NCBI RefSeq assembly: GCF_000975035.1 | Contig: NZ_BBRA01000001.1 | Span: 949,184 to 1,013,183 of the forward strand | DNA: 64,000 bases | Source: Demequina flava | GTDB lineage: Bacteria > Actinomycetota > Actinomycetes > Actinomycetales > Demequinaceae | Reading direction: 5' to 3' | Shown here: piece after piece, positions 1 to 64,000 of the stretch | Layout: every line of letters starts with the position of its first letter | How positions within the stretch are numbered: position 1 is the stretch's first letter | Notes under the pieces: model-generated | Told to the model about the DNA's origin: nothing | Seen by the model: only the letters and a program-made list of their open reading frames with translations | Database searches by the model: none | Made by a program: the position numbers and the translations under genes

Positions 1-223
1 GCGCCTCGGCGGTGGTCTTTCCGAGGTCGGCCTTCATCGCTTCGTGGATGAGCGGGGCGGACTCCGTGAGCATCGCCTCGAGCGCCTTAAGTTGTGCGCG
101 CCTCCACTTCAGGGACCGGGTCACGCCAGCGTCGAAGGCGTTCCTGGTTCCCTCGGCCGCGTCGGTCGCTGCGGCGACCGCGTCCGGCGCGGATGTGGCG
201 TTGTCCTCGTGCGTTTGCGTCAC
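1..223 (-). CDS. Aldehyde dehydrogenase, N-terminal fragment (cut by window edge)
   Basis: Reading the minus strand from a GTG at 223 gives about 74 residues that match the N-terminus of NAD(P)-dependent aldehyde dehydrogenases of the ALDH3-like type. The pattern is RNAFDAGVTRSLKWRRAQLK followed by LEAML and MKADLGKTTAEA. A GAGGAG ribosome binding site lies 5 nt before the GTG, which supports this start. The family oxidises aldehydes to carboxylates. The cofactor-binding and catalytic Cys regions lie outside the window, so substrate and integrity cannot be judged. It is co-oriented with the NmrA-type gene upstream, 60 bp apart, and could be the last gene of that group. Confidence 0.8.
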   Translation of the reverse strand, partial: MTQTHEDNATSAPDAVAAATDAAEGTRNAFDAGVTRSLKWRRAQLKALEAMLTESAPLIHEAMKADLGKTTAEA

Positions 224-283
224 GTGCGCTCCTCGATCGGTAGAAGCACCACTGTGCCACTGGGAACGCTCAGTCGAAAGCCC

Positions 284-1144
284 CTACTGCGAATCCCACA
301 CGTCCTTGTAGTCGCGGACAAACTCGGCCATGGTGCCCGCCGGCTCACCCGTGAGTTCGCGAATCTTCTTATTTGGGAACGCGGAGACGTTCAGGCGCAC
401 CACCTTGTGGATCATGCGCTGCACGGCCACGTAGTCCTCGGGGTATCCGCGGCGGCGTAGATCGTCGAGGAACTCGTCCTCCTTGGGCCGCGTGTACGTG
501 ATCTCACGGCCCAGCTGCTCGGACATGATCTTCGCGACGTTTTTGTACGACAAAGACTGCTCACCAGAGAGCGTGTACGCCTTGCGGGTGTGCCCGTCCC
601 CGGTCAGCACTGCGCCTGCCACCTTGCCGATGTCGCGCGCATCAATGAACGCTGTGCGCGAGCGCCCGGCTGGCACAAAGATCTCGTCGCGTTCGCGAAT
701 CGCCTCAACGTACGCGCTGGAAAGGTTCTGCATGAAGAAGTTGGGGCGCAGCATTGTGTACGGCGCGTCGACCTCCTTCAGGTAGGCCTCGACGGCGTGG
801 TGTGGAGTGCTGCGATTGCCCTGAACGCCTTGGAGCGAGAGGAAAGCAATCTGCTTGAGTCCGCGGCGTTGGGCCGCATCAATCAGGGGAAACAGATACG
901 TCTTCACGTCCTCGATGGCGGGCGGACGCATGAGGAATAAGCTGTCGCTTCCCTCGAGCGCGGCGTCCATCTGGGCCGGGGTGTACGCGAAGTCGAACTC
1001 CCGCGCCTCGACGCCCTCCGGAAGGGCCGCGGCATCGGCCTCCTGACGCACGGCGCCCACCACTGAGGCGCCACGAGCGAGCAGGTTCGTCACGGTGGGC
1101 ATGCCAACCGTCCCGGTGGCTCCGGTCACGAATACTGTGGTCAT
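284..1144 (-). CDS. NmrA-like NAD(P)-binding oxidoreductase (SDR superfamily)
   Basis: A 286-residue atypical short-chain dehydrogenase. The N-terminal Rossmann motif GATGTVG (residues 8-14) binds NAD(P). The LRPNFFMQNL segment and C-terminal half resemble NmrA/HSCARG-type quinone or redox-sensing reductases. The start overlaps the MarR gene stop by 4 bp (ATGA), so the two are translationally coupled. The context is a small operon: NAD(P)-binding protein, MarR, this gene. That suggests a MarR-controlled response to quinones, electrophiles or aromatic compounds. The exact substrate is not visible. Family assignment is firm; physiological role is inference. Confidence 0.85.
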   Translation of the reverse strand: MTTVFVTGATGTVGMPTVTNLLARGASVVGAVRQEADAAALPEGVEAREFDFAYTPAQMDAALEGSDSLFLMRPPAIEDVKTYLFPLIDAAQRRGLKQIAFLSLQGVQGNRSTPHHAVEAYLKEVDAPYTMLRPNFFMQNLSSAYVEAIRERDEIFVPAGRSRTAFIDARDIGKVAGAVLTGDGHTRKAYTLSGEQSLSYKNVAKIMSEQLGREITYTRPKEDEFLDDLRRRGYPEDYVAVQRMIHKVVRLNVSAFPNKKIRELTGEPAGTMAEFVRDYKDVWDSQ

Positions 1145-1581
1145 GGCGTCTCCTCAATCGTGCGCCCAAGCAGGTCTGCCAACGCGTGCATCTCGGAATC
1201 GTCGAGCGCCTCAAAGAAGGGGGTCATGCGCGTCGCAGCAGCCGATTCAAAGTCAGCGACTACGCCGCGCGCGCTGTCGGTCAGGCGAATCAGGCGCGAG
1301 CGCGCATCATGGGGATGCTGTACTTGCTCCGCCAGACCCTCCGCGACCAACGGCTCCAGCAACTGCGAGACCGCCCCGCGGGTCACGCCCAGCTGAGTGG
1401 CAAGCACGCCGGGCGTCACGTCCGCCGGGCCGTGGGCAAGCATGAACAGCACGTCCACCTGCGCCCGGCTGAGTTTGGCCTCGGCAAATGGAGGCGCGGG
1501 CAGCGACGCCAGCCGGCGTTGCCACATCACGAGGGACTCGAGAACCGAGCCCACTTGTGCGGCGCGTGTCATGTCACGCAC
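1141..1581 (-). CDS. MarR-family transcriptional regulator
   Basis: A 146-residue winged-helix protein with the MarR layout. Residues around 45-110 carry LSRAQVDVLFMLAHG, then the recognition helix GVTRGAVSQLLEPLVAEGL, then the wing HPHDARSRLIRLTDSG-like segment. The family binds palindromes as dimers and releases DNA on binding phenolic or oxidising ligands. It overlaps its upstream neighbour by 8 bp and its downstream neighbour by 4 bp. A second in-frame ATG at 1572 would avoid the upstream overlap and is an alternative start. The palindrome at 2211-2225 is the likely operator for autoregulation of all three genes. Confidence 0.88.
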   Translation of the reverse strand: MRDMTRAAQVGSVLESLVMWQRRLASLPAPPFAEAKLSRAQVDVLFMLAHGPADVTPGVLATQLGVTRGAVSQLLEPLVAEGLAEQVQHPHDARSRLIRLTDSARGVVADFESAAATRMTPFFEALDDSEMHALADLLGRTIEETP

Positions 1582-2203
1582 TCACGAACGGCATCTGGTG
1601 CACAAATGAACGGTCGTCGATTTGCTTGACGATGAAGTCGGCAAGGTCATCGCGGCTGATCTGCGTGGAGGCTTCGACGCCTACCCAGCTCACGCGATAC
1701 GACCCCACCCCCGGGTTTTCGGTGAGCCTGGGTGCACGCACCACGGTCCAGTCAAGGCCGGAAGCCTCAAGGACTTCCACGTGGCCCTCGGCGTCTGAGA
1801 GGAGATGCCCCGACAGGAGCTTGAGGAGCGCGCGGATGATCTTGTCGGGGACACCTGGCTGGTCCTTGTCCGCACCCAAGCCTCCTCCGGACAACGTCAC
1901 AATCCTGCTAATGCCTTGGGCCTTCATCGCCTCGACGATGTGCCGGGTGCCGTCGGTCTGGAGCGTGTGCGAGGACCCCTTGACATGGCCAAACAAACTC
2001 AAGACAGCATCGGCCCCTGCGACCGTCTCGGAAACGGTAGTCGCGTCCTGGACATCTCCCTGAACGGACGTCAAACCCTCGCGGGAGGGTAGCTTCGACG
2101 CGTCGCGCGCGAGGGCACGCACCTCATACCCGGCGTCGAGCAGGCGAGTGAGAACACGTGATCCAGTCTTGCCGGTGGCACCAAAGAGAGCAATTGTGGT
2201 CAT
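1574..2203 (-). CDS. NAD(P)H-binding protein (NmrA/SDR-like)
   Basis: A 209-residue protein with a Rossmann fingerprint GATGKTG at residues 8-14, then RALARDASKLP and VQGDVQDA, typical of the NAD(P)H-binding (NAD_binding_10) family related to flavin reductases and NmrA. It is the first gene of the MarR operon. The start ATG at 2203 lies 6 nt downstream of a TAAACT hexamer, so the transcript may be leaderless. The operator-like palindrome overlaps that hexamer. The catalytic role is unknown. Cofactor binding is well supported. Confidence 0.85.
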   Translation of the reverse strand: MTTIALFGATGKTGSRVLTRLLDAGYEVRALARDASKLPSREGLTSVQGDVQDATTVSETVAGADAVLSLFGHVKGSSHTLQTDGTRHIVEAMKAQGISRIVTLSGGGLGADKDQPGVPDKIIRALLKLLSGHLLSDAEGHVEVLEASGLDWTVVRAPRLTENPGVGSYRVSWVGVEASTQISRDDLADFIVKQIDDRSFVHQMPFVSA

Positions 2204-2210
2204 GGAACTA

Positions 2211-2225
2211 GTTTAGCACCTAAAC
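2211..2225. promoter_or_regulatory. Putative MarR operator overlapping the operon promoter
   Basis: GTTTAG-CAC-CTAAAC is a perfect 6-bp inverted repeat with a 3-bp centre. It lies 8-22 bp upstream of the first gene of the MarR operon and overlaps a minus-strand TAAACT (2215-2210) that fits a -10 element 6 nt before the start codon. Spacing and symmetry suit a MarR dimer. Assignment to this regulator is inferred from position. Confidence 0.55.
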
Positions 2226-2247
2226 CATATCACTCGCCCCGGGGGGT

Positions 2248-3438
2248 TCATACCTGTGGGTTGATCTGCCTGCCACCTGGTGCGATGACGACGAACAGGA
2301 CCGCGACAAAGGCGCCCCACGCCGGAAAGAACCACCACATGTATGTGGCGCCGCCACCGCCTGCTGCCGAATAGATCACGCCGCCAATGGTCGACCCCGT
2401 CACGGACCCGATCGCCGTCGCAAGCCCCTGCAGCCCAAAGTAGGACGCAATCGATGTCGATGGCGCGAACGTGGAGACCACGGCGTTCATCACCGGCTGC
2501 GCGAGCATCTGCCCTGTCACAAACACGGCCACGCCCACAAGCATGGTCGCGGTCACAGGCGCTGAGCCAATGACGGCCACCCCACAGCCCATCAACGCCA
2601 CAGCGAGCGCAAGGATCACGGGACGGGACAGGCGCGTGTTGACGAAGCCTGTGAGCGGCAACATCGTGATGACCATGACGACTGCCGCGGCGCTGTAGAC
2701 CACGCCGACGCCGACGGAGCCGGGCAGCAACTCACCCGCGCGGAACGGAATCACCAAATAGAACTGCGACACCAGGACCGCCACCCCGGCCACAAGCAGG
2801 CAGTACCGCACAAAGGGTGCATCGAGGAATGCCGTGCGTAACCTCGGCGGCGCCACGCCTTCGGGCCGGTGCATGGAAGGCAGGCCAAAGAAGCTGATGA
2901 CGAACGCGAGCATGAAGAGCGCAGCAGAGGCCAGGGTCACCAGCTGGAAGTCGACCCCGGACAGCAGGCCACCCAGTACCGGGCCTACAACGAAGCCGAC
3001 ATTGCTGATGACCTCGCGCTTTGAGTACACGCGCACCCGGTCGCCCGAACTCGCCAAGGCCGCGTAGGCACCGTAGCTCGCGGGGTGGAACAGGGCGCCC
3101 CCGAGTCCGGTCAGCAGCGACGCCACCACCAGCACCTCAACGACATCTGAGACGCCAAGTAGCGCAAAGCCCGAGGCCCGGATCACGACGCCCAGGAGGA
3201 TCGCGCGGCGGAAGTTGATGCGGTCGGCGATCCAGCCCGCAATCGGCATTGTGCCGTTCTGGGCAGCGGTGCGCACGGCGGTCAACGCGGCGACCACGGC
3301 AATCGTCAGGCCGATGTCTTCGAGGAAGTGGTACGCCAACAGCGGCACCAGCATGTAGAAGCCCACGGCCATCGTGAAGGTGTCCGCGTAAAGAACCTTG
3401 AGCGCTGTTGCTCGCCCCTCGGGCAGCTCCCTAGTCAC
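2248..3438 (-). CDS. MFS transporter
   Basis: A 396-residue protein with about 12 hydrophobic segments and the MFS loop 2-3 region (GWIADRINFRRAILLG). The general shape resembles drug or sugar exporters of the DHA1 type. It is the last gene of the long sugar operon and overlaps the DUF624 gene by 8 bp, so it probably moves a sugar, sugar acid or degradation product linked to that pathway. No residue pattern identifies the substrate. The reading frame is intact, with no signal peptide beyond the first membrane segment. Confidence 0.82.
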   Translation of the reverse strand: MTRELPEGRATALKVLYADTFTMAVGFYMLVPLLAYHFLEDIGLTIAVVAALTAVRTAAQNGTMPIAGWIADRINFRRAILLGVVIRASGFALLGVSDVVEVLVVASLLTGLGGALFHPASYGAYAALASSGDRVRVYSKREVISNVGFVVGPVLGGLLSGVDFQLVTLASAALFMLAFVISFFGLPSMHRPEGVAPPRLRTAFLDAPFVRYCLLVAGVAVLVSQFYLVIPFRAGELLPGSVGVGVVYSAAAVVMVITMLPLTGFVNTRLSRPVILALAVALMGCGVAVIGSAPVTATMLVGVAVFVTGQMLAQPVMNAVVSTFAPSTSIASYFGLQGLATAIGSVTGSTIGGVIYSAAGGGGATYMWWFFPAWGAFVAVLFVVIAPGGRQINPQV

Positions 3439-4060
3439 TGGCGGATGACGGCCATAGCCGGATGGCTGCGTAGACCGGAACCGACATGAAGATAAACGGC
3501 GCCAATGTCGGTAGCAGCCCGCACACCACGGCAGTCAGGCACATCGCCAACACGACCCCGAAGGACCGCGCGGGATAGCTCAGCATGATCTGCGTCGCCG
3601 CTCGCAGCCAGTCGTGAGTCGCCGCATCAGGCATCAGCGCGGACGCCGTGCACAGCGCAAGGCCGTACAGGCACACCATCACCGCGACGGGAACCATCGC
3701 AGCCGCGAATACCAAGCCAATGGTGGACTCGCCGGAGGTCAGTTGGCTCACCAGAAAGACGGCGTCGATGACCAATACAACGAGCACCACGGCCCCAACC
3801 AGGCCCGGGACCACCGTGCGGCGCCACGTCTGCCCAAAATGCCGGAAGGTGTTGCGAAAGACGTCATCGCGTTCGCCGACGTCCCACTGCCCAAAGCTGC
3901 GAGCCAAGGCCACACCTGCAGGCACCAGCGTCACGATGGGAAGCGCGAGAATCAGCCCCGCGAGCGCACCGAGGATGATGTTCGCCGGATAGGCCAAAGC
4001 ATCGAGGATCCGCAGTTCCCACCGCGGCCCTCGACGCTTGGTCGCCGGCGCTCGTGTCAC
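3431..4060 (-). CDS. DUF624 (YesL-like) membrane protein
   Basis: A 209-residue integral membrane protein with five or so hydrophobic segments, including ILGALAGLILALPIVTLVPAG near residues 28-50. It has the GERDDVFRNTFRHFGQTWRR loop seen in DUF624/YesL proteins. This family is regularly found beside sugar ABC transporters and polysaccharide-degradation genes (Bacillus yesL, for example), but its molecular function is not established. It overlaps the upstream heparinase-like gene by 4 bp and the downstream MFS gene by 8 bp, so it is part of the same transcript. Confidence 0.8.
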   Translation of the reverse strand: MTRAPATKRRGPRWELRILDALAYPANIILGALAGLILALPIVTLVPAGVALARSFGQWDVGERDDVFRNTFRHFGQTWRRTVVPGLVGAVVLVVLVIDAVFLVSQLTSGESTIGLVFAAAMVPVAVMVCLYGLALCTASALMPDAATHDWLRAATQIMLSYPARSFGVVLAMCLTAVVCGLLPTLAPFIFMSVPVYAAIRLWPSSASD

Positions 4061-6024
4061 GCAGACTCCTCCCTGCGGGCTGCGAAGCCCTCGCCTGCCA
4101 CATCGGCATCAGCCAGATGAGGCGTCTCATTGTCCCAACCCACGGACACGGACTCTGTCGCTGTGTCCGTCGTGATCTCGATGACGACTCCGTCAGCGTG
4201 ATCGGTGCGTTGGACCGTGACTCGACCACCATCGTCCCATCGCCGCGGCGCCAGAACCGTCACAAAACGGGCATGCGCCTGGGGCGCACTGCGGCGAGTC
4301 AGCGTGTACTGGGGCTTGTCGATGGCCAGCGATGGTGTCGACGAGGTGGGGTTGGCGTGCACCATGGTGCGCTGCACCTGACCAGACCCGTGCTCATCCA
4401 CCGGAATCACGGACATGATTGCGGAGCCTGCCGACGCCAACCACCGCCCGTCACCCTCGTCGACCGGCTCGTTATCGGTTTGAATCAGGACCGACCACTC
4501 ACGATCCTGTTCCGCCGCCAGGTCGTCCACGACCACCAGGTTTCCCTCGGGGGTCAGGACAATGTGGCGCCGCACCTGCGTCACTCCAAGCGCCCGGTCA
4601 TACATCGCGGACGTCTCACTGACCGCGTGGGTCCAGCCATCGGCAAGGGTGGTCCGCACAATCTCGGCTGTGTACTCCTCAGCGAGTTCCTCGAACACGT
4701 GATAGCGATCTTCGTTGACGAAGCCCTGCCCGTCCACCAGGACGGAGTTGTGATGCTCGGTGCGCTTGCGTGATGAGTAACCCTCATCGATCGCGAGGTA
4801 GCCACCGTGCGCGAGGAACTCGAAAGAACCAGAGTCAGGGTGGTGGTGTCCCGCGTTGAGGGTCACCCACCCGTTGTCACGGCGCTGCTGGTGCGACATG
4901 TCCCAGGCCTTGTGGCCGCCACCTGGCGAGGCCTTGAACGACACCATCGCCGCGTCACGGTCCCAACTCGTCCGGCCTACGACAAGACCCAGGTCAGGGA
5001 AGTAGCGCTGTGGGGGCAGCGCCGTCGGATCTTCTGCCTCCACCTCGGGGTCAAGCCACAACAACTCCTGATACGCCTCGGGGCGCACGCCCGGCTTCAC
5101 GCCACTCTCGTACGCCTCGCGCCAGTAGAAGCGTTCGTCGACCACGTCCGCGAGCCACTGCGCCTGCGGGATCTTGTACTCCGCGGCGAGCTTGCGATAC
5201 AGCGCCACCGGGTGGCCACTGCGGCGGTCATGGCAGTCACCGTGGTCAATGATGCGCTCCAGGTCCGGCGCTGCTTGATACAGGCGGTACCAGAACGTTT
5301 CCTTCAGGTAGGTGCCGCGATGGAACCAGTCGATACCCTCCTGATCGCGCAACACGTCGAGGTAACTCGCGATCCACGGCACGCCGTAGCGCCAATAGAC
5401 CACGCCCTCGTTGTTGGAGCCGTCATCCGGCAGGTGATCGAGCACCAAGGCGAAGTTGGCCTTGGCTCGCTCGGTCCATTCACGCGCCTCGGGGTACCGG
5501 TCCTGGAGGGCGTAGCCCGCCGTCGCAAGTCCCGCGTAGCAAATCCAGTTGTGGTTCTGCCAGTAGGACGAGGACCACCAGCCGCCCTCCGTCTCCACCG
5601 CGAATGAGTAGAGTCGCTGGCCCTGCAAGAGCAGCTTGGCCTCAAGTCGTTCCCGCAGATCATCGGGGAGCGCGTCGCCGACCCACGAGTAGGTCAGCGA
5701 CAGTCCGTGAAGGATCCACCCGGCGTCGAGATCGTGGTCCGGAAGGTTCGCCTTGCCCCAATGCGGGAAGGACAGGGGCGGCTCGAGCCACCGCTGAAGC
5801 TCGTCGAGGTAGTGCTGCTGACCTGTGAGTCGATACGCCAGCGCAAGGTTGGCTGAACCGGGGCCAAAGTACGTGATGGACGCCAGCGGGTGCTCCTGGG
5901 GCAAGGACATTCCCTTGGCGCGATCGCACTCCTCAAGGAGACGCCGGAACGCCGCCGCGCGCGGGCCATTGACCTCGCGGCGCAGGTCATCTTCGCGGCC
6001 GTGAAGCAGGATGGGGTCAGTCAT
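4057..6024 (-). CDS. Heparinase II/III-like (DUF4962-type) polysaccharide lyase or hydrolase
   Basis: A 655-residue protein. The N-terminal half is an alpha/alpha toroid (YFGPGSANLALAYRLTGQQ, then WWSSSYWQNHNWICYAG around residues 145-165). The C-terminal half is beta-sheet rich, with HHHPDSGSFEFLAHGGYLA, IDEGYSS and HHNSVLVDGQG, the His-rich core seen in heparinase II/III-like enzymes. These cleave uronic-acid glycosides by beta-elimination. There is no signal peptide, so it probably acts in the cytoplasm on imported oligosaccharides. It overlaps both neighbours by 4 bp. It differs clearly from the second heparinase-like protein, which suggests two linkage specificities. The substrate is unknown. 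Confidence 0.8.
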   Translation of the reverse strand: MTDPILLHGREDDLRREVNGPRAAAFRRLLEECDRAKGMSLPQEHPLASITYFGPGSANLALAYRLTGQQHYLDELQRWLEPPLSFPHWGKANLPDHDLDAGWILHGLSLTYSWVGDALPDDLRERLEAKLLLQGQRLYSFAVETEGGWWSSSYWQNHNWICYAGLATAGYALQDRYPEAREWTERAKANFALVLDHLPDDGSNNEGVVYWRYGVPWIASYLDVLRDQEGIDWFHRGTYLKETFWYRLYQAAPDLERIIDHGDCHDRRSGHPVALYRKLAAEYKIPQAQWLADVVDERFYWREAYESGVKPGVRPEAYQELLWLDPEVEAEDPTALPPQRYFPDLGLVVGRTSWDRDAAMVSFKASPGGGHKAWDMSHQQRRDNGWVTLNAGHHHPDSGSFEFLAHGGYLAIDEGYSSRKRTEHHNSVLVDGQGFVNEDRYHVFEELAEEYTAEIVRTTLADGWTHAVSETSAMYDRALGVTQVRRHIVLTPEGNLVVVDDLAAEQDREWSVLIQTDNEPVDEGDGRWLASAGSAIMSVIPVDEHGSGQVQRTMVHANPTSSTPSLAIDKPQYTLTRRSAPQAHARFVTVLAPRRWDDGGRVTVQRTDHADGVVIEITTDTATESVSVGWDNETPHLADADVAGEGFAARREESA

Positions 6025-7814
6025 AGGGGAACCTCGTGAGTCGTAGGAAAAGTGTCAGGTGTCGCGAGAGTGATCAGCACCGCACCGTCGACCTGGGTGG
6101 CGTCGGTGACGGTCACCGATGGCCTCCCCACAGTCCAGGCGGTGACGAAGAAGGCCGATGCTCCACGCACCAACCAATCAGCCCCCATGAGGGTGCGGGC
6201 CGGGTTGTCAGATGGGCCGCGGACGGGGCGGGCTTGCAAGGTAGCGCCGGCCGATGCGCGGTGACTGCCGCTCAGCAGCGTGCCTTCCGCGGTGGTCCAG
6301 TGTGTAGTCCAGCCGCCGTCGACGCAGCCGATCGCCAGGTCGCAGGCGGGCCTGAGCCCCAGTGCGATGTCGTGATCGTCTCCGTCCGCGCACTCCACCC
6401 GCAGCACGTCGATCAGCACGCCGTCGGCCAGCAACAGTGCGCGGCGCACGATCGCTCCCGCAATAGCATCGGCCGTCTCGGCGACCACGAGTCCGTCCTG
6501 GGGCCGCCAAGTCGTGACGCGGCCGGTACCCTCTTGCTGCTCTTGCCCATCGATGCGCACGGTGGGGTGAGCCTGGGACGAGGCGTAATAGCCGTGCCGG
6601 AGCGGGCTGCCATACGGAGGAACACCCGGCGCCGGCTGCCACGCGGCACCATCGCCGTAGAGATAGAGACTGAGCTTGTCGAAGTGTCCGTGAGCGCCGC
6701 CGTGAGGTCCGGCGTCGAGGACCGCGTGAAGCCCCGCCGCCTGGTCAGAAAGCACGACATAGCCCGCGTCGGCAAAGTGATGGAAACCGCGGGCCGCGGC
6801 AGCACCACCCCGGGGCTGCCCTGCGAACCATCCGTCCAGCATCGCCTCCAAGCCGTCGTCGCGGTCGCCGATCGCAGTGCGCGCGAAGCGTTCCACCGGC
6901 TCGAGTCCCGTCGAGTCCCAGAACTGGTTGGCCAGGGTCACGACCTCAAGTACCTCACGCTGCATCGGCAGCCGGTCGTACGGCCCGTCGTGAAGGACGG
7001 GAAGCCGGCCATCGGGGCCGGCAAGAACTGCGAACACGTCGACCATGCCCCGTAGCCGTCGCTCAACATCTGCGGGCAGGTCGGCAGGGTCGGTACCGCG
7101 CAGGGTCAACAGATAGGCGCGCAGCACAAACAGGTGGTAGTACGTCGATGCTTCCCATTCCCACCCGTCATCCATCACCGCCGCGTTGACGTGCTCGTAG
7201 AGAGCAGTGAGCGTGTGCCGCTCCGGCTCGGGCTCGCCCAACGCGTGCTGCGCGAGCGCGACCAAGCGGATCGCGGCATCGAGCCACGCGGTGTAGTTGT
7301 TGCGGTGGTCGCCGCGCTCAACGACCAAGGTGTGGCGCGCATCGACCATGGTCCGCATCACGCCAGCGAGCATCGCCCGAATAGATGTGGACTGCCCCAC
7401 CTCCGGCACGCTTGCCAACTCAGCCACAGCATCGGCGATACCCACCGCCCACTGCGCCTCGGACAGCGCCTGCGCAAACAGCTTTCCGCGCAGCATCCAC
7501 GGTTCGGAGCTTTCACTCCAGCCCTCGGCCTCGATTCGGGAGTAGAGCGCGCCGTACGTCCTGAGTATCTCGACCGCAGCGGCGCGATCGCCATGATCGC
7601 CGTGGGTCGTGAAACGTCGCGCATGATGACGCGCGGCTCGCGCAATCTCTTGGTGCTCAAGCGCGAGCCACGCGCCATGGAACTTCTGCCCCGTGAGCGT
7701 GCATCCGCACGCCCCGAAGAATGCCTCCCCATCCCGACCTGCCAGCTCCGTGCCGTGGGTCGGGCACACAAAGTCGTGCCACCAGCCGCCGGGTTCTTGG
7801 GGAACAGTCGTCAT
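6021..7814 (-). CDS. Heparinase II/III family protein
   Basis: A 597-residue cytoplasmic protein. The N-terminal Cys/His cluster (CPTHGTEL...FFGACGCTL, residues about 17-36) resembles the zinc-ribbon-like start of many heparinase II/III proteins. An alpha-helical toroid follows. Near residues 370-430 are GPHGGAHGHFDKLSLYLYGD and AHPTVRIDGQEQQ, the catalytic His/Tyr-bearing sheet region typical of exo-acting oligo-uronate lyases (PL15/PL17-like). It is translationally coupled to the SDR gene and to the second lyase-like gene. It contains the only copy of the genome-iterated motif in the operon (6466-6474). The substrate is inferred only as a uronate oligomer. Confidence 0.82.
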   Translation of the reverse strand: MTTVPQEPGGWWHDFVCPTHGTELAGRDGEAFFGACGCTLTGQKFHGAWLALEHQEIARAARHHARRFTTHGDHGDRAAAVEILRTYGALYSRIEAEGWSESSEPWMLRGKLFAQALSEAQWAVGIADAVAELASVPEVGQSTSIRAMLAGVMRTMVDARHTLVVERGDHRNNYTAWLDAAIRLVALAQHALGEPEPERHTLTALYEHVNAAVMDDGWEWEASTYYHLFVLRAYLLTLRGTDPADLPADVERRLRGMVDVFAVLAGPDGRLPVLHDGPYDRLPMQREVLEVVTLANQFWDSTGLEPVERFARTAIGDRDDGLEAMLDGWFAGQPRGGAAAARGFHHFADAGYVVLSDQAAGLHAVLDAGPHGGAHGHFDKLSLYLYGDGAAWQPAPGVPPYGSPLRHGYYASSQAHPTVRIDGQEQQEGTGRVTTWRPQDGLVVAETADAIAGAIVRRALLLADGVLIDVLRVECADGDDHDIALGLRPACDLAIGCVDGGWTTHWTTAEGTLLSGSHRASAGATLQARPVRGPSDNPARTLMGADWLVRGASAFFVTAWTVGRPSVTVTDATQVDGAVLITLATPDTFPTTHEVPL

Positions 7815-8575
7815 CGGAAGTTCAGGCCTCCGTTGATGTCGAGGACCTGACCGGTGACGTAGGACGACAGGTCCGAGGCCAGGAACTCCACGACGTCGGC
7901 GACATCCTGCGCCGTGCCTCCACGTCCCAGCGGAATACCGGAGACGATGCCCTTCTGGTTTTCAGCCGGCGTAAAGGTGTCGTGGAACGGGGTGCCGCCG
8001 ATGAAGCCCGGTGCGACCGCATTGACCGTCACGGAGGTCGACGCTATCTCCTTCGCAAGCGCACGGGTGAAGCCGTTGATGGCCGCCTTGGACGTCGCGT
8101 AGATCACGGAACCTGCTCCACCGCCATTTTCCGCGGCCAGCGAGCTCATCATGACGATGCGGCCATGATCGGAGCCGGTGACGTGGGGCAATGCGCTGCG
8201 CGTCGTATAGAAGGCCGATGCCGTGTTGACGTCCATGATCTGGTCGTAACGCTCATCCGTGGTTTCTGCCACCGGTGCGCGGCCCACGAGGTGACCGGCG
8301 TTGTTGACGAGGATGTCGAGGCCACCGAGGAACTCCGCGGCCTTGTCGACGAACTCGGCGGCAGCTGCGGAGTCTGTGAGGTCGGCCTGGAGCGCGATAG
8401 CCCGCGTGCCACCTTCCTGGATTTCTGAGGCGACCGCTTCGGCACCGTCGGCCGACTTCGCGTAGTGGACCACAACATCGGCCCCAGCCTTGCCCAACGT
8501 CCGGGCGATCTGTGCGCCAATACCAACGCCGGCTCCGGTCACGATCGCGCGGCGGCCAGTCAGATCAATAGTCAT
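7811..8575 (-). CDS. SDR-family oxidoreductase (FabG-like)
   Basis: A 254-residue classical short-chain dehydrogenase with TGAGVGIG cofactor motif (residues 13-20), NNAG at about 90-93, catalytic Ser in MMSSLAAENGG and YATSKAA (Tyr/Lys) near 157-163. In uronate catabolic operons an SDR reduces the 4-deoxy-5-keto-uronate released by lyases, and this position between permeases and two lyase-like genes fits that role. The role is inferred from context; FabG-type fatty acid synthesis is unlikely here. It overlaps the downstream heparinase-like gene by 4 bp. Confidence 0.85.
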   Translation of the reverse strand: MTIDLTGRRAIVTGAGVGIGAQIARTLGKAGADVVVHYAKSADGAEAVASEIQEGGTRAIALQADLTDSAAAAEFVDKAAEFLGGLDILVNNAGHLVGRAPVAETTDERYDQIMDVNTASAFYTTRSALPHVTGSDHGRIVMMSSLAAENGGGAGSVIYATSKAAINGFTRALAKEIASTSVTVNAVAPGFIGGTPFHDTFTPAENQKGIVSGIPLGRGGTAQDVADVVEFLASDLSSYVTGQVLDINGGLNFR

Positions 8576-8618
8576 GAGTGCATTTCCTTTTTCTCGTTGC
8601 GGTCAGTCACGCCGGTCA

Positions 8619-9554
8619 TCACTTGATGCCTGCGTGGGTGAATCCCTGGATGAAGTACTTCTGCGCGAAGATGAACAGCAACACCATCGGCACCGTCGCC
8701 AGCGTGGTTCCGGCCATCAGGTACTGCCACTGGGTGTTATCCAGTTGCTGGAAGACAGCCAGTCCCACCTGGATCACACGCAGGTCCTCGCTTCGCGTCA
8801 CCAGCAGCGGCCACAGGAAGTTATTCCAGCTCTCTTGGAAGGTGAGCAGACCCACCGTCGCGATGGCAGGCTTGATCAGCGGCGTGTAGATCTGCGCGAA
8901 GATGCGGAACTCATTGAGTCCATCCACGCGTGCCGCTTCTTCCAGTTCCTTGGGCAGCGACAGATAGAACTGCCGGAATAGGAAGATGGAGGCAGCGGAG
9001 AGGCCGCCGGGGATGATCAGTGCCCACCAGGTGTCGAGCCAGCCCGTGCCCCCTTGTCCCATGATGTCGTTGCCGCCAAACAGCGGCATGAACTTCACCA
9101 TGAGGAACTGCGGCACGATCTTTGTGTACGTCGGAATCATCAACATTGCGACGAACGCAAGGAAGACGAACTCTCGGCCGCGGAAGTAGATGCGGGCCAG
9201 CGCATAGCCAGCCATCGCGCCCATCAGGATCGTGATGATCGTGTGAGACACCGCGATGATGAGGCTGTTGCGGAAGTACAGCCCGAACGGTGCGGCGTTG
9301 AGCGCCTCCGTGTAGTTGCTCCACACCCACTCCTCCGGCAGGAAGGTGGGCGGGAACTGGGCGAGCTCCGCGGGCGACTTAAGGCTCGTGAGCACCATCC
9401 ACACGAACGGCGTCAGCATGGTGATGGCGCCGAGCATCAAGAAGGCGTTCAGGATGATCGAGTTGTGGGTGGAGCGCCGGCGGTACCAGGCGCCAGGTTT
9501 GCCTTCGCGGGCAGGGCCGCCAATGACGATTGCGCGCGCTGTAGGGATAGTCAT
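8619..9554 (-). CDS. Carbohydrate ABC transporter permease (MalG-type)
   Basis: A 311-residue permease with six predicted membrane segments and the binding-protein-dependent transport loop EAARVDGLNEFRIFAQIYTPLIKPA near residues 215-240 (EAA motif), the docking site for the ATPase. It is of the CUT1 family, partner of the MalF-type gene 3 bp upstream. No ATPase gene is present in the operon, so a shared MsiK-type ATPase encoded elsewhere is expected, as is usual in actinobacteria. The first 35 residues are poorly conserved; a start further downstream is possible. Confidence 0.9.
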   Translation of the reverse strand: MTIPTARAIVIGGPAREGKPGAWYRRRSTHNSIILNAFLMLGAITMLTPFVWMVLTSLKSPAELAQFPPTFLPEEWVWSNYTEALNAAPFGLYFRNSLIIAVSHTIITILMGAMAGYALARIYFRGREFVFLAFVAMLMIPTYTKIVPQFLMVKFMPLFGGNDIMGQGGTGWLDTWWALIIPGGLSAASIFLFRQFYLSLPKELEEAARVDGLNEFRIFAQIYTPLIKPAIATVGLLTFQESWNNFLWPLLVTRSEDLRVIQVGLAVFQQLDNTQWQYLMAGTTLATVPMVLLFIFAQKYFIQGFTHAGIK

Positions 9555-9557
9555 GGG

Positions 9558-10514
9558 TCAGTCCTCTTCTCGCGTCGCACGACGGCTGATGAGCGTCATC
9601 ACCAGGAGGAACGCAAACAGCACGACCGACTGCGCGGCCGCCATTCCCATACGGAATTCCTGGAACGCGGAACGGTAGACCTCGTACGTCATCATCGTCG
9701 TCGCGTTGGCGGGGCCACCGTCAGTCAGCACATAGATCTGGTCGAAGACCTGGAAGGCGCCAATGATCGAGATGATGAAGACAAAGAACGTGGCGGGCTT
9801 GAGCATCGGGAGCGTGATTGAGAAGAACTTTCGCACCGCGGAAGCTCCATCCAATGACGCAGCCTCGTACAGCGAGTTGTCGATGTTCTGCAATGCGGCG
9901 ATGTAAATGAGCATCTTGATACCGATGCCCTGCCACGCGCCGACGATGATCACGGACCACATGGCCGTATCGGGGTCAACGAGCCATGCCTTGCCCGGGA
10001 GTCCAAAGAATTCCAAGATGCCGTTGAGCAGCCCGTACTGGGGGTTGAAGATCCACAGCCACACCATGGCGATGGCCACGGTTGCGGTGACCTGCGGCAG
10101 GAAGAAAGCGGTGCGATAGAAGCGCTGGAGGCGCAAGCCCTGATTCAGCGCGACGGCGACCACCACAGCGACAGCCATCGAGACCGGAACGGTCCAGAAG
10201 GTGTACCAGATCGTGTTCCAGATCGACTTAACGAACACCGGGTCCTGGAAGGTCTCGACGTAGTTGTCGAACCAGATCCAATTGGGCGAACTGAAGACGT
10301 CGTAGTCCGTGAAGGACAGGTAGAACGTGGCGATGACCGGGATCAGCGTCCAGATTCCGATGTGGAGCGCAGCCGGTGCGACCATCAGCCATCCGGCGCG
10401 GCGCTTGGAACGCTCAGCGGGGCTGAGGCCGCGGGTCTTGCGGGTCGTGGTCACGACCGTTGGCGGCTTCTCGGGTGGCGCAGGCGGTGATTCCGTGCGT
10501 TCGAAGATGCTCAT
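9558..10514 (-). CDS. Sugar ABC transporter permease (MalF/UgpA-type)
   Basis: A 318-residue CUT1 permease. After a Pro-rich cytoplasmic N-terminus it has six membrane segments and the EAA loop YEAASLDGASAVRKFFSITLPMLKPA near residues 220-245. It pairs with the MalG-type permease downstream and the lipoprotein upstream. It is separated from the binding-protein gene by a strong hairpin (10533-10572), which should lower permease expression relative to the binding protein. Confidence 0.9.
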   Translation of the reverse strand: MSIFERTESPPAPPEKPPTVVTTTRKTRGLSPAERSKRRAGWLMVAPAALHIGIWTLIPVIATFYLSFTDYDVFSSPNWIWFDNYVETFQDPVFVKSIWNTIWYTFWTVPVSMAVAVVVAVALNQGLRLQRFYRTAFFLPQVTATVAIAMVWLWIFNPQYGLLNGILEFFGLPGKAWLVDPDTAMWSVIIVGAWQGIGIKMLIYIAALQNIDNSLYEAASLDGASAVRKFFSITLPMLKPATFFVFIISIIGAFQVFDQIYVLTDGGPANATTMMTYEVYRSAFQEFRMGMAAAQSVVLFAFLLVMTLISRRATREED

Positions 10515-10532
10515 GGTGCCTTCCGTGGGAGG

Positions 10533-10572
10533 CGTTGCGGCCCGGAGGAGGAGGTCACTCCGGGCCGCAACG
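10533..10572 (-). terminator. Intercistronic stem-loop (partial terminator or mRNA stabiliser)
   Basis: Perfect 14-bp arms (10533-10546 and 10559-10572) with a 12-nt loop sit between the solute-binding protein stop and the first permease start. There is no T-run on the minus strand. Such hairpins after the binding-protein gene are a known way to keep its transcript more abundant than the permease part. The loop on the plus strand contains GGAGGAGG, which has no obvious role on the transcribed strand. Confidence 0.7.
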
Positions 10573-10577
10573 TCGTA

Positions 10578-11906
10578 CTACCGGTTGATTGCGTCCTGGA
10601 CCAGTGCCGCGAGGTCGTCGAGCGACTCCTGCGGCGTCTTCTGCTCAAGGAGGGCCGCCTCAACCGCGGGCGCGAAGTCTCCGCGGACCTCGAGCCAGGT
10701 GGAGGGACCACCCTCGCGCTGTGCGTACTCGAGGTTTTCGAGCGCGAACTGCACGAACCGATTTGACTGCACGTACTCGGACTCCAGCAGCTCGGTGAGC
10801 GCGGGCACGTTGCCACGCTGCTCGTTAGCAGCCAGCGCGACGTCAGGGCTCGACAGGAACTCGAGGAGAGCAGTCGCAGCCTCAGGCGAGGACGAGTTGC
10901 TGGAGACCGTAGCGAGGGTTCCACCGAAGAACATTCCGGGAACCTCACCCTCGATGAGGAACGGCTCCATGTGCTCCAGTGCCGATTCGTCGGCCTCGAG
11001 CGCCTGGGTCCACAGGTTGTTGTGCGCGATACCCATGGCGGCGCGGCCGTTGATCAGCGGGTTCACGATGTCGTCAGGCGAAGCGAAGCCGATGTCCTCA
11101 ACCTCATACGTGTTGACCATGTCGGTCATCAGCTCGAGAGCCGCGACACCCTGCTCGTTGTTGAACACGGGCTCGGTGACATCTTCGTTGAACAGTCCGC
11201 CGCCTGCGGAGAACAGCATGACTTCGAACGCCTGACGGGGGTCAAGCGACATCATGTCGAAGCCCGCACGGTCAAGGGAGCCGTTGTCGGCACGAACCGT
11301 CGTTGCTTCTGCAATCTCGACGAGTTCATCCCAGCTCGAGGGAGGCTCGGTGTAGCCGGCTTCCTCGAGGATGTCCATACGTGCCACGCCAAAGCGGGTG
11401 TCGAGCATGATCGGAACGGCGTAGACGTCGCCGTCCCACATTCCGGCCTCGACGATCGAGTCTGTGTAGACCTCCTTGAGCCCGTCCTCGGTCAGACCGA
11501 GCGGAGCGAGGTCAGCCAGGACGCCCTTGTCGGCGAAGCCTTCGATCCAGCCCACGCCCATCATCATCACGTCAGGCACGAGGCCCGAGGCGACGGCGGT
11601 GGTGAGCTTCTCATTCAGGTTTCCGTACGTCGTGTAGTCGACCTCGACCGTGACGTCCGGGTACATCTCGTAGAACTGGGGCAGCAGCTCGTCCTCGAGC
11701 AGTTCCTGTCCAGGCGTTCCCTCGAAGATCGGAGTCAGGAGGGAGATAGTGCCGGAGATTTCTGACGCTGCGGCGCTTGAGTCCCCGCCTGCTGTCGCGT
11801 CCGTGTCTTCTGATGCGGTCTCGCTTGAACACGCGGCCACGCTGACCACAAGGCCAGCCACCGCCGCTAGGCCCGTCCAGGACCTGATTCGTGGTGTCAC
11901 TCGCAT
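10578..11906 (-). CDS. Extracellular solute-binding lipoprotein (CUT1 family)
   Basis: A 442-residue lipoprotein starting at ATG 11906, chosen because it opens directly into a signal peptide (MRVTPRIRSWTGLAAVAGLV, lipobox SVAAC, Cys about residue 26) and has AGAGGA 8 nt upstream. An in-frame extension to 12194 would run through the promoter region and is rejected. The mature protein has the family-1 extracellular binding fold (FEGTPGQELLEDELLPQFYE, then VEVDYTTYGN). It captures the oligosaccharide for the two permeases. It is the first and probably best expressed gene of the operon, divergent from the LacI-type regulator. Confidence 0.92.
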   Translation of the reverse strand: MRVTPRIRSWTGLAAVAGLVVSVAACSSETASEDTDATAGGDSSAAASEISGTISLLTPIFEGTPGQELLEDELLPQFYEMYPDVTVEVDYTTYGNLNEKLTTAVASGLVPDVMMMGVGWIEGFADKGVLADLAPLGLTEDGLKEVYTDSIVEAGMWDGDVYAVPIMLDTRFGVARMDILEEAGYTEPPSSWDELVEIAEATTVRADNGSLDRAGFDMMSLDPRQAFEVMLFSAGGGLFNEDVTEPVFNNEQGVAALELMTDMVNTYEVEDIGFASPDDIVNPLINGRAAMGIAHNNLWTQALEADESALEHMEPFLIEGEVPGMFFGGTLATVSSNSSSPEAATALLEFLSSPDVALAANEQRGNVPALTELLESEYVQSNRFVQFALENLEYAQREGGPSTWLEVRGDFAPAVEAALLEQKTPQESLDDLAALVQDAINR

Positions 11907-11937
11907 GAGTGTTGTCCTCTCGGATTGGTGAAGGGAT

Positions 11938-11949
11938 GGCAACATTGCC
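11938..11949. promoter_or_regulatory. Short palindrome near the binding-protein gene
   Basis: GGCAA-CA-TTGCC lies 32-43 bp upstream of the solute-binding protein start in the divergent promoter region. It may be a weak regulator site or part of the leader. There is no independent support. Confidence 0.3.
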
Positions 11950-12004
11950 TCACTGATCGACTTCGTTGTCGTCATCCATCCGGAACAGACTCCGCGGTTG
12001 CGGA

Positions 12005-12028
12005 ATCTGGTGTAACGATGCACCAGAT
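12005..12028. promoter_or_regulatory. Inverted repeat in the divergent promoter region (candidate operator)
   Basis: Perfect 8-bp arms ATCTGGTG / CACCAGAT with an 8-bp spacer, centred about 110 bp upstream of the solute-binding protein gene and 157 bp upstream of the LacI-type gene. The 16-bp half-site spacing could suit a dimeric regulator. It differs from the LacI-like site at 12118-12131, so it may belong to a second regulator. Confidence 0.45.
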
Positions 12029-12117
12029 CTTCACCGTTTGCAAGCGCGACTTCGCCGAATGTTGCAGATTCGAGACATTTGCCCGGTTGTTCACGCTCAC
12101 ACACTTGCCAGATATTG

Positions 12118-12131
12118 GTAAATCGATACAC
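12118..12131. promoter_or_regulatory. Candidate LacI-type operator
   Basis: GT-AA-ATCGAT-AC-AC shows dyad symmetry around a central CG (GT..ATCGAT..AC). This is the usual form of LacI/GalR-family operators. It lies 43 bp upstream of the regulator start, where it could block its own promoter and, by looping, that of the operon. Confidence 0.5.
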
Positions 12132-12173
12132 TCGAAGCCTGAGGGTATCTATCGAGTCCAAAGGAGTGCTGCG

Positions 12174-13277
12174 ATGGCACGGACGACTATTCAAGATGTG
12201 GCGCGTGCCGCCGGGGTGTCACCGAGTTCGGTGTCGAATCTTCTTAACGGGCGCACCGAGCGCATGGTGCCGGCTACGCGCGAACGCATTGAACGCGCGA
12301 TTGAAGAGCTGGGCTACCGGCCCAACCGCGCGGCTCGGCAACTGCGCAGCGGCCACACCCAAACCATCGGCTTAGTTGTCCCCTCTGTGGGCAACCCCTT
12401 CTGGGGCGCGTTTGCCCGCGAAGTTGAGGTTGCAGCACAGGCCAAGGGCTGCAACGTACTTCTGTGCAACTCGGAGCGCGAACCTGATCGCGAGCGCCGC
12501 TACGTCGAGGAACTGTGGGAGGACGGCATCCGGGGCATCATTCTGTGCACCTCGCTGCCGTCGCTCGAGCATGTCGCTGGCTCCATCAAGGACGGCCTGC
12601 GCCTCGTGACGTTCGACCGCCCCGCCCAGCCAGACGACCCCTCCTCCGTCGTGAGCATTTCGATCGACAACGGCATCGGGGGGCGTCTGGCCACTTCACA
12701 TCTCATCGAACTCGGGCACGAGCGCATCGCCTTCGTGTCCGCCTCGATCCGCTCCGTCAACCGCTCCGCCCGCTACCGCGGGTACTGCGAAGCGATTGAA
12801 CAGGCAGGGATGTCCGTGGCCAGCATGCCGAGCTGGACGGGCGTCACCGCCGCAGAGTTCGGCGACGTCGAGGCGGCCGACGTAGGCCGCGCTGCGGCAC
12901 ACGCGCTCTTTGACGGATCAGGCCCCGCGCCCACCGCAGCAGTGGCCATCAACGACATCACCGCCCTGGGCTTCGCGCGCGGCTTGCGAGACATGGGACT
13001 GAAGGTTGGCGAGGACGTGTCAGTTATTGGCTTCGACGACATCATCCTGGCCGACCTCTACGACCCGCCGCTGACGACCGTGCGCCAGCCCATCGCGGAC
13101 ATGGCTCGCCTCGCAGTCGGCGAAGCTATTGAGCGCGCCGCCGCGGAGGATGAGCAAGCGGGCCGCTCGGTCCTCTTGCGCCCCGAGGTCGTCGTGCGCG
13201 AGTCGACTCAGCCCCCACGGAACGAGGGTCCCAAGCAACGCGCAAACGTGACAGCGCGAGAAGCCATCGGAAAGTAA
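12174..13277 (+). CDS. LacI-family transcriptional regulator
   Basis: A 367-residue repressor. The ATG at 12174 is preceded by AAGGAG 8 nt upstream and begins the helix-turn-helix TIQDVARAAGVSPSSVSNLL (residues 4-23), the diagnostic LacI start. The hinge YRPNRAARQLRSG follows, then a periplasmic-binding-like effector domain (TIGLVVPSVGNPFW, VIGFDDIILADLYDPPLTTV near the C-terminus). It is divergent from the oligosaccharide operon and most likely represses it until the sugar or a breakdown product binds. The upstream in-frame extension lacks a ribosome binding site and conserved residues. Confidence 0.92.
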   Translation: MARTTIQDVARAAGVSPSSVSNLLNGRTERMVPATRERIERAIEELGYRPNRAARQLRSGHTQTIGLVVPSVGNPFWGAFAREVEVAAQAKGCNVLLCNSEREPDRERRYVEELWEDGIRGIILCTSLPSLEHVAGSIKDGLRLVTFDRPAQPDDPSSVVSISIDNGIGGRLATSHLIELGHERIAFVSASIRSVNRSARYRGYCEAIEQAGMSVASMPSWTGVTAAEFGDVEAADVGRAAAHALFDGSGPAPTAAVAINDITALGFARGLRDMGLKVGEDVSVIGFDDIILADLYDPPLTTVRQPIADMARLAVGEAIERAAAEDEQAGRSVLLRPEVVVRESTQPPRNEGPKQRANVTAREAIGK

Positions 13278-13330
13278 GCGGAAGGGCCGGCCCACGGGCG
13301 CTCACCCACAGACTTTCGCGAAGCCAGATT

Positions 13331-13346
13331 CGCCCGCTAGCGGGCG
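13331..13346. terminator. Palindrome between convergent genes (weak terminator)
   Basis: CGCCCGCTAGCGGGCG is a perfect 16-bp palindrome between the LacI-type gene and the convergent LytR_C gene. It can form a short GC hairpin on either strand but has no T-run. Confidence 0.45.
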
Positions 13347-13356
13347 GCGTTCAACG

Positions 13357-14058
13357 CTACTCGTCGTCCTCCGCGGACGGTGACGGCGATGGGCTTGCCT
13401 CGGCCAACGGGTTGTCCGGCAATTCTGCCGGGGCCAGCTGCGCCTCAATCAGATCCGCAGGCAGGCACTCGGCCTGGGCCGCAAGTTCAAGATCCGGATC
13501 AAGCTCGGTAGACAACGCCTCCCGCAGACCGGGGCTCTCCGCATACGCATCACCCAAGATGAGGTCCAGCGTGATGTCGTCACGGGTATCCAAGGTCAGC
13601 TCTGCGCCGTCGAACTGCACGGCGAGCGTGTATGCCTGGTGGACGCCATTTTCTCCAAAGAGAATCTCGACGGTGTCGGTATAGGTGCGCGGCCAGTTCT
13701 GAGTACCTGTGACCAGGAAGCCGCGCGATTCCAGCGCCGTGGCCGTCGTGCCTGCCAGGCCCTGGGCGTCGGTGGCGTTGTTGACGCGCACCACGACCTC
13801 TTCCGCAGGCAGCGGCGTCACACCAGCAGGAGGGCACACCAACTCGGTATCAACCTCGAACTCGCCCGCAGGGGTGTGAATGGCCGCCGTAAATGGTCCA
13901 TCTGCGTCTCCGCGGTAGATCGCGAGAGCAGCAATGGTGAGGGCCGTGAGGAGAATCAGCGCAATGCCGAAGACGATCAGCTGCCGTTCCCGGCGACGAC
14001 GACGCGTCACCGAGGCGCTCTTCGCGCCAGGCGTCGGTGCGTCGGTCACTGATCCCAC
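13357..14058 (-). CDS. LytR C-terminal domain-containing membrane protein
   Basis: A 233-residue protein: a basic cytoplasmic N-terminus (RRRRRERQ), one membrane helix at about 28-49 (IVFGIALILLTALTIAALAIY), then an extracellular LytR_C-like domain (EEVVVRVNNATDAQGLAGTTATALESRGF, residues about 85-115). An acidic Ser/Pro tail ends the protein. Proteins of this type occur alone in actinobacteria and are thought to act at the cell wall; the function is not known. It is next to tRNA-Ser and is codirectional with it. Confidence 0.8.
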   Translation of the reverse strand: MGSVTDAPTPGAKSASVTRRRRRERQLIVFGIALILLTALTIAALAIYRGDADGPFTAAIHTPAGEFEVDTELVCPPAGVTPLPAEEVVVRVNNATDAQGLAGTTATALESRGFLVTGTQNWPRTYTDTVEILFGENGVHQAYTLAVQFDGAELTLDTRDDITLDLILGDAYAESPGLREALSTELDPDLELAAQAECLPADLIEAQLAPAELPDNPLAEASPSPSPSAEDDE

Positions 14059-14088
14059 CTCTGGACAGGCTTACGTCGTGGACGAAAG

Positions 14089-14178
14089 TGGCGGAGGATA
14101 GGGGATTCGAACCCCTGAGGGCTTTAACACCCAACACGCTTTCCAAGCGTGCGCACTAGGCCACTATGCGAATCCTCC
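14089..14178 (-). tRNA. tRNA-Ser (anticodon GGA)
   Basis: The minus-strand RNA starts GGAGGAT at 14178 and ends ATCCTCC, discriminator G and an encoded CCA at 14089. The anticodon arm is CACGC-TTGGAAA-GCGTG with anticodon GGA. A long variable arm (GTTGGGTGTTAAAGCCC region) and the T-arm GGGGTTCGAATCCCC confirm a class II serine tRNA. Confidence 0.97.
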
Positions 14179-14253
14179 AGGAGCCACGATGCTACCCGAG
14201 CATCGCCGGATGCTGAAATCACACCACCGCGCAAAGCCGCTAGACTATTCCCC

Positions 14254-14341
14254 GACCCCCCACGTGGCGATATCTCGCCCAACTCCCCCAGGGCAGGAAT
14301 GCAGCAAGGGTAAGCGGGCTCTTTCGGGTGCGTGGGGGGTC
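14254..14341 (+). ncRNA. ffs: Small bacterial signal recognition particle RNA (4.5S)
   Basis: The terminal arms GACCCCCCACG (14254-14264) and CGTGGGGGGTC (14331-14341) pair. The apical region GCA-GGAA-TGC with CAGCAAGG is the conserved Ffh-binding hairpin with its GGAA tetraloop. A CCTTTT run follows as a terminator. Length (about 88 nt) fits the small, Alu-less SRP RNA. Location beside tRNA-Ser and dnaX is usual in actinobacteria. Exact ends are approximate. Confidence 0.92.
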
Positions 14342-14530
14342 CTTTTATGCCCTCTTGTAGGCACCCATGGTGAGCAGCGCCCACGCGCCTCCCAGCATCG
14401 GCCCGTGACCCAAGCATCGGCCCCTGTCTTTTCGCATGAACAGGGACTTACATCCCGCGCGCGCGCACGCGATGAGGCCTACCTTGGAATGAGTAGTCAA
14501 AGGAGACTGCACCAATTGAAGGGAACGATC

Positions 14531-15562
14531 ATGGCCGACACATTCCGCGCAGCCGTCGTGACGAGTTTCGACGCGCCTCTCGACGTCAAGGACGTCGAGC
14601 TGCCCACCCCGGGCCCCTTCGAGGCCCTCGTCAAAGTCAAGTACTCGGGCGTATGCCACACAGACCTCCACGCTGCTGAGGGCGACTGGCCCGTCAAGCC
14701 CTCGCCCCCTTTCATTCCCGGCCACGAAGGCGTCGGTGAAGTCGTCGCAGTCGGCGACGCTGTCACCCGCGTGAGCGTCGGCGACACGGTCGGCAATGCC
14801 TGGCTGTGGAGCGCGTGCGGCGAATGCGAATTCTGCGAAGACGGCTGGGAGACCCTGTGCCTGCAGCAGAAGAACGGCGGCTACGCCGTGGACGGTTCGT
14901 TTGGCCAGTACATGCTGGTCGACTCGCGCTACTGCCCCGTCCTTCCCGAGGGCGTCGACCTCGCTGGCGCCGCCCCCATCCTGTGCGCCGGCGTCACGGT
15001 CTACAAGGGCCTCAAGCAAACCGACACCAAGCCCGGCGACTGGGTGCTGATCTCCGGCATTGGCGGCCTTGGCCACATTGCCGTCCAGTACGCCGTCGCA
15101 ATGGGCCGCCGTGTGGTGGCCGTTGACGTCGACGACGCCAAGTTGGAACTGGCCAAGAAGCACGGCGCAGAGGTCGCGATCAATGCCGCGACTGCAACCG
15201 ACGCCGTGGGTGAAATCCAGGCGGCTACCGGAGGCGGCGTGCACGGCGCGCTCGTCACGGCGGTCAACGGCAAGGCCTTCCCACAGGCGGTGAGCTCGCT
15301 GCGCCGCGGCGGCACCGTCTCTCTGGTGGGCCTTCCTCCCGAGCAGTTCCCCCTGGACATCTTCTCTGTGGTGCTCAACGGGTGGACCGTCCGCGGCTCG
15401 ATCGTGGGAACCCGTCGCGACATGGACGAGGCCATCGGCTTCTTTGCCCGCGGCCAGATCAACCCCACCTACGCAGTGGAGCCACTGGACAACATCAACG
15501 ACATTTTCTCGCGTATGCACGCCGGCAAGATCGACGGCCGCATCGTGATGGACATGAGCTGA
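14531..15562 (+). CDS. adhP: Zinc-dependent alcohol dehydrogenase (AdhP-type)
   Basis: A 343-residue medium-chain dehydrogenase. The start at 14531 is preceded by GAAGGGA at 6 nt. GVCHTDLHAAEGDWPVKP (residues about 38-55) carries the catalytic-zinc Cys and GHEGVGEVVAVG its His. The structural zinc Cys set is CGECEFCEDGWETLC at about 96-110. The NAD motif is SGIGGLGHIAVQYA near 175-188. The family interconverts ethanol and other primary alcohols with aldehydes using NAD. It lies between SRP RNA and dnaX, an order not expected to be conserved, and looks inserted. A terminator hairpin follows. Confidence 0.93.
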   Translation: MADTFRAAVVTSFDAPLDVKDVELPTPGPFEALVKVKYSGVCHTDLHAAEGDWPVKPSPPFIPGHEGVGEVVAVGDAVTRVSVGDTVGNAWLWSACGECEFCEDGWETLCLQQKNGGYAVDGSFGQYMLVDSRYCPVLPEGVDLAGAAPILCAGVTVYKGLKQTDTKPGDWVLISGIGGLGHIAVQYAVAMGRRVVAVDVDDAKLELAKKHGAEVAINAATATDAVGEIQAATGGGVHGALVTAVNGKAFPQAVSSLRRGGTVSLVGLPPEQFPLDIFSVVLNGWTVRGSIVGTRRDMDEAIGFFARGQINPTYAVEPLDNINDIFSRMHAGKIDGRIVMDMS

Positions 15563-15575
15563 CCTTCTCTCTCAG

Positions 15576-15613
15576 TCAAGGCCGCGTCGAGCATTCGCTC
15601 GGTGCGGCCTTGA
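15576..15613 (+). terminator. Terminator-like hairpin after adhP
   Basis: Arms TCAAGGCCGC (15576-15585) and GCGGCCTTGA (15604-15613) enclose an inner CGAGC/GCTCG stem, giving a long GC-rich hairpin just after the adhP stop. There is no clean T-run. Confidence 0.65.
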
Positions 15614-15652
15614 TGCTTGTGGAGGGCCGATGCGTGTGTCACCGGGGACAGT

Positions 15653-15658
15653 TAGGCT
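15653..15658 (+). promoter_or_regulatory. -10 element for leaderless dnaX
   Basis: TAGGCT ends 7 nt before the GTG at 15666 and fits the TANNNT consensus with transcription starting at or next to the start codon. No convincing -35 is visible. Confidence 0.5.
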
Positions 15659-15665
15659 CAGTCCC

Positions 15666-17822
15666 GTGAGCCAAGCCCTGTATCGCCGCTACCGTCCGGA
15701 CGCTTTCGCCGATGTCGTGGGGCAGGAGCATGTCACGACGCCGTTGATGCAGGCGTTGCGCTCCGACAAGGTCAACCACGCGTACCTGTTCTCGGGACCG
15801 CGCGGATGCGGCAAGACAACCTCGGCGCGCATCCTGGCGCGTTGCTTGAACTGCGAGCAGGGACCCACCGATACGCCGTGTGGGACGTGCTCGTCCTGCG
15901 TCGAGTTGGCGCGCGGCGGTAGCGGGTCCGTCGACGTCGTCGAGATTGACGCCGCCTCGCATAACGGTGTCGACGACGCGCGAGAATTGCGCGAACGCGC
16001 GGCATTCGCGCCCGCCCGCGACCGCTACAAGATCTTCATCCTCGATGAGGCACACATGGTGACGACGCAGGGCTTCAACGCCTTGCTCAAGCTGGTCGAA
16101 GAGCCGCCTCCGCACGTGCGCTTCATCTTCGCCACGACAGAGCCGGACAAGGTCATCGGCACCATCCGCTCGCGCACCCACCACTATCCGTTCCGACTAG
16201 TGCCACCAAGCGTGCTGACCGAGTACCTCGAGACGCTGTGTGAGGCGGAGGGTGTGTCCGTGTCTGCAGGCGTGCTGCCGCTCGTGGTGCGCGCTGGAAG
16301 TGGCTCGGTGCGCGACACCTTGTCCGTGCTGGACCAGCTCATCGCGGGGTCCGACTCCGATGGCGTGACATACGAGCGGGCCATCGCACTGCTGGGATTC
16401 ACCGACGCCACGCTGCTTGATGACGCCGTTGACGCGCTAGCCGCGTCCGACGGCGCTTCGCTGTTCCACGTGGTCGATCGCGTGATCTCGACCGGTCATG
16501 AGCCGCGCCGGTTCGTCGAGGACTTGCTCGAGCGCGTGCGGGACCTTCTGGTGCTGGCAGCGTCCGGCGCTGCGGGTGCAGGTGCGCTGGGCGAGGTGCC
16601 CGAGGACCAGCTGGAACGCATGCAGGACCAGAGCCGCCGCCTTGGACTTGCTCGGGCTTCGCGAGCCGGAGACCTCATCAATGACGCGCTGACCTCGATG
16701 GTTGGAGCAACATCACCGCGGCTTCACCTGGAGTTGCTGTGCGCTCGCCTCCTTGCGGCGGACTCTGCGCCTGCAGTGGAATCCAGCCGGGGCTCGGGTG
16801 CTGTTGCGCCGGCCGCGCCTGCTGCGGCACCATCCGACGGCGCGGGCCCTCAGGGCGGAGGCGCCCCGGCCGCACCGGCCGATGGCCTCACAGGCGCACA
16901 GCGCGCCAAGGCTGCTGTCGCAGCAGCTCGGCCCAAGGCCGGTGACGCACCGGGGGCAGCTCCCGCGGCCGCGGCGCCGTCGGTAGCCCCGGGGACTTCC
17001 TCCGGACCAGCCCCGTGGGACGAGCCCGACGAGGCGCCCCAGCCCGCCACGTCTTCACCAGCGGCGACTCAATCCGCGCCCTGGGACGACGAACCGGAGC
17101 CACCCCACGAGGACGCAACGCCTGCGGCACCGCAGCGCGCCACGCCGGACCCCCAGCCTGCGCCAGAACCGGTCGCCGAGCCTGCACCTGAGCCCGCGCC
17201 AGCCGCTGCTTCGGCCCCCGTCGGGGCGGCCCCGGCCACAGCATCGGCCGCAGCCATTCCTGCACCCAGCGGATCACCCTCCGGTGGCCCGGCAGGTGGC
17301 GCCGAAGACACCGAGCTCGTCCGCCGGCGCTGGAGTGAAGTCCTCGGGACCCTCGAGCGACGCCGCGTGACCTGGTCGATGGTGTCTCAGAGCGCGCAAG
17401 TAGCATCGGTCGAGGCGGGAGTCCTCACGCTCGCCTTCGACAACTCGGCGCTAGCGAATCGGTTTGGTGGTTCTCAGCACGCGGAGAACCTTGCCTTGGC
17501 CGTGCGCGAGACTCTCGGTCTCCAAGTCCGTGTCGAGGCGACCACCGGTCCCGTTGGCCGTTCAGCAGCCGCTGTTGCACCGGCGGCAGCCGCGAGCGCT
17601 CCTGCCGCGCCGAGCGCGAGTGGCGGCGCACGGGCTACAGTCGCCGCATCGGCGCCGGCTCCTGGCACGGCCCCTGAGCCGGAACCTGTGGAGCCTCCGC
17701 GGGACGAGCCACACTACGACGACGAGGTCGTCTCCGCGGACGACGAGGCCGCGCCGGACGCAACGCTGTCTGGCCAAGACGTTGTCGCGCAGATGCTGGG
17801 CGGAAGGGTCGTCGAGGACTAA
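15666..17822 (+). CDS. dnaX: DNA polymerase III subunit gamma/tau
   Basis: A 718-residue clamp-loader subunit. It has Walker A GPRGCGKTTSARIL (residues about 42-55), a zinc module CLNCEQGPTDTPCGTCSSC and Walker B ILDEAHM. Domain III follows, then a long Ala/Pro-rich linker (about 370-560) and a C-terminal tau region (VRRRWSEVLGTLERRRVTWSM). The GTG at 15666 (VSQALYRRYRP) is chosen because it opens the conserved N-terminus and has a -10-like hexamer 7 nt upstream. An ATG at 15630 with GGAGG is possible, but overlaps the iterated 9-mer and adds a non-conserved leader. The acidic end is close to that of many actinobacterial tau proteins. Confidence 0.95.
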   Translation: MSQALYRRYRPDAFADVVGQEHVTTPLMQALRSDKVNHAYLFSGPRGCGKTTSARILARCLNCEQGPTDTPCGTCSSCVELARGGSGSVDVVEIDAASHNGVDDARELRERAAFAPARDRYKIFILDEAHMVTTQGFNALLKLVEEPPPHVRFIFATTEPDKVIGTIRSRTHHYPFRLVPPSVLTEYLETLCEAEGVSVSAGVLPLVVRAGSGSVRDTLSVLDQLIAGSDSDGVTYERAIALLGFTDATLLDDAVDALAASDGASLFHVVDRVISTGHEPRRFVEDLLERVRDLLVLAASGAAGAGALGEVPEDQLERMQDQSRRLGLARASRAGDLINDALTSMVGATSPRLHLELLCARLLAADSAPAVESSRGSGAVAPAAPAAAPSDGAGPQGGGAPAAPADGLTGAQRAKAAVAAARPKAGDAPGAAPAAAAPSVAPGTSSGPAPWDEPDEAPQPATSSPAATQSAPWDDEPEPPHEDATPAAPQRATPDPQPAPEPVAEPAPEPAPAAASAPVGAAPATASAAAIPAPSGSPSGGPAGGAEDTELVRRRWSEVLGTLERRRVTWSMVSQSAQVASVEAGVLTLAFDNSALANRFGGSQHAENLALAVRETLGLQVRVEATTGPVGRSAAAVAPAAAASAPAAPSASGGARATVAASAPAPGTAPEPEPVEPPRDEPHYDDEVVSADDEAAPDATLSGQDVVAQMLGGRVVED

Positions 17823-17874
17823 AAGGACCGAAGGTCCGCGGTTTCTAATTTTTGTGGCTGATAGTTTTGGCGAC

Positions 17875-18498
17875 ATGAGCGCGCACGCATCCGGGGAGGG
17901 CACTAAGCCCCCCACTAAGTTCGAACTGCGCCGCAAGAAGACCCGTGCGGATCTCATTGTGTTGGGGCTGAACCGCTTCCCGCTCAAGGGTTACGGCTCC
18001 ACCACCATCGAAGACATTGTGCGCGACTCCGGCTATACGCGCGGAGCCTTCTACTTCCACTTTGACTCCAAAGAAGAGTTCTTCATCGAGCTCCTGAGCA
18101 ACCGGCCCCGCGAGCATGGCGACTGGCTGAGCGCGCTCGACAGCGACAACGTGACGGACTTGCGTTCCGCGCTCATCGCGATCGTCACGCACTTCGCGAA
18201 GTCCGAGTCGGACCAAGCAACGTGGACGCTCCTCACCGCAGAATTCGTCGACGCCAATCGCGACGACGCCGAACTCCTCGCCCCACTTCAAGGTCTGCAC
18301 GAGGTGGCGGTGGCCCAGCTCGCACCCCTTGTAGAGGAGCTTGTTGATCGTGACTGGTGCCGAACCGACCTTTCAGCGAACAGTCTCGCATCACAGTTGC
18401 TGTCGATCACCGATGGGTTTACGTTGCGCCAGCGCCTCTTTGGCGCAGACATTGAGCCCATGCTCGACGTGTACGTCCGGGTGCTCGAGCCGCGCTAG
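17875..18498 (+). CDS. TetR-family transcriptional regulator
   Basis: A 207-residue regulator. The TetR helix-turn-helix is at residues about 40-65 (STTIEDIVRDSGYTRGAFYFHFDSKEEFFIELL), with a ligand-binding C-terminal domain. It follows dnaX by 52 bp. The ATG lacks a Shine-Dalgarno sequence; TAGTTT 7 nt upstream suggests its own leaderless promoter. The target is not evident; it sits between dnaX and recR, where many bacteria have ybaB. Confidence 0.87.
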   Translation: MSAHASGEGTKPPTKFELRRKKTRADLIVLGLNRFPLKGYGSTTIEDIVRDSGYTRGAFYFHFDSKEEFFIELLSNRPREHGDWLSALDSDNVTDLRSALIAIVTHFAKSESDQATWTLLTAEFVDANRDDAELLAPLQGLHEVAVAQLAPLVEELVDRDWCRTDLSANSLASQLLSITDGFTLRQRLFGADIEPMLDVYVRVLEPR

Positions 18499-18545
18499 CG
18501 CCCCAAGGTTGTGCGAGCCTGAACGCCGCTGTCACTAGGCACGCT

Positions 18546-18551
18546 TACGCT
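18546..18551 (+). promoter_or_regulatory. -10 element for leaderless recR
   Basis: TACGCT lies 7 nt before the recR ATG at 18559. The same TACGCT hexamer at 6-7 nt spacing precedes several other genes in this window. Confidence 0.5.
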
Positions 18552-18558
18552 GGTGCCC

Positions 18559-19155
18559 ATGTATGACGGCGCAGTGCAGGATCTGATCGACGAGCTGGGG
18601 CACCTTCCCGGCGTGGGCCCCAAGAGCGCCCAGCGCATTGCGTTCTATCTCTTGGCTGCGGACGGTGCCGATGTGAAGCGCCTCGCGGACTCCATCACGA
18701 CCGTTAAAGAAAAGGTGCGCTTCTGTGACACCTGCGGCAACGTCGCTGAGTCCGAGCAATGCCGCATCTGCGCAGACCCTCGTCGCGCCGAAGACCTGTT
18801 GTGCGTCGTTGAGGAGCCCAAGGACGTGGTCGTCATTGAGCGCACCCGCGAATACCGGGGCCGCTATCACGTGCTTGGCGGGGCAATCGATCCGATGAAT
18901 GGTGTGGGCCCGGATGATCTGCGCATCCGTGAACTGCTGACTCGCCTGAGTGACGGTGCGGTGCAGGAGATCATCATCGCGACCGACCCCAACATCGAGG
19001 GCGAAGCAACGGCGACCTACCTCACGCGGATGCTGGCGCCCATGGGCATCAAGGTGTCGCGTCTGGCCTCCGGTCTGCCTGTCGGCGGCGACCTGGAGTA
19101 CGCCGACGAGGTCACCCTCGGCCGAGCCTTCGAAGGCCGCCGCACGGTCTCCTAA
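18559..19155 (+). CDS. recR: Recombination mediator RecR
   Basis: A 198-residue protein, the usual RecR length. The helix-hairpin-helix [14 protein letters not shown] is at residues 14-27. The zinc finger [16 protein letters not shown] is at about 57-72, and the Toprim domain ([29 protein letters not shown]) follows. It works with RecF/RecO to load RecA at gaps. An upstream in-frame GTG (18553) is less likely than the ATG at 18559, which matches the family N-terminus ([14 protein letters not shown]). Confidence 0.95.
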
Positions 19156-19190
19156 CCCGCCACACCCACCCGTCCCTGCCCCCCGCTTCC

Positions 19191-19396
19191 CCTGGCCGTA
19201 CATACACGGCGGGATTCCGGACTTACGGAGCTCACCGCCGTACTTTCTCGACGGTCTGCGGCCGGCGCGACGACAGCATCGGCCCTCCGCATGGCCCCCG
19301 GGCACGCGAAAGGCTCCCATGCCCTCCCGAAACCGTCGAAAACCGACGGCCAGGAGCGCGCAGGGGCCGATTCCCCGCCGAGTATGTACGGCCAGG
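19191..19396. repeat. 206-bp imperfect inverted repeat between recR and tetR
   Basis: The 363-bp gap after recR contains no gene. Its core is a large palindrome: the outer arms at 19191-19214 and 19373-19396 match at 15 consecutive positions, then 7 of the next 8. Inner arms around 19236-19252 and 19331-19348 also pair, through the TCGACGGT core and its complement. One copy of the iterated GCATCGGCC motif is in the centre (19276-19284). It could be a MITE-like element, a structured RNA or a large terminator for recR. No terminal direct repeats are obvious. Confidence 0.65.
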
Positions 19397-19476
19397 CGGG
19401 AGGGCGCTGCGTTCGACGATCACGTGACCTTTCAGGCGTGTTGCCGGCTTAGGTCTCAACCACCGTGACATAGTGA

Positions 19477-19489
19477 GTAGACCGACTAC
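19477..19489. promoter_or_regulatory. Candidate TetR operator
   Basis: GTAG-ACCGA-CTAC, a 13-bp inverted repeat, lies 30-42 bp upstream of the TetR gene at 19519, the usual place for autoregulation by this family. Confidence 0.45.
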
Positions 19490-19518
19490 ATAGGCGTACC
19501 CGCACCCGAGGAGACACC

Positions 19519-20061
19519 ATGCCCCGCAACCCGTCCGATAAGCGCGAGCGCCTCACAGCCGCCGCTATCCGCCTCGCCCGCACGCAGGGGCTCGAGGCGA
19601 CCACCATCGCCGCGATCGCCGCTGAAGCGGACGTTCCGTCGGGAAGCGTCTACTACTACTTCAAGACCAAGGACGATGTGGCATCGGCCATCGTTGACGG
19701 GATTGCCGCAGCGCTAGCGAGCCAGGGCGCAGACCACGCCAACGGGTCCGATGCTCGCGACGCCCTCACAGCCTTCCTGTCGTCATACCTCGACGACACC
19801 GACACCACCGTCCAGTACGGCACGGTGCTGTCGGCTGCGGCACGGGTGGGGTCGGGCGCCGCGCACGCGCAGGTCTTGGGATGGCTCGCCGAGCGCTTCG
19901 AGGACCTCGGGTTCGCCGCCTCCGCCGCGTCCGCCAGGGCCCAGCACCTGCTCGCTGGAGTCGAAGGCGGGGCTGCGCTGGCATCGGCCCTGGGCGATGC
20001 CCAACCGCTCGAGCGCGAGGTCGCGCACCTCACTCGCTGGGTGGCCAACGCGAAGGCCTGA
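19519..20061 (+). CDS. TetR-family transcriptional regulator
   Basis: A 180-residue regulator with an N-terminal HTH ([35 protein letters not shown], residues about 25-60) and a short Ala-rich C-terminal ligand domain. AGGAG precedes the ATG. Two copies of the iterated motif lie in the coding region (19681, 19981), read as Ala-Ser-Ala. No obvious target gene adjoins it; the neighbour downstream is lysC. Probably autoregulated through the palindrome at 19477-19489. Confidence 0.86.
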
Positions 20062-20118
20062 GGCGGCCGGCGAAAGCTCGTCTCGACCAGTGGAATAGGC
20101 CTACCTCCGCGTTATCAC

Positions 20119-20124
20119 TACAAT
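20119..20124 (+). promoter_or_regulatory. Candidate -10 for the lysC-asd operon
   Basis: TACAAT, 57 bp upstream of the lysC ATG, is the best -10 match in the gap. A matching -35 is not evident. Confidence 0.4.
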
Positions 20125-20180
20125 GGGGCGCGCGCCCGAGGCCGGGTGCGTCAACCCCTAAATCCCTACGGAGCTTTTCC

Positions 20181-22486
<2,306 letters not shown>

Positions 22487-22508
22487 ACCCTCAAAACCAC
22501 GTCTTCAC

Positions 22509-22551
22509 AGCATCGGCCCTTATCCCTCGCGGGGTGAGGGCCGATGCTTTT
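22509..22551 (+). terminator. Rho-independent terminator of lysC-asd built from the iterated motif
   Basis: AGCATCGGCCCT (22509-22520) and AGGGCCGATGCT (22537-22548) form 12-bp arms followed by TTTT. Each arm holds the genome-iterated 9-mer. It also separates asd from the convergent ROK gene. Confidence 0.88.
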
Positions 22552-22566
22552 CCCGCCGTGGCAGCG

Positions 22567-23760
22567 CTAGGAACCCAAGGGGTCGGTCAGCAGCGGCGTA
22601 AAGGCCAGCTCGGCAGCGCCGACCAGCATCAGGTCCTCGCCCAGCGAGTCACGAACCAGAATGAGGTCGTCGGCAAGCGGCGCGAACGCGAGGTCCTCAA
22701 CGCGCTGCAGGAGCACCTCGGAGCGCAGCTCGAAAATCGCGGCGAGGAAGCCGCCAAGGATGACGGCCTGTGGGTTAAACACCGACATGTGGGACGCGAT
22801 GGCGCCAGCAAGGTGTTCGATCTGCCGATCAATCTCCGTAGCAACGGCCCCGTCGTCGACGGCCGCGAGCGATGACGACACGTCAGAGAAGACGAGGCCT
22901 GTGGGAGCGGCGGCCTCTTGCAGGCGCGCGAAGCGGACCTCGGTTTCGAGACATCCGTGGCGCCCGCAGTGGCACAGCGGGCCCGCGGAGTCCACGACCG
23001 TGTGGCCGAGCTCGCCCGCGTAGCCGTCGGCCCCGCGCATCACGGCGCCCTCCGCGATGATCGCGCCACCAATACCGGAAGCGGATCCGTTTAAGTAGAA
23101 GTACGTCGACAGGTCGCGACCCGTTCCAAAGGCGGCCTCGGCGATGAGTCCCACCGTGGCGTCGTTGTCGATGAATGCCGGGACGCCAAACGCATCGGAC
23201 AGGAGCCCCGCATAGTCAACCCCATGCCAGTCCAGGTGCGGCGACCGGGTGATCACACCATCGGCGGGCCGGACAAGACCGGGGACGGCTGCACCAACTC
23301 CAACGACGCGCTTCACTTCGGGGTGCTGGGCGCGCAGGTCGCGGACGGCCTCGACGGCGATCTGGACACTCTGCTCAGGCCCAGGAAGGCTGGGTACGGC
23401 GACGCGGCGACGCGCCAGAACGTGGCCGCCCATGCCTACGAGCGCCACCTGAACGGCGTCCACATCGGGGTTGACGGCAATGGCGGCGAGTCCGGGATCC
23501 GGGGTCACGCGCGGACTAGGACGGCCCACCGTTCCGGACAGAGCCTGGACTTCGCGGACCAGTCCGGCGTCAGCTAGATCGGTCACAAGCGCGCCCACCG
23601 TTGAGCGGTTCAGACGCGTCATGCGCGTGAGCTCGGCGCGCGAAATGCCTGGGTGGTGGTGGGTTAAGGACAACAGGAGCGACAGGTTGTGCTGTCGCGT
23701 CGACTCGTTGCGGCTGCCGCGCACAGCGGCGTACGTCGGTAGATCTTCTCGGGAGTCCAT
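22567..23760 (-). CDS. ROK-family transcriptional repressor (XylR-like)
   Basis: A 397-residue ROK regulator. The N-terminal winged helix (ISRAELTRMTRLNRSTVGALVTDLADAGLVRE, residues about 39-70) precedes a sugar-kinase-like domain with GVGAAVPGLV, HTVVDSAGPLCHCGRHGCLETE (zinc-binding Cys set CxCGxxGC) and NDATVGLIAEA. It lies divergently next to xylAB, so it probably represses them when xylose is absent. ATG 23760 has AGGAGAG upstream; the longer in-frame extension lacks one. Confidence 0.88.
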   Translation of the reverse strand: MDSREDLPTYAAVRGSRNESTRQHNLSLLLSLTHHHPGISRAELTRMTRLNRSTVGALVTDLADAGLVREVQALSGTVGRPSPRVTPDPGLAAIAVNPDVDAVQVALVGMGGHVLARRRVAVPSLPGPEQSVQIAVEAVRDLRAQHPEVKRVVGVGAAVPGLVRPADGVITRSPHLDWHGVDYAGLLSDAFGVPAFIDNDATVGLIAEAAFGTGRDLSTYFYLNGSASGIGGAIIAEGAVMRGADGYAGELGHTVVDSAGPLCHCGRHGCLETEVRFARLQEAAAPTGLVFSDVSSSLAAVDDGAVATEIDRQIEHLAGAIASHMSVFNPQAVILGGFLAAIFELRSEVLLQRVEDLAFAPLADDLILVRDSLGEDLMLVGAAELAFTPLLTDPLGS

Positions 23761-23839
23761 GTGCTCTCCTAGCGTTGCGATGTAGCCCACCCCATTTTGG
23801 TCAGTATCTCGCACTTGCATTTTGTTGCCATTCACAACC

Positions 23840-23845
23840 TATACT
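23840..23845 (+). promoter_or_regulatory. -10 element of the xylA promoter
   Basis: TATACT, with a possible -35 TTGCAT 19 nt upstream, precedes xylA by 38 bp. The palindrome at 23852-23863 starts 6 nt downstream, at about the transcription start. Confidence 0.6.
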
Positions 23846-23851
23846 GGGCAT

Positions 23852-23863
23852 GTCAACGTTGAC
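23852..23863. promoter_or_regulatory. Operator palindrome in front of xylA
   Basis: GTCAACGTTGAC is a perfect 12-bp palindrome covering the predicted transcription start. It is likely the site for the ROK repressor, although the central CG is also LacI-like. The site could block elongation or initiation. Confidence 0.6.
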
Positions 23864-23883
23864 CCCTACCGAGGAGCACACAC

Positions 23884-25077
23884 ATGTCACTCACCCCTAC
23901 ACCCGCCGACAAGTTCTCGTTTGGACTCTGGACCCTCGGCTGGGAAGCCCAGGACCCCTTCGGCGGCCCCACCCGTCCTCGCCTCGACACGGTGGAGGCC
24001 ATTCACGGTCTCGCCGACGCCGGCGCATGGGGCATCACCTTCCACGATGACGACGTCTTCCCCTTCGGCGCCTCGGACGCCGAGCGCGACAAGGCGATCT
24101 CCGACCTCAAGGGTGCCTGCACCGACACCGGCCTGGTCGTCGAAATGGTCACCACCAACCTCTTCAGCCACCCAGTCTTCAAGGACGGCGGCTTCACCTC
24201 GAACGACCGCGGCGTGCGTCGCTTCGCACTTCGCAAGGTGCTGCGCAACATCGACCTGGCCGCAGAGCTGGGCGCAACCACGTTCGTGATGTGGGGCGGC
24301 CGCGAGGGCGCTGAGTACGACTCCGCCAAGGACATCAACGCCGCTCTTGAGCGCTACCGCGAGGCCGTCAACCTGCTCGGCGACTACGTCACCGATAAGG
24401 GCTACGACATCAAGTTCGCGATTGAGCCCAAGCCCAACGAGCCCCGCGGCGACATCCTGCTGCCCACGGTCGGCCACGCGCTTGCCTTCATTAACTCGCT
24501 CGAGCGCCCCGAGCTCGTCGGCCTGAACCCCGAGACCGGCCACGAGCAGATGGCGGGCCTGAACTTCACCGCCGGCATCGCCCAGGCGCTGTACCACGAC
24601 AAGCTTTTCCACATCGACCTCAACGGTCAGCGCGGCATCAAGTATGACCAGGACCTCGTCTTCGGTCACGGTGACCTGCACAACGCGTTCTCGCTCGTGG
24701 ACCTGCTTGAGCACGGCAGCCCCAACGGTGGCCCCGCATACGACGGCCCTCGCCACTTCGACTACAAGCCCTCGCGCACCGAGGACAGCAAGGGCGTGTG
24801 GGAGTCCGTGCGCGCCAACATGCAGATGTACTTGCTCCTCAAGGAGCGCGCTGCCGCATTCCGCGCGGACCCCGAGGTCCAGGAGGCACTGCAGGAGGCC
24901 AAGGTTCTCGAGCTCGGCCAGACCACGCTGGGCGAGGGCGAGTCCTATGACGACCTGCTCGCAGACCGCGGCTCCTTCGAGGACTTCAACGCTGACGCCT
25001 ACTTCGGTGGCAACGGCTTTGGCTTTGTGCGCCTGCAGCAGCTGGCGTCCGAGCACCTCCTGGGCGCGCGGGGCTAA
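23884..25077 (+). CDS. xylA: Xylose isomerase
   Basis: A 397-residue enzyme converting D-xylose to D-xylulose (also D-glucose to D-fructose), metal-dependent. Evidence: catalytic His in [13 protein letters not shown] (residues about 50-62), [11 protein letters not shown] (about 138-148), the metal ligands in [13 protein letters not shown] (about 179-191), and [12 protein letters not shown] (about 218). GAGGAG lies 7 nt before the ATG. The xylB start follows 3 bp after the stop. Length is that of class I actinobacterial isomerases. Confidence 0.97.
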
Positions 25078-25080
25078 CCG

Positions 25081-26505
25081 ATGACTCTTGTTGCTGGCAT
25101 CGATTCGTCGACGCAGAGCTGCAAGGTCGTAGTCCGTGACCTGGCCACCGGTGAGGTGGTCAGGTCCGGGCGCGCCTCGCACCCCGACGGCACGTCCGTT
25201 GACCCCTCCGCATGGTGGACCGCGCTCCAAGAGGCGGCCGATGCTGCTGGCGGCTTGAAGGACGTCGGCGCTGTCTCGATCGCGGGCCAACAGCACGGCA
25301 TGGTTGCATTGGACGCGCACGGTCACGTGGTGCGCGACGCCCTGCTGTGGAACGACACCCGCTCGGCGGATGCGGCATCGGATCTCATCGAGGAATTTGG
25401 GGCCGATGCCCTGGTCACCCGGACGGGTTTGGTTCCGGTGGCATCGTTCACCTCGACCAAGCTCCGGTGGCTCCGCGATGCCGAGCCGGAAAATGCGGCA
25501 CGGGTTGCCGCCGTTGCGTTGCCTCACGACTGGCTGACGTGGCGTCTGCGTGGCTATGGCCCGGCGGAAGAGTCGCCGTTTGGTCCCGACTTTGGGGAAC
25601 TGACGACCGACCGGTCCGACGCTTCCGGCACCGGCTACTGGGACCCCGCCACGGGCGACTACGACCGCGACCTCCTCGTCGCGGCCCTCGGTCACGACGT
25701 GGCGCTCCCACGCGTGCTGGGTCCTGGCGAGGCTGCCGGTCGCGGCATTGCTGGGGTCGCTGCGGAGACGGCCGATGTTGTGGTTGGCCCTGGTGCCGGC
25801 GACAACGCGGGTGCCGCACTGGGCCTGGGAGCCGCTGAAGGTGACGTGGTCGTGTCGATTGGCACCTCAGGCACCGTCTTTGGTGTGTCACCCACAGTGG
25901 CGCAGGACGCTTCCGGAGCGGTGGCAGGTTTTGCCGACGCTTCGGGACAGTTCCTGCCGCTGGTCGCAACGCTCAATGCTGCTCGCGTGCTGGACTCCTT
26001 CACCCGGATTTTGGGCGTGGACCACGAGGAGCTCGGAACGCTCGCGCTTGCGGCTAACCCCGGTGCCGATGGCGCCGTGTTGACGCCGTACTTCGCGGGC
26101 GAACGCACTCCGAACCTGCCTGACGCGACAGCCAGCCTCACGGGCCTCACACTCGAGTCGACGACGCGTGAGAACCTCGCGCGTGCCGCCATCGAGGGCA
26201 TGTTGTGCGGACTGGCCGACGGGCTGGATGCCGTACGCGCACAGGGCCTCACACCCAAGCGCCTGCTGTTGGTCGGCGGCGCTGCTCAGAATGAAGCAGT
26301 TCAGCAGATCGCCGCACAGGTGTTCGACGCACCCGTCGAGATCCCGGAGCCCGGCGAGTATGTCGCATTCGGCGCCTCGGTGCAGGCGGCCTGGGCACTG
26401 ACCGGCGAGCGTCCCGCATGGGAGATCACCGTCACGGCGGCACCCCAGCAAGACACTCGCCCTGTGATCCGCGAGCAGTACGCCAAGGCGCGTCCGATCG
26501 GCTAA
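25081..26505 (+). CDS. xylB: Xylulokinase
   Basis: A 474-residue FGGY kinase. The N-terminal ATPase motif is [16 protein letters not shown] (residues 5-20). [10 protein letters not shown] near 74 binds substrate, and the second phosphate motif is [13 protein letters not shown] near 260. [20 protein letters not shown] around 238-257 carries the catalytic Asp. It phosphorylates xylulose for the pentose phosphate pathway. Transcribed with xylA. Two copies of the iterated 9-mer fall in it (25236, 25401). Confidence 0.95.
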
Positions 26506-26527
26506 TTGCATCGCCTTGAGCGCCACA

Positions 26528-26577
26528 ATGGAGCAGGGGCCGCCACTTTCGAGAGAAGGTGACGGCCCCTGCTCCAT
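26528..26577. terminator. Hairpin between convergent xylB and a membrane-protein gene
   Basis: Perfect 15-bp arms (26528-26542 and 26563-26577) in the 93-bp gap between convergent genes. It can terminate on both strands, although no long T-run follows. Confidence 0.75.
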
Positions 26578-26598
26578 GTCACGAGGGCGTCTTGGGTC

Positions 26599-26982
26599 TT
26601 AGCCCCGTGGCGGCTCGTACAAACTCCGCTCGGCGAACGCCGAGGCGTCGGGCCGCCCGTCGTCTTCGGCGGCGTCTACCTCGTCAACCGCCCCATCGGA
26701 GCCCGCACCGTCCGTATCTGCCCCGGGGAGACGCGGCCCCAGCACGTTGATCACGATTGCAGCGCCGACGAGCGCCGCGGCGACGTAGAGCGGGATCTGG
26801 ACGACCGCGTAGAGCGCAGCGTGGACCGCCGTCACCCATCCGGGAATGCTCCCGAATATCTCGTCGGTCAGCCTCGAGTTGGTGAACGCGTTGAGGAGCG
26901 CATTCTGCGCAACGGCAGCAACCACGCTGACAACAACCAGCCCCCCGGCCCACCACAGGCATTTCTTCGCAGCCTGTTCCAT
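26599..26982 (-). CDS. Small membrane protein of unknown function
   Basis: A 127-residue protein with two hydrophobic segments (residues about 10-30 and 48-80) and an acidic, charged C-terminal tail (SDGAVDEVDAAEDDG). The ATG at 26982 has GGGGAGG upstream; an in-frame extension to 27330 runs across the tRNA and is not credible. It is downstream of tRNA-Pro, whose terminator separates them. The family is not recognised. Confidence 0.72.
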   Translation of the reverse strand: MEQAAKKCLWWAGGLVVVSVVAAVAQNALLNAFTNSRLTDEIFGSIPGWVTAVHAALYAVVQIPLYVAAALVGAAIVINVLGPRLPGADTDGAGSDGAVDEVDAAEDDGRPDASAFAERSLYEPPRG

Positions 26983-27056
26983 CGTTCCTCCCCTATGAGT
27001 TGTGGCACGCCACTTCACTGTAAGGGACGTGAACAACAGCGCACTGCGGGAGGGGG

Positions 27057-27103
27057 AAAACAGAAGGGCCGATGCCGGGGTCACCCGGGCATCGGCCCTT
27101 CTG
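27057..27103 (-). terminator. Terminator of tRNA-Pro built from the iterated motif
   Basis: On the minus strand, paired arms (27061-27080 and 27084-27103) contain the iterated 9-mer in each half and are followed by CTGTTTTCC. The hairpin lies 4 nt after the tRNA-Pro 3' end. Confidence 0.85.
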
Positions 27104-27106
27104 CAT

Positions 27107-27183
<77 letters not shown>

Positions 27184-27224
27184 AAATTCAGCCGTGCCAG
27201 GATACCTGATGGCTGGCGTGCGGC

Positions 27225-28127
27225 CTAACTGGGCCGAGGCATCAACGTCAGCATCGTGGCCTCGGGCCTGCAGGCGAACCTGATGGGCGCATATGGCGAC
27301 GTTCCCACGCCTGCGGATACGTGCAGCCATGCGCTGTCTTCGCCACCGGGAGCGTCAGGACGAGCTCCGGGCCAGCCGTGCAGACCGGAAGCCCTTGACG
27401 TGTCGAGATCGCAATTTGTGACGAGCGCACCCATGCCCGGCACGCAGACCTGTCCGCCGTGGGTGTGGCCGGCGATCAGGACCTCGGCGCCGTCGCCGCG
27501 CAGGGCACCGAGCGCGCGCAGGTACGGAGCGTGCGTGACGCCGATGCGCAGGTCGCCACGGTCTTTGTCGGGCGCGGGCATCGCGTCACGTTCGAGGTGC
27601 GGGTCGTCCAGCCCCACGAACGACAGCGTCGACCCCATGATCTCGAGCGATCCACGGTCGTTGTTGAGGTTCAGCCAACCAGCGTCCGCCATTCCTGCCG
27701 TGAGGGCCTCAATGTCGTGCTCGGCCTCGTCGCCGCGAACCTTCGTCGGCGACGAGAAGTACGTGAACGGATTCTTCGGTCGCGGCGCGTAGTAGTCATT
27801 CGAGCCGTGCACAAAGACACCGGGAAACTCGAGCAACGGCTCAAGGGCGTTGAGCACGGTCGGAACCGCGTCAATGTCAGCGAGGTTGTCACCGGTATTG
27901 ATCACGAGGTCAGGGCGGAAGGATGCGAGCGAACGCACCCAGGCCGCCTTACGACCCTGACCTGGAGTCATGTGCAAGTCGGAAACGTGCAGGACCCGCA
28001 CGGGCCGCGAGCCCGGCTTCAACACCGGCGCCGAGACCTGGCGAACGGTAAAGGCCTGCGCCTCCGCCAATCCCCATGCCAACGCTCCGGCTGCGACGAC
28101 GCCCGCCGCTGTGACGACGCGCTTCAT
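27225..28127 (-). CDS. Metallophosphoesterase (YkuE-like)
   Basis: A 300-residue protein with an N-terminal membrane or signal-like helix (residues 3-22). The calcineurin-like metal motifs follow: DLHM at about 50, INTGDNLAD at about 75, GSNDYY at about 108, and IAGHTHGGQV near 221, with two-metal site His residues intact. The family hydrolyses phosphomonoesters or diesters, and membrane-linked members act on lipid phosphates. It is 45 bp downstream of the PBP gene and probably cotranscribed. Confidence 0.9.
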   Translation of the reverse strand: MKRVVTAAGVVAAGALAWGLAEAQAFTVRQVSAPVLKPGSRPVRVLHVSDLHMTPGQGRKAAWVRSLASFRPDLVINTGDNLADIDAVPTVLNALEPLLEFPGVFVHGSNDYYAPRPKNPFTYFSSPTKVRGDEAEHDIEALTAGMADAGWLNLNNDRGSLEIMGSTLSFVGLDDPHLERDAMPAPDKDRGDLRIGVTHAPYLRALGALRGDGAEVLIAGHTHGGQVCVPGMGALVTNCDLDTSRASGLHGWPGARPDAPGGEDSAWLHVSAGVGTSPYAPIRFACRPEATMLTLMPRPS

Positions 28128-28172
28128 CGTTCAGCCTTCCTGTCTATGCAACGTTCGTGGGGCTTAAGCCCA

Positions 28173-30833
28173 TCAGTCATCGTCGTTGCGACCGTTGCCG
28201 TTACCATTACCGCCGCCTTCGCCGTCAGGCAAAGGGCACGGCTCGTTGGAGTCTTCGTTCCACCAATCGCTGTCATCGGCACACTGCTCACCATTGTCCT
28301 TGTCGTCGTCCTTCTCCTGCTCGACCCAGCCGTTGGGCGGGTTGGAACTGAATTCAGACGGAGGCCAAGTGCTACCCCAGTAGTCGTCGGGCGCCTTGCT
28401 CTTGTCCCAACCCTCAGGCCAGTTGGTCCACCAGCCCGGGTACTCGTCAGTCGACAGCTGGATCGTAATGGTCGATCCGGGCGTCATCATGGAGCCAGCT
28501 GCGGGCGTCTGCGTCATGACGGTGCCGGCCTCGACGTTAGGCGCAATCACCTTGGAGTCGGAGACCTTCAACAGGAATCCGCCCTCGTTGGACTGCTGGC
28601 GCGCCCACCACTCAGTCGATCCGGTGACGGTCGGGACGCGGACGGGAACACCGTTGAGGATCTCGTCGGTGGGCTCGTCGAAGCCCTGAATCGCTTCGCC
28701 CTCGAGTGCGCGGCTCATGTAGTTCGACCAGGTCGGTCCTGCGATCGTGGAGCCGTACACGTAGTTGTACCAGCGGTCGTTGATCGTCACGAACTGCTGC
28801 TCAACGTCCTCATCGGGGTTGCCCAGCCAGAACACCGAGACCAGCTGCGGCGTGAAGCCCGCGAACCAGGTGTGGGTGTTGTTGTTCGCGGTTCCGGTCT
28901 TACCGGCGGAGGGACGGCCCCCGTCGAGCGGGAAGTACCGGCCCGAGCCCTCCGTCATGACGCCCTGCATCGCGTAGGAAACACCGGTAGCGGTCTCCTC
29001 GGAGATCGCCTGGCGGCAGTCCTGCTGCGGGACGGCAAGCTCGTTGCCCTCGGCGTCGGTGATCGACTTGATCGCCAGCGGCTCACAGTGCACGCCGTCG
29101 TTGGCGAAGGTCTGGTAGACCTCTGCCATCGTCAGCGGCGAGGAGTTCTGCACGCCCAGCACGGAGGACGGCACGAGCTCGAAGTCGGCGCCATCGGCAC
29201 GCTCAAAGCCCAGGGCCTCGGCGGTGTCACGCACGTCGCACAGGTCCAACTGGCTAGCCATCGCTGCGTACGCGGTGTTGATGGAGTCTGCAGTGGCCTG
29301 CATGACTGTCATCTGGCCACGGTTGTCGGAGTCGACGTTGCCGGGCTTCCACTGCTGGTTGACGAGTACGGGGCCTTGGCAGGTCTCAGTCCAGTTCTCA
29401 CTGGTCCATTCCTGCTGCTGACCAGAGACGTACTGGTTGAGTGAGTGGTCTGTTTCCAGCCACTCCGCGAGAATCACGGTCTTGAAGGTCGATCCTGGTG
29501 AGAAGCCCTTGGAGCCGCCCCACTCGCGGTCGACGGCGTAGTTGATCGACGTGGAGTTCTCCGCCTCGGCAGAGGGGTCAAAGACGCGGTTTTGCGCCAT
29601 CGACACGATCTCACCGGTGGAAGGCTCGAGCGCCACCATCGCCATTGCGAAACCATTGGGGTCATCGGCGGGGAGCGAGGCATACAGTTCCTCGTTCGCG
29701 GCGCGCTGCTTATCGATGTCGAGGGTGGTGACGATGTCGAGGCCACCCTTGAGGAGCAGGTCGCGGCCGTTCAGTCCGTCCGAGTTAAAGACCTCGTCCT
29801 TAGCGATCACCTTGGTGACGTAGTCGCAGAAGAAGGGAGCGTCCTGCGAGGCTGCGCATGACGACAGCGGGCGCGAGACGTCGAGGGTGTCCGCAACGGG
29901 CACGGCCTCGTACTCGTCGAATTCTTCCTGCGTGATCATGTCCTGTTCGAGCATGGTGCCCAGCACGGTGTCGCGGCGGGTTTCCGACGCTTCGTAGTTG
30001 TCGGCGCCATCCTCAAACGTGCGCGTGGGGTCCCACTTCGAGGGGTTCTGGGTAATACCAGCGATCGTCGCGGCCTCGACAGCGTTGAGTTCCTTCGCCG
30101 GCTTCGAGAAGTAGTACTGGGCTGCGGCCTCGACGCCATAGATGTTGGGGCCGAACTGCGCGATGTTGAGGTACTGCGCGAGGATCTCTTCCTTCGCGCA
30201 GTCGACCTCCGGCGCGGCGGTGCACTCGTTGCCCAATGAGGCGGTGAGGTTCTCTTCGAGCCCGAGCGCCAGGCGCCACTCGCGAATCTTTCGCGAAAGC
30301 GACACCTCGGTAGCGGCTTCGGCCGCGTCATCGTCGTCCGCGTTCTCCGCGGCGGTGCGCAAGGTGTTCTTCACCAGTTGCTGGGTGAGGGTCGAAGCAC
30401 CGGGAGAGGAGTCGGTCGTGAGGTTGGTCCGCACTGCGGAAACCAGGCCCTCGCCGTCAACCCCGTTGTGCTCCCAGAAGCGCTTGTCCTCAACCGCCAC
30501 GATCGCCATCTGCATCCACGGCGAGATCTCCTCAAGCGGGACCACAATGCGGTTCTGGTCGTAGAACGTCGCGAGCAGGGTGGTGCCGTCGGAAGCGTAG
30601 ATGTTGGACTGCTGAGGCAGGCTGACGTCCTGAAGTTCCGTCGGCAACTCTTCGAAGAGCTCTGCCGTGCCGGAAGCTGCGGAACTCGCGACCGTCGCTG
30701 CAGGCAGCGCGATACCAGCGAGCAAGAAGCCGCCGATGACCGAGAACGCGACGAACATCATCAGCGCGGTCACCAACTGCGTTACGGTCACGCGACCGTC
30801 TCGGCGCGCGTGATCAGACGTGAAAAAACCCAT
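28173..30833 (-). CDS. Bifunctional penicillin-binding protein with PASTA domain
   Basis: An 886-residue class A PBP. It has an N-terminal membrane helix, then a GT51 glycosyltransferase domain (EDKRFWEHNGVDGEG near residue 115, GASTLTQQLVKN near 150). The transpeptidase domain has SxxK (SPGSTFKT, about 444), SxN (SINTAY, about 515) and KTG (AGKTGTA, about 640). A PASTA domain (VPTVTGSTEW...VMTQTPAAGSMMTPGSTITIQLS, about 730-795) and an Asp/Gly/Asn-rich tail follow. It builds and cross-links peptidoglycan. AGGTAGG precedes the ATG. The domain order fits actinobacterial PonA. Confidence 0.95.
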   Translation of the reverse strand: MGFFTSDHARRDGRVTVTQLVTALMMFVAFSVIGGFLLAGIALPAATVASSAASGTAELFEELPTELQDVSLPQQSNIYASDGTTLLATFYDQNRIVVPLEEISPWMQMAIVAVEDKRFWEHNGVDGEGLVSAVRTNLTTDSSPGASTLTQQLVKNTLRTAAENADDDDAAEAATEVSLSRKIREWRLALGLEENLTASLGNECTAAPEVDCAKEEILAQYLNIAQFGPNIYGVEAAAQYYFSKPAKELNAVEAATIAGITQNPSKWDPTRTFEDGADNYEASETRRDTVLGTMLEQDMITQEEFDEYEAVPVADTLDVSRPLSSCAASQDAPFFCDYVTKVIAKDEVFNSDGLNGRDLLLKGGLDIVTTLDIDKQRAANEELYASLPADDPNGFAMAMVALEPSTGEIVSMAQNRVFDPSAEAENSTSINYAVDREWGGSKGFSPGSTFKTVILAEWLETDHSLNQYVSGQQQEWTSENWTETCQGPVLVNQQWKPGNVDSDNRGQMTVMQATADSINTAYAAMASQLDLCDVRDTAEALGFERADGADFELVPSSVLGVQNSSPLTMAEVYQTFANDGVHCEPLAIKSITDAEGNELAVPQQDCRQAISEETATGVSYAMQGVMTEGSGRYFPLDGGRPSAGKTGTANNNTHTWFAGFTPQLVSVFWLGNPDEDVEQQFVTINDRWYNYVYGSTIAGPTWSNYMSRALEGEAIQGFDEPTDEILNGVPVRVPTVTGSTEWWARQQSNEGGFLLKVSDSKVIAPNVEAGTVMTQTPAAGSMMTPGSTITIQLSTDEYPGWWTNWPEGWDKSKAPDDYWGSTWPPSEFSSNPPNGWVEQEKDDDKDNGEQCADDSDWWNEDSNEPCPLPDGEGGGNGNGNGRNDDD

Positions 30834-30897
30834 GAACCTACCTTACGTTGCCCGTGTAACGCTCCACAGCCCCCAAACGTTTCCCACTGGTGCGCGA

Positions 30898-30903
30898 TAC
30901 GCT
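30898..30903 (+). promoter_or_regulatory. -10 element for the leaderless DUF4177-ridA operon
   Basis: TACGCT ends 6 nt before the ATG at 30910; no Shine-Dalgarno sequence is present. Confidence 0.5.
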
Positions 30904-30909
30904 CGTCAC

Positions 30910-31062
30910 ATGACGACCTGGGAATACGCGACTGTGCCGCTGATCGACCACGTGACCAAGCAGATCCTCGACCAATGGGGCGAGGACGGGTGGGAGCTCG
31001 TCCAGGTGATCTCAGGCCCCACGGGAGGCCTGGTGGCCTATCTTAAGCGACCCAAGGCATGA
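30910..31062 (+). CDS. Small DUF4177-like protein
   Basis: A 50-residue protein, MTTWEYATVPLIDHVTKQIL followed by a WGEDGWELVQVI core, the DUF4177 pattern (WEY...NxxGxxGWELV). The function is unknown. It overlaps ridA by 4 bp (ATGA), an arrangement repeated in actinobacteria. The longer in-frame ORF from 30820 runs into the PBP promoter region and is rejected. Confidence 0.8.
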   Translation: MTTWEYATVPLIDHVTKQILDQWGEDGWELVQVISGPTGGLVAYLKRPKA

Positions 31063-31535
31063 GCGCATCGGCCCGTCTTGAGGCCCTAGGGCTCACCCTG
31101 CCGGAGGTCGCTACGCCCGTCGGCACTTACGTGCCCGCAAAGGCGCATGGCGACCTCGTATACACGTCGGGTCAGTTACCGCTCGTCGATGGCGAACTGC
31201 TCGCGGTCGGAGTTGTGGGTCAGCGCTCGGGCGACGTGAGCCCTGAGCGAGCGCTCGAGTGCGCGCGCGCCTGCATCCTCAACGCTTTGGCCGCCGTCGC
31301 GAATGCATCTGGTGGTCTCGACTCGATCGTCTCCATCGTGAAGATCACGGGCTTTGTCGCCTCGGCACCGGGATTCACTGCTCAGCCCGCGGTCATCAAC
31401 GGCGCGAGCGGAGTCCTCGCGGATGTGTTCGGTGAGTCGGGACGCCACGCGCGCTCCGCCGTGGGCGTCGCGTCACTTCCGTTGGGTGCACCCGTAGAGA
31501 TTGAACTGATCGCACAGGTACGCACGCTGGCATAG
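31059..31535 (+). CDS. ridA: RidA-family enamine/imine deaminase
   Basis: A 158-residue RidA-family protein (Rid/YjgF/UK114). Signature regions are VGTYVPAKAHGDLVYTSGQLPL (residues 21-42), GGLDSIVSIVKITGFVASAP, and RSAVGVASLPLGAPVEIELIAQV near the C-terminus. RidA deaminates reactive 2-aminoacrylate-type enamines. The family Arg/Gln/Glu set is partly visible (R139, E150-like). It is the second gene after DUF4177 and is closed by a palindromic hairpin. Confidence 0.9.
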   Translation: MSASARLEALGLTLPEVATPVGTYVPAKAHGDLVYTSGQLPLVDGELLAVGVVGQRSGDVSPERALECARACILNALAAVANASGGLDSIVSIVKITGFVASAPGFTAQPAVINGASGVLADVFGESGRHARSAVGVASLPLGAPVEIELIAQVRTLA

Positions 31536-31546
31536 GGCCGATGCTC

Positions 31547-31572
31547 GGCGCGGCAACGATCGTTGCCGCGCC
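31547..31572. terminator. Perfect 26-bp palindromic terminator between ridA and crp
   Basis: A perfect palindrome (GGCGCGGCAACG/CGTTGCCGCGCC with central AT) followed by TTT on the plus strand, located between convergent ridA and crp. It lies just after a copy of the iterated 9-mer at 31536. Confidence 0.8.
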
Positions 31573-31584
31573 TTTGGAGCAGGT

Positions 31585-32277
31585 CTAGCGGGCGCGGGCT
31601 CGCAGGCGATCGGGCTCGTAGACATCGACGGCACCAATGTGGACGTCGATCCAGCCACGGCTGGCGAAGTCTGCGAGAGCCTTGTTCACGGTTTCACGTG
31701 AAGCGCCCACGAGTTGAGCCAGCTCCTCCTGCGTCAGCCCGTGACGCACCGTCACGTGGCCACGCTCCATGCGTCCAAAGCGCTTGCCCAGGTCCAGAAT
31801 CGCGTTCGCGACGCGCCCTGGGACGTCTGAGAAGACAAGGTCAGCCATCGCGTTCGACAACCGACGGATGCGCTGAGCCAAAGCCCTGTTGAGGTGGTGG
31901 CCCATCTCCAGGTGGTTCTCGAGCCAGTGATCGAGCCCGTCCTTGGGCAGCTCGTACAGCACCGAGTCCTCGACTGTGTGAGCGCGCGCAACAGTGGGGC
32001 CGGGGTCGAAGACCGTGAGCTCGCCGAGCATGTCGCCCACGCCAAGAAGGCCGAGCAAGTTTTCGCGGCCATCGCGGGCGGTGCGGGCCATCTTGACCTT
32101 GCCCTTGACGATGACGTACATCGTCGCGCCCTCTTCGTTCTCGTTGAAGATGATGGTGCCGCGCGGCATCTCACGCCGCGTCATCTCGCTGATCAGCGCC
32201 ATCGCACTGGCAGGATCCATCGTGGCCATGAGCGGAGAGGACCGCAGCAGTTGCTCCTCGCGAGTCATCTCAACCAT
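31585..32277 (-). CDS. Crp/Fnr-family transcriptional regulator (GlxR-like)
   Basis: A 230-residue protein. The N-terminal cyclic-nucleotide-binding beta-roll is IIFNENEEGATMYVIVKGKVKM, then GELTVFDPGPTVARAHTVED, close to the cAMP phosphate cassette. The C-terminal HTH is LTQEELAQLVGASRETVNKALADFASRGWI (about 180-210). Actinobacterial relatives (GlxR/Crp) are global regulators that bind TGTGA-type sites. ATG 32277 has GGAG at 8 nt. Overlaps the upstream hypothetical gene by 8 bp. Confidence 0.93.
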   Translation of the reverse strand: MVEMTREEQLLRSSPLMATMDPASAMALISEMTRREMPRGTIIFNENEEGATMYVIVKGKVKMARTARDGRENLLGLLGVGDMLGELTVFDPGPTVARAHTVEDSVLYELPKDGLDHWLENHLEMGHHLNRALAQRIRRLSNAMADLVFSDVPGRVANAILDLGKRFGRMERGHVTVRHGLTQEELAQLVGASRETVNKALADFASRGWIDVHIGAVDVYEPDRLRARAR

Positions 32278-32671
32278 CGTGGCCGCTCCGTGCGTCCATG
32301 CGATGCTGCTCACCGAGAGCCTTCACCATCTGTGCTGTCACCGTCTCCACATTCCTCGCCACTCGCGTCTCGTACGACTCTAGCCGGGAGTCGAGCGCAG
32401 CGAGGGTCTCGACACTGCTCGGCGTGGCAGATGGCGGCTCAGGCCACACCGCATCGGACAACTCCCCAGAAGTCGGGGCGTCGGCTGCCAACGCTTCCCA
32501 AGCATCGGCCAGACCCAATCGATCAAGTTCCTCAGCATCGGTCAATTGCGCAACCTCGAGGCCCCGGCGCGCCTGCACCAGGCTCCTCCACCAGCGCACG
32601 CGCGCCAACTCGCGCCGCATCTCCTTGCGGCTGTGGCGTAGCTGCGCAACGACAGCATCGGGCGTGGCCAA
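32270..32671 (-). CDS. Helical hypothetical protein, possibly RsiG-like
   Basis: A 133-residue helical protein starting at TTG 32671 behind a strong GGAGGTGA. The N-terminal helix pair has HSRKEMRRELARVRWWRSLV followed by QARRGLEVAQLT. The R-xxx-Q arrangement and length recall the helical-hairpin core of RsiG-family anti-sigma proteins, which bind c-di-GMP in Streptomyces. The full E-x3-S-x2-R-x3-Q-x3-D motif is not complete here (S and D positions differ), so binding is not claimed. It overlaps the Crp gene, so the two are coexpressed. Confidence 0.6.
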   Translation of the reverse strand: MATPDAVVAQLRHSRKEMRRELARVRWWRSLVQARRGLEVAQLTDAEELDRLGLADAWEALAADAPTSGELSDAVWPEPPSATPSSVETLAALDSRLESYETRVARNVETVTAQMVKALGEQHRMDARSGHDG

Positions 32672-32757
32672 CAATCACCTCCGGGCGGGACTGGTGGAGC
32701 ACAACGCTCCAACACAGGCGTTATCGGCCGATGCTGGGCGCCCCTTGAGCGGTCACC

Positions 32758-32763
32758 TAGGGT
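32758..32763 (+). promoter_or_regulatory. -10 element for leaderless nth
   Basis: TAGGGT ends 6 nt before ATG 32770. It favours that start over the earlier ATG at 32764 and the later one at 32809. Confidence 0.45.
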
Positions 32764-32769
32764 ATGTGG

Positions 32770-33468
32770 ATGGCTTCCCGCACCCCGCTGACTGTTGCGA
32801 CAACAGACATGGAGGCGCCGCCGGTGGCGCTGACCCGCCGCGCACGGGCCATTAACCGCGCGCTCGCCGAGGTCTACCCCGATGCGCACTGCGAATTGGA
32901 CTACGAGACGCCGTTCCAGCTCCTGGTTGCCACGGTGCTCAGCGCGCAGTGCACCGACGTGCGGGTGAACCAAGTCACGCCGGGCTTGTTCTCGGTGTAT
33001 CCGGATGCGCCGTCCATGGCCGCAGCCGATCGCGACCGGCTCGAAGCGCTCATCAAGTCCACCGGGTTCTATCGCTCCAAGGCCGAGTCGCTGCTGGGGC
33101 TGTCGGGGGATCTCGTCGAGAAGTACAACGGTGAGGTGCCGGGGCGTTTGAAGGATCTCGTGACGCTGCGCGGCGTGGGACGCAAGACCGCGAACGTGGT
33201 GCTTGGCAACGCCTTCGATGTGCCCGGGATCACGGTGGATACGCACATGGGCCGGCTTGCGCGCCGGCTGGGGCTCACGGTCAACGAGGACCCCGTCGTT
33301 GTGGAACGCGAGCTGATGGCGCTCATTGAGCGTCGCGAGTGGACGCTGTTGTCGCACCGCGTGATCTTCCATGGGCGCAGGCGCTGCAAGGCACGCAAGC
33401 CCGAATGTGGCGCGTGCGAGATCGCGGCACTGTGCCCCAGCGCTCCGGGCGCCAAGGTTCGCGCCTAG
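32770..33468 (+). CDS. nth: Endonuclease III
   Basis: A 232-residue DNA glycosylase/AP lyase of base excision repair, acting on oxidised pyrimidines. The helix-hairpin-helix [17 protein letters not shown] (about 135-150) holds the catalytic Lys. [13 protein letters not shown] holds the catalytic Asp. [17 protein letters not shown] near 205-221 binds the 4Fe-4S cluster. The start is uncertain (32764, 32770 or 32809). It is divergent from the RsiG-like/crp pair and ends at a palindromic element. Confidence 0.94.
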
Positions 33469-33524
33469 CGCGCTTCGCGTGCACTTTCGCGCCCACGCCG
33501 GGCCTTCTCCCGCCGTCTGTGGGC

Positions 33525-33582
33525 CCTAGTAGGACATGAGGGCCACTCGAAGCGATACGAGTGGCCCTCATGTCCTACTAGG
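33525..33582. repeat. Palindromic intergenic element A (25-bp perfect arms)
   Basis: Arms 33525-33549 and 33558-33582 are perfect 25-bp inverted copies with an 8-nt loop. It sits between convergent nth and nhaA and belongs to a family of five (ends near AGTAGGACATGAG). Probably a bidirectional terminator and possibly a REP-like repeat. Confidence 0.85.
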
Positions 33583-33611
33583 ACGCACCGGAGGGGACCC
33601 CGAACGGGCGC

Positions 33612-34994
33612 CTAGGAGTCGGAGCCGCCCTTGGAGCCCTCAGCGTCCGTGGATTCGCCTGGGGCTTCACCGTGCTCTTCGCGGTGCAGCTCCTCAACGT
33701 CGATCACTTCTGCCTTGCGGCCGTGCTTGTTGGCGAGCTGGCGTGCATGCTCTTCCTTGATCGGAGTCGAGCGCTTCGCATACAGATTGCGGTAGTAGCG
33801 GTCACGCCAGACCAGGATGAGCACACCAATCAGTGCGGACGCGAGCGACGCGAACAGCACGGACATCTTTACTTCCTCGACCCGCTCGCCGCTGAATGCG
33901 AGCTCTCCGATCAGGAGCGACACGGTGAAGCCAATACCGGCAAGAGAGCCCATGCCGAGCACGTCCCACCACGACAGGCCTCGGTCGAGTTTGGCCTTCG
34001 TGAACGTTGCGACAAGGAAGGTCGCCAGGAAGATACCGAGCGGTTTACCAATCACCAGACCAGCGGCCACACCCTGTGCAACCGGGTCACTCACAGCGAC
34101 GGAGATGGTCTCGGAGTTGATCGTGACACCCGCAGCGAACAGCGCGAACACCGGCACGGCGACACCGGCGGAGATGGGACGCCACATGTGCTCCCAGTGC
34201 TCGGCCATGCTGTGCTTCTCACCCTTGCGAGCAATCGCGGGCACCATGAGACCCAGCGCCACACCGGCAATCGTGGCGTGCACACCGGAGGCGTGCATCA
34301 TCGCCCAGGCCACCACACCGAGCGGGATCATGATCCACCAGTGCGTAATGCCCTTACGAGCCAGGAAGCCGAACAGCAGGATTACGGCCGCGGAGGCCAG
34401 CAGCCACAGGAAGCTCACGTCATCGGTGAAGAACACGGCGATGATCATGATCGCCAGGAGGTCGTCCACGACTGCGAGGGTCAGCAGGAATGCACGCAGC
34501 GCGGCAGGGAGCCAACGGCCCACCACGGCGAGCACTGCGATTGCGAAGGCGATGTCGGTGGCGGTCGGAACTGCCCATCCGTCCATCGAGCCGCCGTCCT
34601 GCAGGTTCACCACGACGTACAGCGCCGCAGGCACCACCATGCCGCCAACAGCGGCGACGATCGGCACAACGGCCGTCGACGGCTTGCGGAGCTCTCCGGC
34701 GACAATTTCGCGCTTGAGTTCAAGTCCGATGACAAAGAAGAAGATCGCCAGCAGGCCGTCCTTGGCCCACGTGTCCACAGAGAGGTGGAGATGCGCCCAC
34801 TCTGGACCGAACTGGAAGTCCTTGATATCCGTATAGGAGTCCGCCCACGCGGAGTTGGCCCACACGAGCGCGATCACGGTACCGATCAGCAGCAGGATTC
34901 CGCCGGCGCGCTCGGTGCGGAGGATGTCCGCGAGGTTGCGCTCGGTTGACGGTGTGAGTCGCGAGAAAAGTCGCGTGGGGCTGTTGCCGGCCAT
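33612..34994 (-). CDS. nhaA: Na+/H+ antiporter NhaA
   Basis: A 460-residue antiporter with about 12 membrane segments. It exports Na+ in exchange for H+. Visible hallmarks: ALVWANSAWADSY at the first segment, GLELKREIVAGEL at the loop near residue 80, VPTATDIAFAIAVLAVVG, and the ion-binding Asp pair in LTLAVVDDLLAIMIIAVFF (about 160-178). The C-terminal extension is acidic (HREEHGEAPGESTD). It follows glnR by 46 bp on the same strand, so the two may be cotranscribed. ATG 34994 has no clear ribosome binding site. Confidence 0.94.
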   Translation of the reverse strand: MAGNSPTRLFSRLTPSTERNLADILRTERAGGILLLIGTVIALVWANSAWADSYTDIKDFQFGPEWAHLHLSVDTWAKDGLLAIFFFVIGLELKREIVAGELRKPSTAVVPIVAAVGGMVVPAALYVVVNLQDGGSMDGWAVPTATDIAFAIAVLAVVGRWLPAALRAFLLTLAVVDDLLAIMIIAVFFTDDVSFLWLLASAAVILLFGFLARKGITHWWIMIPLGVVAWAMMHASGVHATIAGVALGLMVPAIARKGEKHSMAEHWEHMWRPISAGVAVPVFALFAAGVTINSETISVAVSDPVAQGVAAGLVIGKPLGIFLATFLVATFTKAKLDRGLSWWDVLGMGSLAGIGFTVSLLIGELAFSGERVEEVKMSVLFASLASALIGVLILVWRDRYYRNLYAKRSTPIKEEHARQLANKHGRKAEVIDVEELHREEHGEAPGESTDAEGSKGGSDS

Positions 34995-35040
34995 GGAGAA
35001 CTGGTCCGTTCGCTCGGGGTGCGGGTGAACGGGGTCCAGA

Positions 35041-35772
35041 CTACCTAGACGTGCGGTTGGGTGACGACTCTTTCTTGTCCGTCTTCGCCGCGGGCTTGGG
35101 CGGCGGTGGATCAAAGCGGTAGCCAACGTTGCGCACGGTGCCGATGAGCTGCTCGTGCTCAGCACCCAACTTTGCGCGCAGGCGTCGCACGTGCACGTCC
35201 ACCGTGCGCGTGCCGCCGTAGTAATCGAAGCCCCACACTTCCTGGAGCAGCTGATCGCGCGTGTAAACGCGGCCAGGGTGCTGCATCAGGTACTTCAGGA
35301 GCTCGAACTCCTTGTAGGTGAGGTCGAGGGGGACACCCTTGAGGCGTGCGGTGTAGCCGCCCACGTCAACAGTGAGGTCGCCCTGAGAGAACTCGACTGC
35401 CTTCTCAAGCGGATCTTCCTGATTGGCCCGGCCCATCAGCAGCCGGATGCGCGCCTCAACCTCTGCGGGCACGGCATCTGACAAGACCACGTCATCGGCG
35501 CCCCAGTCGGCGTTCACGATCGACAGTCCGCCCTCACGCAGCACCAGCAACATCGGTGCGGTGACACCCGTCACCTGAACCAACTTGCAGTCGGAGCGAG
35601 CTTGGGCGAGATCGTGCCGGCCGTCCACGATCAAGACGTCAGCATCGAAGGCGTCAAGCATCGCGGTGGGGTCCGGCGGAAGCGCTCTCACGCGGTGCGC
35701 CAGCAATCCGAGCGCGGGCAGGACATCATCCGCCCCATCCGGGGATGGGGTCAGCACCAGTAGGTCTGCCAT
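35041..35772 (-). CDS. glnR: Nitrogen regulator GlnR
   Basis: A 243-residue OmpR/GlnR-type regulator. The N-terminal receiver-like domain [29 protein letters not shown] and [12 protein letters not shown] matches GlnR orthologs. Its phosphoacceptor pocket is atypical (no acidic cluster at the N-end of the fold), as in GlnR, which works without phosphorylation. The DNA-binding domain is [55 protein letters not shown] (about 155-209). GGAGGG is 7 nt upstream of ATG 35772. GlnR controls ammonium assimilation genes. Confidence 0.93.
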
Positions 35773-35831
35773 CACGTGCCCTCCGTCTTGGGGCTTACTG
35801 TAGCGGCAGGAACTCTGCGACACTAAACCCC

Positions 35832-36566
35832 ATGAATCCCACGACACGTGCGTCGATCACCGCTGTCGCCGCCGCTGTCGTGGCTGGCGCAGGTGTCGCA
35901 GGCACCCGTTGGCTAGCCCTCGGAGTCGCCGTCATCATGGCTTTCATGGCCGTGGGTTGGCCCCGACTTCTCCGTGTCGCACACCCCAAGGTCAGTACCG
36001 GCGTGATCGCGCTCGGTTCGCTGATCTCCCTGGCAGCCGTCGCGCTCGGCCGTAATGAGCCCTTCCTGCGCTACATGGCGGTGGCCCTTGCCGCCATCAC
36101 CATCGCGGCGCTTCTGACGGAGGTCTTCTACCCCAGCCCCCGCGGGCGCGCCGTCACCGCGATTAGCGCCACGGCGGCAGGCGGAGCGATCGCTGCGACC
36201 GGCGCCGCCTGGGTAGCCGTGAACCGCACGGCGGGCGCGGAGGACCTGGTCGTGGCAGCCGCAGCATCGCTGGCCGTCGCAGCCGTGGCATCGGTCCTGA
36301 CCCGTAGCGGCAACGTCAACGGCATCCTTGCGCTCATCGCGGGCCTCATCACGGGATCCGCGCTCGGTTTCCTGTTCACCTCGATGCCTTGGTACGCGGG
36401 GGCACTCGTCGGCGTCGTCGCCGGCGGCGCGGTCGTCGTGATGAACGAACTATCGCGCCGTGAACCGCGCCCCATCGACGCATGGGCGGGAATAGCCTCG
36501 GGCGTCACCCCTGTTCTGGCTTCAGGAGTACTCGTCTATGTGGGCGGCGTCCTCCTCGTCGGATAG
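35832..36566 (+). CDS. Polytopic membrane protein, unknown function
   Basis: A 244-residue Ala-rich protein with about seven or eight hydrophobic segments and short charged loops, ending in [19 protein letters not shown]. There is no signal sequence or enzymatic motif. It starts a three-gene plus-strand set with a thioredoxin-like protein (12 bp downstream) and a DUF4395 protein, divergent from glnR. TACTGT at 35797 is a possible -10. Confidence 0.75.
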
Positions 36567-36578
36567 GTAGGACTCATC

Positions 36579-37013
36579 ATGACCCTCAACATTGCGCTCG
36601 TCATCGGGCTGCTCGCTGCCGCGAGCGCCGGATACTGGTGGTGGCAGCGCCGCCAGGGCCGGGTTCAGCACGTCGCGAGGGCCGATGCTGTAACAAGCGA
36701 GCAGCTCGACGCCCAGCGGGGCTACTACGCCACTTTCGTACAGTTCTCGACTCCGATGTGCTCGAAGTGCCCTGGTACCGCGCGCCTGCTCACCACGATC
36801 GCGGGAGAGCAACCGCACGTCGCACATGTCGAGATTGATGCGTCCGTGCGGCTCGACCTTGCGCGTCGCTTCGACATCATGCGCACTCCGACCACACTCG
36901 TCCTGGACGGCGACGGGCTCGTTGTCGCTCGCATGGACGGCGCCCCCACCCCCGACCAGGCGCGCGAAGCGCTCGCCGAGGTGCACTCAGCCGGCACCGA
37001 ATACACGATCTGA
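36579..37013 (+). CDS. Membrane-anchored thioredoxin-like protein
   Basis: A 144-residue protein. The N-terminal helix (LNIALVIGLLAAASAGYWWW, residues 3-22) anchors it. The thioredoxin fold follows with the CxxC site in FSTPMCSKCPGTARLL (about 56-71) and the cis-Pro loop IMRTPTTLVLDGDG. The domain faces the cytoplasm or the outside depending on topology. Linked with a DUF4395 protein downstream, a common actinobacterial pair. Probably a thiol-disulfide oxidoreductase; the substrate is unknown. Confidence 0.85.
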   Translation: MTLNIALVIGLLAAASAGYWWWQRRQGRVQHVARADAVTSEQLDAQRGYYATFVQFSTPMCSKCPGTARLLTTIAGEQPHVAHVEIDASVRLDLARRFDIMRTPTTLVLDGDGLVVARMDGAPTPDQAREALAEVHSAGTEYTI

Positions 37014-37027
37014 CCGAAGGACCCACC

Positions 37028-37486
37028 ATGACTGAGACAACTCCAGCCCCGCAGGACCACCAGGTTGACCCGCGCGGCGTGCGCTTCGGTGCATCGATCA
37101 CGCTGGTGCTGGCGCTCGTCACCGTGCTCGCGGGTGACTCCACAGTCGGCCTGGCCGCAATGGCGATCCTCGTGATCCTGTTTGCGCCGGGCGCTTTCAT
37201 TGGTCCCCAGGCAACCGCGCAGGCGTGGCTCTTTAAGCACCTGGTCCGCCCCCGCATCGGCCCTCCTTTAGAGACCGAGTCCTTCCGCCCGCCCCGCTTC
37301 GCCCAGCAGATGGGACTGGCGATGTCCGCGCTCGCATTGGTGCTCGGACTGCTCGGGGTCACGGTCGGGTTCTTCATCTTCGCCGCGATGGTCCTTGTCG
37401 CATCGTTCCTGAACGCGGTCTTCGACTTCTGCTTGGGCTGCGAGATCTACCTCGCGGTGCGCAAGGCGACCACGCGCGCTGCGTAA
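37028..37486 (+). CDS. DUF4395 membrane protein
   Basis: A 152-residue protein. It has DPRGVRFGASITLVLALVTVL at the N-terminus, the LVRPRIGPPLETESFRPPRFAQQMGL loop (about 70-95), then two further hydrophobic segments and the CLGCEIYL Cys pair near residues 137-144. DUF4395 proteins often occur beside thioredoxin-like proteins and carry a Cys pair, so a role in thiol transfer across the membrane is reasonable but unproven. 14 bp after the previous gene. Confidence 0.85.
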   Translation: MTETTPAPQDHQVDPRGVRFGASITLVLALVTVLAGDSTVGLAAMAILVILFAPGAFIGPQATAQAWLFKHLVRPRIGPPLETESFRPPRFAQQMGLAMSALALVLGLLGVTVGFFIFAAMVLVASFLNAVFDFCLGCEIYLAVRKATTRAA

Positions 37487-37521
37487 CCCCGCCGCCTGAC
37501 TACTCACGGCATCGGCCGTAG

Positions 37522-37527
37522 TAGCAT
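37522..37527 (+). promoter_or_regulatory. -10 element for a leaderless small-ORF transcript
   Basis: TAGCAT ends 8 nt before the small ORF ATG at 37536; there is no ribosome binding site. Confidence 0.4.
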
Positions 37528-37535
37528 CGGACGCT

Positions 37536-37646
37536 ATGACTGCATTGGAAGCCGTCTTCACGGTCCTCGCCGTTCTCGCCTTTGGTGGCGCCGCCTGGAC
37601 AACAGGTGTCGTCGGATGGCGCCTACTGAAGAGCCCCCAGCGTTGA
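37536..37646 (+). CDS. Small single-pass membrane protein (36 residues)
   Basis: Sequence MTALEAVFTVLAVLAFGGAA plus WTTGVVGWRLLKSPQR: one hydrophobic helix with a basic C-terminal end, the profile of a real bacterial membrane microprotein. It overlaps the nitrobindin-like gene by 31 bp in another frame. The start is preceded by TAGCAT 8 nt upstream, so the transcript may be leaderless. It could be translated ahead of the next gene. Confidence 0.45.
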   Translation: MTALEAVFTVLAVLAFGGAAWTTGVVGWRLLKSPQR

Positions 37647-38176
37647 CTTTCGTCATCCCTGACGACATGTCCCCGGAGGTCTATCCTCTGGCGTGGCTCG
37701 TCGGTCACTGGCAGGGCCACGGAGAGATCGACTACCCAGGAATCCCTAAGGCGGAGATCCTGCAAGACGTCGAGTTCGACCACGACGGTGGCCCCTATCT
37801 GACCTACTCCTGCACCACGTGGTTGCGCGCCGAAGGCGACGAGGCTGGCCAGGTGTGGAGCGTCGAATCTGGATTTTGGCGCGTCGCACCGCAGGCACCC
37901 GAGGGCGTCACGCTTGAGGACTTCCAGCACCCGCTGGAGATCGTCCTGACAGAGGCCTCCGGAGTGCTCACCTGTTACATGGGCGCGGTCGGGAACGGTC
38001 GCATCGACATGGCAACGCGCTTCGCCGCCGCCACGGAGTCTGGCCCCGAAGTTCGCGGTGCAACCCGTATGTATGGGCATGTCGAGGGCGAGCTGATGTG
38101 GGCATGGGATCTCGCCGCATTCGGCCAGGAACTGCAGTCCTACATGAGCGCGCGACTCACCCGCGTCGAGGACTAA
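37616..38176 (+). CDS. Nitrobindin-like FABP-family protein lacking the heme His
   Basis: A 186-residue beta-barrel protein. The family motif GHWQGHGEIDYPGIP is at about 30-44, followed by FDHDGGPYLTYSCTTWL. In nitrobindins an axial His near the C-terminus binds ferric heme; here the matching segment is LAAFGQELQSYMSARLTRVE, with Tyr where the His is expected. This matches the ferric nitrobindin-like subgroup that lacks the ligand, so heme binding is doubtful. The start overlaps the small ORF. Confidence 0.88.
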   Translation: MAPTEEPPALTFVIPDDMSPEVYPLAWLVGHWQGHGEIDYPGIPKAEILQDVEFDHDGGPYLTYSCTTWLRAEGDEAGQVWSVESGFWRVAPQAPEGVTLEDFQHPLEIVLTEASGVLTCYMGAVGNGRIDMATRFAAATESGPEVRGATRMYGHVEGELMWAWDLAAFGQELQSYMSARLTRVED

Positions 38177-38233
38177 CCCTCCCGGCACTTACCCTGGGTG
38201 GAATCTCTTCTCACCTGGAGGCGTTCACCCGCT

Positions 38234-39376
38234 ATGACTTCACCATTGCTCACCCGTCACGGCGCCGTCGAGGCGTCCGGTCCCGATGCTGGCGTTGCCT
38301 GGCATTACGGCGATCCCACGGCGGAGCAACGCGCCCTCGAGGGCGGCCGCGCGGTCGTTGACCAGTCGCACCTCGGCATCGTGACCGTCTCTGGTCCCGA
38401 CCGGTTGTCGTGGCTGGACTCGCTTACGACGCAGCAGGTCGGGTCTCTCACGCCCGGCGAATCGACGGAACTGATGATCCTGTCGCCGCAGGGTCGCATC
38501 GAGCACGTGGCGGGGATCGTGGACGACGGCGAGACCGCCTGGTTGATTTCCGAGACCGCCCCCGCGCTTGCCACCTTCCTTGACCGCATGAAGTTCATGC
38601 TCCGCGTCGAGGTGGCCGACGTCACCGAGTCCTGGGCCGCGCTCGGAGAGGCCGTCGCCTCCCCGGCAGCCGAGGGCGAACCCGTCACATGGGTCGACCC
38701 ATGGCCGAACGTCAGCACCGGTGGCACCACCTACGCAGCGGACCCCTCAACCTCGCACCCGGGGTCGCAGCGCGCGTGGCGCCTCGTCTTGGTCCCGCGC
38801 GACACTCTCGAGTCCGAGGTCGACGAGCGCCTCGCGGCCGGATGGTCGCTCGCGGGCACGTGGGCATCGGAGGCAGAGCGCGTCGCGGCCTATCGCCCCC
38901 GCGCCGCCGCGGAGGTCGACGAGACCACCCTCCCCCACGAACTGGACTGGCTCCGCACCAGCGTGCACCTGCACAAGGGCTGCTACCGCGGTCAGGAAAC
39001 GGTCGCGAAGGTTCACAACGTGGGCCGTCCGCCCCGCCGGCTCACGCTGCTGCACCTCGACGGCTCCGCTCACGTGGTGCCCGATGCCGGTGCGCCCGTG
39101 ACCCAGGGCGAGGACGAGAAGGTCGTAGGCCGCGTCACCTCCGTCGCGCGCCACCACGAGTACGGGCCCATCGCGCTTGCTGTGCTGAAGCGCTCCGTGG
39201 ACCCGTCTTCCGTCTTGACCGTGCCGTCCGACGGCGGGCAGCTTTCCGCGAATCAGGAACTGATCGTGAACGCCGACGGCTTCTCCGCCGACCGCCCCGA
39301 CAAGCCCGGTCCCACGATGCGTGGACTCATGATGGGCAAGGGTTGCGGCGCTGACGGCGGCGACGTCCCGGCCTAG
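38234..39376 (+). CDS. ygfZ: Folate-binding protein YgfZ (CAF17-like)
   Basis: A 380-residue protein of the GcvT-like fold. The YgfZ signature is KGCYRGQETVAKVHNVGRPPRRL near 255-277, with its conserved Cys. It uses tetrahydrofolate in assembly or repair of some iron-sulfur enzymes. The ATG at 38234 has GGAGG 13 nt upstream; an in-frame GTG at 38198 is an alternative. It is 57 bp after the nitrobindin-like gene. Confidence 0.92.
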   Translation: MTSPLLTRHGAVEASGPDAGVAWHYGDPTAEQRALEGGRAVVDQSHLGIVTVSGPDRLSWLDSLTTQQVGSLTPGESTELMILSPQGRIEHVAGIVDDGETAWLISETAPALATFLDRMKFMLRVEVADVTESWAALGEAVASPAAEGEPVTWVDPWPNVSTGGTTYAADPSTSHPGSQRAWRLVLVPRDTLESEVDERLAAGWSLAGTWASEAERVAAYRPRAAAEVDETTLPHELDWLRTSVHLHKGCYRGQETVAKVHNVGRPPRRLTLLHLDGSAHVVPDAGAPVTQGEDEKVVGRVTSVARHHEYGPIALAVLKRSVDPSSVLTVPSDGGQLSANQELIVNADGFSADRPDKPGPTMRGLMMGKGCGADGGDVPA

Positions 39377-39429
39377 CCTCTCCCCTCCCTCCGCGCCACT
39401 CCCCGCACCTCCCCACCCCTCCCGGACAT

Positions 39430-39477
39430 TGGGACATAGGGGCCCGTGTGAACGCTCAGGCGGGCACTCGTGTCCCA
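39430..39477. repeat. Palindromic intergenic element C
   Basis: A GGGACATAGG...GTGTCCC imperfect inverted repeat of about 48 bp between ygfZ and the antitoxin gene. It is about 80 percent identical over 50 nt, loop included, to element D after clpC, so the two are related copies and not independent hairpins. Confidence 0.75.
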
Positions 39478-39528
39478 TCGTCGCGGGGCCGATGGCGCGC
39501 CTGCCCGACTATTGACGCCCTCCCGCGT

Positions 39529-39534
39529 TACCGT
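39529..39534 (+). promoter_or_regulatory. -10 element for the leaderless antitoxin gene
   Basis: TACCGT ends 7 nt before GTG 39542. There is no ribosome binding site before that GTG. Confidence 0.5.
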
Positions 39535-39541
39535 GGGCTCT

Positions 39542-39802
39542 GTGGAACTCACAGTGACGCAGCTGCGAAAAGACCTGACCAAGGCGCTCGACGCCGTGAA
39601 GGCGGGCGACGAGGTGATTGTCACCGAGCGTGGCACCGCCATCGCGCGCCTCGGAGGAGTGGAATCGACGTCGCTCCTGGCCCAGCTCGAGGCCGACGGC
39701 GTCCTCACGCCGCCCGCACAATCACGCGCAGTTCCGCGCCTGCCTGAAGCCGAGGCGGCCAAGGACGCGCTGTCCAGCCTGCTCGGCCGGCTGCGGAGGT
39801 AA
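39542..39802 (+). CDS. Phd/YefM-family antitoxin
   Basis: An 86-residue protein beginning VELTVTQLRKDLTKALDAVKAGDEVIVTERGTAIARL, the Phd/YefM fold that binds DNA as a dimer. The C-terminal half is unstructured and would mask the toxin. GTG 39542 is chosen for its match to the family start and the TACCGT hexamer 7 nt upstream. The upstream extension from 39470 adds non-conserved sequence. The toxin gene follows 3 bp after its stop; the ribosome binding site of the toxin covers the last codons of this gene. Confidence 0.88.
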   Translation: MELTVTQLRKDLTKALDAVKAGDEVIVTERGTAIARLGGVESTSLLAQLEADGVLTPPAQSRAVPRLPEAEAAKDALSSLLGRLRR

Positions 39803-39805
39803 CCG

Positions 39806-40237
39806 GTGGCGCTGGTCTATTTCGACACATCCGCCCTGGTGAAGTTGTGCGTTCTCGAGACGGGCTCACCGTTGGCGGTGGCGCTATGGCGCCGGGCCGA
39901 TGCCGTGGTCACCTCCCGCATTGCCGACTCCGAGGTGCGTTCCGTGTTGGGAGCGGCCGAGCGCATCGGCCGTCTTGACGCGGCCCCCGCTGGCCAAGCT
40001 CGTGACCGTTGGAACGAGTTGTGGCCTTCGCTTTCCAAGGTCGAAGTCACCCCTGCCGTGGCCGACCTCTCCGGCGACCTCACGGACCGCCGTCCGCTAC
40101 GCGCTGGGGATGCCATCCACCTCGCGAGCGCCATGCAACTGACTGACGCAGACATGGTCTTCGCTGCGTGGGATTCACGTCTCGCAGCTGCCGCGACTGC
40201 GGAGGGCCTTACGGTCGTTCCCCCTACACTGGCCTGA
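39806..40237 (+). CDS. vapC: PIN-domain ribonuclease toxin (VapC-like)
   Basis: A 143-residue PIN-domain protein. Acidic catalytic residues are visible: D7 in LVYFDTSALVKL, E43 in DSEV and the pair in GDAIHLASAM and AAWDSRL. It probably cleaves RNA (often tRNA) when freed from its antitoxin. The GTG start has a strong GGAGGT 5 nt upstream. Coupled with the Phd-type antitoxin just ahead. Two copies of the iterated 9-mer lie inside it (39895, 39963). Confidence 0.87.
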   Translation: MALVYFDTSALVKLCVLETGSPLAVALWRRADAVVTSRIADSEVRSVLGAAERIGRLDAAPAGQARDRWNELWPSLSKVEVTPAVADLSGDLTDRRPLRAGDAIHLASAMQLTDADMVFAAWDSRLAAAATAEGLTVVPPTLA

Positions 40238-40267
40238 GTTCTTCAGCACTCGACCGCTAGGGAAGTC

Positions 40268-40609
40268 ATGTTCGGCACCTTGCAGAATCTCATCGTGTTC
40301 GCCCTGTCGACCGCAGCCTTCATTGGCGCAATCTGGGGCCTCATCGACGCCTCGCGCCGCGCCGACTCCGCGTTTCAAGCCGCGGGCAAGCAGTCCAAGA
40401 TGATCTGGCTGATCATCCTGGGCGCCGCCACCATCGTGTCGTTCCTCGCGCTGCCGTGGCCCCTAGGCACGGGCGGTGGCATCGGTGGAATCCTCGGCAT
40501 CGCGGCGGTTGTGGCCGTGATGGTCTACTTCGTGGACGTGCGCCCCAAGGTCTCGCAGTTTGGCGGTCCGCCCTCGCGCGGCCGCAACCAGTCCTCCGGC
40601 GGCTGGTAG
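40268..40609 (+). CDS. DUF2516 membrane protein
   Basis: A 113-residue protein with three hydrophobic segments (residues about 5-25, 45-62, 72-90). It starts [20 protein letters not shown], and the loop [24 protein letters not shown] is typical of DUF2516. The function is unknown. Frequently next to dtd in actinobacteria, here 5 bp before it. Confidence 0.85.
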
Positions 40610-40614
40610 GGCCG

Positions 40615-41040
40615 ATGCGCGCCGTACTTCAGCGTGCCAAGCGCGCCTCGGTCACGGTTGCGGGTGAGGTAACGGCCTCGTTTGACCGGCAGGGGATTGT
40701 GGCGCTCGTGGGCGCGACTCACGAGGACGGTCCCGAGCAGGTCGCCACGATTGCGCGCAAGATCGCGGAGCTGCGCATCCTGGACGACGAGAAGTCGGCC
40801 AGTGATGTCGACGCCCCCGTGATCGTGGTGTCCCAGTTCACGCTCTACGCGGATGTGAAGAAGGGCCGGCGGCCATCGTGGAACGGTGCAGCCCCTGGCG
40901 ATGTCGCGGAGCCGCTCGTCGAGGCCGTCGTTGCGGCGCTTCGCGAGCGTGGCCTGACCGTTGGCACCGGCGTCTTCGGCGCGATGATGGATGTCGAGCT
41001 CGTCAACGATGGGCCCATGACAATTCTGGTCGAGGCCTAG
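40615..41040 (+). CDS. dtd: D-aminoacyl-tRNA deacylase
   Basis: A 141-residue enzyme that removes D-amino acids (and Gly) from tRNA. The catalytic motif [17 protein letters not shown] (about 80-96) and the GPMT loop (cis-Pro region, canonical GPVT) in [20 protein letters not shown] are present. The ATG at 40615 is inside the iterated 9-mer GGCCGATGC, with TAGGG just upstream. Starts 5 bp after DUF2516. Confidence 0.93.
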
Positions 41041-41060
41041 CGCCGCGCACACGCGACAAA

Positions 41061-41091
41061 GCCGGGTGACGCCCCTCAGTCGCCACCCGGC
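41061..41091. terminator. Hairpin between convergent dtd and DUF4352 genes
   Basis: GCCGGGTG (41061-41068) and CACCCGGC (41084-41091) form 8-bp arms, extended by an imperfect inner stem. Gap between two convergent genes. Confidence 0.7.
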
Positions 41092-41112
41092 CCGCTTCAT
41101 TCGCCGCCGGTA

Positions 41113-42078
41113 TTACTCAGTGGGCAGCGAGAAGAATGCGTCGTCACCGAACAGACCCGGCGTGACGCGCAGGAGGCCATCAACGCTGTCCGGCACGAGG
41201 TAGCCAATCTTGCCGGACTCGGTGCCGTCCTCGTACAGCTCCGCAAAGTTGTCGAAGTCTGGCTCAAGCCCGGATGCCATCGAGTCATACGCGCCAATGA
41301 CCGTGCCATCGGCGGTCACGTAGTCGAAGCTCAGCTCCAAGGTGTTGCCGGTGTCCGCGCCGGTGTAGGTCGCGTCGACAGCGACGGTGATCCACTGAGT
41401 GCCGTCGGCGGCCTCGTCATTGAACTGGTTCGCGGCGGCGACCTCGTCGTTGGCATTGCCGTTGAAGTCCGTGAAGGCAATAGTCCAGTTGTCGTTCTGG
41501 ACGGCGTCAGTGAAGGCGTGCGGGTTGTCCCGAGTACCGGCCTCGGCGACGTCTTCAGCCTCCGCGGCTTCGTCTTCTGCGGCCTCAGAGTCAGCAGCGG
41601 CGTCCGCGCCATCAGCGTCATCGGTGGCTTCTTCATCAGCGGCCTCAGAGTCAGCAGCGGCGTCCGCGCCATCAGCGTCATCGGTGGCTTCTTCATCAGC
41701 GGCCTCGTCCTCGGTCACGACGGTGGTGTCGCCGCCGCCGGCCTCGTCAAAGGCGTCGGACACGGCGCCCGCTGCGACGGCCATGAAGACGAAGACACCG
41801 ACGATGGTGCCGACGATCGAGAGGATGAGAGCAGTGATGCCCATGCCCTTCTTTTGGCCGCTGCGCGTCAGGGCGACGACCGCGAGCACAAACGCCGTGG
41901 GCAGCAGGATCCATCCCATGATGAGCGCGCCGGGAATGCAGGCGAAGATGAAGCCGACGATCGCCGTGATCAGCGCGATCAGGCCGATGGTGTTCCTCTG
42001 CGCTGCGTCCTTGCTCGCGTCGGCGGGGGGCTGCGGAGCGCCAGCAGGGGGCGCGGGGGGTGTGGGGTTCTGAGTCAT
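41113..42078 (-). CDS. Membrane-anchored DUF4352-like protein with acidic repeats
   Basis: A 321-residue protein. A Pro-rich N-terminus is followed by two or three hydrophobic segments (residues about 30-105), and then an Asp/Glu/Ala-rich stretch with two exact 20-residue copies (DEEATDDADG followed by ADAAADSEAA) encoded by a 60-bp tandem repeat. A C-terminal domain WTIAFTDFNGNANDEVAAANQF ... GTQWITVAVDATYTG resembles DUF4352 (extracellular immunoglobulin-like). Probably a cell-surface protein with an adjustable linker. The role is not known. Confidence 0.8.
   Translation of the reverse strand: MTQNPTPPAPPAGAPQPPADASKDAAQRNTIGLIALITAIVGFIFACIPGALIMGWILLPTAFVLAVVALTRSGQKKGMGITALILSIVGTIVGVFVFMAVAAGAVSDAFDEAGGGDTTVVTEDEAADEEATDDADGADAAADSEAADEEATDDADGADAAADSEAAEDEAAEAEDVAEAGTRDNPHAFTDAVQNDNWTIAFTDFNGNANDEVAAANQFNDEAADGTQWITVAVDATYTGADTGNTLELSFDYVTADGTVIGAYDSMASGLEPDFDNFAELYEDGTESGKIGYLVPDSVDGLLRVTPGLFGDDAFFSLPTE
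41581..41700. repeat. Perfect tandem duplication of 60 bp in the DUF4352 gene
   Basis: Positions 41581-41640 are identical to 41641-41700, base for base. The unit is in frame (20 codons), so copy-number change would lengthen or shorten the acidic linker without breaking the frame. Exact identity, including third codon positions, suggests a recent duplication. Confidence 0.95.
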
Positions 42079-42103
42079 GATGTCCTCGTCCTTGATTGCA
42101 CGA

Positions 42104-42115
42104 CATCACGTGATG
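42104..42115. promoter_or_regulatory. Palindrome upstream of the DUF4352 gene
   Basis: CATCACGTGATG is a perfect 12-bp palindrome 26-37 bp upstream of the DUF4352 start, consistent with an operator overlapping its promoter. The binding protein is unknown. Confidence 0.45.
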
Positions 42116-42193
42116 CCGCGTCCCCATCTCCGGGGCACTCTCACTGTCGCGAAACCAAGGTCACCGCCGCATCGGCCCTTTGGACACAGGCGG

Positions 42194-42209
42194 GTGTCCG
42201 ATCGGACAC
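42194..42209. promoter_or_regulatory. 16-bp palindrome before the two-component genes
   Basis: GTGTCCGATCGGACAC is a perfect palindrome with another half-site (GGACAC) 12 nt upstream, in the divergent region between the DUF4352 gene and the histidine kinase. It may bind the response regulator encoded downstream. Confidence 0.5.
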
Positions 42210-42252
42210 AAGGTCTGGCCGATCGGCGGAGGACCACGTCACACCTGCCGCC

Positions 42253-42258
42253 TACAGT
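42253..42258 (+). promoter_or_regulatory. -10 element for the leaderless histidine-kinase operon
   Basis: TACAGT ends 7 nt before ATG 42266. Confidence 0.55.
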
Positions 42259-42265
42259 GACTGCT

Positions 42266-43528
42266 ATGACCTCCGCTCCCACTGCACCCGCGCATCGGCC
42301 CTCCGCCGCGTTGCGCCTGTGGGACGTGGGGCTATACGTCATTGGATTCTTCGTCACCACGATCGCGGTGATGAACGTGCCCGCATCGTGGAACGGCGAC
42401 GAGGCCACGGATACCGCCGCGCTCCTGTGGATCATCGGGCTCATCGCATGGGTGTCGGTCTTCTTCCGTCGCTCTCATCCGCTGATCGCCGTGATTGCAG
42501 GCGCTGTCTTGGCGCTTCTCGGTGCGGAGTACCTGCTCTTCTTGATCGGCGTTCACCACGTCATGGTCGCCGCGACGCCGCGACGGCGGATGGCGTGGGG
42601 TGCGGGCGCAGCCGGAGTCGTCGCGCTGTTTTGGGTGCGCGAGGCCCTGACCGTGTGGGGCGACCAAGCCGCATTGGAGACAGACGGCGGAAGCACCGGA
42701 GACGTGGTGTTGACGGGCGTCATAGCGCTAGGCAGTTTGGGTGCCTTGTATGCGCTCACTGCCGTTGTGGTCGGGCGTCGGACTACCGAGCAGCAACGGA
42801 AGAGGGCCGATGCCGAACACACCTTGGCAACAGAGCTTGGGGATGAGCTCGCTCGCCAGAGCGAACGCAGTGACCTCGCCCGCGAGATTCACGACGGCCT
42901 CACCAACAGACTGGCTCTCGTGTCGATGATGAGTGCCAATGTGGAGCGAGCAATCGCTCAGGGCGACCCACGCGCAGCCGAGCTCAATCGCGAACTGCAA
43001 GCGCAAGTGCGCAATGCGTTGACGGACGTGCGTGCCCTGGTTCAAGACCTGCGCACGGAGCCCGCCGCGCCCCCAGCACCGCGGATGTCCATGCGGTCAG
43101 TGGGCGAAATCATCAGCGCCACGCGAACTGCGGGCACGCCTGTCGATGCGATCGTGATTCTCGATGGCGCAGCCGATGCTCCCGACGTGCTCGACGCGAC
43201 CGTCTATCGACTTGTCCAGGAGACGCTCACCAACGCCGTGAAGCACGCCCCCGGGCATGCCGTATCGCTCTACCTCGAAGCTGGCCCCACGACAGGTGTT
43301 CGCCTACGCGTCGCGAACCCGGTTTCACCTCGGGCCGATGCTTCGGCCGCCAAGGGCGCCGGTGCCGGCCTGGTGGGCATAAGGGAACGCGCCGCCGCGC
43401 TTCAGGGCACGGTGTGGGCTGGCGAACATGGGGGCGAATTCATCGTGGACGTGACCTTGCCGTGGCTGACCCACGGCGAACCTCAGGCAGCGGACGTGTC
43501 AGCGCCAGACCCTAACCTGGGCTCATGA
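42266..43528 (+). CDS. NarL-type sensor histidine kinase
   Basis: A 420-residue kinase with four or five membrane segments at residues about 15-170. A HisKA_3 phosphoacceptor helix (LAREIHDGLTNRLALVSMM, His near 211) follows. The HATPase domain carries the N-box LVQETLTNAVKHA (near 315) and G-box GAGLVGIRERAAALQG. No extracellular sensory domain is present, so it probably senses through the membrane segments. It overlaps its response regulator by 4 bp (ATGA). ATG 42266 is 7 nt after a TACAGT hexamer. Confidence 0.92.
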   Translation: MTSAPTAPAHRPSAALRLWDVGLYVIGFFVTTIAVMNVPASWNGDEATDTAALLWIIGLIAWVSVFFRRSHPLIAVIAGAVLALLGAEYLLFLIGVHHVMVAATPRRRMAWGAGAAGVVALFWVREALTVWGDQAALETDGGSTGDVVLTGVIALGSLGALYALTAVVVGRRTTEQQRKRADAEHTLATELGDELARQSERSDLAREIHDGLTNRLALVSMMSANVERAIAQGDPRAAELNRELQAQVRNALTDVRALVQDLRTEPAAPPAPRMSMRSVGEIISATRTAGTPVDAIVILDGAADAPDVLDATVYRLVQETLTNAVKHAPGHAVSLYLEAGPTTGVRLRVANPVSPRADASAAKGAGAGLVGIRERAAALQGTVWAGEHGGEFIVDVTLPWLTHGEPQAADVSAPDPNLGS

Positions 43529-44187
43529 CCGAGACCTCCCCGACCACGCGCGTCCTCATTGTCGATGACGACCCCATGGTGCGCCAGCAAGTGCGGTTCA
43601 TTCTGGACACCTGCCCGGGCGTCAGTGTCACTGGCGAGGCGGCAGACGGCGCAGCCGCCGTGGAGGCAGTGCGGACATCGCGTCCCGACATCGCGCTCAT
43701 GGACGTCAGCATGCCGGGCATGACTGGAATCGAAGCCACTACTGCCATCGGGACGGTGAACGCTTCTACCCGCGTGATCGCGCTGACCGCCTTGGGACAC
43801 GATGACGTCCTCATGGACATGCTGCGGGCCGGTGCCGCCGGTTTTGTGCCCAAGGAGTACGCCGTCGAGGACCTCGAGGCAGCCATTCGCCACGTTGCGC
43901 GCGGTGACAGCTACGTGTCGCCGCACTGTCAGCCTCTTCTTATCGCGCAACTCACCCAGGGGCGCGAAGTGTCCCGGCATGAAGAAGCTCAGGGTTTGCT
44001 CGAGCGCCTGAGCGAGCGCGAGCGAGAAGTCGCCGCTCACGTGGCTACCGGCGCCAAGACCGCCGATATCGCTGCAGCGATGTACGTGTCCGAGTCAACA
44101 GTGAAGAGCCAACTCGACTCCATTCGGACCAAGCTCGGCGTGGGTAGCCGCGAGGAGATTGCTGTCCTCGTGGAACGAGCGCGCTAG
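43525..44187 (+). CDS. NarL/FixJ-family response regulator
   Basis: A 220-residue regulator. The receiver has acidic pocket DDDPMV (9-14), phosphoacceptor Asp in IALMDVSMPGMTG (about 58) and conserved Lys in PKEYA. The LuxR-type HTH is LSEREREVAAHVATGAKTADIAAAMYVSESTVKSQLDSIRTKLG (about 155-200). It is coupled to the kinase upstream. The stop overlaps the convergent XRE gene by 4 bp. Confidence 0.94.
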   Translation: MTETSPTTRVLIVDDDPMVRQQVRFILDTCPGVSVTGEAADGAAAVEAVRTSRPDIALMDVSMPGMTGIEATTAIGTVNASTRVIALTALGHDDVLMDMLRAGAAGFVPKEYAVEDLEAAIRHVARGDSYVSPHCQPLLIAQLTQGREVSRHEEAQGLLERLSEREREVAAHVATGAKTADIAAAMYVSESTVKSQLDSIRTKLGVGSREEIAVLVERAR

Positions 44188-44417
44188 CGCGGGGTGCGCA
44201 CCAATAGCTCCCCGACTTCACAGTCCAACGCGTCGCAGATGGCCGCGAGTGTCGAATAGCGGATCGCCTTGGCACGGTCGTTCTTGAGGACCGACAGGTT
44301 CACCACGGACACTCCCACCGCCTCGCTGAGCGCAGTGAGAGTCATACCTCGAGCCTCGAGCAACTCGTCGAGCTGGCAGTGAATGCCCGTATCCTCGGTG
44401 GGCTCAGCGGGACTCAT
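44184..44417 (-). CDS. XRE/YozG-type small helix-turn-helix regulator
   Basis: A 77-residue protein with an HTH (MTLTALSEAVGVSVVNLSVLKNDRAKAIRYSTLAAICDALDC, residues 25-66) ending in EVGELL, the YozG-like pattern. This family usually pairs with a DUF2975 membrane protein, as here (overlap 4 bp). It is the second gene of the operon and probably binds the AT-rich operator upstream of the first. Confidence 0.88.
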   Translation of the reverse strand: MSPAEPTEDTGIHCQLDELLEARGMTLTALSEAVGVSVVNLSVLKNDRAKAIRYSTLAAICDALDCEVGELLVRTPR

Positions 44418-45025
44418 ACCAAGCCCTCGGTGTCACGCTGCAGTTTCTCGCCGATCTGAAATGCAGCGGCGAAGGCCCCGATCACGATGAAGACAAACAG
44501 CGGCAGGAGAGTCGTCTCGTAGATAACCGAGTTCTCGTAGGTGTAGTCACTCACCGCTGAGATGGCCCCGTTAGTCGTCATGTTTGTCAGCATGGCTCCG
44601 ATGAACCATGCCACGAGCAGGACTCCAGTGCCGAAATAGATGAGACGCGACGTCCCGCGCTGGAATGCTCGTCCGCGGGCGAGTCGCAAGAACAGCATCA
44701 CGGCGAATGCAGCACCTGTGAGGACCGTGAGGGCGTCCCAAATGGGCTCGGCATACAGCGCGAAGAGTGTGGCCGGCGCCGGATCGCCTACAACGACAGT
44801 CGCCGTATCGACGGTCACGCCCACCTCGGCACCGTCGGGCCCCAGAGGCAGCGTTGCCACCTCGTCGGTCAATGGCACCGTGACGGGCACGTTTGTCCCA
44901 TCGCCCACCTCGATGAGGCGATCGACCGTGGGTGCGATTGCGAGGATCGCCCCCACGGCGACAACCACGATGGACAGGTACATGCCGAAGCGATCGGCCC
45001 GGTCGAGTTGAGGTGTGGCTTTCAC
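44414..45025 (-). CDS. DUF2975 membrane protein
   Basis: A 203-residue protein with four hydrophobic segments (about residues 12-32, 92-110, 125-145 and 170-190), the second preceded by a beta-rich loop with many Asp/Thr. GTG 45025 is chosen because AAGGAG lies 6 nt upstream. A TTG further upstream at 45061 would place the start inside the operator. The function of DUF2975 is unknown. Partner of the XRE gene. Confidence 0.82.
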   Translation of the reverse strand: MKATPQLDRADRFGMYLSIVVVAVGAILAIAPTVDRLIEVGDGTNVPVTVPLTDEVATLPLGPDGAEVGVTVDTATVVVGDPAPATLFALYAEPIWDALTVLTGAAFAVMLFLRLARGRAFQRGTSRLIYFGTGVLLVAWFIGAMLTNMTTNGAISAVSDYTYENSVIYETTLLPLFVFIVIGAFAAAFQIGEKLQRDTEGLV

Positions 45026-45034
45026 GACGCGCTC

Positions 45035-45069
45035 CTTATCGTTTATCGTTATTATCGACAAACGATAAG
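45035..45069. promoter_or_regulatory. AT-rich operator with repeated CGATAA units
   Basis: CTTATCGTTT (45035-45044) and AAACGATAAG (45060-45069) are perfect 10-bp arms around a 15-nt spacer. On the minus strand CGATAA occurs three times in series between them. The AT content stands out from the GC-rich surroundings. It lies just upstream of the DUF2975 ribosome binding site, suggesting control by the XRE protein. Confidence 0.65.
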
Positions 45070-45123
45070 CCCGCGTCGGCGTCCGCGCAAGCCAGCATCG
45101 GCCCTCATCACGCTCACGGCGTA

Positions 45124-45146
45124 GTGTTCATGCCCCTAGCGAACAC
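45124..45146. promoter_or_regulatory. ClgR-type box upstream of clpC
   Basis: GTGTTC (45124-45129) and GAACAC (45141-45146) are inverted. The inner region TTCA-TGC-CCCTA-GCG-AAC agrees with the ClgR consensus WNNWCGCYNANRGCGWWS at all but two specified positions. ClgR activates clpC and clpP in Corynebacterium, Streptomyces and Mycobacterium. It lies 98 bp before clpC. Confidence 0.6.
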
Positions 45147-45172
45147 GGCAATATCCGACCCCTCCCCCTGGT

Positions 45173-45178
45173 TAGCCT
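45173..45178 (+). promoter_or_regulatory. Candidate -10 for clpC
   Basis: TAGCCT, 27-32 bp downstream of the ClgR-like box and 65 bp before the ATG, is the best -10 candidate. No clear -35 is visible, as would be expected for an activator-dependent promoter. Confidence 0.45.
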
Positions 45179-45243
45179 GGACAGCAGATACCAGTCCGGT
45201 GTGGCGACCCCGCGCATCGGCTGGCTGGTCTTAGGAGGCAGAA

Positions 45244-47823
45244 ATGTTCGAACGGTTCACTGATCGGGCCCGGCGGGTTGTGGTGCTCGCGCAAGAAGAA
45301 GCGCGCATGCTCAACCACAACTACATCGGTACCGAGCACATCCTGCTGGGTCTTGTCCGCGAGGGCGAGGGAGTTGCCGCCAAGGCACTTGAGTCGATGG
45401 ACATCTCCCTCAACGCCGTGCGTGAGCAGGTCCAGGAGATCATCGGCGAGGGCTCACACGCCCCGTCTGGCCACATCCCCTTCACGCCGCGCGCGAAGAA
45501 GGTGCTGGAGCTGTCGCTGCGCGAGGCTCTGCAGTTGGGCCACAACTACATCGGCACCGAGCACATCCTGCTGGGCCTCATCCGCGAGGGTGAAGGCGTC
45601 GCAGCCAAGGTTCTCGACAAGTTGGGCGCGGACCTCGGTTCGGTGCGCCAGCAGGTCATCCAGCTGCTGAGCGGCTACGAAGGCAAGGAGCCGGCCACCG
45701 CTGGCGCCGGTCCCGCCGAGGGCACGCCCGCTGGCTCGACCGTCCTGGACCAGTTCGGCCGTAACTACACGCAAGCAGCTCGCGAGGGCAAGCTTGACCC
45801 CGTCGTGGGCCGCGAGATGATTCAGGAACGCGTCATGCAGGTCCTGAGCCGCCGTACCAAGAACAACCCTGTCCTCATCGGTGAGCCCGGCGTCGGTAAG
45901 ACTGCCGTGGTCGAGGGACTGGCCCAGGCGATCGTGCGCGGCGACGTGCCCGAGACCCTGAAGGACAAGCACCTCTACACCTTGGACCTCGGTTCGCTCG
46001 TGGCCGGTTCGCGCTACCGCGGTGACTTCGAGGAGCGCCTCAAGAAGGTCCTCAAGGAGATCCGCACTCGCGGTGACATCATCCTGTTCATCGATGAGAT
46101 CCACACTCTCGTGGGTGCCGGTGCGGCCGAGGGCGCGATTGACGCGGCCTCGATCCTGAAGCCGATGCTCGCTCGTGGTGAGCTGCAGACCATTGGTGCC
46201 ACCACGCTCGACGAGTACCGCAAGCACGTCGAGAAGGACCCCGCACTGGAGCGTCGCTTCCAGCCCATCCAGGTTCCTGAGCCCGAGTTGTCGCACGCGA
46301 TCGAGATCCTCAAGGGTCTGCGCGACCGCTACGAGGCCTTCCACCGCGTCACAATCACGGACGAGGCCATCGTGGCCGCCGCCCAGATGGCCGACCGCTA
46401 CATCTCCGACCGCTTCCTGCCGGACAAGGCGATTGACCTGATCGATGAGGCCGGTGCGCGACTGCGCATTCGCCGCATGACCAGCCCGCCTGAGCTGCGT
46501 GACCTCGACGAGAAGATCGCCGAGGTTCGCCGCGAGAAGGAATCTGCCATCGACGAGCAGCAGTTCGAGAAGGCCGCAAACCTCCGCGACGTGGAGCGCC
46601 GCCTGTCGGAAGAGCGCACGGAGAAGGAAGAGGCCTGGAAGTCCGGCGACCTCGACGTGGCCGCCGTTGTCGATGAGGAACTGATCGCTGAGGTGCTCGC
46701 GATGTCGACCGGCGTGCCGGTGACCCGCGTGTCCTCCGACGAGTCCTCGCGACTGCTGTCCATGGAGTCCGAGCTGCACAAGCGCGTCATCGGTCAGGAG
46801 CAGGCCATTAAGGTTCTCGCTCAGTCGATCCGCCGCACCCGTGCCGGCCTGAAGGACCCGAAGCGTCCTGGTGGTTCGTTCATCTTCGCCGGTCCCACCG
46901 GTGTCGGTAAGACCGAGCTCGCCAAGACCCTTGCCGAGTTCCTCTTCGGCGACGAGGACGCACTGATCTCGCTCGACATGTCCGAATACGGCGAGAAGCA
47001 CACCGTTGCTCGCCTGTTCGGTGCCCCTCCCGGCTACGTCGGCTTCGAAGAGGGCGGCCAGCTCACCGAGAAGGTGCGCCGCAAGCCGTTCTCCGTTGTG
47101 CTGTTCGATGAGGTCGAGAAGGCCCACCCGGACATCTTCAACTCGCTGCTCCAGATCCTGGAAGACGGCAAGCTGACGGACTCGCAGGGCCGCGAGGTGA
47201 ACTTCAAGAACACCATCGTGATCATGACGACCAACCTCGGTGCCGACACGATCTCGCGTCGTCAGGCGACTGGCTTCTCGGTGCAGTCCGAGACCGGCCA
47301 CACCTACGACGAGATGACCAAGTTGGTGAACGGAAAGCTGAAGGAGCACTTCAAGCCTGAGTTCCTTAACCGTGTCGACAACGTCGTGGTCTTCCCGCAG
47401 CTCACGCAGGACGAGATCGTCGAGATCGTCGACCTGATGGTTGCCCGCCTCGACGAGCGCATGCGCGACAAGGACATGGCCATCGAGCTCACCGACGCGG
47501 CCAAGAAGCTGCTTGCGGAGAAGGGTTACGACCCGGTCCTGGGTGCACGACCACTGCGCCGTGCCCTGCAGCGTGAGATCGAGGACCCGCTGTCGGAGAA
47601 GATCCTCTTTGGCGAGGTCACCTCGGGCCAGCTGGTCCAGGTTGACGCCGAGGGCGAAGGAATCCTGGGCGAGTTCACGTTCACCGGCATCGACCGCGAG
47701 GACCTCCTGAGCGACGCCGACATCCCGGCCGAAGAGCGCGAAGTGCGCGTCGGTGGCCGTGAGGACGAGGCTGCGACCGATGAGGCTCCCGCTTCTGAGG
47801 ACGACAAGAAGTCAGGCGAGTAA
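45244..47823 (+). CDS. clpC: ATP-dependent Clp protease ATPase subunit ClpC
   Basis: An 859-residue AAA+ unfoldase. It has two N-terminal Clp_N repeats ([21 protein letters not shown] and its second copy, residues about 22-145). AAA1 has Walker [14 protein letters not shown] (about 213). The UVR/M-domain region is around 425-470. AAA2 has [13 protein letters not shown] (about 549) and ends with D2. It feeds ClpP with unfolded substrates, including those marked by adaptor proteins. GGAGG precedes the ATG. Followed by a perfect terminator. Confidence 0.98.
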
Positions 47824-47834
47824 CTCCGCCTAGC

Positions 47835-47882
47835 AACGTAAAAGGCCCGGTTCCCCTCAGTGGGAACCGGGCCTTTTACGTT
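47835..47882 (+). terminator. Perfect clpC terminator
   Basis: Arms 47835-47855 and 47862-47882 are exact 21-bp inverted copies with a 6-nt loop. The right arm supplies CCTTTTACG. It lies 12 bp after the clpC stop. Confidence 0.93.
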
Positions 47883-47910
47883 GTCACCGCGGCGACAGTG
47901 AACCGTCAAT

Positions 47911-47957
47911 GGGACATAGGTGCTCGCGTGAACGCTCACCCGTGCACTGGTGTCCCA
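47911..47957. repeat. Palindromic intergenic element D
   Basis: GGGACATAGG...GTGTCCCA, about 47 bp, related to element C (shared loop GTGAACGCTCA). It lies between the clpC terminator and the convergent DoxX gene, so it is not needed for clpC termination. Confidence 0.75.
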
Positions 47958-47973
47958 GGGTCCGGGTGCGCGC

Positions 47974-48357
47974 TTAGTTGCCGAGCGAGAATTCTCCGAT
48001 GCGGCCCACGAAGACGATCAGTGCAATCACCATGAGCAACGCCGGCACGGTGATGTTCGCCAGCGGATCTCCGCGGCGGATGTGAATGTACGTCGCGCCT
48101 CCACCGATGACCATGAGGCCCGCGGCCGCGACCGGAACGATCCACGGGATGAAGCCGATGATGGGGAACAGGACGACGGCGACGGAACCGACAATCTCGG
48201 CGGCACCGATCAACCGAATCTGCTTGTCATCGAAGTCGTTCGCCCACTCCTGACCGAGTTCAATCGAGCGCTTCTTTCCCCTAAAGGCGTGCACGAAGCC
48301 CGACGGAATGAACACGGCGGCAAGGGCAATGACAGCGACCCACAGCGCTGCATCCAT
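47974..48357 (-). CDS. DoxX-family membrane protein
   Basis: A 127-residue protein with four hydrophobic segments. The loop GKKRSIELGQEWANDFDDKQIRLIGAAEIVGSVAVVLFPIIG (about 27-68) is characteristic of the DoxX/DoxD-like family, thought to act with quinones or thiosulfate oxidation in some members, but roles vary. GAGGAGG precedes the ATG. Monocistronic. Confidence 0.82.
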   Translation of the reverse strand: MDAALWVAVIALAAVFIPSGFVHAFRGKKRSIELGQEWANDFDDKQIRLIGAAEIVGSVAVVLFPIIGFIPWIVPVAAAGLMVIGGGATYIHIRRGDPLANITVPALLMVIALIVFVGRIGEFSLGN

Positions 48358-48533
48358 GATGGTCCTCCTCAGTTGAAACCTGCTGTGATGGACACACTAT
48401 TGCAGCCACCCCTTCTCTTTCCCCGCAAATGTCTCCATTTGGCTCATTGGCGACGCAGGAACAGAGGGATATCGCCACTGAAGACCCACCTAGGGAACGC
48501 CAAAACGATTCGACCGCGAACATCGGCCGGGCG

Positions 48534-48539
48534 TACGCT
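48534..48539 (+). promoter_or_regulatory. -10 element for leaderless aldo-keto reductase
   Basis: TACGCT ends 7 nt before ATG 48547. Confidence 0.5.
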
Positions 48540-48546
48540 GGCGACC

Positions 48547-49560
48547 ATGAGCCACAACCCCCACGTCGCCGCTGACGACCGCTACGAGACCATGCAGTAC
48601 CGCCGCTCCGGCAAGTCCGGACTGAAGCTTCCGGGCGTCAGCCTTGGGCTGTGGCACAACTTCGGTGGTGCCAATGACACCGACACCATGCGCGAGACCA
48701 TTCGCACCGCCTTCGACCTGGGTGTCACGCACTACGACCTCGCCAACAATTACGGTCCGCCGGCCGGTTCCGCAGAGGAGAACTTTGGGCGCATCTTTGC
48801 TCAGGACCTCGCGCCCTACCGTGACGAGATTCTCATCTCCTCGAAGGCTGGCTACTACATGTGGCCCGGCCCCTACGGCGAGTGGGGTTCGCGTAAGAAC
48901 CTGCTGTCCTCGTTGGACCAGTCGCTGAATCGCATGCAGCTGGACTATGTGGACATCTTCTATTCGCACCGCTTTGACCCCGAGACGCCGCTTGAGGAGA
49001 CCATCGGCGCGCTCGACACTGCGGTGCGGTCCGGGCGCGCGCTCTACGCCGGTATCTCGAACTACGGACCCGAGCAGACCCGCGAAGCGGTCCGCATTGC
49101 CCGCGAACTGGGCACCCCGATCCTGATCAACCAGTTCCCGTACTCGATGTTCGAGCGCACCCCAGAAGACGGCCTGCTCGACACCCTCGAGGATGAGGGC
49201 CTGGGCTCAATCGTCTTCTCCCCGCTCGCGCAGGGCATGCTGACCAACCGGTACCTCAACGGCGTTCCCGAGGGCTCGCGCGCCACGCACTCGCAGTTCC
49301 TGAGCGAAAACCAGCTCACGCCCACCTACATCGAGCGGGTCACCGCGCTCAACGAGATCGCCAAGGACCGCGGCCAGACACTGGCACAGCTCGCTATCCA
49401 GTGGGTCCTCCGTGGCGACCACGTCACGTCCGCGCTGGTGGGGGCGTCCTCTGCCAAGCAGTTGCGCGACACCGTCGCTTCGCTGGACTTCCCGGCGCTC
49501 ACTGAGGATGAGATCTCGGCGATCGAACCGCACGCAGTCCACGGGACGCACCGCGCTTAG
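48547..49560 (+). CDS. Aldo-keto reductase (YghZ/Gpr-like)
   Basis: A 337-residue AKR of the AKR14-like group, similar to L-glyceraldehyde 3-phosphate reductase (YghZ). Evidence: YRRSGKSGLKLPGVSLGLWHNFG, the catalytic Asp/Tyr in THYDLANNYGPPAGSAEENFG (residues about 60-80), the Lys in ISSKAGYYMWPGPYGEWGSRKNLLSSLDQSLNRM, and NADPH-binding SALVGASSAKQL. It detoxifies small aldehydes. The start ATG 48547 follows a TACGCT hexamer by 7 nt. Confidence 0.92.
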   Translation: MSHNPHVAADDRYETMQYRRSGKSGLKLPGVSLGLWHNFGGANDTDTMRETIRTAFDLGVTHYDLANNYGPPAGSAEENFGRIFAQDLAPYRDEILISSKAGYYMWPGPYGEWGSRKNLLSSLDQSLNRMQLDYVDIFYSHRFDPETPLEETIGALDTAVRSGRALYAGISNYGPEQTREAVRIARELGTPILINQFPYSMFERTPEDGLLDTLEDEGLGSIVFSPLAQGMLTNRYLNGVPEGSRATHSQFLSENQLTPTYIERVTALNEIAKDRGQTLAQLAIQWVLRGDHVTSALVGASSAKQLRDTVASLDFPALTEDEISAIEPHAVHGTHRA

Positions 49561-49582
49561 CAAATCGTCCGAAGCAACCGTC

Positions 49583-49634
49583 AGTAGGACATGAGTGCAC
49601 GTTGAGGCACGGCCCCGTGCACTCATGTCCCACT
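49583..49634. repeat. Palindromic intergenic element B
   Basis: AGTAGGACATGAGTGCACG (49583-49601) pairs with 49616-49634, one G-T wobble over 19 positions. It lies between the convergent aldo-keto reductase and mutY genes. Its arms match element A in the outer 11 bp. Confidence 0.8.
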
Positions 49635-49652
49635 AGCGCGACGAGGCGAGCG

Positions 49653-50561
49653 CTACAACTCGTACGTGCCGTCCCCACACGCACGCACGAGGCCGTCCGC
49701 CACCAACGACTCGGCGCATCGCCCTAACTGTTCAGGGGATACATCGTCCAAAGTGGGGTTCGCCGCGATGGCGACCGGAGCATCGGCCGCCCGCAACAAA
49801 CCGACGATGCGGCCGCGCACCTGACGATCGGTGCCGTGCCAGGCCTGTGTCCGCCGCGGCGCCTCATCCAGGCCAAGAGAACCTGCCGCGACCCACGCGC
49901 AGTCATCGCGGAGCGGGCATTCGCCACACCGAGGCGCCCTCGCCGTGCAGACGAGCGCGCCCAGCTCCATCGACCCCGCGTTCCACTGAACGGCATCATG
50001 GGACGATGCTGGCACGAGCTCAGCCGCCGCCTCCCGCTCCGTACGGGTGAGGTGGGTGGCCGGGAGCGCTGTGGCGTGCCACGCGCGGCCAATGACGCGC
50101 CGGATGTTGGTGTCCAGGACGACGGAGCGCTCGCCGAAGGCAAAGGCCCTGATGGCGCTCGCGGTGTAGTCACCAATGCCCGGGAGTGCGAGGAGGTCGT
50201 CGTGGTCGCGCGGCACCTCGCCGTCGTGGCGCTCGACCAGCGCAGTCGCACACTGCCACAGGCGCTGCGCACGTCTCGGGTAGCCCAGGCGGTCCCAAGC
50301 GCGCACGGCATCGGTCTGGGTACCTGCGGCAAGCGCGGCGGGAGTGGGCCAACGCTCCATCCACCGTCGCCACACCGGCTCGACACGGACCACCGGGGTC
50401 TGTTGGAGCATGACCTCAGATACGAGGATGCCCCACGGTGAACAGTCCGCGTGCCGCCAGGGCAGATCGCGGGCGTTGCGTTCAAACCAGGAGATCACCT
50501 CGCGCACGCGCGGATCCATGTCGGCGTGCTCGCGCGAATCAATGGTGGCGACAGGCGGCAT
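49653..50561 (-). CDS. mutY: A/G-specific adenine glycosylase
   Basis: A 302-residue protein that removes adenine opposite 8-oxoguanine. It has catalytic Glu in LVSEVMLQQTPVVRVEP (near residue 44), helix-hairpin-helix LPGIGDYTASAIRAFAFG (about 118), the Asp in VVLDTNIRRVIGRAW and the 4Fe-4S Cys set CTARAPRCGECPLRDDC (near 200-218). The C-terminal region is short, as is usual for actinobacterial MutY. ATG 50561 is preferred over a GTG at 50582. Convergent with the aldo-keto reductase. Confidence 0.95.
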   Translation of the reverse strand: MPPVATIDSREHADMDPRVREVISWFERNARDLPWRHADCSPWGILVSEVMLQQTPVVRVEPVWRRWMERWPTPAALAAGTQTDAVRAWDRLGYPRRAQRLWQCATALVERHDGEVPRDHDDLLALPGIGDYTASAIRAFAFGERSVVLDTNIRRVIGRAWHATALPATHLTRTEREAAAELVPASSHDAVQWNAGSMELGALVCTARAPRCGECPLRDDCAWVAAGSLGLDEAPRRTQAWHGTDRQVRGRIVGLLRAADAPVAIAANPTLDDVSPEQLGRCAESLVADGLVRACGDGTYEL

Positions 50562-50623
50562 GGCTTCATTGTTCCAGGGCACAGCGGGGGTTACGGTTGC
50601 AACAAACCACCCGAGGAGGAGCG

Positions 50624-51250
50624 ATGGGATCCCTCAAGCACCCGGTCGGCGATCAGCCGCCGCAGGTGTATTGGTTCCGACGCGTCCTCGTCATCGTTGT
50701 GATCGCCGCGATCGTGGTGGGCGGGTGGTTCATCGTGTCTGCGTTCTTGGGCGGTGACTCCGGCGACAGTGCATCGACGCCAGAGGTCTCCGGCAGCCCC
50801 GAACCGACGGTGACGACTTCTGCGGGCGAGGCGATCGCACTCGACGATCCCTCGCAACCGTGCACCGGTGACGACATCACCATCACCACGACTCCGTCAC
50901 CTGAGTCCCCCACGATCGGGACCATGCCAGCCTTCGACCTCAGCATCGAGCACACGGGCATCACGCCGTGCACGCTCACCACAGATGCGGATGGCACGGA
51001 GCTCGCGATCAGTTCCGGAAGCGACCAGTACTACTCGACGTCATGGTGCCCTGAAGACCCCGGGTTCGAATCCAAGACCTGGATCTTGCAAGAGGGCGAC
51101 AAGGAAGCACTCCAAGTGGTGTGGCCAGGCATCTGGCAGGACGAGGACTGTGGCGGGCCCATCAGCGATGTGCGCGCCGGAACGTACTCAGCCGCCGTCT
51201 CGGTTGGCGGGATCGCCGCAGAGCCGGTGCCCTTCACGATGGTGGAATAG
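50624..51250 (+). CDS. Membrane-anchored extracellular protein, unknown function
   Basis: A 208-residue protein: cytoplasmic N-terminus, one membrane helix (VLVIVVIAAIVVGGWFIVSAFLG, about 21-43), a Ser/Thr/Pro linker, then an extracellular beta-sandwich-like domain (FDLSIEHTGITPCTLTTDADGTELAISSG) with four Cys that may form two disulfides. The pattern resembles DUF4232-like domains. GAGGAGGA precedes the ATG. No partner is evident besides divergent mutY and convergent radA. Confidence 0.72.
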   Translation: MGSLKHPVGDQPPQVYWFRRVLVIVVIAAIVVGGWFIVSAFLGGDSGDSASTPEVSGSPEPTVTTSAGEAIALDDPSQPCTGDDITITTTPSPESPTIGTMPAFDLSIEHTGITPCTLTTDADGTELAISSGSDQYYSTSWCPEDPGFESKTWILQEGDKEALQVVWPGIWQDEDCGGPISDVRAGTYSAAVSVGGIAAEPVPFTMVE

Positions 51251-51255
51251 CACCG

Positions 51256-52629
51256 CTACTCTCGCGGGATCGCGGCAGCCACGGCGTCGCGCAAGGTCGA
51301 CACCCGGTGCACTCGGATCCCTGCCGGGTCTTTGTCCGCGCTACCGGAATCCGGCACGATCACGTCCGTGAAGCCAAGCCGCGCCGCTTCCGAGATCCGC
51401 TGCGCCATCGCGTTCACTGGCCGCACCGCGCCCGAAAGCGCCACCTCCCCGATGGCTGCGAAACCAGCCTTCACCGGAGCATCGGCCCGTGCGGATGCGA
51501 GCGCCAAGGCAAGGGCGACATCGGCTCCAGGCTCGGTCACGCGGGCCCCGCCAATCGTCGAGACGTAGACATCATCCGCAGCTACCGCGAGGCCCACGCG
51601 CCGGTGCAAGACGGCCAGGATCATAGAGACCCGCGCGGAGTCGATGCCTGACGTCGCGCGCCGCGGATTGCTCAGCGCACTGGGCGCCACGAGCGCCTGG
51701 ATCTCAGCGGGCAGTGGGCGTTTGCCGTCGATCGTGATCGTTGCGCACGTGCCCGGCACCTGCGTGCCCTCTCGCGACAAGAACAGTCCGGACGGATCGG
51801 CAACGCCTTCAATTCCGGTGTCGTGAAGCTGGAAGCAGCCCACCTCATCGACCGAGCCAAAGCGGTTCTTGATGGCGCGCAGCAGGCGGAGCTGCGAATG
51901 TTGCTCGCCTTCAAACTGACACACGACGTCGACAAGGTGCTCCACGATGCGCGGCCCGGCGACCGAGCCGTCCTTGGTCACGTGCCCCACGATCACCATC
52001 GCGAATCCGCGGCTCTTGGCCTGCTGGATCAGCGCGGATGCGACTTCACGCACTTGGCTCACGCCACCCGGGGCGCCATCCACCTGTGCCGATGCGATGG
52101 TTTGGATCGAGTCAACGATCAGCAGTTGCGGTGCCACCTGGTCGATGTGGGCGAGCACCGCGCCGAGGTCGGTCTCGGCGGCAAGCATGAGGCCCGGTTC
52201 GAGGGCGTCGATGCGTTCGGCGCGCAGGCGCACCTGTCCGGCCGACTCTTCACCGGTGGCGTAGAGCACCTTCTGCTTCTCCCGAGCTGCCCGCGCAGCG
52301 ACGTCGAGCAGCAGCGTGGACTTACCGACGCCCGGCTCGCCCGCCAACAAGATGACCGCACCGGGGACCAGTCCGCCGCCCAGCACGCGGTCGAACTCCG
52401 CGACACCTGTCGATCTCCGTTCCGAAGCCGTCGAGTCAACGTCGCTGATCGCGGTCGCGGGATTCGTCGCAGCGGTCGCCTTTGTCGCAGGACCAGCAGG
52501 GGCGGCCCCGGCTTCTTCAACCGTTCCCCACTGTTGGCATTCGCCGCAGCGGCCGACCCACTTCACGGCGCTCCACCCGCACTCGGTGCAACGGTATGCG
52601 GGCTTGGATGAACGGGTCGCGGAGGGCAT
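51256..52629 (-). CDS. radA: DNA repair protein RadA
   Basis: A 457-residue protein. It has an N-terminal zinc finger YRCTECGWSAVKWVGRCGECQQWG (about 10-33) and Walker A LAGEPGVGKSTLLLDVA (about 98). The RadA-specific KNRFGS motif is near 255. A C-terminal Lon-like domain includes LSGAVRPVNAMAQRISEAARLG. It acts in branch migration during recombination. ATG 52629 follows a TACCGT hexamer by 6 nt (leaderless). The GTG-started extension upstream is rejected. Confidence 0.95.
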   Translation of the reverse strand: MPSATRSSKPAYRCTECGWSAVKWVGRCGECQQWGTVEEAGAAPAGPATKATAATNPATAISDVDSTASERRSTGVAEFDRVLGGGLVPGAVILLAGEPGVGKSTLLLDVAARAAREKQKVLYATGEESAGQVRLRAERIDALEPGLMLAAETDLGAVLAHIDQVAPQLLIVDSIQTIASAQVDGAPGGVSQVREVASALIQQAKSRGFAMVIVGHVTKDGSVAGPRIVEHLVDVVCQFEGEQHSQLRLLRAIKNRFGSVDEVGCFQLHDTGIEGVADPSGLFLSREGTQVPGTCATITIDGKRPLPAEIQALVAPSALSNPRRATSGIDSARVSMILAVLHRRVGLAVAADDVYVSTIGGARVTEPGADVALALALASARADAPVKAGFAAIGEVALSGAVRPVNAMAQRISEAARLGFTDVIVPDSGSADKDPAGIRVHRVSTLRDAVAAAIPRE

Positions 52630-52635
52630 GGCCCT

Positions 52636-52641
52636 ACGGTA
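52636..52641 (-). promoter_or_regulatory. -10 element for leaderless radA
   Basis: On the minus strand TACCGT ends 6 nt before the radA ATG at 52629. Confidence 0.5.
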
Positions 52642-52698
52642 TCCGTGCCCTGTGACACGCGCGGGCACGTCTGTCACGCCCGTGTCGTACCTGCGCCG

Positions 52699-52704
52699 TA
52701 CGCT
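52699..52704 (+). promoter_or_regulatory. -10 element for the leaderless gene at 52711
   Basis: TACGCT ends 6 nt before ATG 52711. Confidence 0.5.
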
Positions 52705-52710
52705 GGGGTC

Positions 52711-53970
52711 ATGGTGCAGGACAAATCCGGCAAGTCAGTGACGTGGGCCCCTGTCAACGCGGAGCGCGAACCCGTCGCACCCTCCAAGCCGTCGTTGCCC
52801 ACCACGGGGTCAATCCCACGTGTGCCGGTGCCCATTGACGGCGAGGACGGCGAGGTCATCGCGCCCGTCGAGCAGCCCTCCACCGACGAGGTCATGCCAG
52901 CCCCAGGCGCCAACCCGTGGCAGCCAGCTGACGGTGACGCCCCCGCCACCAGTGCCGACGCCATTCGCGAACTGGGGGATTCGGCGGTGCGTTCCGCCTC
53001 GCTGTCGGCCTCGGGCGCACCCACACCCCTAGGAGGTGTTCCGCAGGTGACATCCTTTGAACCCGAGAACAAGCCGGGAGCAGTACGGCCAGGATGGGTC
53101 GCCGGCGACCCCCGCAACAACGCCCCCGAATCCGCGTCGCAGTGGTCCGCGACCACGCCCCACGAGGGCTCTCCGGAGACGCCCGTGTCCCCTGCGTCCC
53201 CGGCATCGGCGCCCTCGACCGACTCGGCGCCCACCCCTGACCAACCGGACGACGCCACGGAGGTCATGTCACCCGTGCCCACCTTTGGTGACGAAGGCCC
53301 GGCGTATGAACCTCAGGTTCCCGCAGCATCGGCCGATGCTCCTTCCGCACAAAGTGCGGACGGCTCAGATGGCGCGCTGCCTCCCCAAGACGAGGCCAGC
53401 GGCGACAAGAAGCCAACGCCCTGGTACGCCGGAGCACCGTTCCTCGTTGTGGTGGGACTGCTCGTGCTCGGCGGCATCGGGTTTGCCGTCTACCAGGCGT
53501 TCTTCACGGCAGAGGACGTGACGCTGACCCCAGAAGTGCTCATCGAAGCGCCCGCGGAGGCGGCTGGCGATCCCATCACTCTCGAGGACCCCACTGACTT
53601 CCTGGCGGCCATGCCGGGCACGGTTGGTGCATACGTCATGACGGACGCAACTCCGGTTGACCCAGAAGAGGCAGGGCTCAGCGTCACGCCCGCGGAGGTC
53701 AACGACGTCACGTACTCCGATGGCACCAGCGAGTTCGCGGTGCGTTCCATCCAGCACTTCAACGAAGAGGACGCGACGGATCAGTACGCGGCGCTGTCTG
53801 AGGGCGGATCGGACCCGCAACCGGTGAGCGTGGGCGGTGCGGAAGTAGGCGAACGCGTGACTCTCGAGGGTGATCCCACGAGCTACATGTGGCGAAATGG
53901 CACGGCGGTCTTCGAACTCACAGGCCCCGCGGACCAGATCGAATCGTTCTACGGGCAGTTCCCGCTGTAA
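52711..53970 (+). CDS. Membrane protein with Pro/Ser-rich cytoplasmic region and extracellular domain
   Basis: A 419-residue protein. Residues 1-235 are disordered, rich in Pro, Ala, Ser and Asp (NPWQPADGDAPATS...). One membrane helix follows (about 247-268, FLVVVGLLVLGGIGFAVYQAFF). The extracellular part (LVEAPAEAAGDPITLEDPTDFLAAMPGTVGAYVMTDATPVDP) resembles no family I recognise. The palindromic copy of the iterated motif (53326-53339) lies in its disordered part, as Ala-Ser-Ala-Asp-Ala. ATG 52711 is 6 nt after TACGCT. Divergent from radA. Confidence 0.72.
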   Translation: MVQDKSGKSVTWAPVNAEREPVAPSKPSLPTTGSIPRVPVPIDGEDGEVIAPVEQPSTDEVMPAPGANPWQPADGDAPATSADAIRELGDSAVRSASLSASGAPTPLGGVPQVTSFEPENKPGAVRPGWVAGDPRNNAPESASQWSATTPHEGSPETPVSPASPASAPSTDSAPTPDQPDDATEVMSPVPTFGDEGPAYEPQVPAASADAPSAQSADGSDGALPPQDEASGDKKPTPWYAGAPFLVVVGLLVLGGIGFAVYQAFFTAEDVTLTPEVLIEAPAEAAGDPITLEDPTDFLAAMPGTVGAYVMTDATPVDPEEAGLSVTPAEVNDVTYSDGTSEFAVRSIQHFNEEDATDQYAALSEGGSDPQPVSVGGAEVGERVTLEGDPTSYMWRNGTAVFELTGPADQIESFYGQFPL

Positions 53971-54109
53971 GGGAGACCACCACATAGGGGTTTGCCACAA
54001 TTGTGCGGCCTCATGCTCGTTCCTACCCTCAGGAAGAGGTGCGCGCCGGCGCCAGTGCTGGCCACCGGGTCTTAGACCGCGCATCTTCACCTCAACCTGG
54101 GAGTGATCG

Positions 54110-55189
54110 ATGCACACCATGACCATTGCTGGTCTGGTGCACGGTCGCGGAACTCGACTCGCCATGGCGGCGATTCTGACGGCGCTTCTCGCTGTCATCG
54201 TGGTTCCGGCCGTCACCTCCACCCCTGCCGCAGCGCACGGGTGGGTCACGTCTCCGCCGAGTCGGCAGGATCACTGTGCCGCAGGCACCACGTCCTTCGA
54301 CTGCGGTCGAATCGCCTACGAGCCGCAATCCGTTGAAGCGCCCAAGGGTTCCATGCTGTGCTCAGGCGGCTCCGACTTCGCAGTCCTCGATGACGAGTCC
54401 CTGCCCTGGCCGCGCACGCAGACCGGCACGGACGTCACGTTCCAGTGGAAGCTGACCGCCGCGCACTCAACGGCCACATGGGAGTACTTCGTAGATGGTG
54501 AGCTCTTCGCCACCTACGATCAGGGCGGCCAGCAGCCACCGTCGAACATCCAGCACACCCTGACCGGCCTGCCTGAGGGCGATCACACCATCCTCGCGCG
54601 CTGGAACATCGCGGACACAGCCATGGCGTTCTACAACTGCGTGGACCTCACCATTGGCGAGGGCGGCCCCAACCCCACGCCATCCCCGACGCCCACGTCG
54701 ACGGGCACACCCACGCCTACCCCCACGCCGACGACCACCGGCACCCCGGTTGAATGCGCGCCGGCGTGGAACGCCGACACCGTCTACAACGGTGGCCAGA
54801 CCGTCCGCTACAACGGTTCCGAGTGGAGCGCGAAGTGGTGGACCCAGGGCGAGACCCCCGGCGGCCAGTGGGGTCCGTGGAACAACCTGGGCGAATGCGG
54901 CAATCCCACGCCCCCTTCGCCAACACCGACGCCCACGCAGACATCCACACCGTCGCCAACACCTACGCAGACGTCGAGTCCGACGGCGACGCCCTCGCCG
55001 TCACCCACGTCGACCGGCCTGCCCACGTGCAGCACCCCGGACTACGAGCCGGGACGCGTCTACATCGGCGGCGACACCGTGTTCTTTGCCAGCGGGAAGT
55101 GGAAGGCGCGCTGGTGGAATCAGCAGGAGCCGGCCAACCAGACCTGGGGGCCGTGGGAATTCATCGGCCAGTGCGCGGATCCTCGCTAG
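54110..55189 (+). CDS. AA10 lytic polysaccharide monooxygenase with two CBM5/12 modules
   Basis: A 359-residue secreted copper enzyme. The signal peptide ends at TPAAA, so the mature N-terminus is HGWVTSPPSRQ, with His1 of the copper brace. The second copper His is in TAAHSTATWEYF. Conserved Cys pairs are seen (SRQDHCAAG, FDCGR). Pro/Thr linkers join two CBM5/12 chitin-binding modules (CAPAWNADTVYNGGQTVRYNGSEWSAKWWTQGETPG; CSTPDYEPGRVYIGGDTVFFASGKWKARWWNQQEPAN). It probably oxidises chitin chains and helps chitinases. GGGAGTG precedes the ATG. Confidence 0.93.
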   Translation: MHTMTIAGLVHGRGTRLAMAAILTALLAVIVVPAVTSTPAAAHGWVTSPPSRQDHCAAGTTSFDCGRIAYEPQSVEAPKGSMLCSGGSDFAVLDDESLPWPRTQTGTDVTFQWKLTAAHSTATWEYFVDGELFATYDQGGQQPPSNIQHTLTGLPEGDHTILARWNIADTAMAFYNCVDLTIGEGGPNPTPSPTPTSTGTPTPTPTPTTTGTPVECAPAWNADTVYNGGQTVRYNGSEWSAKWWTQGETPGGQWGPWNNLGECGNPTPPSPTPTPTQTSTPSPTPTQTSSPTATPSPSPTSTGLPTCSTPDYEPGRVYIGGDTVFFASGKWKARWWNQQEPANQTWGPWEFIGQCADPR

Positions 55190-55204
55190 AGCGTTTCAAT
55201 CCGC

Positions 55205-55266
55205 CTCCCCAGTAGGGCACCTGGGTCACTTTCTTGCTCAGAAGTGACCCTCAGGTCCCACTGGGG
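55205..55266. repeat. Palindromic intergenic element E
   Basis: TCCCCAGTAGGGCACC...GGTCCCACTGGGGA, arms 55205-55230 and 55241-55266, imperfect in the middle. It lies between the convergent LPMO and TetR genes. The outer AGTAGGGCACCT resembles elements A and B. Confidence 0.75.
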
Positions 55267-55313
55267 AGTGCGGGCACGCCCGGGCGCAAGGGCGGCACGG
55301 GCGCCGGCAGTGC

Positions 55314-55967
55314 TTAGCGGCCGCCGTCCAGCGGAATCTGGCCCCGCGACAGTTCGATCAGCGTGGTCGAGGTCTCGCCAAAGGTGCAGGCCATGAGTTC
55401 GTCGGCGGCAGGGTCGCCCGCGGCGTCCGGCATGCGCATCGCGAGCAGCATGGTGGTAAGCATGCCACGGCCGAAGAACGCGTTGGCCTCCTCGGGGCTC
55501 AACCCGGCATCTTCGCGAACCACCCGGTAGACCCTGAGAAAGCACTGCCGTGCCAGGGACCCGAGACCCTCGTCGTGGCCCAACGAGAACAACTGCAGCA
55601 GCGTCAGCAGGATGCCACGGTCGACCACCAGATTGATGTACGCCACCGACAGCGCCAGGGTCCTGTCGTGCGGGGCCTCGTCGCCGGTGAAGTCGGCGAT
55701 GGTGGTGCGAAACGCGTCGACAACCTTCTGGGCGGCGCGTTCGGCCGATGCTCGGAAGAGTTTTTCTTTCCCGCCAAACATTCGTACGACGTAGGCCTGG
55801 GATACGCCGGCTTGGCGCGCGATGGCATCGGTGGTGCCTCCCGAGTAGCCACGCTCGCCAAAGACCACGGAGGCGGCGGCAAGAATCTGCTCGCGGCGCA
55901 CGTCCGCGCTGAGGCGTTCACCGCGCCCTGCGGGAGCGGTCGTTGGGTCAAACTCGGAGGCGGACAT
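55314..55967 (-). CDS. TetR-family repressor of the adjacent MFS gene
   Basis: A 217-residue regulator. The HTH is REQILAAASVVFGERGYSGGTTDAIARQAGVSQAYVVRMFGGKEKLF (about 24-70). A ligand domain follows, with acidic residues and DEGLGSLARQC. It is divergent from the MFS gene with two similar palindromes between them, the standard drug-responsive repressor arrangement. Confidence 0.9.
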   Translation of the reverse strand: MSASEFDPTTAPAGRGERLSADVRREQILAAASVVFGERGYSGGTTDAIARQAGVSQAYVVRMFGGKEKLFRASAERAAQKVVDAFRTTIADFTGDEAPHDRTLALSVAYINLVVDRGILLTLLQLFSLGHDEGLGSLARQCFLRVYRVVREDAGLSPEEANAFFGRGMLTTMLLAMRMPDAAGDPAADELMACTFGETSTTLIELSRGQIPLDGGR

Positions 55968-55975
55968 CTTGACAT

Positions 55976-55991
55976 GTTATCAACCGATAAC
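55976..55991. promoter_or_regulatory. TetR operator 1
   Basis: GTTATC-AACC-GATAAC: perfect 6-bp arms with a 4-bp centre, 9 bp upstream of the TetR ATG (55967). Its sequence matches operator 2 in layout. Confidence 0.7.
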
Positions 55992-56008
55992 TAACGTACT
56001 TTCTTGTA

Positions 56009-56024
56009 GTAATCAGTTGATTAC
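56009..56024. promoter_or_regulatory. TetR operator 2
   Basis: GTAATCA-GT-TGATTAC: 7-bp arms, 20 bp upstream of the MFS ATG. It is 33 bp from operator 1, three helical turns, so two dimers could sit on the same face. Confidence 0.7.
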
Positions 56025-56043
56025 ATCAAGAAGGGATTCCGAC

Positions 56044-57498
56044 ATGACCGCCACCCGGCGCACTCCTCTCACACTCGTGATCATCGCGGCTTCGCTGCCC
56101 ATGTTCATGGCGATGCTCGACAACCTGGTCGTCACCAACGCCTTGCCCGCACTCGCGGAGGACCTGGGCGCCTCCATCGAGCAATTGCAGTGGTTCATCA
56201 ACGCCTACTCACTCAGCTTCGCCTCATTCATCCTCATGGCCGTCGCGCTTGGCGACCGGCTGGGCAGGCGCCGCATCTTCATGGGCGGAATTGCGCTCTT
56301 CACGCTCGCATCGGTGGCCTGCGCGCTCGCGACCACACCTGCCCAACTCATCGTGGCGCGCGCCATTCAAGGCATGGGCGCAGCCGCACTCCTGCCGCTG
56401 TCCCTCGCGCTGCTGGCCGCGAATGTCACCCGCAAGCAGCGTCCGCTCGCCATTGGCATCTGGGGCGGCATCTCGGGCCTGGGCGTCGCGCTCGGCCCGA
56501 TCATCGGCGGCGCGGTCGTCGAGGGCATCAGCTGGAACGCCATCTTCTGGCTCAATGTCCCCGTGGGACTCATCGCGATCCCCCTCGTGCGCTTCGCACT
56601 TGCGGAATCCCGCGGCGACCGCGCCCGTCTCGACCTCCCCGGGCTGGTGCTGGGCATGACGGGCGTCTTTGCGCTGGTGTTCGGCATCATCCGCGGCAAC
56701 GAGGCCGGCTGGTCCAGTCCCCAGGTGCTTGCCGGCCTGATCGGCGGAACCCTCCTCTTGGTGAGCTTCCTTGCCTGGGAGAGGCGAGCATCGGCCCCAC
56801 TCCTGCCTTTGACGCTGTTCCGCGATAGGTCGTTCTCCGTCGCGAACGTCGTGGGACTGACCTTCAGCCTTGGCATGTTCGGCGCGATCTTTATCCTGAT
56901 CCAATTCCTTCAGGTGGTGCAGGGGTACTCGCCTCTCGAGGCCGGGCTCAAGACGATGCCGTGGACCATGGCGCCGCTGATCGTCGCGCCCATCACGGGC
57001 CTTCTCATGCCGCGCATTGGCACACGTATTCTGATCGTCACCGGGCTCGCGGCTCAGGCCGTTGGCCTCGCGTGGATCGCGGCGGTCATGACGCCGGACG
57101 TCGCGTACTCCGCGTTCGTGCCCGCCTTCATTCTGTGTGGCGTCGGCATGGGAATGGTGTTCGCGCCGTCATCCACCGCGGTGCTCGCCAACATGCGGGA
57201 CGCGGACCACGCCAAGGCCTCGGGCACCAACTCCACGTTGCGCGAGATTGGCGTCGCGCTCGGCATCGCCATCCTGACCGCGGTCTTCACGGGCACCGGC
57301 GGGGACTTCACGCCAGAGGGCTACACGGATTCCGCGATCATCTCCGTCTTTGTGGGGGCGGCGTTCCTCGCGCTCACGGCAGCGATCGCGACGCTCCTGC
57401 CGTCACGAGCAGATGAAGCCCGTTCCCAGGGCAACGCGGACGTGGTCGACGCCGAGCCCGCTACACCGCTGCAGCCAGCACCGGTCGTAGTGCGGTAA
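56044..57498 (+). CDS. MFS multidrug efflux transporter (DHA2/EmrB-type)
   Basis: A 484-residue, about 14-segment transporter. It has LDNLVVTNALPALAEDL in the first segment, motif A LGDRLGRRRIFMGGIA (about 68-83) and motif C GGISGLGVALGPIIGGAVV (about 140-158). Proton-driven efflux of drugs is expected. The ATG is near AAGAAGG. It overlaps the convergent PLP-enzyme gene by 38 bp at the 3' end. Confidence 0.93.
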   Translation: MTATRRTPLTLVIIAASLPMFMAMLDNLVVTNALPALAEDLGASIEQLQWFINAYSLSFASFILMAVALGDRLGRRRIFMGGIALFTLASVACALATTPAQLIVARAIQGMGAAALLPLSLALLAANVTRKQRPLAIGIWGGISGLGVALGPIIGGAVVEGISWNAIFWLNVPVGLIAIPLVRFALAESRGDRARLDLPGLVLGMTGVFALVFGIIRGNEAGWSSPQVLAGLIGGTLLLVSFLAWERRASAPLLPLTLFRDRSFSVANVVGLTFSLGMFGAIFILIQFLQVVQGYSPLEAGLKTMPWTMAPLIVAPITGLLMPRIGTRILIVTGLAAQAVGLAWIAAVMTPDVAYSAFVPAFILCGVGMGMVFAPSSTAVLANMRDADHAKASGTNSTLREIGVALGIAILTAVFTGTGGDFTPEGYTDSAIISVFVGAAFLALTAAIATLLPSRADEARSQGNADVVDAEPATPLQPAPVVVR

Positions 57499-58501
57499 CC
57501 GCGCGGCGGACGTCGGCCTCGTCGTTGTAGATGTGGAATCCCACCCGGACGCGCCCGGCGCGCTCGGCGGCACGGATTCCCGCGGCGGCGAGGTCGCACG
57601 GCTCGGCCGGGATGGAAACGATCGCGCTTCCGGCAGGGCGCAAGCCGAGCTCCTGGCGGAACAGGTCGGCCAGTCCGGACGTGTGGGCGTAGGCCTGGCC
57701 GATGCTGTGGCTGGCTAGGAGCTCGAGCGCAGCCACACCTGCGGGAACCAACTGCCACGGCGGGGAGGTATCGAGGCGCCGGGAATCGGCACTGAGTTCA
57801 GGGGTGGCTCCGTAGAGGTGTTCCCAGGGCTTGTCGGCTCCGTACCAGGAGGCACACACGGGACGCACCCAGAAGGCCTCAGGACGGACAGCCGCGAACG
57901 CCAAGCCGCGCGGCGTCGTGAGCCACTTGTATCCGGAGGCCACCACCACGTCGAAACGCGTGGAGTCGATCGGCAGCCACCCAGCCGACTGCGAGGTGTC
58001 GACAACCGTCTTGGCCCCTGCAACTCCGGCCCGATCCGCCAGGGCATCGAGGTCCACCACGCGACCGTCGCGAGACTGAGCTGCGGACACGGCGACGAGG
58101 TCAACGCCCGAACGCACGCTCTCCACGAGGCGGTCCAGTGGCACACGGGTCACCGTCAGACGGGGATCGGTGGCGAAGGGCCACAGCATGGACGTGAAGT
58201 CTTCCTCCGCGACGAGCACGTGTGCGCCGTCGGGCAACGAGGCGGCAACCATGCCGACTACCTGGGACGTTGAGCCCGCGAGCGCAATGTCGGCAGGACG
58301 GGAGCCCACGATCTTTGCGAACGCCACACGCATCCGCTCAACGCCGGCATCGATCTCGGAAAGGACAAGCTCGCCGTGCTCCCAGGCGCCGGTCGTTGAC
58401 TCCAGAGCCCGCGCGGTCTGGCGGGCGGGCAGTCCGTAACTCGCCGTGTCGAGGTAACCGCGCGAGTGGCGGAACGCTGAGGCGATCGTGTCGTTGAGCA
58501 T
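57461..58501 (-). CDS. Aminotransferase class V-fold PLP-dependent enzyme
   Basis: A 346-residue fold-type I PLP protein. The PLP Lys is in VVVASGYKWLTTPRG (near residue 190). LDTASYGLPA at the N-terminus and the AVSAAQSRDGRVVDLDAL stretch before it fit the class V family (cysteine desulfurase/EgtE-like). Substrate is unknown; the active-site Cys loop of desulfurases is not evident, so lyase or transaminase activity is more likely. The last 38 bp overlap the MFS gene. The ATG start has GGAGG only 1 nt away, so a different start is possible. Confidence 0.82.
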   Translation of the reverse strand: MLNDTIASAFRHSRGYLDTASYGLPARQTARALESTTGAWEHGELVLSEIDAGVERMRVAFAKIVGSRPADIALAGSTSQVVGMVAASLPDGAHVLVAEEDFTSMLWPFATDPRLTVTRVPLDRLVESVRSGVDLVAVSAAQSRDGRVVDLDALADRAGVAGAKTVVDTSQSAGWLPIDSTRFDVVVASGYKWLTTPRGLAFAAVRPEAFWVRPVCASWYGADKPWEHLYGATPELSADSRRLDTSPPWQLVPAGVAALELLASHSIGQAYAHTSGLADLFRQELGLRPAGSAIVSIPAEPCDLAAAGIRAAERAGRVRVGFHIYNDEADVRRAVTALRPVLAAAV

Positions 58502-58560
58502 GCCTCCAGGTTGCGTCACGGACCGGACACCAACAAGATGCCACGTTTTACATCTAGACC

Positions 58561-59166
58561 TCAATCAGGCTGAGGTATTGCGATGGGAGGCGCATCCAGC
58601 CCTGCCAGGAAGTCCGTCACGTGTTCGTAGAGCCGATGCGAATCTTCAGCGTCGTAGTCATCCCAACCTTCGAACGCGAACAGGTGTCCTTCCGCGTCGT
58701 AAAGCACTTCCTCGCACAGGCCGCCCGCCATCACCATGAGCGCGGCGTTGTCTTCAGGTTCCGCCCAAAAGTCCTGGCGCGACCAGTGCAGTTGTGCGCT
58801 CAGCCGCGACGGCCACATTTCACAGTTCACCCACGCGGGGCCAATCCCCCCGTGGACCATGACAAGCCCTTCCGCTCGGTCGTCCTCGAGCGCCAGAATC
58901 TCCGCGACCGCTGCGCCGAGCGAGAACCCCATGTAGACGATGGGGCCGGGCAGCCTCGTCAACTGTTGTGCCGTGAGTTCGGCGAAGTGAAGCGGACCAC
59001 CTTCGGCGTCCGCGAAGGTCACGGCGTGATCGAGGTCATCGAACTCGACGCCGTCGTAGAAATCTGGGGTGAGAACCTCGTGCCCGTCTGCGCGCAGCGC
59101 CCGTGACCATTGCTGCACGTGTTCGGTTGGGCCCAGTGCGGAGTGGAGCAACACCACCGTTGTCAT
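58561..59166 (-). CDS. Dienelactone hydrolase-like alpha/beta hydrolase
   Basis: A 201-residue alpha/beta hydrolase. VVLLHSALG at the N-terminus forms the oxyanion side. The nucleophile elbow is YMGFSLGAAVAE (about 78-89) with Ser in place of the Cys of true dienelactone hydrolases. VMVHGGIG and the acid/His near the end (EGHLFAFEGWDDYDAEDSHRLYEHV) complete the triad. It is divergent from a LysR gene, suggesting regulation by it. Confidence 0.85.
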   Translation of the reverse strand: MTTVVLLHSALGPTEHVQQWSRALRADGHEVLTPDFYDGVEFDDLDHAVTFADAEGGPLHFAELTAQQLTRLPGPIVYMGFSLGAAVAEILALEDDRAEGLVMVHGGIGPAWVNCEMWPSRLSAQLHWSRQDFWAEPEDNAALMVMAGGLCEEVLYDAEGHLFAFEGWDDYDAEDSHRLYEHVTDFLAGLDAPPIAIPQPD

Positions 59167-59242
59167 AACTTCCTCCTGAGCGGGGAGGACGTCGCAGTCC
59201 GCGCCCCGCCGTTCTTTACGTGTTCAATGCCATGATGGCCTG

Positions 59243-60115
59243 ATGATCGACGTGGAGCGACTTCTAATCCTGCGTGAAGTCGCGCGCCACGGGTCAAAGG
59301 CCGCCGCCGCGCGCGCACTCCAAATCGCCGAACCCACCGTCGCGCACCACCTCAAATCGCTCGAACACACCGCGGGCGTGCCGCTGACGATCCGGGTGGG
59401 CAGGGTGACGCGGCTTACCTCCGCCGGGGAAGCGCTCCTTGAGCATGCCGACGCCATTGCCGCGTCCTTGGCCAGCGCGGAACGGTCGCTCGCGCAGCAC
59501 GCCGACCTCTCTGGCGGCCGGTTGCGGATCGCGTCCTTCACCTCGTTTTGCGCAGTGGCGCTGCCGGCACCCCTAGCGCAGTTCGCGCGACGGTACCCGG
59601 GCATTGAGGTCGGCCTGGTCGAGACCGAGACCGACGACGCGCTCCAAATGCTCCACGATGGCGTCGTCGATTTGGTGGTGGGGTTCGCCGACGACGCCAC
59701 CCCCGCCCCGGATGATCTGCCCATCCGGTGGCTCGAGCACGACGAGTACCTCGCGGTGCTCCCCGCCCATCACGCCCAGTCCAGGCGCGCCACGGTGGAC
59801 ATTGCGACGCTTGCGTCAGACACGTGGATCTCCGGCTGTCAGCGGTGCCGTGCCCACCTTCACGCGTTGGCCGCGTCTGGGGGCTTCGAACCTCAGATCG
59901 CATTCCAGACAGAGGACTACGTGACCGTGCAACGGCTCGTCGCGGAGGGCCTAGGCGTCGCGATCCTGCCGCGCATGGCACTCGCCGCCAGCCCCGAGGT
60001 CACCGGAATCGTGACAGTGCCCACGGCTCCCGTGTCGCATCGCGAGGTCTTCCTCGCCCTGCCACGAGAGCCGTCCGCTGCGGCGAAGACCTTTGCGGGA
60101 CTCATCGCTCCGTGA
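59243..60115 (+). CDS. LysR-family transcriptional regulator
   Basis: A 290-residue regulator. The N-terminal HTH is ERLLILREVARHGSKAAAARALQIAEPTVAHHLKSLEHTAGVPL (about 4-47). The effector domain has LRIASFTSFCAVALPAPLAQFARRYPGIEVGLVETETDDALQML. It sits opposite the hydrolase gene with a 76-bp shared region, the standard LysR layout. No Shine-Dalgarno is evident before ATG 59243. Confidence 0.9.
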   Translation: MIDVERLLILREVARHGSKAAAARALQIAEPTVAHHLKSLEHTAGVPLTIRVGRVTRLTSAGEALLEHADAIAASLASAERSLAQHADLSGGRLRIASFTSFCAVALPAPLAQFARRYPGIEVGLVETETDDALQMLHDGVVDLVVGFADDATPAPDDLPIRWLEHDEYLAVLPAHHAQSRRATVDIATLASDTWISGCQRCRAHLHALAASGGFEPQIAFQTEDYVTVQRLVAEGLGVAILPRMALAASPEVTGIVTVPTAPVSHREVFLALPREPSAAAKTFAGLIAP

Positions 60116-60118
60116 GGC

Positions 60119-60604
60119 TCAGGCTGCTGCTCGTTCCCGATCGAGGAGCGACCGCTTGACCTCAACTCCCCACGCGAATCCGGTCATTGCGCCGGACGCT
60201 CCGGTCACTCGGTGGCACGGGACAAACAACGCGACCGGGTTGGCTCCGCACGCGGCCCCAACGGCCCGGCTCGCCTTCGGGTTGCCCAGCGCTGCGGCAA
60301 GCTCGCCGTAGGTCCGGGTCTGGCCGGCGGGAATCTCGCGCAACGCGTCCCACACCGCGGCCCTGAACTCGGTTCCCGGCGCCGCAATCGGCACTGCCAT
60401 CGCGGGCCTGGGGTCGCCGTCGTAATAGGCCACCACGGCATCGGCCGCAGTCACGTCGCCACGTACGCCCGGCCCCCCGTCGAGGCGCGACCGGGCCGCG
60501 AGCGCCGCGGGACCCTGGGTCCACCCGGCGGCGACCACGGCTCCCTCATCTTCGATCACGACGAACGGTCCGTCCGGGGTGTCGAAGGTGTCATGAACGC
60601 GCAT
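60119..60604 (-). CDS. ogt: Methylated-DNA-protein-cysteine methyltransferase
   Basis: A 161-residue suicide enzyme that removes O6-methylguanine. The acceptor Cys is in VALFVPCHRVTGASG (about 128-142). FRAAVWDALREIPAGQTRTYGELAAALGNPKASRAVGAACGANP is the DNA-binding helix-turn-helix region. It overlaps the upstream Ada-AlkA gene by 14 bp, so the two act as one repair unit. Confidence 0.95.
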   Translation of the reverse strand: MRVHDTFDTPDGPFVVIEDEGAVVAAGWTQGPAALAARSRLDGGPGVRGDVTAADAVVAYYDGDPRPAMAVPIAAPGTEFRAAVWDALREIPAGQTRTYGELAAALGNPKASRAVGAACGANPVALFVPCHRVTGASGAMTGFAWGVEVKRSLLDRERAAA

Positions 60605-62084
60605 CTGTCTGTCCTTTCTCGAGTGACGCGGCGCGCCACAGGTGCATCATGAGGTAGCTGCGCCAGGGCGCGAGCGAGGCGGTCTCCGCCACGAGTTCGC
60701 GCGGCGCATCGAAGCCCAGCGTCCGGGCCCCTGCGCGCACCGCCACATCTCCCGTGAGGAGGATGTCGCTTGCCCCAAGGGTCCGGAGGGCGACGTATCC
60801 GGCGGTCCACGGGCCGATGCCGGCGAGACCTTCGAGCGCCGCCATACCTTCGGTGGTGGAGACGCCGGGGTGGAGGGCGACGGTGCCTTCTGCGAGGGCC
60901 GCGCAGGCTCCGAGCAATGCAGACCGGCGGGCGCGGGGACCTCCCAGATGGGCGTCCCCGGACTCGGCAATCTTTCCCGGCTCGGGGAAGACGCTGGTGA
61001 CGCCGTCGACCGCCAGGGCCGGCGGCAGGGGCTCGCCGAGCGCATCCACCAGTCGCGCCACCGCAGTGCGTGCGGCGGCAACCGTGACCTGTTGGCCCAG
61101 GATCGCCCGCACCACCATCTCTGCGCCATCCACCGCGCCCGGAACCCGAATCCCCGGGGTCCTGGCCACTGATGGCGCGAGGCGCGGATCGGCCGCGAGC
61201 GCCGCGTCGATCGCGACCGGGTCAGCATCGAGGTCCAGTAGCCGGCGGGCGCGCGCGAGCAGCTCCGGTAGATCTGCGAGATCGGTGAGGCGCGCAGTGA
61301 CGGTCACCTCGGACCGCGCAGGTTCGAGGGTCATCACTGCTGGTCCGCGCGCCAGGCGGAGGGAGCGGGTGTAGGCGCCATCGCTGGCGATCTCCACGCC
61401 CGCAATTGCACGCCGCGCGAGCCAGGCAAGAACACCCGCACCATCGAATGGCTCCCGCACGCGCAGGCGCAGGGTCACCGTCCCGGCCTCAACGCCTGCC
61501 GGTCCGCGCTCCGCCGCACGCGCATGGCCGCGCACCTCGGTGGGCGTCATCCCGTAGACGTCGCGGCAGGTGTCGTTGAACTGCCGCAGGGAAGCGAACC
61601 CGGACGCGTGCGCGACGTCGACGACGGGCATCGCGGTGGAGACGAGGAGCTGCCGCGCCGTCTGCGCGCGTTGCGCGCGAGCAAGTGCGAGGGGCCCGGC
61701 GCCAAGTTCCTCCGTGAGGATGCGGCCAAGCTGTCGCGACGAGTAGCCCAATCGGGTCGCCAGGCCCGGCACGCCCTCGCGATCGACGACCCCGTCGGCG
61801 ATCAGGCGCATGGCGCGCGCGGCGGTGTCCTGGCGCAGGTTCCACGCAGGACTTCCCGGCGTTGCCTCCGGCAGGCAGCGGCGGCACGCGCGATACCCCG
61901 CTTGGTGTGCCGCAGCCGATGTCAGGTAGAACGTGCAGTTCCCCGGCTTGGGTGTCCGAGCTGGGCACGAGGGCCGGCAGTAGATTCCCGTCGACTTCAC
62001 CGCTGTGAAGAACTGCCCGTCAAACCGCGCGTCTCTGCCATGCACGGCGGCATAGCGTGCGGCGAAGTCAGCGGGGGCGGTCAC
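60591..62084 (-). CDS. Ada-AlkA fusion: methylation-responsive regulator and DNA-3-methyladenine glycosylase
   Basis: A 497-residue fusion. Residues 1-75 form the Ada zinc domain (FTAVKSTGIYCRPSCPARTPKPGNC...YRACRRCLPE), whose Cys accepts phosphotriester methyl groups. An AraC-type HTH follows (about 95-175, GVPGLATRLGYSSRQLGRIL, VVDVAHASGFASLRQFNDTCRDVYGMTP). The C-terminal AlkA domain has helix-hairpin-helix GLAGIGPWTAGYVALRTLG and catalytic Asp in ILLTGDVAVRAG. It senses alkylation and excises damaged purines. Ogt, the separate methyltransferase, is coupled downstream. Confidence 0.94.
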   Translation of the reverse strand: MTAPADFAARYAAVHGRDARFDGQFFTAVKSTGIYCRPSCPARTPKPGNCTFYLTSAAAHQAGYRACRRCLPEATPGSPAWNLRQDTAARAMRLIADGVVDREGVPGLATRLGYSSRQLGRILTEELGAGPLALARAQRAQTARQLLVSTAMPVVDVAHASGFASLRQFNDTCRDVYGMTPTEVRGHARAAERGPAGVEAGTVTLRLRVREPFDGAGVLAWLARRAIAGVEIASDGAYTRSLRLARGPAVMTLEPARSEVTVTARLTDLADLPELLARARRLLDLDADPVAIDAALAADPRLAPSVARTPGIRVPGAVDGAEMVVRAILGQQVTVAAARTAVARLVDALGEPLPPALAVDGVTSVFPEPGKIAESGDAHLGGPRARRSALLGACAALAEGTVALHPGVSTTEGMAALEGLAGIGPWTAGYVALRTLGASDILLTGDVAVRAGARTLGFDAPRELVAETASLAPWRSYLMMHLWRAASLEKGQTDARS

Positions 62085-62162
62085 ACCTCAAGGATGCCCC
62101 CGTCCCCGCTGACACGCTCGCGGTTTTCGGACATTGCTGTCGTAGCGGTGTCAGGGCCCGCC

Positions 62163-64000
62163 TTACTCGGCCGCGACGGTGCCCGCTTCTGTTCCGCCCG
62201 TCACCGAACCGTCGGTGACGAGCCCCGCCGTGGCGGTGCCCGTCACGTCACCGTCGTAAATCACGGTGTACGTGTCACCGGCCACAACATCCGCGCTGGA
62301 GAACACGATCGACGCGGCGTCCTTGTCTGCGGTGTACGAGGCAACCAAGTCGCCCTCGGCGTCGACAATTGCGATCGAAGAGCCCGCCGTCACCGTCTGA
62401 CCAAACATGATTCCGATGACCGCCTGATCCCCTGCGTCCGGAGCCTGGGCCATGCCAGAAGCGCCCGCGGCGACAATCGTTCCGCCGTCCATCGAGAAGC
62501 TGCCGTTGTAGTCAAGGGCGCCCTCGCGGTCGGTCGTCGGGCCAGCGATCACCACTGTTCCGCCGGTCATGGAGATGTTGCCGTTGGAGTCCAGGCCATC
62601 CGACGTGGAGTTGATGGTCCACGTGCCGCCCGTGATGTCGAGCAGCACGCCGTCAAGGACCTCGTCGCCGGGGCGTAGAGCCGCCTCGTCGATCGCGACC
62701 TCGGAGTCAGTCGCCGTGGTCGTGTAACTGGCCTGAACAGTGGTGCCCTCCGAAGAAGCGTCGGGCGCGGTGTCGCCCGCGGTCGTCGCGTCGGGGGCCG
62801 TGGTGTCGTCACCCGGGCGTCCGCCACGCTGGTCCGTGCCGCCGGGGAAACCCTCGTCCGTCCCCTCACCGGGCATCGTGCTTTCAGTGTCGTTGATCTC
62901 CGAGACAGAGCCGTCCCCGACCTGCATGCCGTCATCCTCGGCCGTGATGTCGCCCGTACCTCCGTCGAGGTGCATGATCGCGGCCTCGAAGCCTTCAAAC
63001 GACTCGGTGACCACGATCTCGCCATCGGTGACGCGCATGATCCCGTTGGTCGTGATGCCGTCGTCTCCTGCAGCGATCGTGAGTGAGCCGCCTTCGATCG
63101 TCACCTGGTTCTCTGCATCGATCGCGTCGGTGCCGGCCGTGATGTCAATGACGCCATCGGTGATCCACACCACACCCACGGGGTAGGCGGAATCATCGGA
63201 GTCGAGGACGTTGTCGGACTTCAATCCGTCGCCGCCAGCGTTCACGGTGACGTCACCCTCCAGCACCACCAGGTGGTCCTTGCCGCGCAGGCCGTCATCC
63301 GTTGCGGTGACGTCCACGCTCCCGGAGTCAATGACGAGAGTGTCTTTCGAGGTGATGCCGTCTGCCGCGACGCCGTTGACCTCAAGCGAGCCCGAGCCCG
63401 TGATCCACAGGTCAGAGGTCGAGTAGATCGCCGCGTTCTCTTCGCGCGAGTCGTCATCGACTGCGTCCGCAGAATCGGACACCGTGTTGGTCGTGCCGTC
63501 CTCCAGCCCTAAGACGACCCAGTCGGCATCCACAACGTTGATTCCGGCCACGTCCTCAGCGGTGATGTCCACGCCATCAAGAACCAGGACCACGTCGGCT
63601 CCATCCCCATTGACGACGACCTGCCCGGCGCTCAGCTCACCGGACAACACGTACGTCCCCGACTCCGTGATGGTCACGGTGTCGCCGTCGACGGTGGCGC
63701 CCGAACCGTCCACCGTCGAGGCGCCGTCGGCCAGCGTGATCTCGGTTGCGCCGACCGTCGAGTAGTCGAGGTCCACCTCTTCGATGTCGAGGTCGGCGTA
63801 GTCGGCCTCGACGCGGTCTTCCGTTGCGATCTGCTCGACGTCTGCGGACTCCGTCGTGTCGTCCGCGGACTCACCCGTGCCCGTGGCGGCTGGGTCGACG
63901 GCTTCCTCGACCGCGACGGCTGCCGCCGCGGCCTCGTCGTCCGCGCTGATCGCCGCAGAGCAGCCTGTCATCAGCAGTGCGCCGAGGGTCAGCCCGGCGA
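62163..64000 (-). CDS. Carbohydrate-binding lipoprotein (Cthe_2159-like), 5' end outside window
   Basis: At least 611 residues; the start is beyond position 64000. The window-edge codons read AGLTLGALLMTGCSAA, a signal peptide with lipobox LMTGC, so it is a lipoprotein. A repeated beta-helix-like region follows (TVTITESGTYVLSGELSAGQ, then VVVNGDGADVVLVLDGVDIT, and GSLEVNGVAADGITSKDTLVIDSGSVDV). This is the layout of Cthe_2159-type proteins, which bind polygalacturonate and calcium. The acidic Asp/Gly-rich loops support Ca binding. It has no copy of the iterated motif. Function is inferred as polysaccharide binding at the cell surface. Confidence 0.8.
   Translation of the reverse strand, partial: AGLTLGALLMTGCSAAISADDEAAAAAVAVEEAVDPAATGTGESADDTTESADVEQIATEDRVEADYADLDIEEVDLDYSTVGATEITLADGASTVDGSGATVDGDTVTITESGTYVLSGELSAGQVVVNGDGADVVLVLDGVDITAEDVAGINVVDADWVVLGLEDGTTNTVSDSADAVDDDSREENAAIYSTSDLWITGSGSLEVNGVAADGITSKDTLVIDSGSVDVTATDDGLRGKDHLVVLEGDVTVNAGGDGLKSDNVLDSDDSAYPVGVVWITDGVIDITAGTDAIDAENQVTIEGGSLTIAAGDDGITTNGIMRVTDGEIVVTESFEGFEAAIMHLDGGTGDITAEDDGMQVGDGSVSEINDTESTMPGEGTDEGFPGGTDQRGGRPGDDTTAPDATTAGDTAPDASSEGTTVQASYTTTATDSEVAIDEAALRPGDEVLDGVLLDITGGTWTINSTSDGLDSNGNISMTGGTVVIAGPTTDREGALDYNGSFSMDGGTIVAAGASGMAQAPDAGDQAVIGIMFGQTVTAGSSIAIVDAEGDLVASYTADKDAASIVFSSADVVAGDTYTVIYDGDVTGTATAGLVTDGSVTGGTEAGTVAAE

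Follow-up and report, generated by a model that had tools for sequence, protein, structure and literature searches.

A probable LacI-controlled cassette for scavenging alginate oligosaccharides in Demequina flava

The operon described here, together with a divergent repressor gene, is probably a LacI-controlled cassette with which Demequina flava scavenges alginate oligosaccharides. It lies in a window of 64,000 nucleotides, the whole stretch of DNA that we analyzed. Alginate is the main polysaccharide of brown seaweed, and an alginate oligosaccharide is the most likely substrate. We observed the gene set, its synteny, the conservation of its operator, its co-occurrence with alginate enzymes, an operator common to PL7 genes in two other genomes, and the fold and catalytic residues of two heparinase-like proteins; from these we infer the substrate, the enzyme activities, the division of labor, and the inducer. 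The genes and sites are as follows.

2248..3438, minus strand: MFS transporter (PF07690, 1.5e-34; synteny), the last gene, optional in the cassette (18 loci)
3431..4060, minus strand: DUF624 membrane protein (PF04854, 1.8e-6), its cluster found in 80 loci
4057..6024, minus strand: 655-aa protein with DUF4962 and a heparinase II/III C-terminal region, of DSE/PL15/PL35/PL21-like type; predicted to act in the cytoplasm as an oligouronate lyase, with a C5-epimerase as the rival assignment
6021..7814, minus strand: 597-aa PL17/PL12-like heparinase II/III protein; predicted cytoplasmic oligo-alginate lyase
7811..8575, minus strand: SDR oxidoreductase (PF13561, 7.3e-57), kept in ~79 loci
8619..9554, minus strand: ABC permease of the MalG/UgpE type (PF00528, 3e-19)
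9558..10514, minus strand: ABC permease of the MalF/UgpA type (PF00528, 1.4e-18)
10578..11906, minus strand: solute-binding lipoprotein, SBP (PF01547, 2.4e-38); lipobox ...SVAAC-SS, read directly from the open reading frame
12010..12023, no strand: LacI-type operator GTGTAACGATGCAC, 0 mismatches to GTGYAWCGATRCAC
12118..12131, no strand: second LacI-type operator GTAAATCGATACAC, 2 mismatches
12174..13277, plus strand: divergent LacI-family repressor (PF00356/PF13377), start MARTT, kept in 75 loci

The eight genes named in the initial annotation lie where it placed them, all of them on the minus strand, and Pfam and NCBIfam matches confirmed their families. Its statement that most genes overlap by 4 to 8 bp was correct for four of the seven junctions (8 bp for MFS/DUF624 and 4 bp each for DUF624/655-aa, 655-aa/597-aa, and 597-aa/SDR) but not for the remaining three, where gaps of 43 bp (SDR/permease), 3 bp (permease/permease), and 63 bp (permease/SBP) separate the genes. 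It had missed the divergent LacI repressor gene, the two operator palindromes between the LacI and SBP genes, and the fact that the cluster encodes no ATP-binding subunit. A longer LacI reading frame, from 11925, would span the promoter, and the start was placed at MARTT instead. Direct reading of the N termini of the heparinase-like proteins (MTDPILLHGRED... and MTTVPQEPGGWWHD...), which are not hydrophobic, agreed with the proposal that neither has a signal peptide. The DUF624 protein, presumably an accessory of the CUT1 ABC importer, matched the MusI family NF052431 weakly (8.7e-9, under that model's cutoff).

Import by an ABC transporter, cytoplasmic lysis, and reduction by the SDR, as first proposed, is still the best-supported reading. 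The SBP and the two permeases would bring unsaturated oligouronides into the cell, with energy from an ATPase whose gene lies outside the cluster. Once in the cytoplasm, these would be cleaved by β-elimination to an unsaturated monomer by the 655-aa (DSE/PL15-like) and 597-aa (PL17-like) proteins, each probably specializing in a residue type (G or M) or a chain length, like PL15/PL17 oligo-alginate lyases. The monomer would open to the keto form of the unsaturated uronate, DEH, which the SDR is predicted to reduce to 2-keto-3-deoxygluconate (KDG); the kinase and KDPG aldolase of the genome would then convert KDG to pyruvate and glyceraldehyde-3-phosphate. The repressor would bind GTGYAWCGWTRCAC and presumably let go once a breakdown product binds to it. 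The solved DEH reductases A1-R' and A1-R were among many matches of the SDR, and since the search returned 702 SDRs, this likeness is compatible with the predicted role, not diagnostic of it.

The gene order recurs in about 75 to 80 actinobacterial loci, so the operon is more than a chance arrangement. Its carriers include dozens of sequenced Streptomyces, Kribbella, Isoptericola, and Salinibacterium strains and their relatives. All 17 of the sampled congeners of the window strain lack the cassette, which probably consists of borrowed genes. The alginate link comes from the genes beside these relatives' cassettes. About a dozen relatives have a PL7 gene (PF08787) next to their cassette, one of the secreted PL7 proteins matching the polyguluronate lyase 1UAI with an E value of 4e-127. 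PL6-like genes in relatives' loci have alginate lyases as their nearest solved structures, and KDG kinase and KDPG aldolase genes occur in 17 and 11 cassette loci, respectively. PL6 is found together with PL8 in three loci (L066, L069, and L084) and with PL7 in two (L071 and L105), which suggests that these enzymes act on one polymer. In favor of alginate, too, a Chloroflexota relative pairs the 655-aa homologue with a PF05426 and heparinase-C protein. A large Streptomyces clade has PL8, CE7, and a GDSL esterase in place of PL7, and the closest match of its PL8 is xanthan lyase rather than the PL8 mannuronate lyase. A GH88, more typical of glycosaminoglycan (GAG) or ulvan routes, was seen in one Chloroflexota relative. 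Among the recurrent neighbor clusters identified in the cassette loci, none was GH88, sulfatase, or KduI.

The operator also ties the cassette to PL7. Of 71 cassette promoters, 66 carry it, and within the same loci it is seldom found anywhere else. The genome of Paraoerskovia marina has only two zero-mismatch sites, one in the cassette promoter and the other in an intergenic stretch that lies upstream of a PL7 gene whose product is 79% identical to the Streptomyces PL7. A CBM32-PL7 gene of Catellatospora has two sites upstream, at distances of 121 and 137 bp, and further sites precede CBM32-β-helix genes in Isoptericola and Paraoerskovia. No site was found within 350 bp upstream of the PL8, CE7, GDSL, KDG kinase, or KDPG aldolase genes in the loci. 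One-mismatch matches in G063, G077, G116, and G250 were set aside as chance-like, being intragenic or upstream of unrelated genes, and the many matches in G257 belong to a different palindrome, GTGCAACGTTGCAC. With PL7, PL6, KDG kinase, and KDPG aldolase beside the cassette in relatives, and its operator upstream of PL7 in two of their genomes, the "alginate-like" substrate of the initial annotation proved apt, its suggestion that the substrate may be new found no support, and we dropped a new substrate as the leading reading.

The cluster of the window strain lacks a kinase or aldolase gene, as had been noted, but the genome does not: an adjacent KDPG aldolase/KDG kinase-like pair lies at C3:1705922-1707645, about 750 kb from the operon, and is orthologous to the pair found close to the cassette of L055 (84% and 77% identical, respectively). 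The fetched region around these two genes contained no cassette operator. KduI was not found in the window strain's genome, while control genomes did give matches; its absence is expected of a DEH-reductase route, for which the SDR is in the operon, the aldolase and kinase-like genes are adjacent in the genome, and KduI is not needed. Searches of the same genome detected no PL5, PL6, PL7, or PL8, the absence of PL7 and PL8 not being firm because control genomes also gave no match. The strain is therefore probably an oligosaccharide scavenger, and the link to alginate runs through its relatives.

Counting against alginate are the Streptomyces clade with PL8, CE7, and GDSL, the epimerase as nearest relative of the 655-aa protein, the Chloroflexota GH88, the failure to detect PL5, PL6, PL7, or PL8 in the strain's own genome, and the lack of an operator in the fetched region around its kinase and aldolase genes. 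We regard it as unlikely that the same architecture serves another β-1,4-linked uronide, such as (acetylated) glucuronan, a xanthan-type side chain, or an ulvan or GAG fragment. Such a substrate would suit the PL8 of large Streptomyces and Kribbella groups, which is nearest to xanthan lyase and is accompanied by CE7 and GDSL esterases, the resemblance of the 655-aa protein to the GAG enzymes DSE, PL35, and PL21, and the GH88 of the Chloroflexota relative. The cassette is also widespread in Streptomyces and Kribbella, genera typical of soil, and land habitats are said to hold little alginate (PMC7911691). However, where secreted enzymes share the operator, in two genomes, they are PL7 alginate lyases, the closest matches of the PL6 genes are alginate lyases, and the pairings of PL6 with PL8 and with PL7 suggest a single polymer. 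The lack of KduI in the window genome, and of GH88, sulfatase, and KduI among the recurrent neighbor clusters identified, speaks likewise for alginate; with KduI absent and alginate lyases recurring, we rated a GAG route lower.

Structure prediction gave high-confidence models of an (α/α)-toroid plus β-sheet for both heparinase-like proteins. The initial annotation held that the 655-aa protein is not of the classical PL type; this is weakly true of both proteins (~15 to 20% identity), but by profile and fold their nearest relatives are known families. Catalytic residues are largely conserved in both, and neither fits one characterized family.

For the 597-aa protein, PL17 came first in the profile search (66 bits; best PDB match), with PL12 second (42 bits). 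Foldseek also placed PL17 on top, and VIA-align scored PL17 (Z 28.3, rmsd 3.1, 523 aligned) about level with PL12 (Z 28.5, rmsd 5.2, 501 aligned). N173, Y174, Y226, H375, and H377 are invariant in 35 sequences, and Y410 is present in 34. Four of the five catalytic-site residues of Alg17c (N201, H202, Y258, H413, and Y450) are kept, as N173, Y226, H375, and Y410. The protein differs from PL17 enzymes (Alg17c, AlyA3, and BoPL17) in having the invariant Y174 at the position of H202, so that the full PL17 catalytic-site set is not present, in having Ala at that of D433 within the window clade (19 of the 35 sequences have Asp there), in an extra N-terminal CxxH...C..C Cys/His (zinc-ribbon-like) element, and in the VIA-align tie with PL12. 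We predict that it is a cytoplasmic oligo-alginate lyase, which as a member of PL17 would be exolytic.

The 655-aa protein is nearest to human dermatan sulfate epimerase (DSE), followed by PL35, PL21, and PL15. DSE (6HZN) led its PDB matches in the single-sequence search (5.9e-17), in the profile search (120 bits, versus 94 bits for PL15), and in VIA-align, where it reached Z 35.2 (rmsd 3.0, 620 aligned; next best Z 31.8; PL15 Z 28.7, rmsd 3.4, 587 aligned). PL15 is therefore not the closest family by profile or VIA-align Z; Foldseek alone placed the PL15 enzyme Atu3025 level with DSE. An NCBIfam HepB match was disregarded (24.8 bits against a cutoff of 600). N157, H158, Y210, H393, H395, and Y416 are invariant in 38 sequences. 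The catalytic H311, Y365, and H531 of Atu3025 have counterparts, Y210 and H393 by alignment with Y365 and H531, and H158 one column off H311 in the profile alignment. H158 aligns with DSE H205, and Y261, Y473, H450, and H452 of DSE align with Y210, Y416, H393, and H395; the DSE Mn site (H452/E470/N481) corresponds to H395, D413 (a conservative change), and N426. The DSE His/double-Tyr and metal-site residues are as given in PMC8006597. PL15 (Atu3025 and exoHep), PL35 (GAGases), and PL21 (heparinase II) share the fold and catalytic residues, but at about 15 to 21% identity no single one of them fits.

These matches to DSE raise the possibility, which we judge quite improbable, that the 655-aa protein is a DSE-type C5-uronate epimerase that converts M/G (or GlcA/IdoA) in imported oligomers and leaves a single 597-aa lyase to finish. 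Its family would then be a bacterial cytoplasmic C5-uronate epimerase, close kin of the animal enzyme, used catabolically with a PL17-like lyase bearing the zinc-ribbon-like element. Against this, the same residues work in PL15 and PL21 lyases, and very small changes may be all that sets an epimerase apart from a lyase (PMC8006597). Foldseek ranks Atu3025 beside DSE, two oligo-lyases are common in alginate users (PMC8286568, PMC11921355), and a catabolic operon would have no evident use for an epimerase. The setting of the 655-aa protein is cytoplasmic and catabolic, unlike that of DSE, the two are 18% identical, and its activity is predicted. That the operon is an ordinary CUT1 sugar operon with heparinase-like proteins that are inactive or act on an unrelated sugar is very improbable: weak Pfam scores (22 to 63 bits) and the Tyr in place of PL17 H202 would fit, but catalytic Tyr, His, and Asn positions are invariant over 35 to 38 divergent sequences and the toroid models are of high confidence.

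We return to alginate scavenging and view the operon as a divergent Gram-positive version of an already known kind of system. Like PL15/PL17 alginate catabolism in Vibrio, Sphingomonas A1, and Zobellia (PMC8286568), it combines two cytoplasmic (α/α)-toroid oligo-lyase-like proteins with an SDR, a kinase, and an aldolase, and with secreted PL7/PL6 endolyases, here in relatives; ABC import is shared with Sphingomonas A1 and Firmicutes. It differs from those systems in being actinobacterial and LacI controlled, in its DUF624 partner, in lyases that are only ~15 to 20% identical to characterized ones, and in that no endolyase was detected in the window strain. A search of the open-access literature found no account of such an actinobacterial cassette, which is not proof that none exists.

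An operon whose enzymes have so far been labeled generically, as "heparinase II/III-like" and DUF4962, thus gains a substrate hypothesis, and a specific operator is predicted to define an alginate regulon in actinobacteria. The DSE structure paper reported that no bacterial kin could be found by primary sequence (PMC8006597). The 655-aa protein represents a bacterial family detectably related to DSE by sequence, which makes it possible to test both the switch between lyase and epimerase and where DSE came from.

The operon carries eight genes, transcribed in the order solute-binding lipoprotein, two ABC permeases, SDR, a 597-aa protein, a 655-aa protein, DUF624 and an MFS transporter, the 597-aa and 655-aa proteins both being heparinase II/III-like. 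Four of the seven gene junctions overlap by 4 to 8 bp. The features of the window and of the rest of the genome (C3, contig coordinates) are as follows.

2248-11906, minus strand: whole operon
12010: operator GTGTAACGATGCAC
12118: operator GTAAATCGATACAC
12174-13277, divergent from the operon: LacI-family gene
C3:1705922-1707645: KDPG aldolase and adjacent PfkB kinase

The cluster contains no gene for an ATP-binding subunit; one ATPase is commonly shared by several actinobacterial CUT1 importers. By inspection, no signal peptide was found on either heparinase-like protein. We are highly confident that the cassette serves oligo-uronide import and cytoplasmic processing. The stretch that follows the MFS gene (284-2203, minus strand) holds, by inspection, a pair of NmrA/SDR-like genes together with a gene for a MarR-type regulator; these are not conserved with the cassette.

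We looked across 248 genomes of the order and found both heparinase-like genes close together in six further genomes, the same six for each; the pair was present in none of 17 sampled congeners. A scan of named genomes yielded 80 loci, about 75 to 80 of which, by gene calling and clustering, keep the unit from the divergent LacI gene and the lipoprotein through to DUF624. They come from Microbacteriaceae, Cellulomonadaceae, Promicromonosporaceae, Jiangellaceae, Kribbella, Micromonosporaceae, Nocardiopsis and Streptomyces. The maximum-likelihood tree placed the window protein with Salinibacterium (Microbacteriaceae; 100% SH-aLRT, 75% identity), which, together with the absence from congeners, points to gain of the cassette by horizontal transfer. 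A distant form of the heparinase-like pairing, here with GH88, was seen in a Chloroflexota locus (L112:8085-19855) that encodes LacI, SDR, a homologue of the 655-aa protein, GH88, ABC permeases and a protein of 923 aa combining CBM11, PF05426 and heparinase-C domains.

Of 71 loci, 66 have a palindrome near GTGYAWCGATRCAC (two mismatches at most) between the LacI and lipoprotein genes, and hardly any copies occur at other places in these loci; this conservation predicts, with high confidence, the LacI operator as mapped. When up to one mismatch is allowed, just two sites occur in the whole of the window's genome, that of the cassette and another inside a coding region. The Paraoerskovia marina genome has two zero-mismatch sites, one in the cassette and the other in an intergenic region that precedes a gene for a secreted PL7 (79% identical to a Streptomyces PL7). 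A further one-mismatch site occurs in that intergenic region, and the two sites there lie 323 and 500 bp ahead of the PL7 start codon. In Catellatospora sichuanensis a CBM32-PL7 gene has two one-mismatch sites in front of it, at distances of 121 and 137 bp, and operator sites also precede a CBM32-beta-helix gene in Isoptericola and P. marina. Since these sites precede PL7 and CBM32-beta-helix genes, regulation, besides position, links the cytoplasmic cassette to alginate lyases.

The substrate is most probably alginate. In relatives, the cassette is adjoined by secreted PL7 (PF08787), one of which matches the polyguluronate lyase 1UAI across its mature length (E 4e-127), by PL6-like proteins whose closest solved structures are alginate lyases, by CBM32-beta-helix proteins whose CBM32 is closest to those of alginate lyases, and by KDG kinase and KDPG aldolase genes. 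Many Streptomyces and Kribbella loci instead have PL8, closest to xanthan lyase, with CE7 acetyl and GDSL esterases (L065:14827-17229 and 31 other loci, many from Streptomyces). These PL8 proteins are predicted to be mannuronan or acetylated-alginate lyases, or else they signal a second substrate. PL6 occurs with PL8 and also with PL7, and the three kinds of locus partly interleave on the tree, a pattern that suggests one polymer for all; this is the softest link in the argument.

Two groups of secreted beta-helix neighbors deserve mention. A DUF1565 beta-helix protein lies directly 3' of DUF624 in 39 loci (L061-L114, Streptomyces and Kribbella; e.g., L083:12564-13643), and a similar one in Catellatospora (L164:5756-6814) is divergent from the operator-controlled PL7; these are possibly an uncharacterised lyase family. 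The CBM32-beta-helix proteins (L139:6251-8164, L143:3529-5475, L027:16330-18228 and L048:7524-10004), with a Pect-lyase/epimerase Pfam match, may form a new family of alginate lyases or epimerases.

The aldolase of the window's genome shares 84% identity, and the kinase 77%, with its counterpart in a pair downstream of a relative's cassette (L055); the kinase scores below the NCBIfam KDG-kinase cut-offs, so its substrate is inferred. KduI was not found in this genome, with control genomes giving matches, which fits an alginate route, the SDR taking DEH directly to KDG, and argues against a GAG/pectin route. The SDR is probably a DEH reductase. Near the aldolase/kinase pair lies a second, independent CUT1 operon (L121:6402-11350), probably for xylo-oligosaccharide use, which encodes a beta-helix protein of GH120 type (PF21258).

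Confident AlphaFold2 models of the 597-aa and 655-aa proteins (pLDDT 92.8 and 89.9) both showed an (alpha/alpha)-toroid plus antiparallel beta-sheet fold. For the 597-aa protein (encoded at 6021-7814), PL17 was the best match by profile and Foldseek, and tied with PL12 in VIA-align structure alignment. It retains N201, Y258, H413 and Y450 of the PL17 enzyme Alg17c, whereas H202 is replaced by a Tyr invariant in the family. Its N terminus carries a zinc-ribbon-like Cys/His element around a beta-hairpin (residues 9-38, GGWWHxYVCPxHG...C..C), nearly invariant in 35 homologues and lacking a Pfam match; C17, H20 and C38 are invariant, and C34 is present in all except the window protein, which has C36.

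Human dermatan sulfate epimerase (DSE) was the best match of the 655-aa protein by single sequence, profile and VIA-align, followed by PL35, PL21 and PL15; Foldseek put the PL15 enzyme Atu3025 level with DSE. The DSE residues H205, Y261, Y473, H450 and H452 (PMC8006597) correspond to H158, Y210, Y416, H393 and H395, invariant in 38 of 38 sequences. According to the comparison in a PL33 paper (PMC11848413), lyases and epimerase alike use these positions, which confer plasticity towards both D- and L-uronates; the residues alone therefore do not separate the two activities. We consider it probable that both proteins are lyases.

No PL5, PL6, PL7 or PL8 was detected in the window's genome, although for PL7 and PL8, whose controls gave no match, the absence is not firm; on this basis the strain would seem to scavenge oligomers that others release. 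The pathway itself is already known, and the open-access literature searched held no description of an actinobacterial LacI-controlled version with DSE-like and zinc-ribbon-bearing PL17-like enzymes; we therefore judge the cassette to be a variant of a known pathway.

Follow-up and report, generated by a model that had tools for sequence, protein, structure and literature searches.

The 206 bp palindrome at 19191-19396, between recR and a TetR-family gene of Demequina flava, consists of two facing inverted copies of a dispersed unit and is not a single-occurrence feature. Most copies of this unit lie just after a stop codon, and many recur at orthologous genes of related species, which suggests that it is the putative binding site of a factor that marks or ends transcripts. 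The window analysed here is a 64,000 nucleotide stretch of the 2.55 Mb D. flava assembly (G000). In the window, recR (18553..19155, plus strand; assigned by Pfam RecR/Toprim matches and the ORF listing) carries the left unit at its 3′ end. Box 1 of this unit (19191..19213, plus strand) lies 35 bp past the recR stop codon and matches a 53-copy motif exactly, and box 2 (19233..19255, plus strand), a degenerate copy recognised from a position profile and the unit alignment, follows exactly 42 bp after box 1. The right unit faces the left unit from the minus strand, with a second exact box 1 at 19374..19396 and its box 2 placed 42 bp inside at 19332..19354 (row L067:813-888 of alignment A1). A copy of GGGCCGATGCTG, a second over-represented genome-wide motif, sits between both units (19274..19285, minus strand). 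The TetR-family gene (19519..20061, plus strand; Pfam TetR_N) lies downstream, and a minus-strand gene is found in its place in D. globuliformis and in a further Demequina genome, G014.

The first-pass annotation had described an imperfect palindrome of 206 bp after recR whose outer arms agree at 22 of 23 positions. Its coordinates proved exact, with 19191-19213 and 19374-19396 forming an inverted pair identical at 22/23 positions. The statement that inner arms also pair holds loosely, as 19233-19255 and 19332-19354 are the two copies of the degenerate box 2. The same annotation stated that no other gene-free stretch exceeds 300 bp, which was not borne out, as further gaps of this length remain (e.g. 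26506-27224 and 60116-60590) according to a codon-usage gene caller that may miss genes. Folding of the 206 nt as a single strand, which had been proposed as a check, gave −115.5 kcal/mol for the plus strand (z = −7.5) and −130.6 kcal/mol for the minus strand (z = −8.1), with 0/200 shuffles as good on either strand. The predicted fold within the outer stem is a multiloop of local hairpins, and in the gap 3′ of recR the best ungapped inverted repeat has a score of 20, where 20 shuffles reached at most 10. A chance palindrome is ruled out by the folding z-scores together with the 53 genomic copies. The palindrome reaches its size of 206 bp because two separate units face each other behind two convergent genes.

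Each unit comprises a T-tract, a 23 bp box 1 (CCTGGCCGTACATACNCGGCGGG) and a weaker box 2 exactly 42 bp further on. CCTGGCCGTACATACNCGGCGGG occurs in 53 copies in D. flava at three or fewer mismatches, 40 of them exact, and the reversed control gave none. A BLAST search of the recR region against its own genome, also proposed in the first-pass annotation, returned 86 matches at E ≤ 0.001, a figure in which many repeats are counted twice, once per strand; apart from the 231 bp query itself these matches are partial and reach in from one end. In the aligned copies the T-tract lies just before box 1, T-rich bases follow it, and past +65 there is no clear common signal. All 53 units carry the core C of box 2 at +48; as box 1 was the sole criterion by which the units were chosen, selection does not account for the constant 42 bp spacing. 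The same step is kept in three-box arrays, and 42 bp would correspond to four helical turns. One such array, with 42 bp steps and a facing unit, is found between RmuC- and LytB-matching genes in both D. flava and D. globuliformis (L060 and L118). Closely similar sequence was also noted downstream of two units on different contigs (L052 and the 640955 copy of L047), seemingly marking paralogous convergent genes with a common gene end.

Units are placed non-randomly with respect to genes, whose positions were again taken from the simple codon-usage caller, which may miss genes. A gene running in the same direction lies upstream of 44 of the 53 units in D. flava, 38 of them within 60 bp (median 25 bp), and of 24 of the 30 units in D. 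globuliformis, 19 of them within 60 bp; the orientation bias is significant in both genomes (binomial against 0.5, 6e-7 and 7e-4, respectively). By context, the D. flava units divide into 28 with convergent neighbours, 15 running along two same-direction genes, 6 placed against two such genes, 1 with divergent neighbours and 3 without a called neighbour; those contrary to the usual orientation are either genuine or gene-caller errors. All units except one (L050-606) fall outside called genes. Facing pairs arise where each of two convergent genes has its own unit, and 22 of the 53 units belong to facing groups within 2 kb. The 13 convergent gaps called in the window are all free of units (with the recR pair now falling in a same-direction gap), and the unit is therefore not a general terminator.

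The genes that carry units are varied and many are housekeeping genes, including those for RecR, the gyrase A C-terminus, GMP synthase, adenylosuccinate synthetase, LytB and RmuC. No functional theme was seen in Pfam matches for 43 of 50 upstream-gene references; these 43 include the TetR gene of the window, and the remaining seven all run against their unit. Facing units do not appear to enclose a cargo: six enclosed genes were scanned, of which four gave ordinary family matches, one had no family match and one was restriction-endonuclease-like below the curated cut-off. A second DUF3048 gene was observed between facing units in D. flava (L065), at a site where D. globuliformis (L121) has one DUF3048 gene and units only ~200 bp apart.

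The first-pass annotation had left the choice between a non-autonomous mobile element and a structured RNA. The palindrome is indeed one member of a many-copy family, and both interpretations turned out to be weak. Descent from a miniature inverted-repeat transposable element (MITE), with the units as ends or relics of a non-autonomous element, would agree with the high copy number and with the three inverted pairs in D. flava that span 195-206 bp. We nevertheless regard it as very improbable and largely refuted already: the interiors do not match between copies, as the partial BLAST matches show; target duplication was found by eye in 0/7 facing pairs; 31/53 units lack a facing partner within 2 kb; Y1 transposases of the type discussed below were not found in any of 41 Demequina genomes; and many units occupy orthologous positions across species. 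Searches of plasmids, phages and viral contigs did not find the element, and an origin from any of these is unsupported.

A sequence-only model of the unit was searched against 44 Demequina genomes and recovered 53 units in D. flava, 31 in D. globuliformis NBRC 106266 (G036), 21 in Demequina sp. B12 (G065) and 13 in G014; a further Demequina, G023, gave two matches and four genomes, G061 and G008 among them, gave one weak match each, and stricter filters lose some weak matches. No match was obtained in 35/44 genomes, including G029 and G015, and the unit family is thus dispensable. Sites were counted as orthologous by a fixed rule, namely that a D. flava unit lies on the same side of the orthologous gene. 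This rule was satisfied by 26/30 units of D. globuliformis (against 23 distinct D. flava units), 14/21 of Demequina sp. B12, 7/12 of G014 and 0/2 of G023. The comparison of orthologous intergenic regions that had been proposed for the recR palindrome showed this site to be common to D. flava, D. globuliformis and G014.

Comparison of orthologous places with other places showed that box 1 is no more similar to its D. flava counterparts at the former than at the latter, with identities of 0.92/0.92 in D. globuliformis, 0.87/0.87 in Demequina sp. B12 and 0.83/0.82 in G014. Spacer identities were near background (0.46/0.38, 0.40/0.38 and 0.35/0.37, respectively), and flanks were slightly more alike at orthologous places (0.62-0.65 against 0.58-0.59). 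The slightly higher likeness of orthologous spacers and of flanks (0.64/0.59) in D. globuliformis counts against the explanation that we favour below. Each species has its own changes in box 1: position 8 is A in 17/30 D. globuliformis copies and in 0/53 of D. flava, position 10 is G in 14/21 Demequina sp. B12 copies and in 1/53, and position 6 is G in 12/12 G014 copies and in 0/53. The equivalent position of box 2 in G014, position 48, is likewise G in 12/12 copies against 0/53, whereas the corresponding positions in D. globuliformis (8 and 50) and Demequina sp. B12 (10 and 52) show only partial joint change. Homogenisation by copying would need 23-base tracts to be copied with the 19-base spacer spared, and a drifting shared reader would be the simpler account.

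The changes in G014 also bear on whether the unit acts as RNA or as DNA. The main rival to a DNA site is an RNA-level 3′-end element, in which the transcribed unit would fold into a hairpin (CCC-GCCG / CGGC-GGG, its loop almost invariant) with TTT behind it and would either terminate transcription in an unusual way or stabilise the mRNA, possibly with an RNA-binding protein attached; we consider this possible but doubtful. It fits the orientation and post-stop location of the units, the T-rich bases directly after box 1, the pairing of 96.9% of cells of the box 1 hairpin in alignment A1 (82 rows, 80 of them from D. flava and D. globuliformis) and the few units in which box 1 caps a long stem. 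Covariation, however, is lacking: RNAalifold on the 82 units gave six pairs, none with a double change, and a covariation term of approximately zero. A two-hairpin structure had double changes at 2/13 pairs, a value as high in 161/500 shuffles, with 89.4% of cells paired against 89.1% in shuffles (72/500 as high) and a covariation score reached by 24/500 shuffles. In G014 base 6 cannot form a pair with the G opposite it in the stem of box 1, and the same holds for base 48 in box 2, such that both box hairpins lose a central stem pair in 12/12 copies without compensation. These changes favour reading of the sequence itself, probably as double-stranded DNA. The box 1 loop is moreover as conserved as the stem, its last base excepted, no Rfam match was obtained for 19100-19550 at E ≤ 1, and an intrinsic-terminator scan of 19191-19396 found no pattern.

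In having a hairpin-capable sequence after the stop codon, followed by a few T, the unit resembles intrinsic terminators; it differs from them in the constraint on 23 bases including the loop, in its species-wise change, in the broken G014 stem and in the presence of box 2 at a fixed 42 bp. Flanking sequence extends the box 1 stem at a score of at least 8 in 7/118 units (shuffle mean 1.7, maximum 7), a count also reached by the best of 500 shuffles, and the observed mean of 2.95 lies above all shuffles. With only these 7/118 units, long-stem extension was rejected as a general rule. Two orthologous cases keep the long stem with changed letters (L062/L119 and L059-/L131-), and these long stems look like an ordinary terminator hairpin.

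The slot behind recR was followed across the genus. Both D. globuliformis and G014 have recR, then the facing pair, then a convergent gene that lies 15 bp and 39 bp, respectively, from the right box 1. The convergent genes of these two genomes are 62% identical, and that of D. globuliformis matches ABC2_membrane_2 above the cut-off. A search of D. flava with the convergent-gene protein, run without a positive control, gave no match, and a TetR gene stands in its place. The convergent partner thus seems to have been lost from D. flava and the right-hand unit orphaned, which would explain both the long gap around the palindrome and the single gene that it follows. The slot is filled differently in other genomes. 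Inverted GGCCGATGC pairs occupy it in G015, G023 and G061; the sequence of a further recR-slot palindrome gave 78 hits in G008, 79 in D. globuliformis and 2 in D. flava, and that of another gave 28 in G010, 34 in G019, 24 in G002, 8 in G022, 7 in G030, 3 in G059 and 0 in D. flava (both strands counted throughout). The latter two sequences (L097:2115-2192 and L098:1376-1488) represent further dispersed palindrome families, unrelated to the unit, in the recR slot of other Demequina species. Overall, the recR 3′ gap holds an ungapped inverted repeat scoring above all 20 shuffles in 13/30 species. The recR tree on which gains and losses could be placed is poorly resolved, with 5/27 inner branches well supported, and does not include Demequina sp. 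B12.

The unit also invites comparison with REP/BIME elements, of which GTAG- and CGTC-tagged REPs have been described (Di Nocera et al., 2013, PMC3733652). Both are short, palindrome-forming, dispersed extragenic repeats, often in facing dimers with variable spacers, and both lie downstream of genes, between convergent as well as same-direction genes (PMC3733652). A chromosome-structure element of this kind, bound by gyrase or a nucleoid protein and relieving supercoils between convergent genes, would account for the dispersed, extragenic and partly facing arrangement of the units, and the REP description (PMC3733652) is matched by the 28/53 units with convergent neighbours and the 15 that run along same-direction genes. 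We nonetheless judge it distinctly unlikely. The RAYT-type transposase (Y1_Tnp, PF01797) was found in 0/41 Demequina genomes by a search whose controls were positive in 5/14 known genomes; the strict orientation and the fixed 42 bp two-box layout are absent from the REP description as available (PMC3733652); and at most 29/53 units lie between convergent genes. The two direct boxes 42 bp apart, the preferred orientation to the stop codon and the species-wise sequence change at orthologous positions likewise set the unit apart. Box 1 of D. flava contains neither GTAG nor CGTC; GTAG occurs inside many boxes of Demequina sp. B12 and G014, and CGTC inside approximately half of D. flava box 2 copies, not at an end. 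As the transposase test failed, and the orientation and phasing differ, we have not classed the unit as a REP/BIME. The main text of PMC3733652 contains no words beginning actino-, mycobacter- or streptomyc-. Literature searches on Demequina repeats, palindromes and intergenic regions, actinobacterial REP, intergenic terminators and bidirectional terminator repeat families did not show the element among the titles of the matches listed.

A separate genome-wide motif was noted alongside the unit. GGGCCGATGCTG has 225 exact copies in D. flava against 1 for the reversed control, and its core GGGCCGATGC has 656 against 16; a strong excess of GGGCCGATGC is seen in many of 41 Demequina genomes, though not in every one. 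Copies lie on either strand, within genes as well as between them, with 37/57 intergenic in a 135 kb sample biased to gene ends, and the motif resembles an uptake signal or some other kind of genome-wide motif, although one of the uptake-signal type is not known to occur in actinobacteria. Inverted GGGCCGATGC pairs form terminator-like palindromes between convergent genes at 22508-22549 and 27066-27098. In Neisseria, pairs of uptake sequences serve as terminators, and GGGCCGATGC of D. flava resembles them in that facing copies form palindromes in some gaps. The unit shares with these pairs a dispersed short motif and a gene-end palindrome where two copies face, and differs from the Neisserial uptake sequence in being long and present in 53 copies, all but one outside called genes.

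The explanation that we tentatively prefer, though its probability falls somewhat short of even, is that the units are paired gene 3′-end sites, one per convergent gene, that would be recognised by a sequence-specific trans-acting factor stopping, pausing or insulating transcription. The sites mostly sit just past the stop codon and point along the direction of transcription. The candidate factor would most likely be a double-stranded-DNA-binding protein that touches both boxes on one helix face, and it may stop, pause or insulate the transcription leaving the gene in one direction. The anatomy of the unit, its copy number, its orientation, its orthologous positions and the parallel change of the two boxes in G014 are observed, and the factor, its binding to DNA in preference to RNA and its effect on transcription are inferred from them. 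Several observations count against this explanation: the 13 unit-free convergent gaps of the window, the six D. flava units placed against two same-direction genes, the largely kept box 1 hairpin, the long stems of a few units and the 35/44 genomes with no match. Convergent genes with a unit each would give rise to a long palindrome, and in D. flava the site of the right-hand gene would have persisted after the apparent loss of that gene.

A parallel may exist among RNA polymerase I terminators, where the protein-binding box is repeated, as in the case of TTF-I and the Sal-box. Terminators of this kind with the roadblock protein Reb1/Nsi1 (PMC12366685) have an oriented site just past the transcribed region and a possible transcript hairpin, as does the unit. 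The combination of a T-rich stretch with a protein-binding box would be a further likeness; in the unit the orientation and T-tract are observed and the binding is putative. These terminators belong to eukaryotic rDNA and the unit to some 50 ordinary bacterial genes, such that the likeness is one of analogy only. A bolder version of the favoured explanation, which we consider unlikely, is that the unit is a bacterial counterpart of the polymerase I terminator: polar protein roadblocks, each with a T-tract and two boxes four helical turns apart, would stand behind approximately 50 chosen genes; in four Demequina species the recognition code and the putative protein that reads it would have drifted together, the sites themselves staying fixed; and other lineages would lack the system, some with other palindrome families in the slot.

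Dispersed bacterial palindromes are often taken for mobile elements or simple terminators. For the unit described here, the common positions, the preferred orientation, the 42 bp phasing and the within-species change of boxes in step point to a dedicated recognition factor at gene ends. Since three or more unrelated families of dispersed palindromes occupy the recR slot across the genus, gene-end elements appear to be replaceable, and the slot may serve as a natural experiment on how convergent genes are separated in bacteria.
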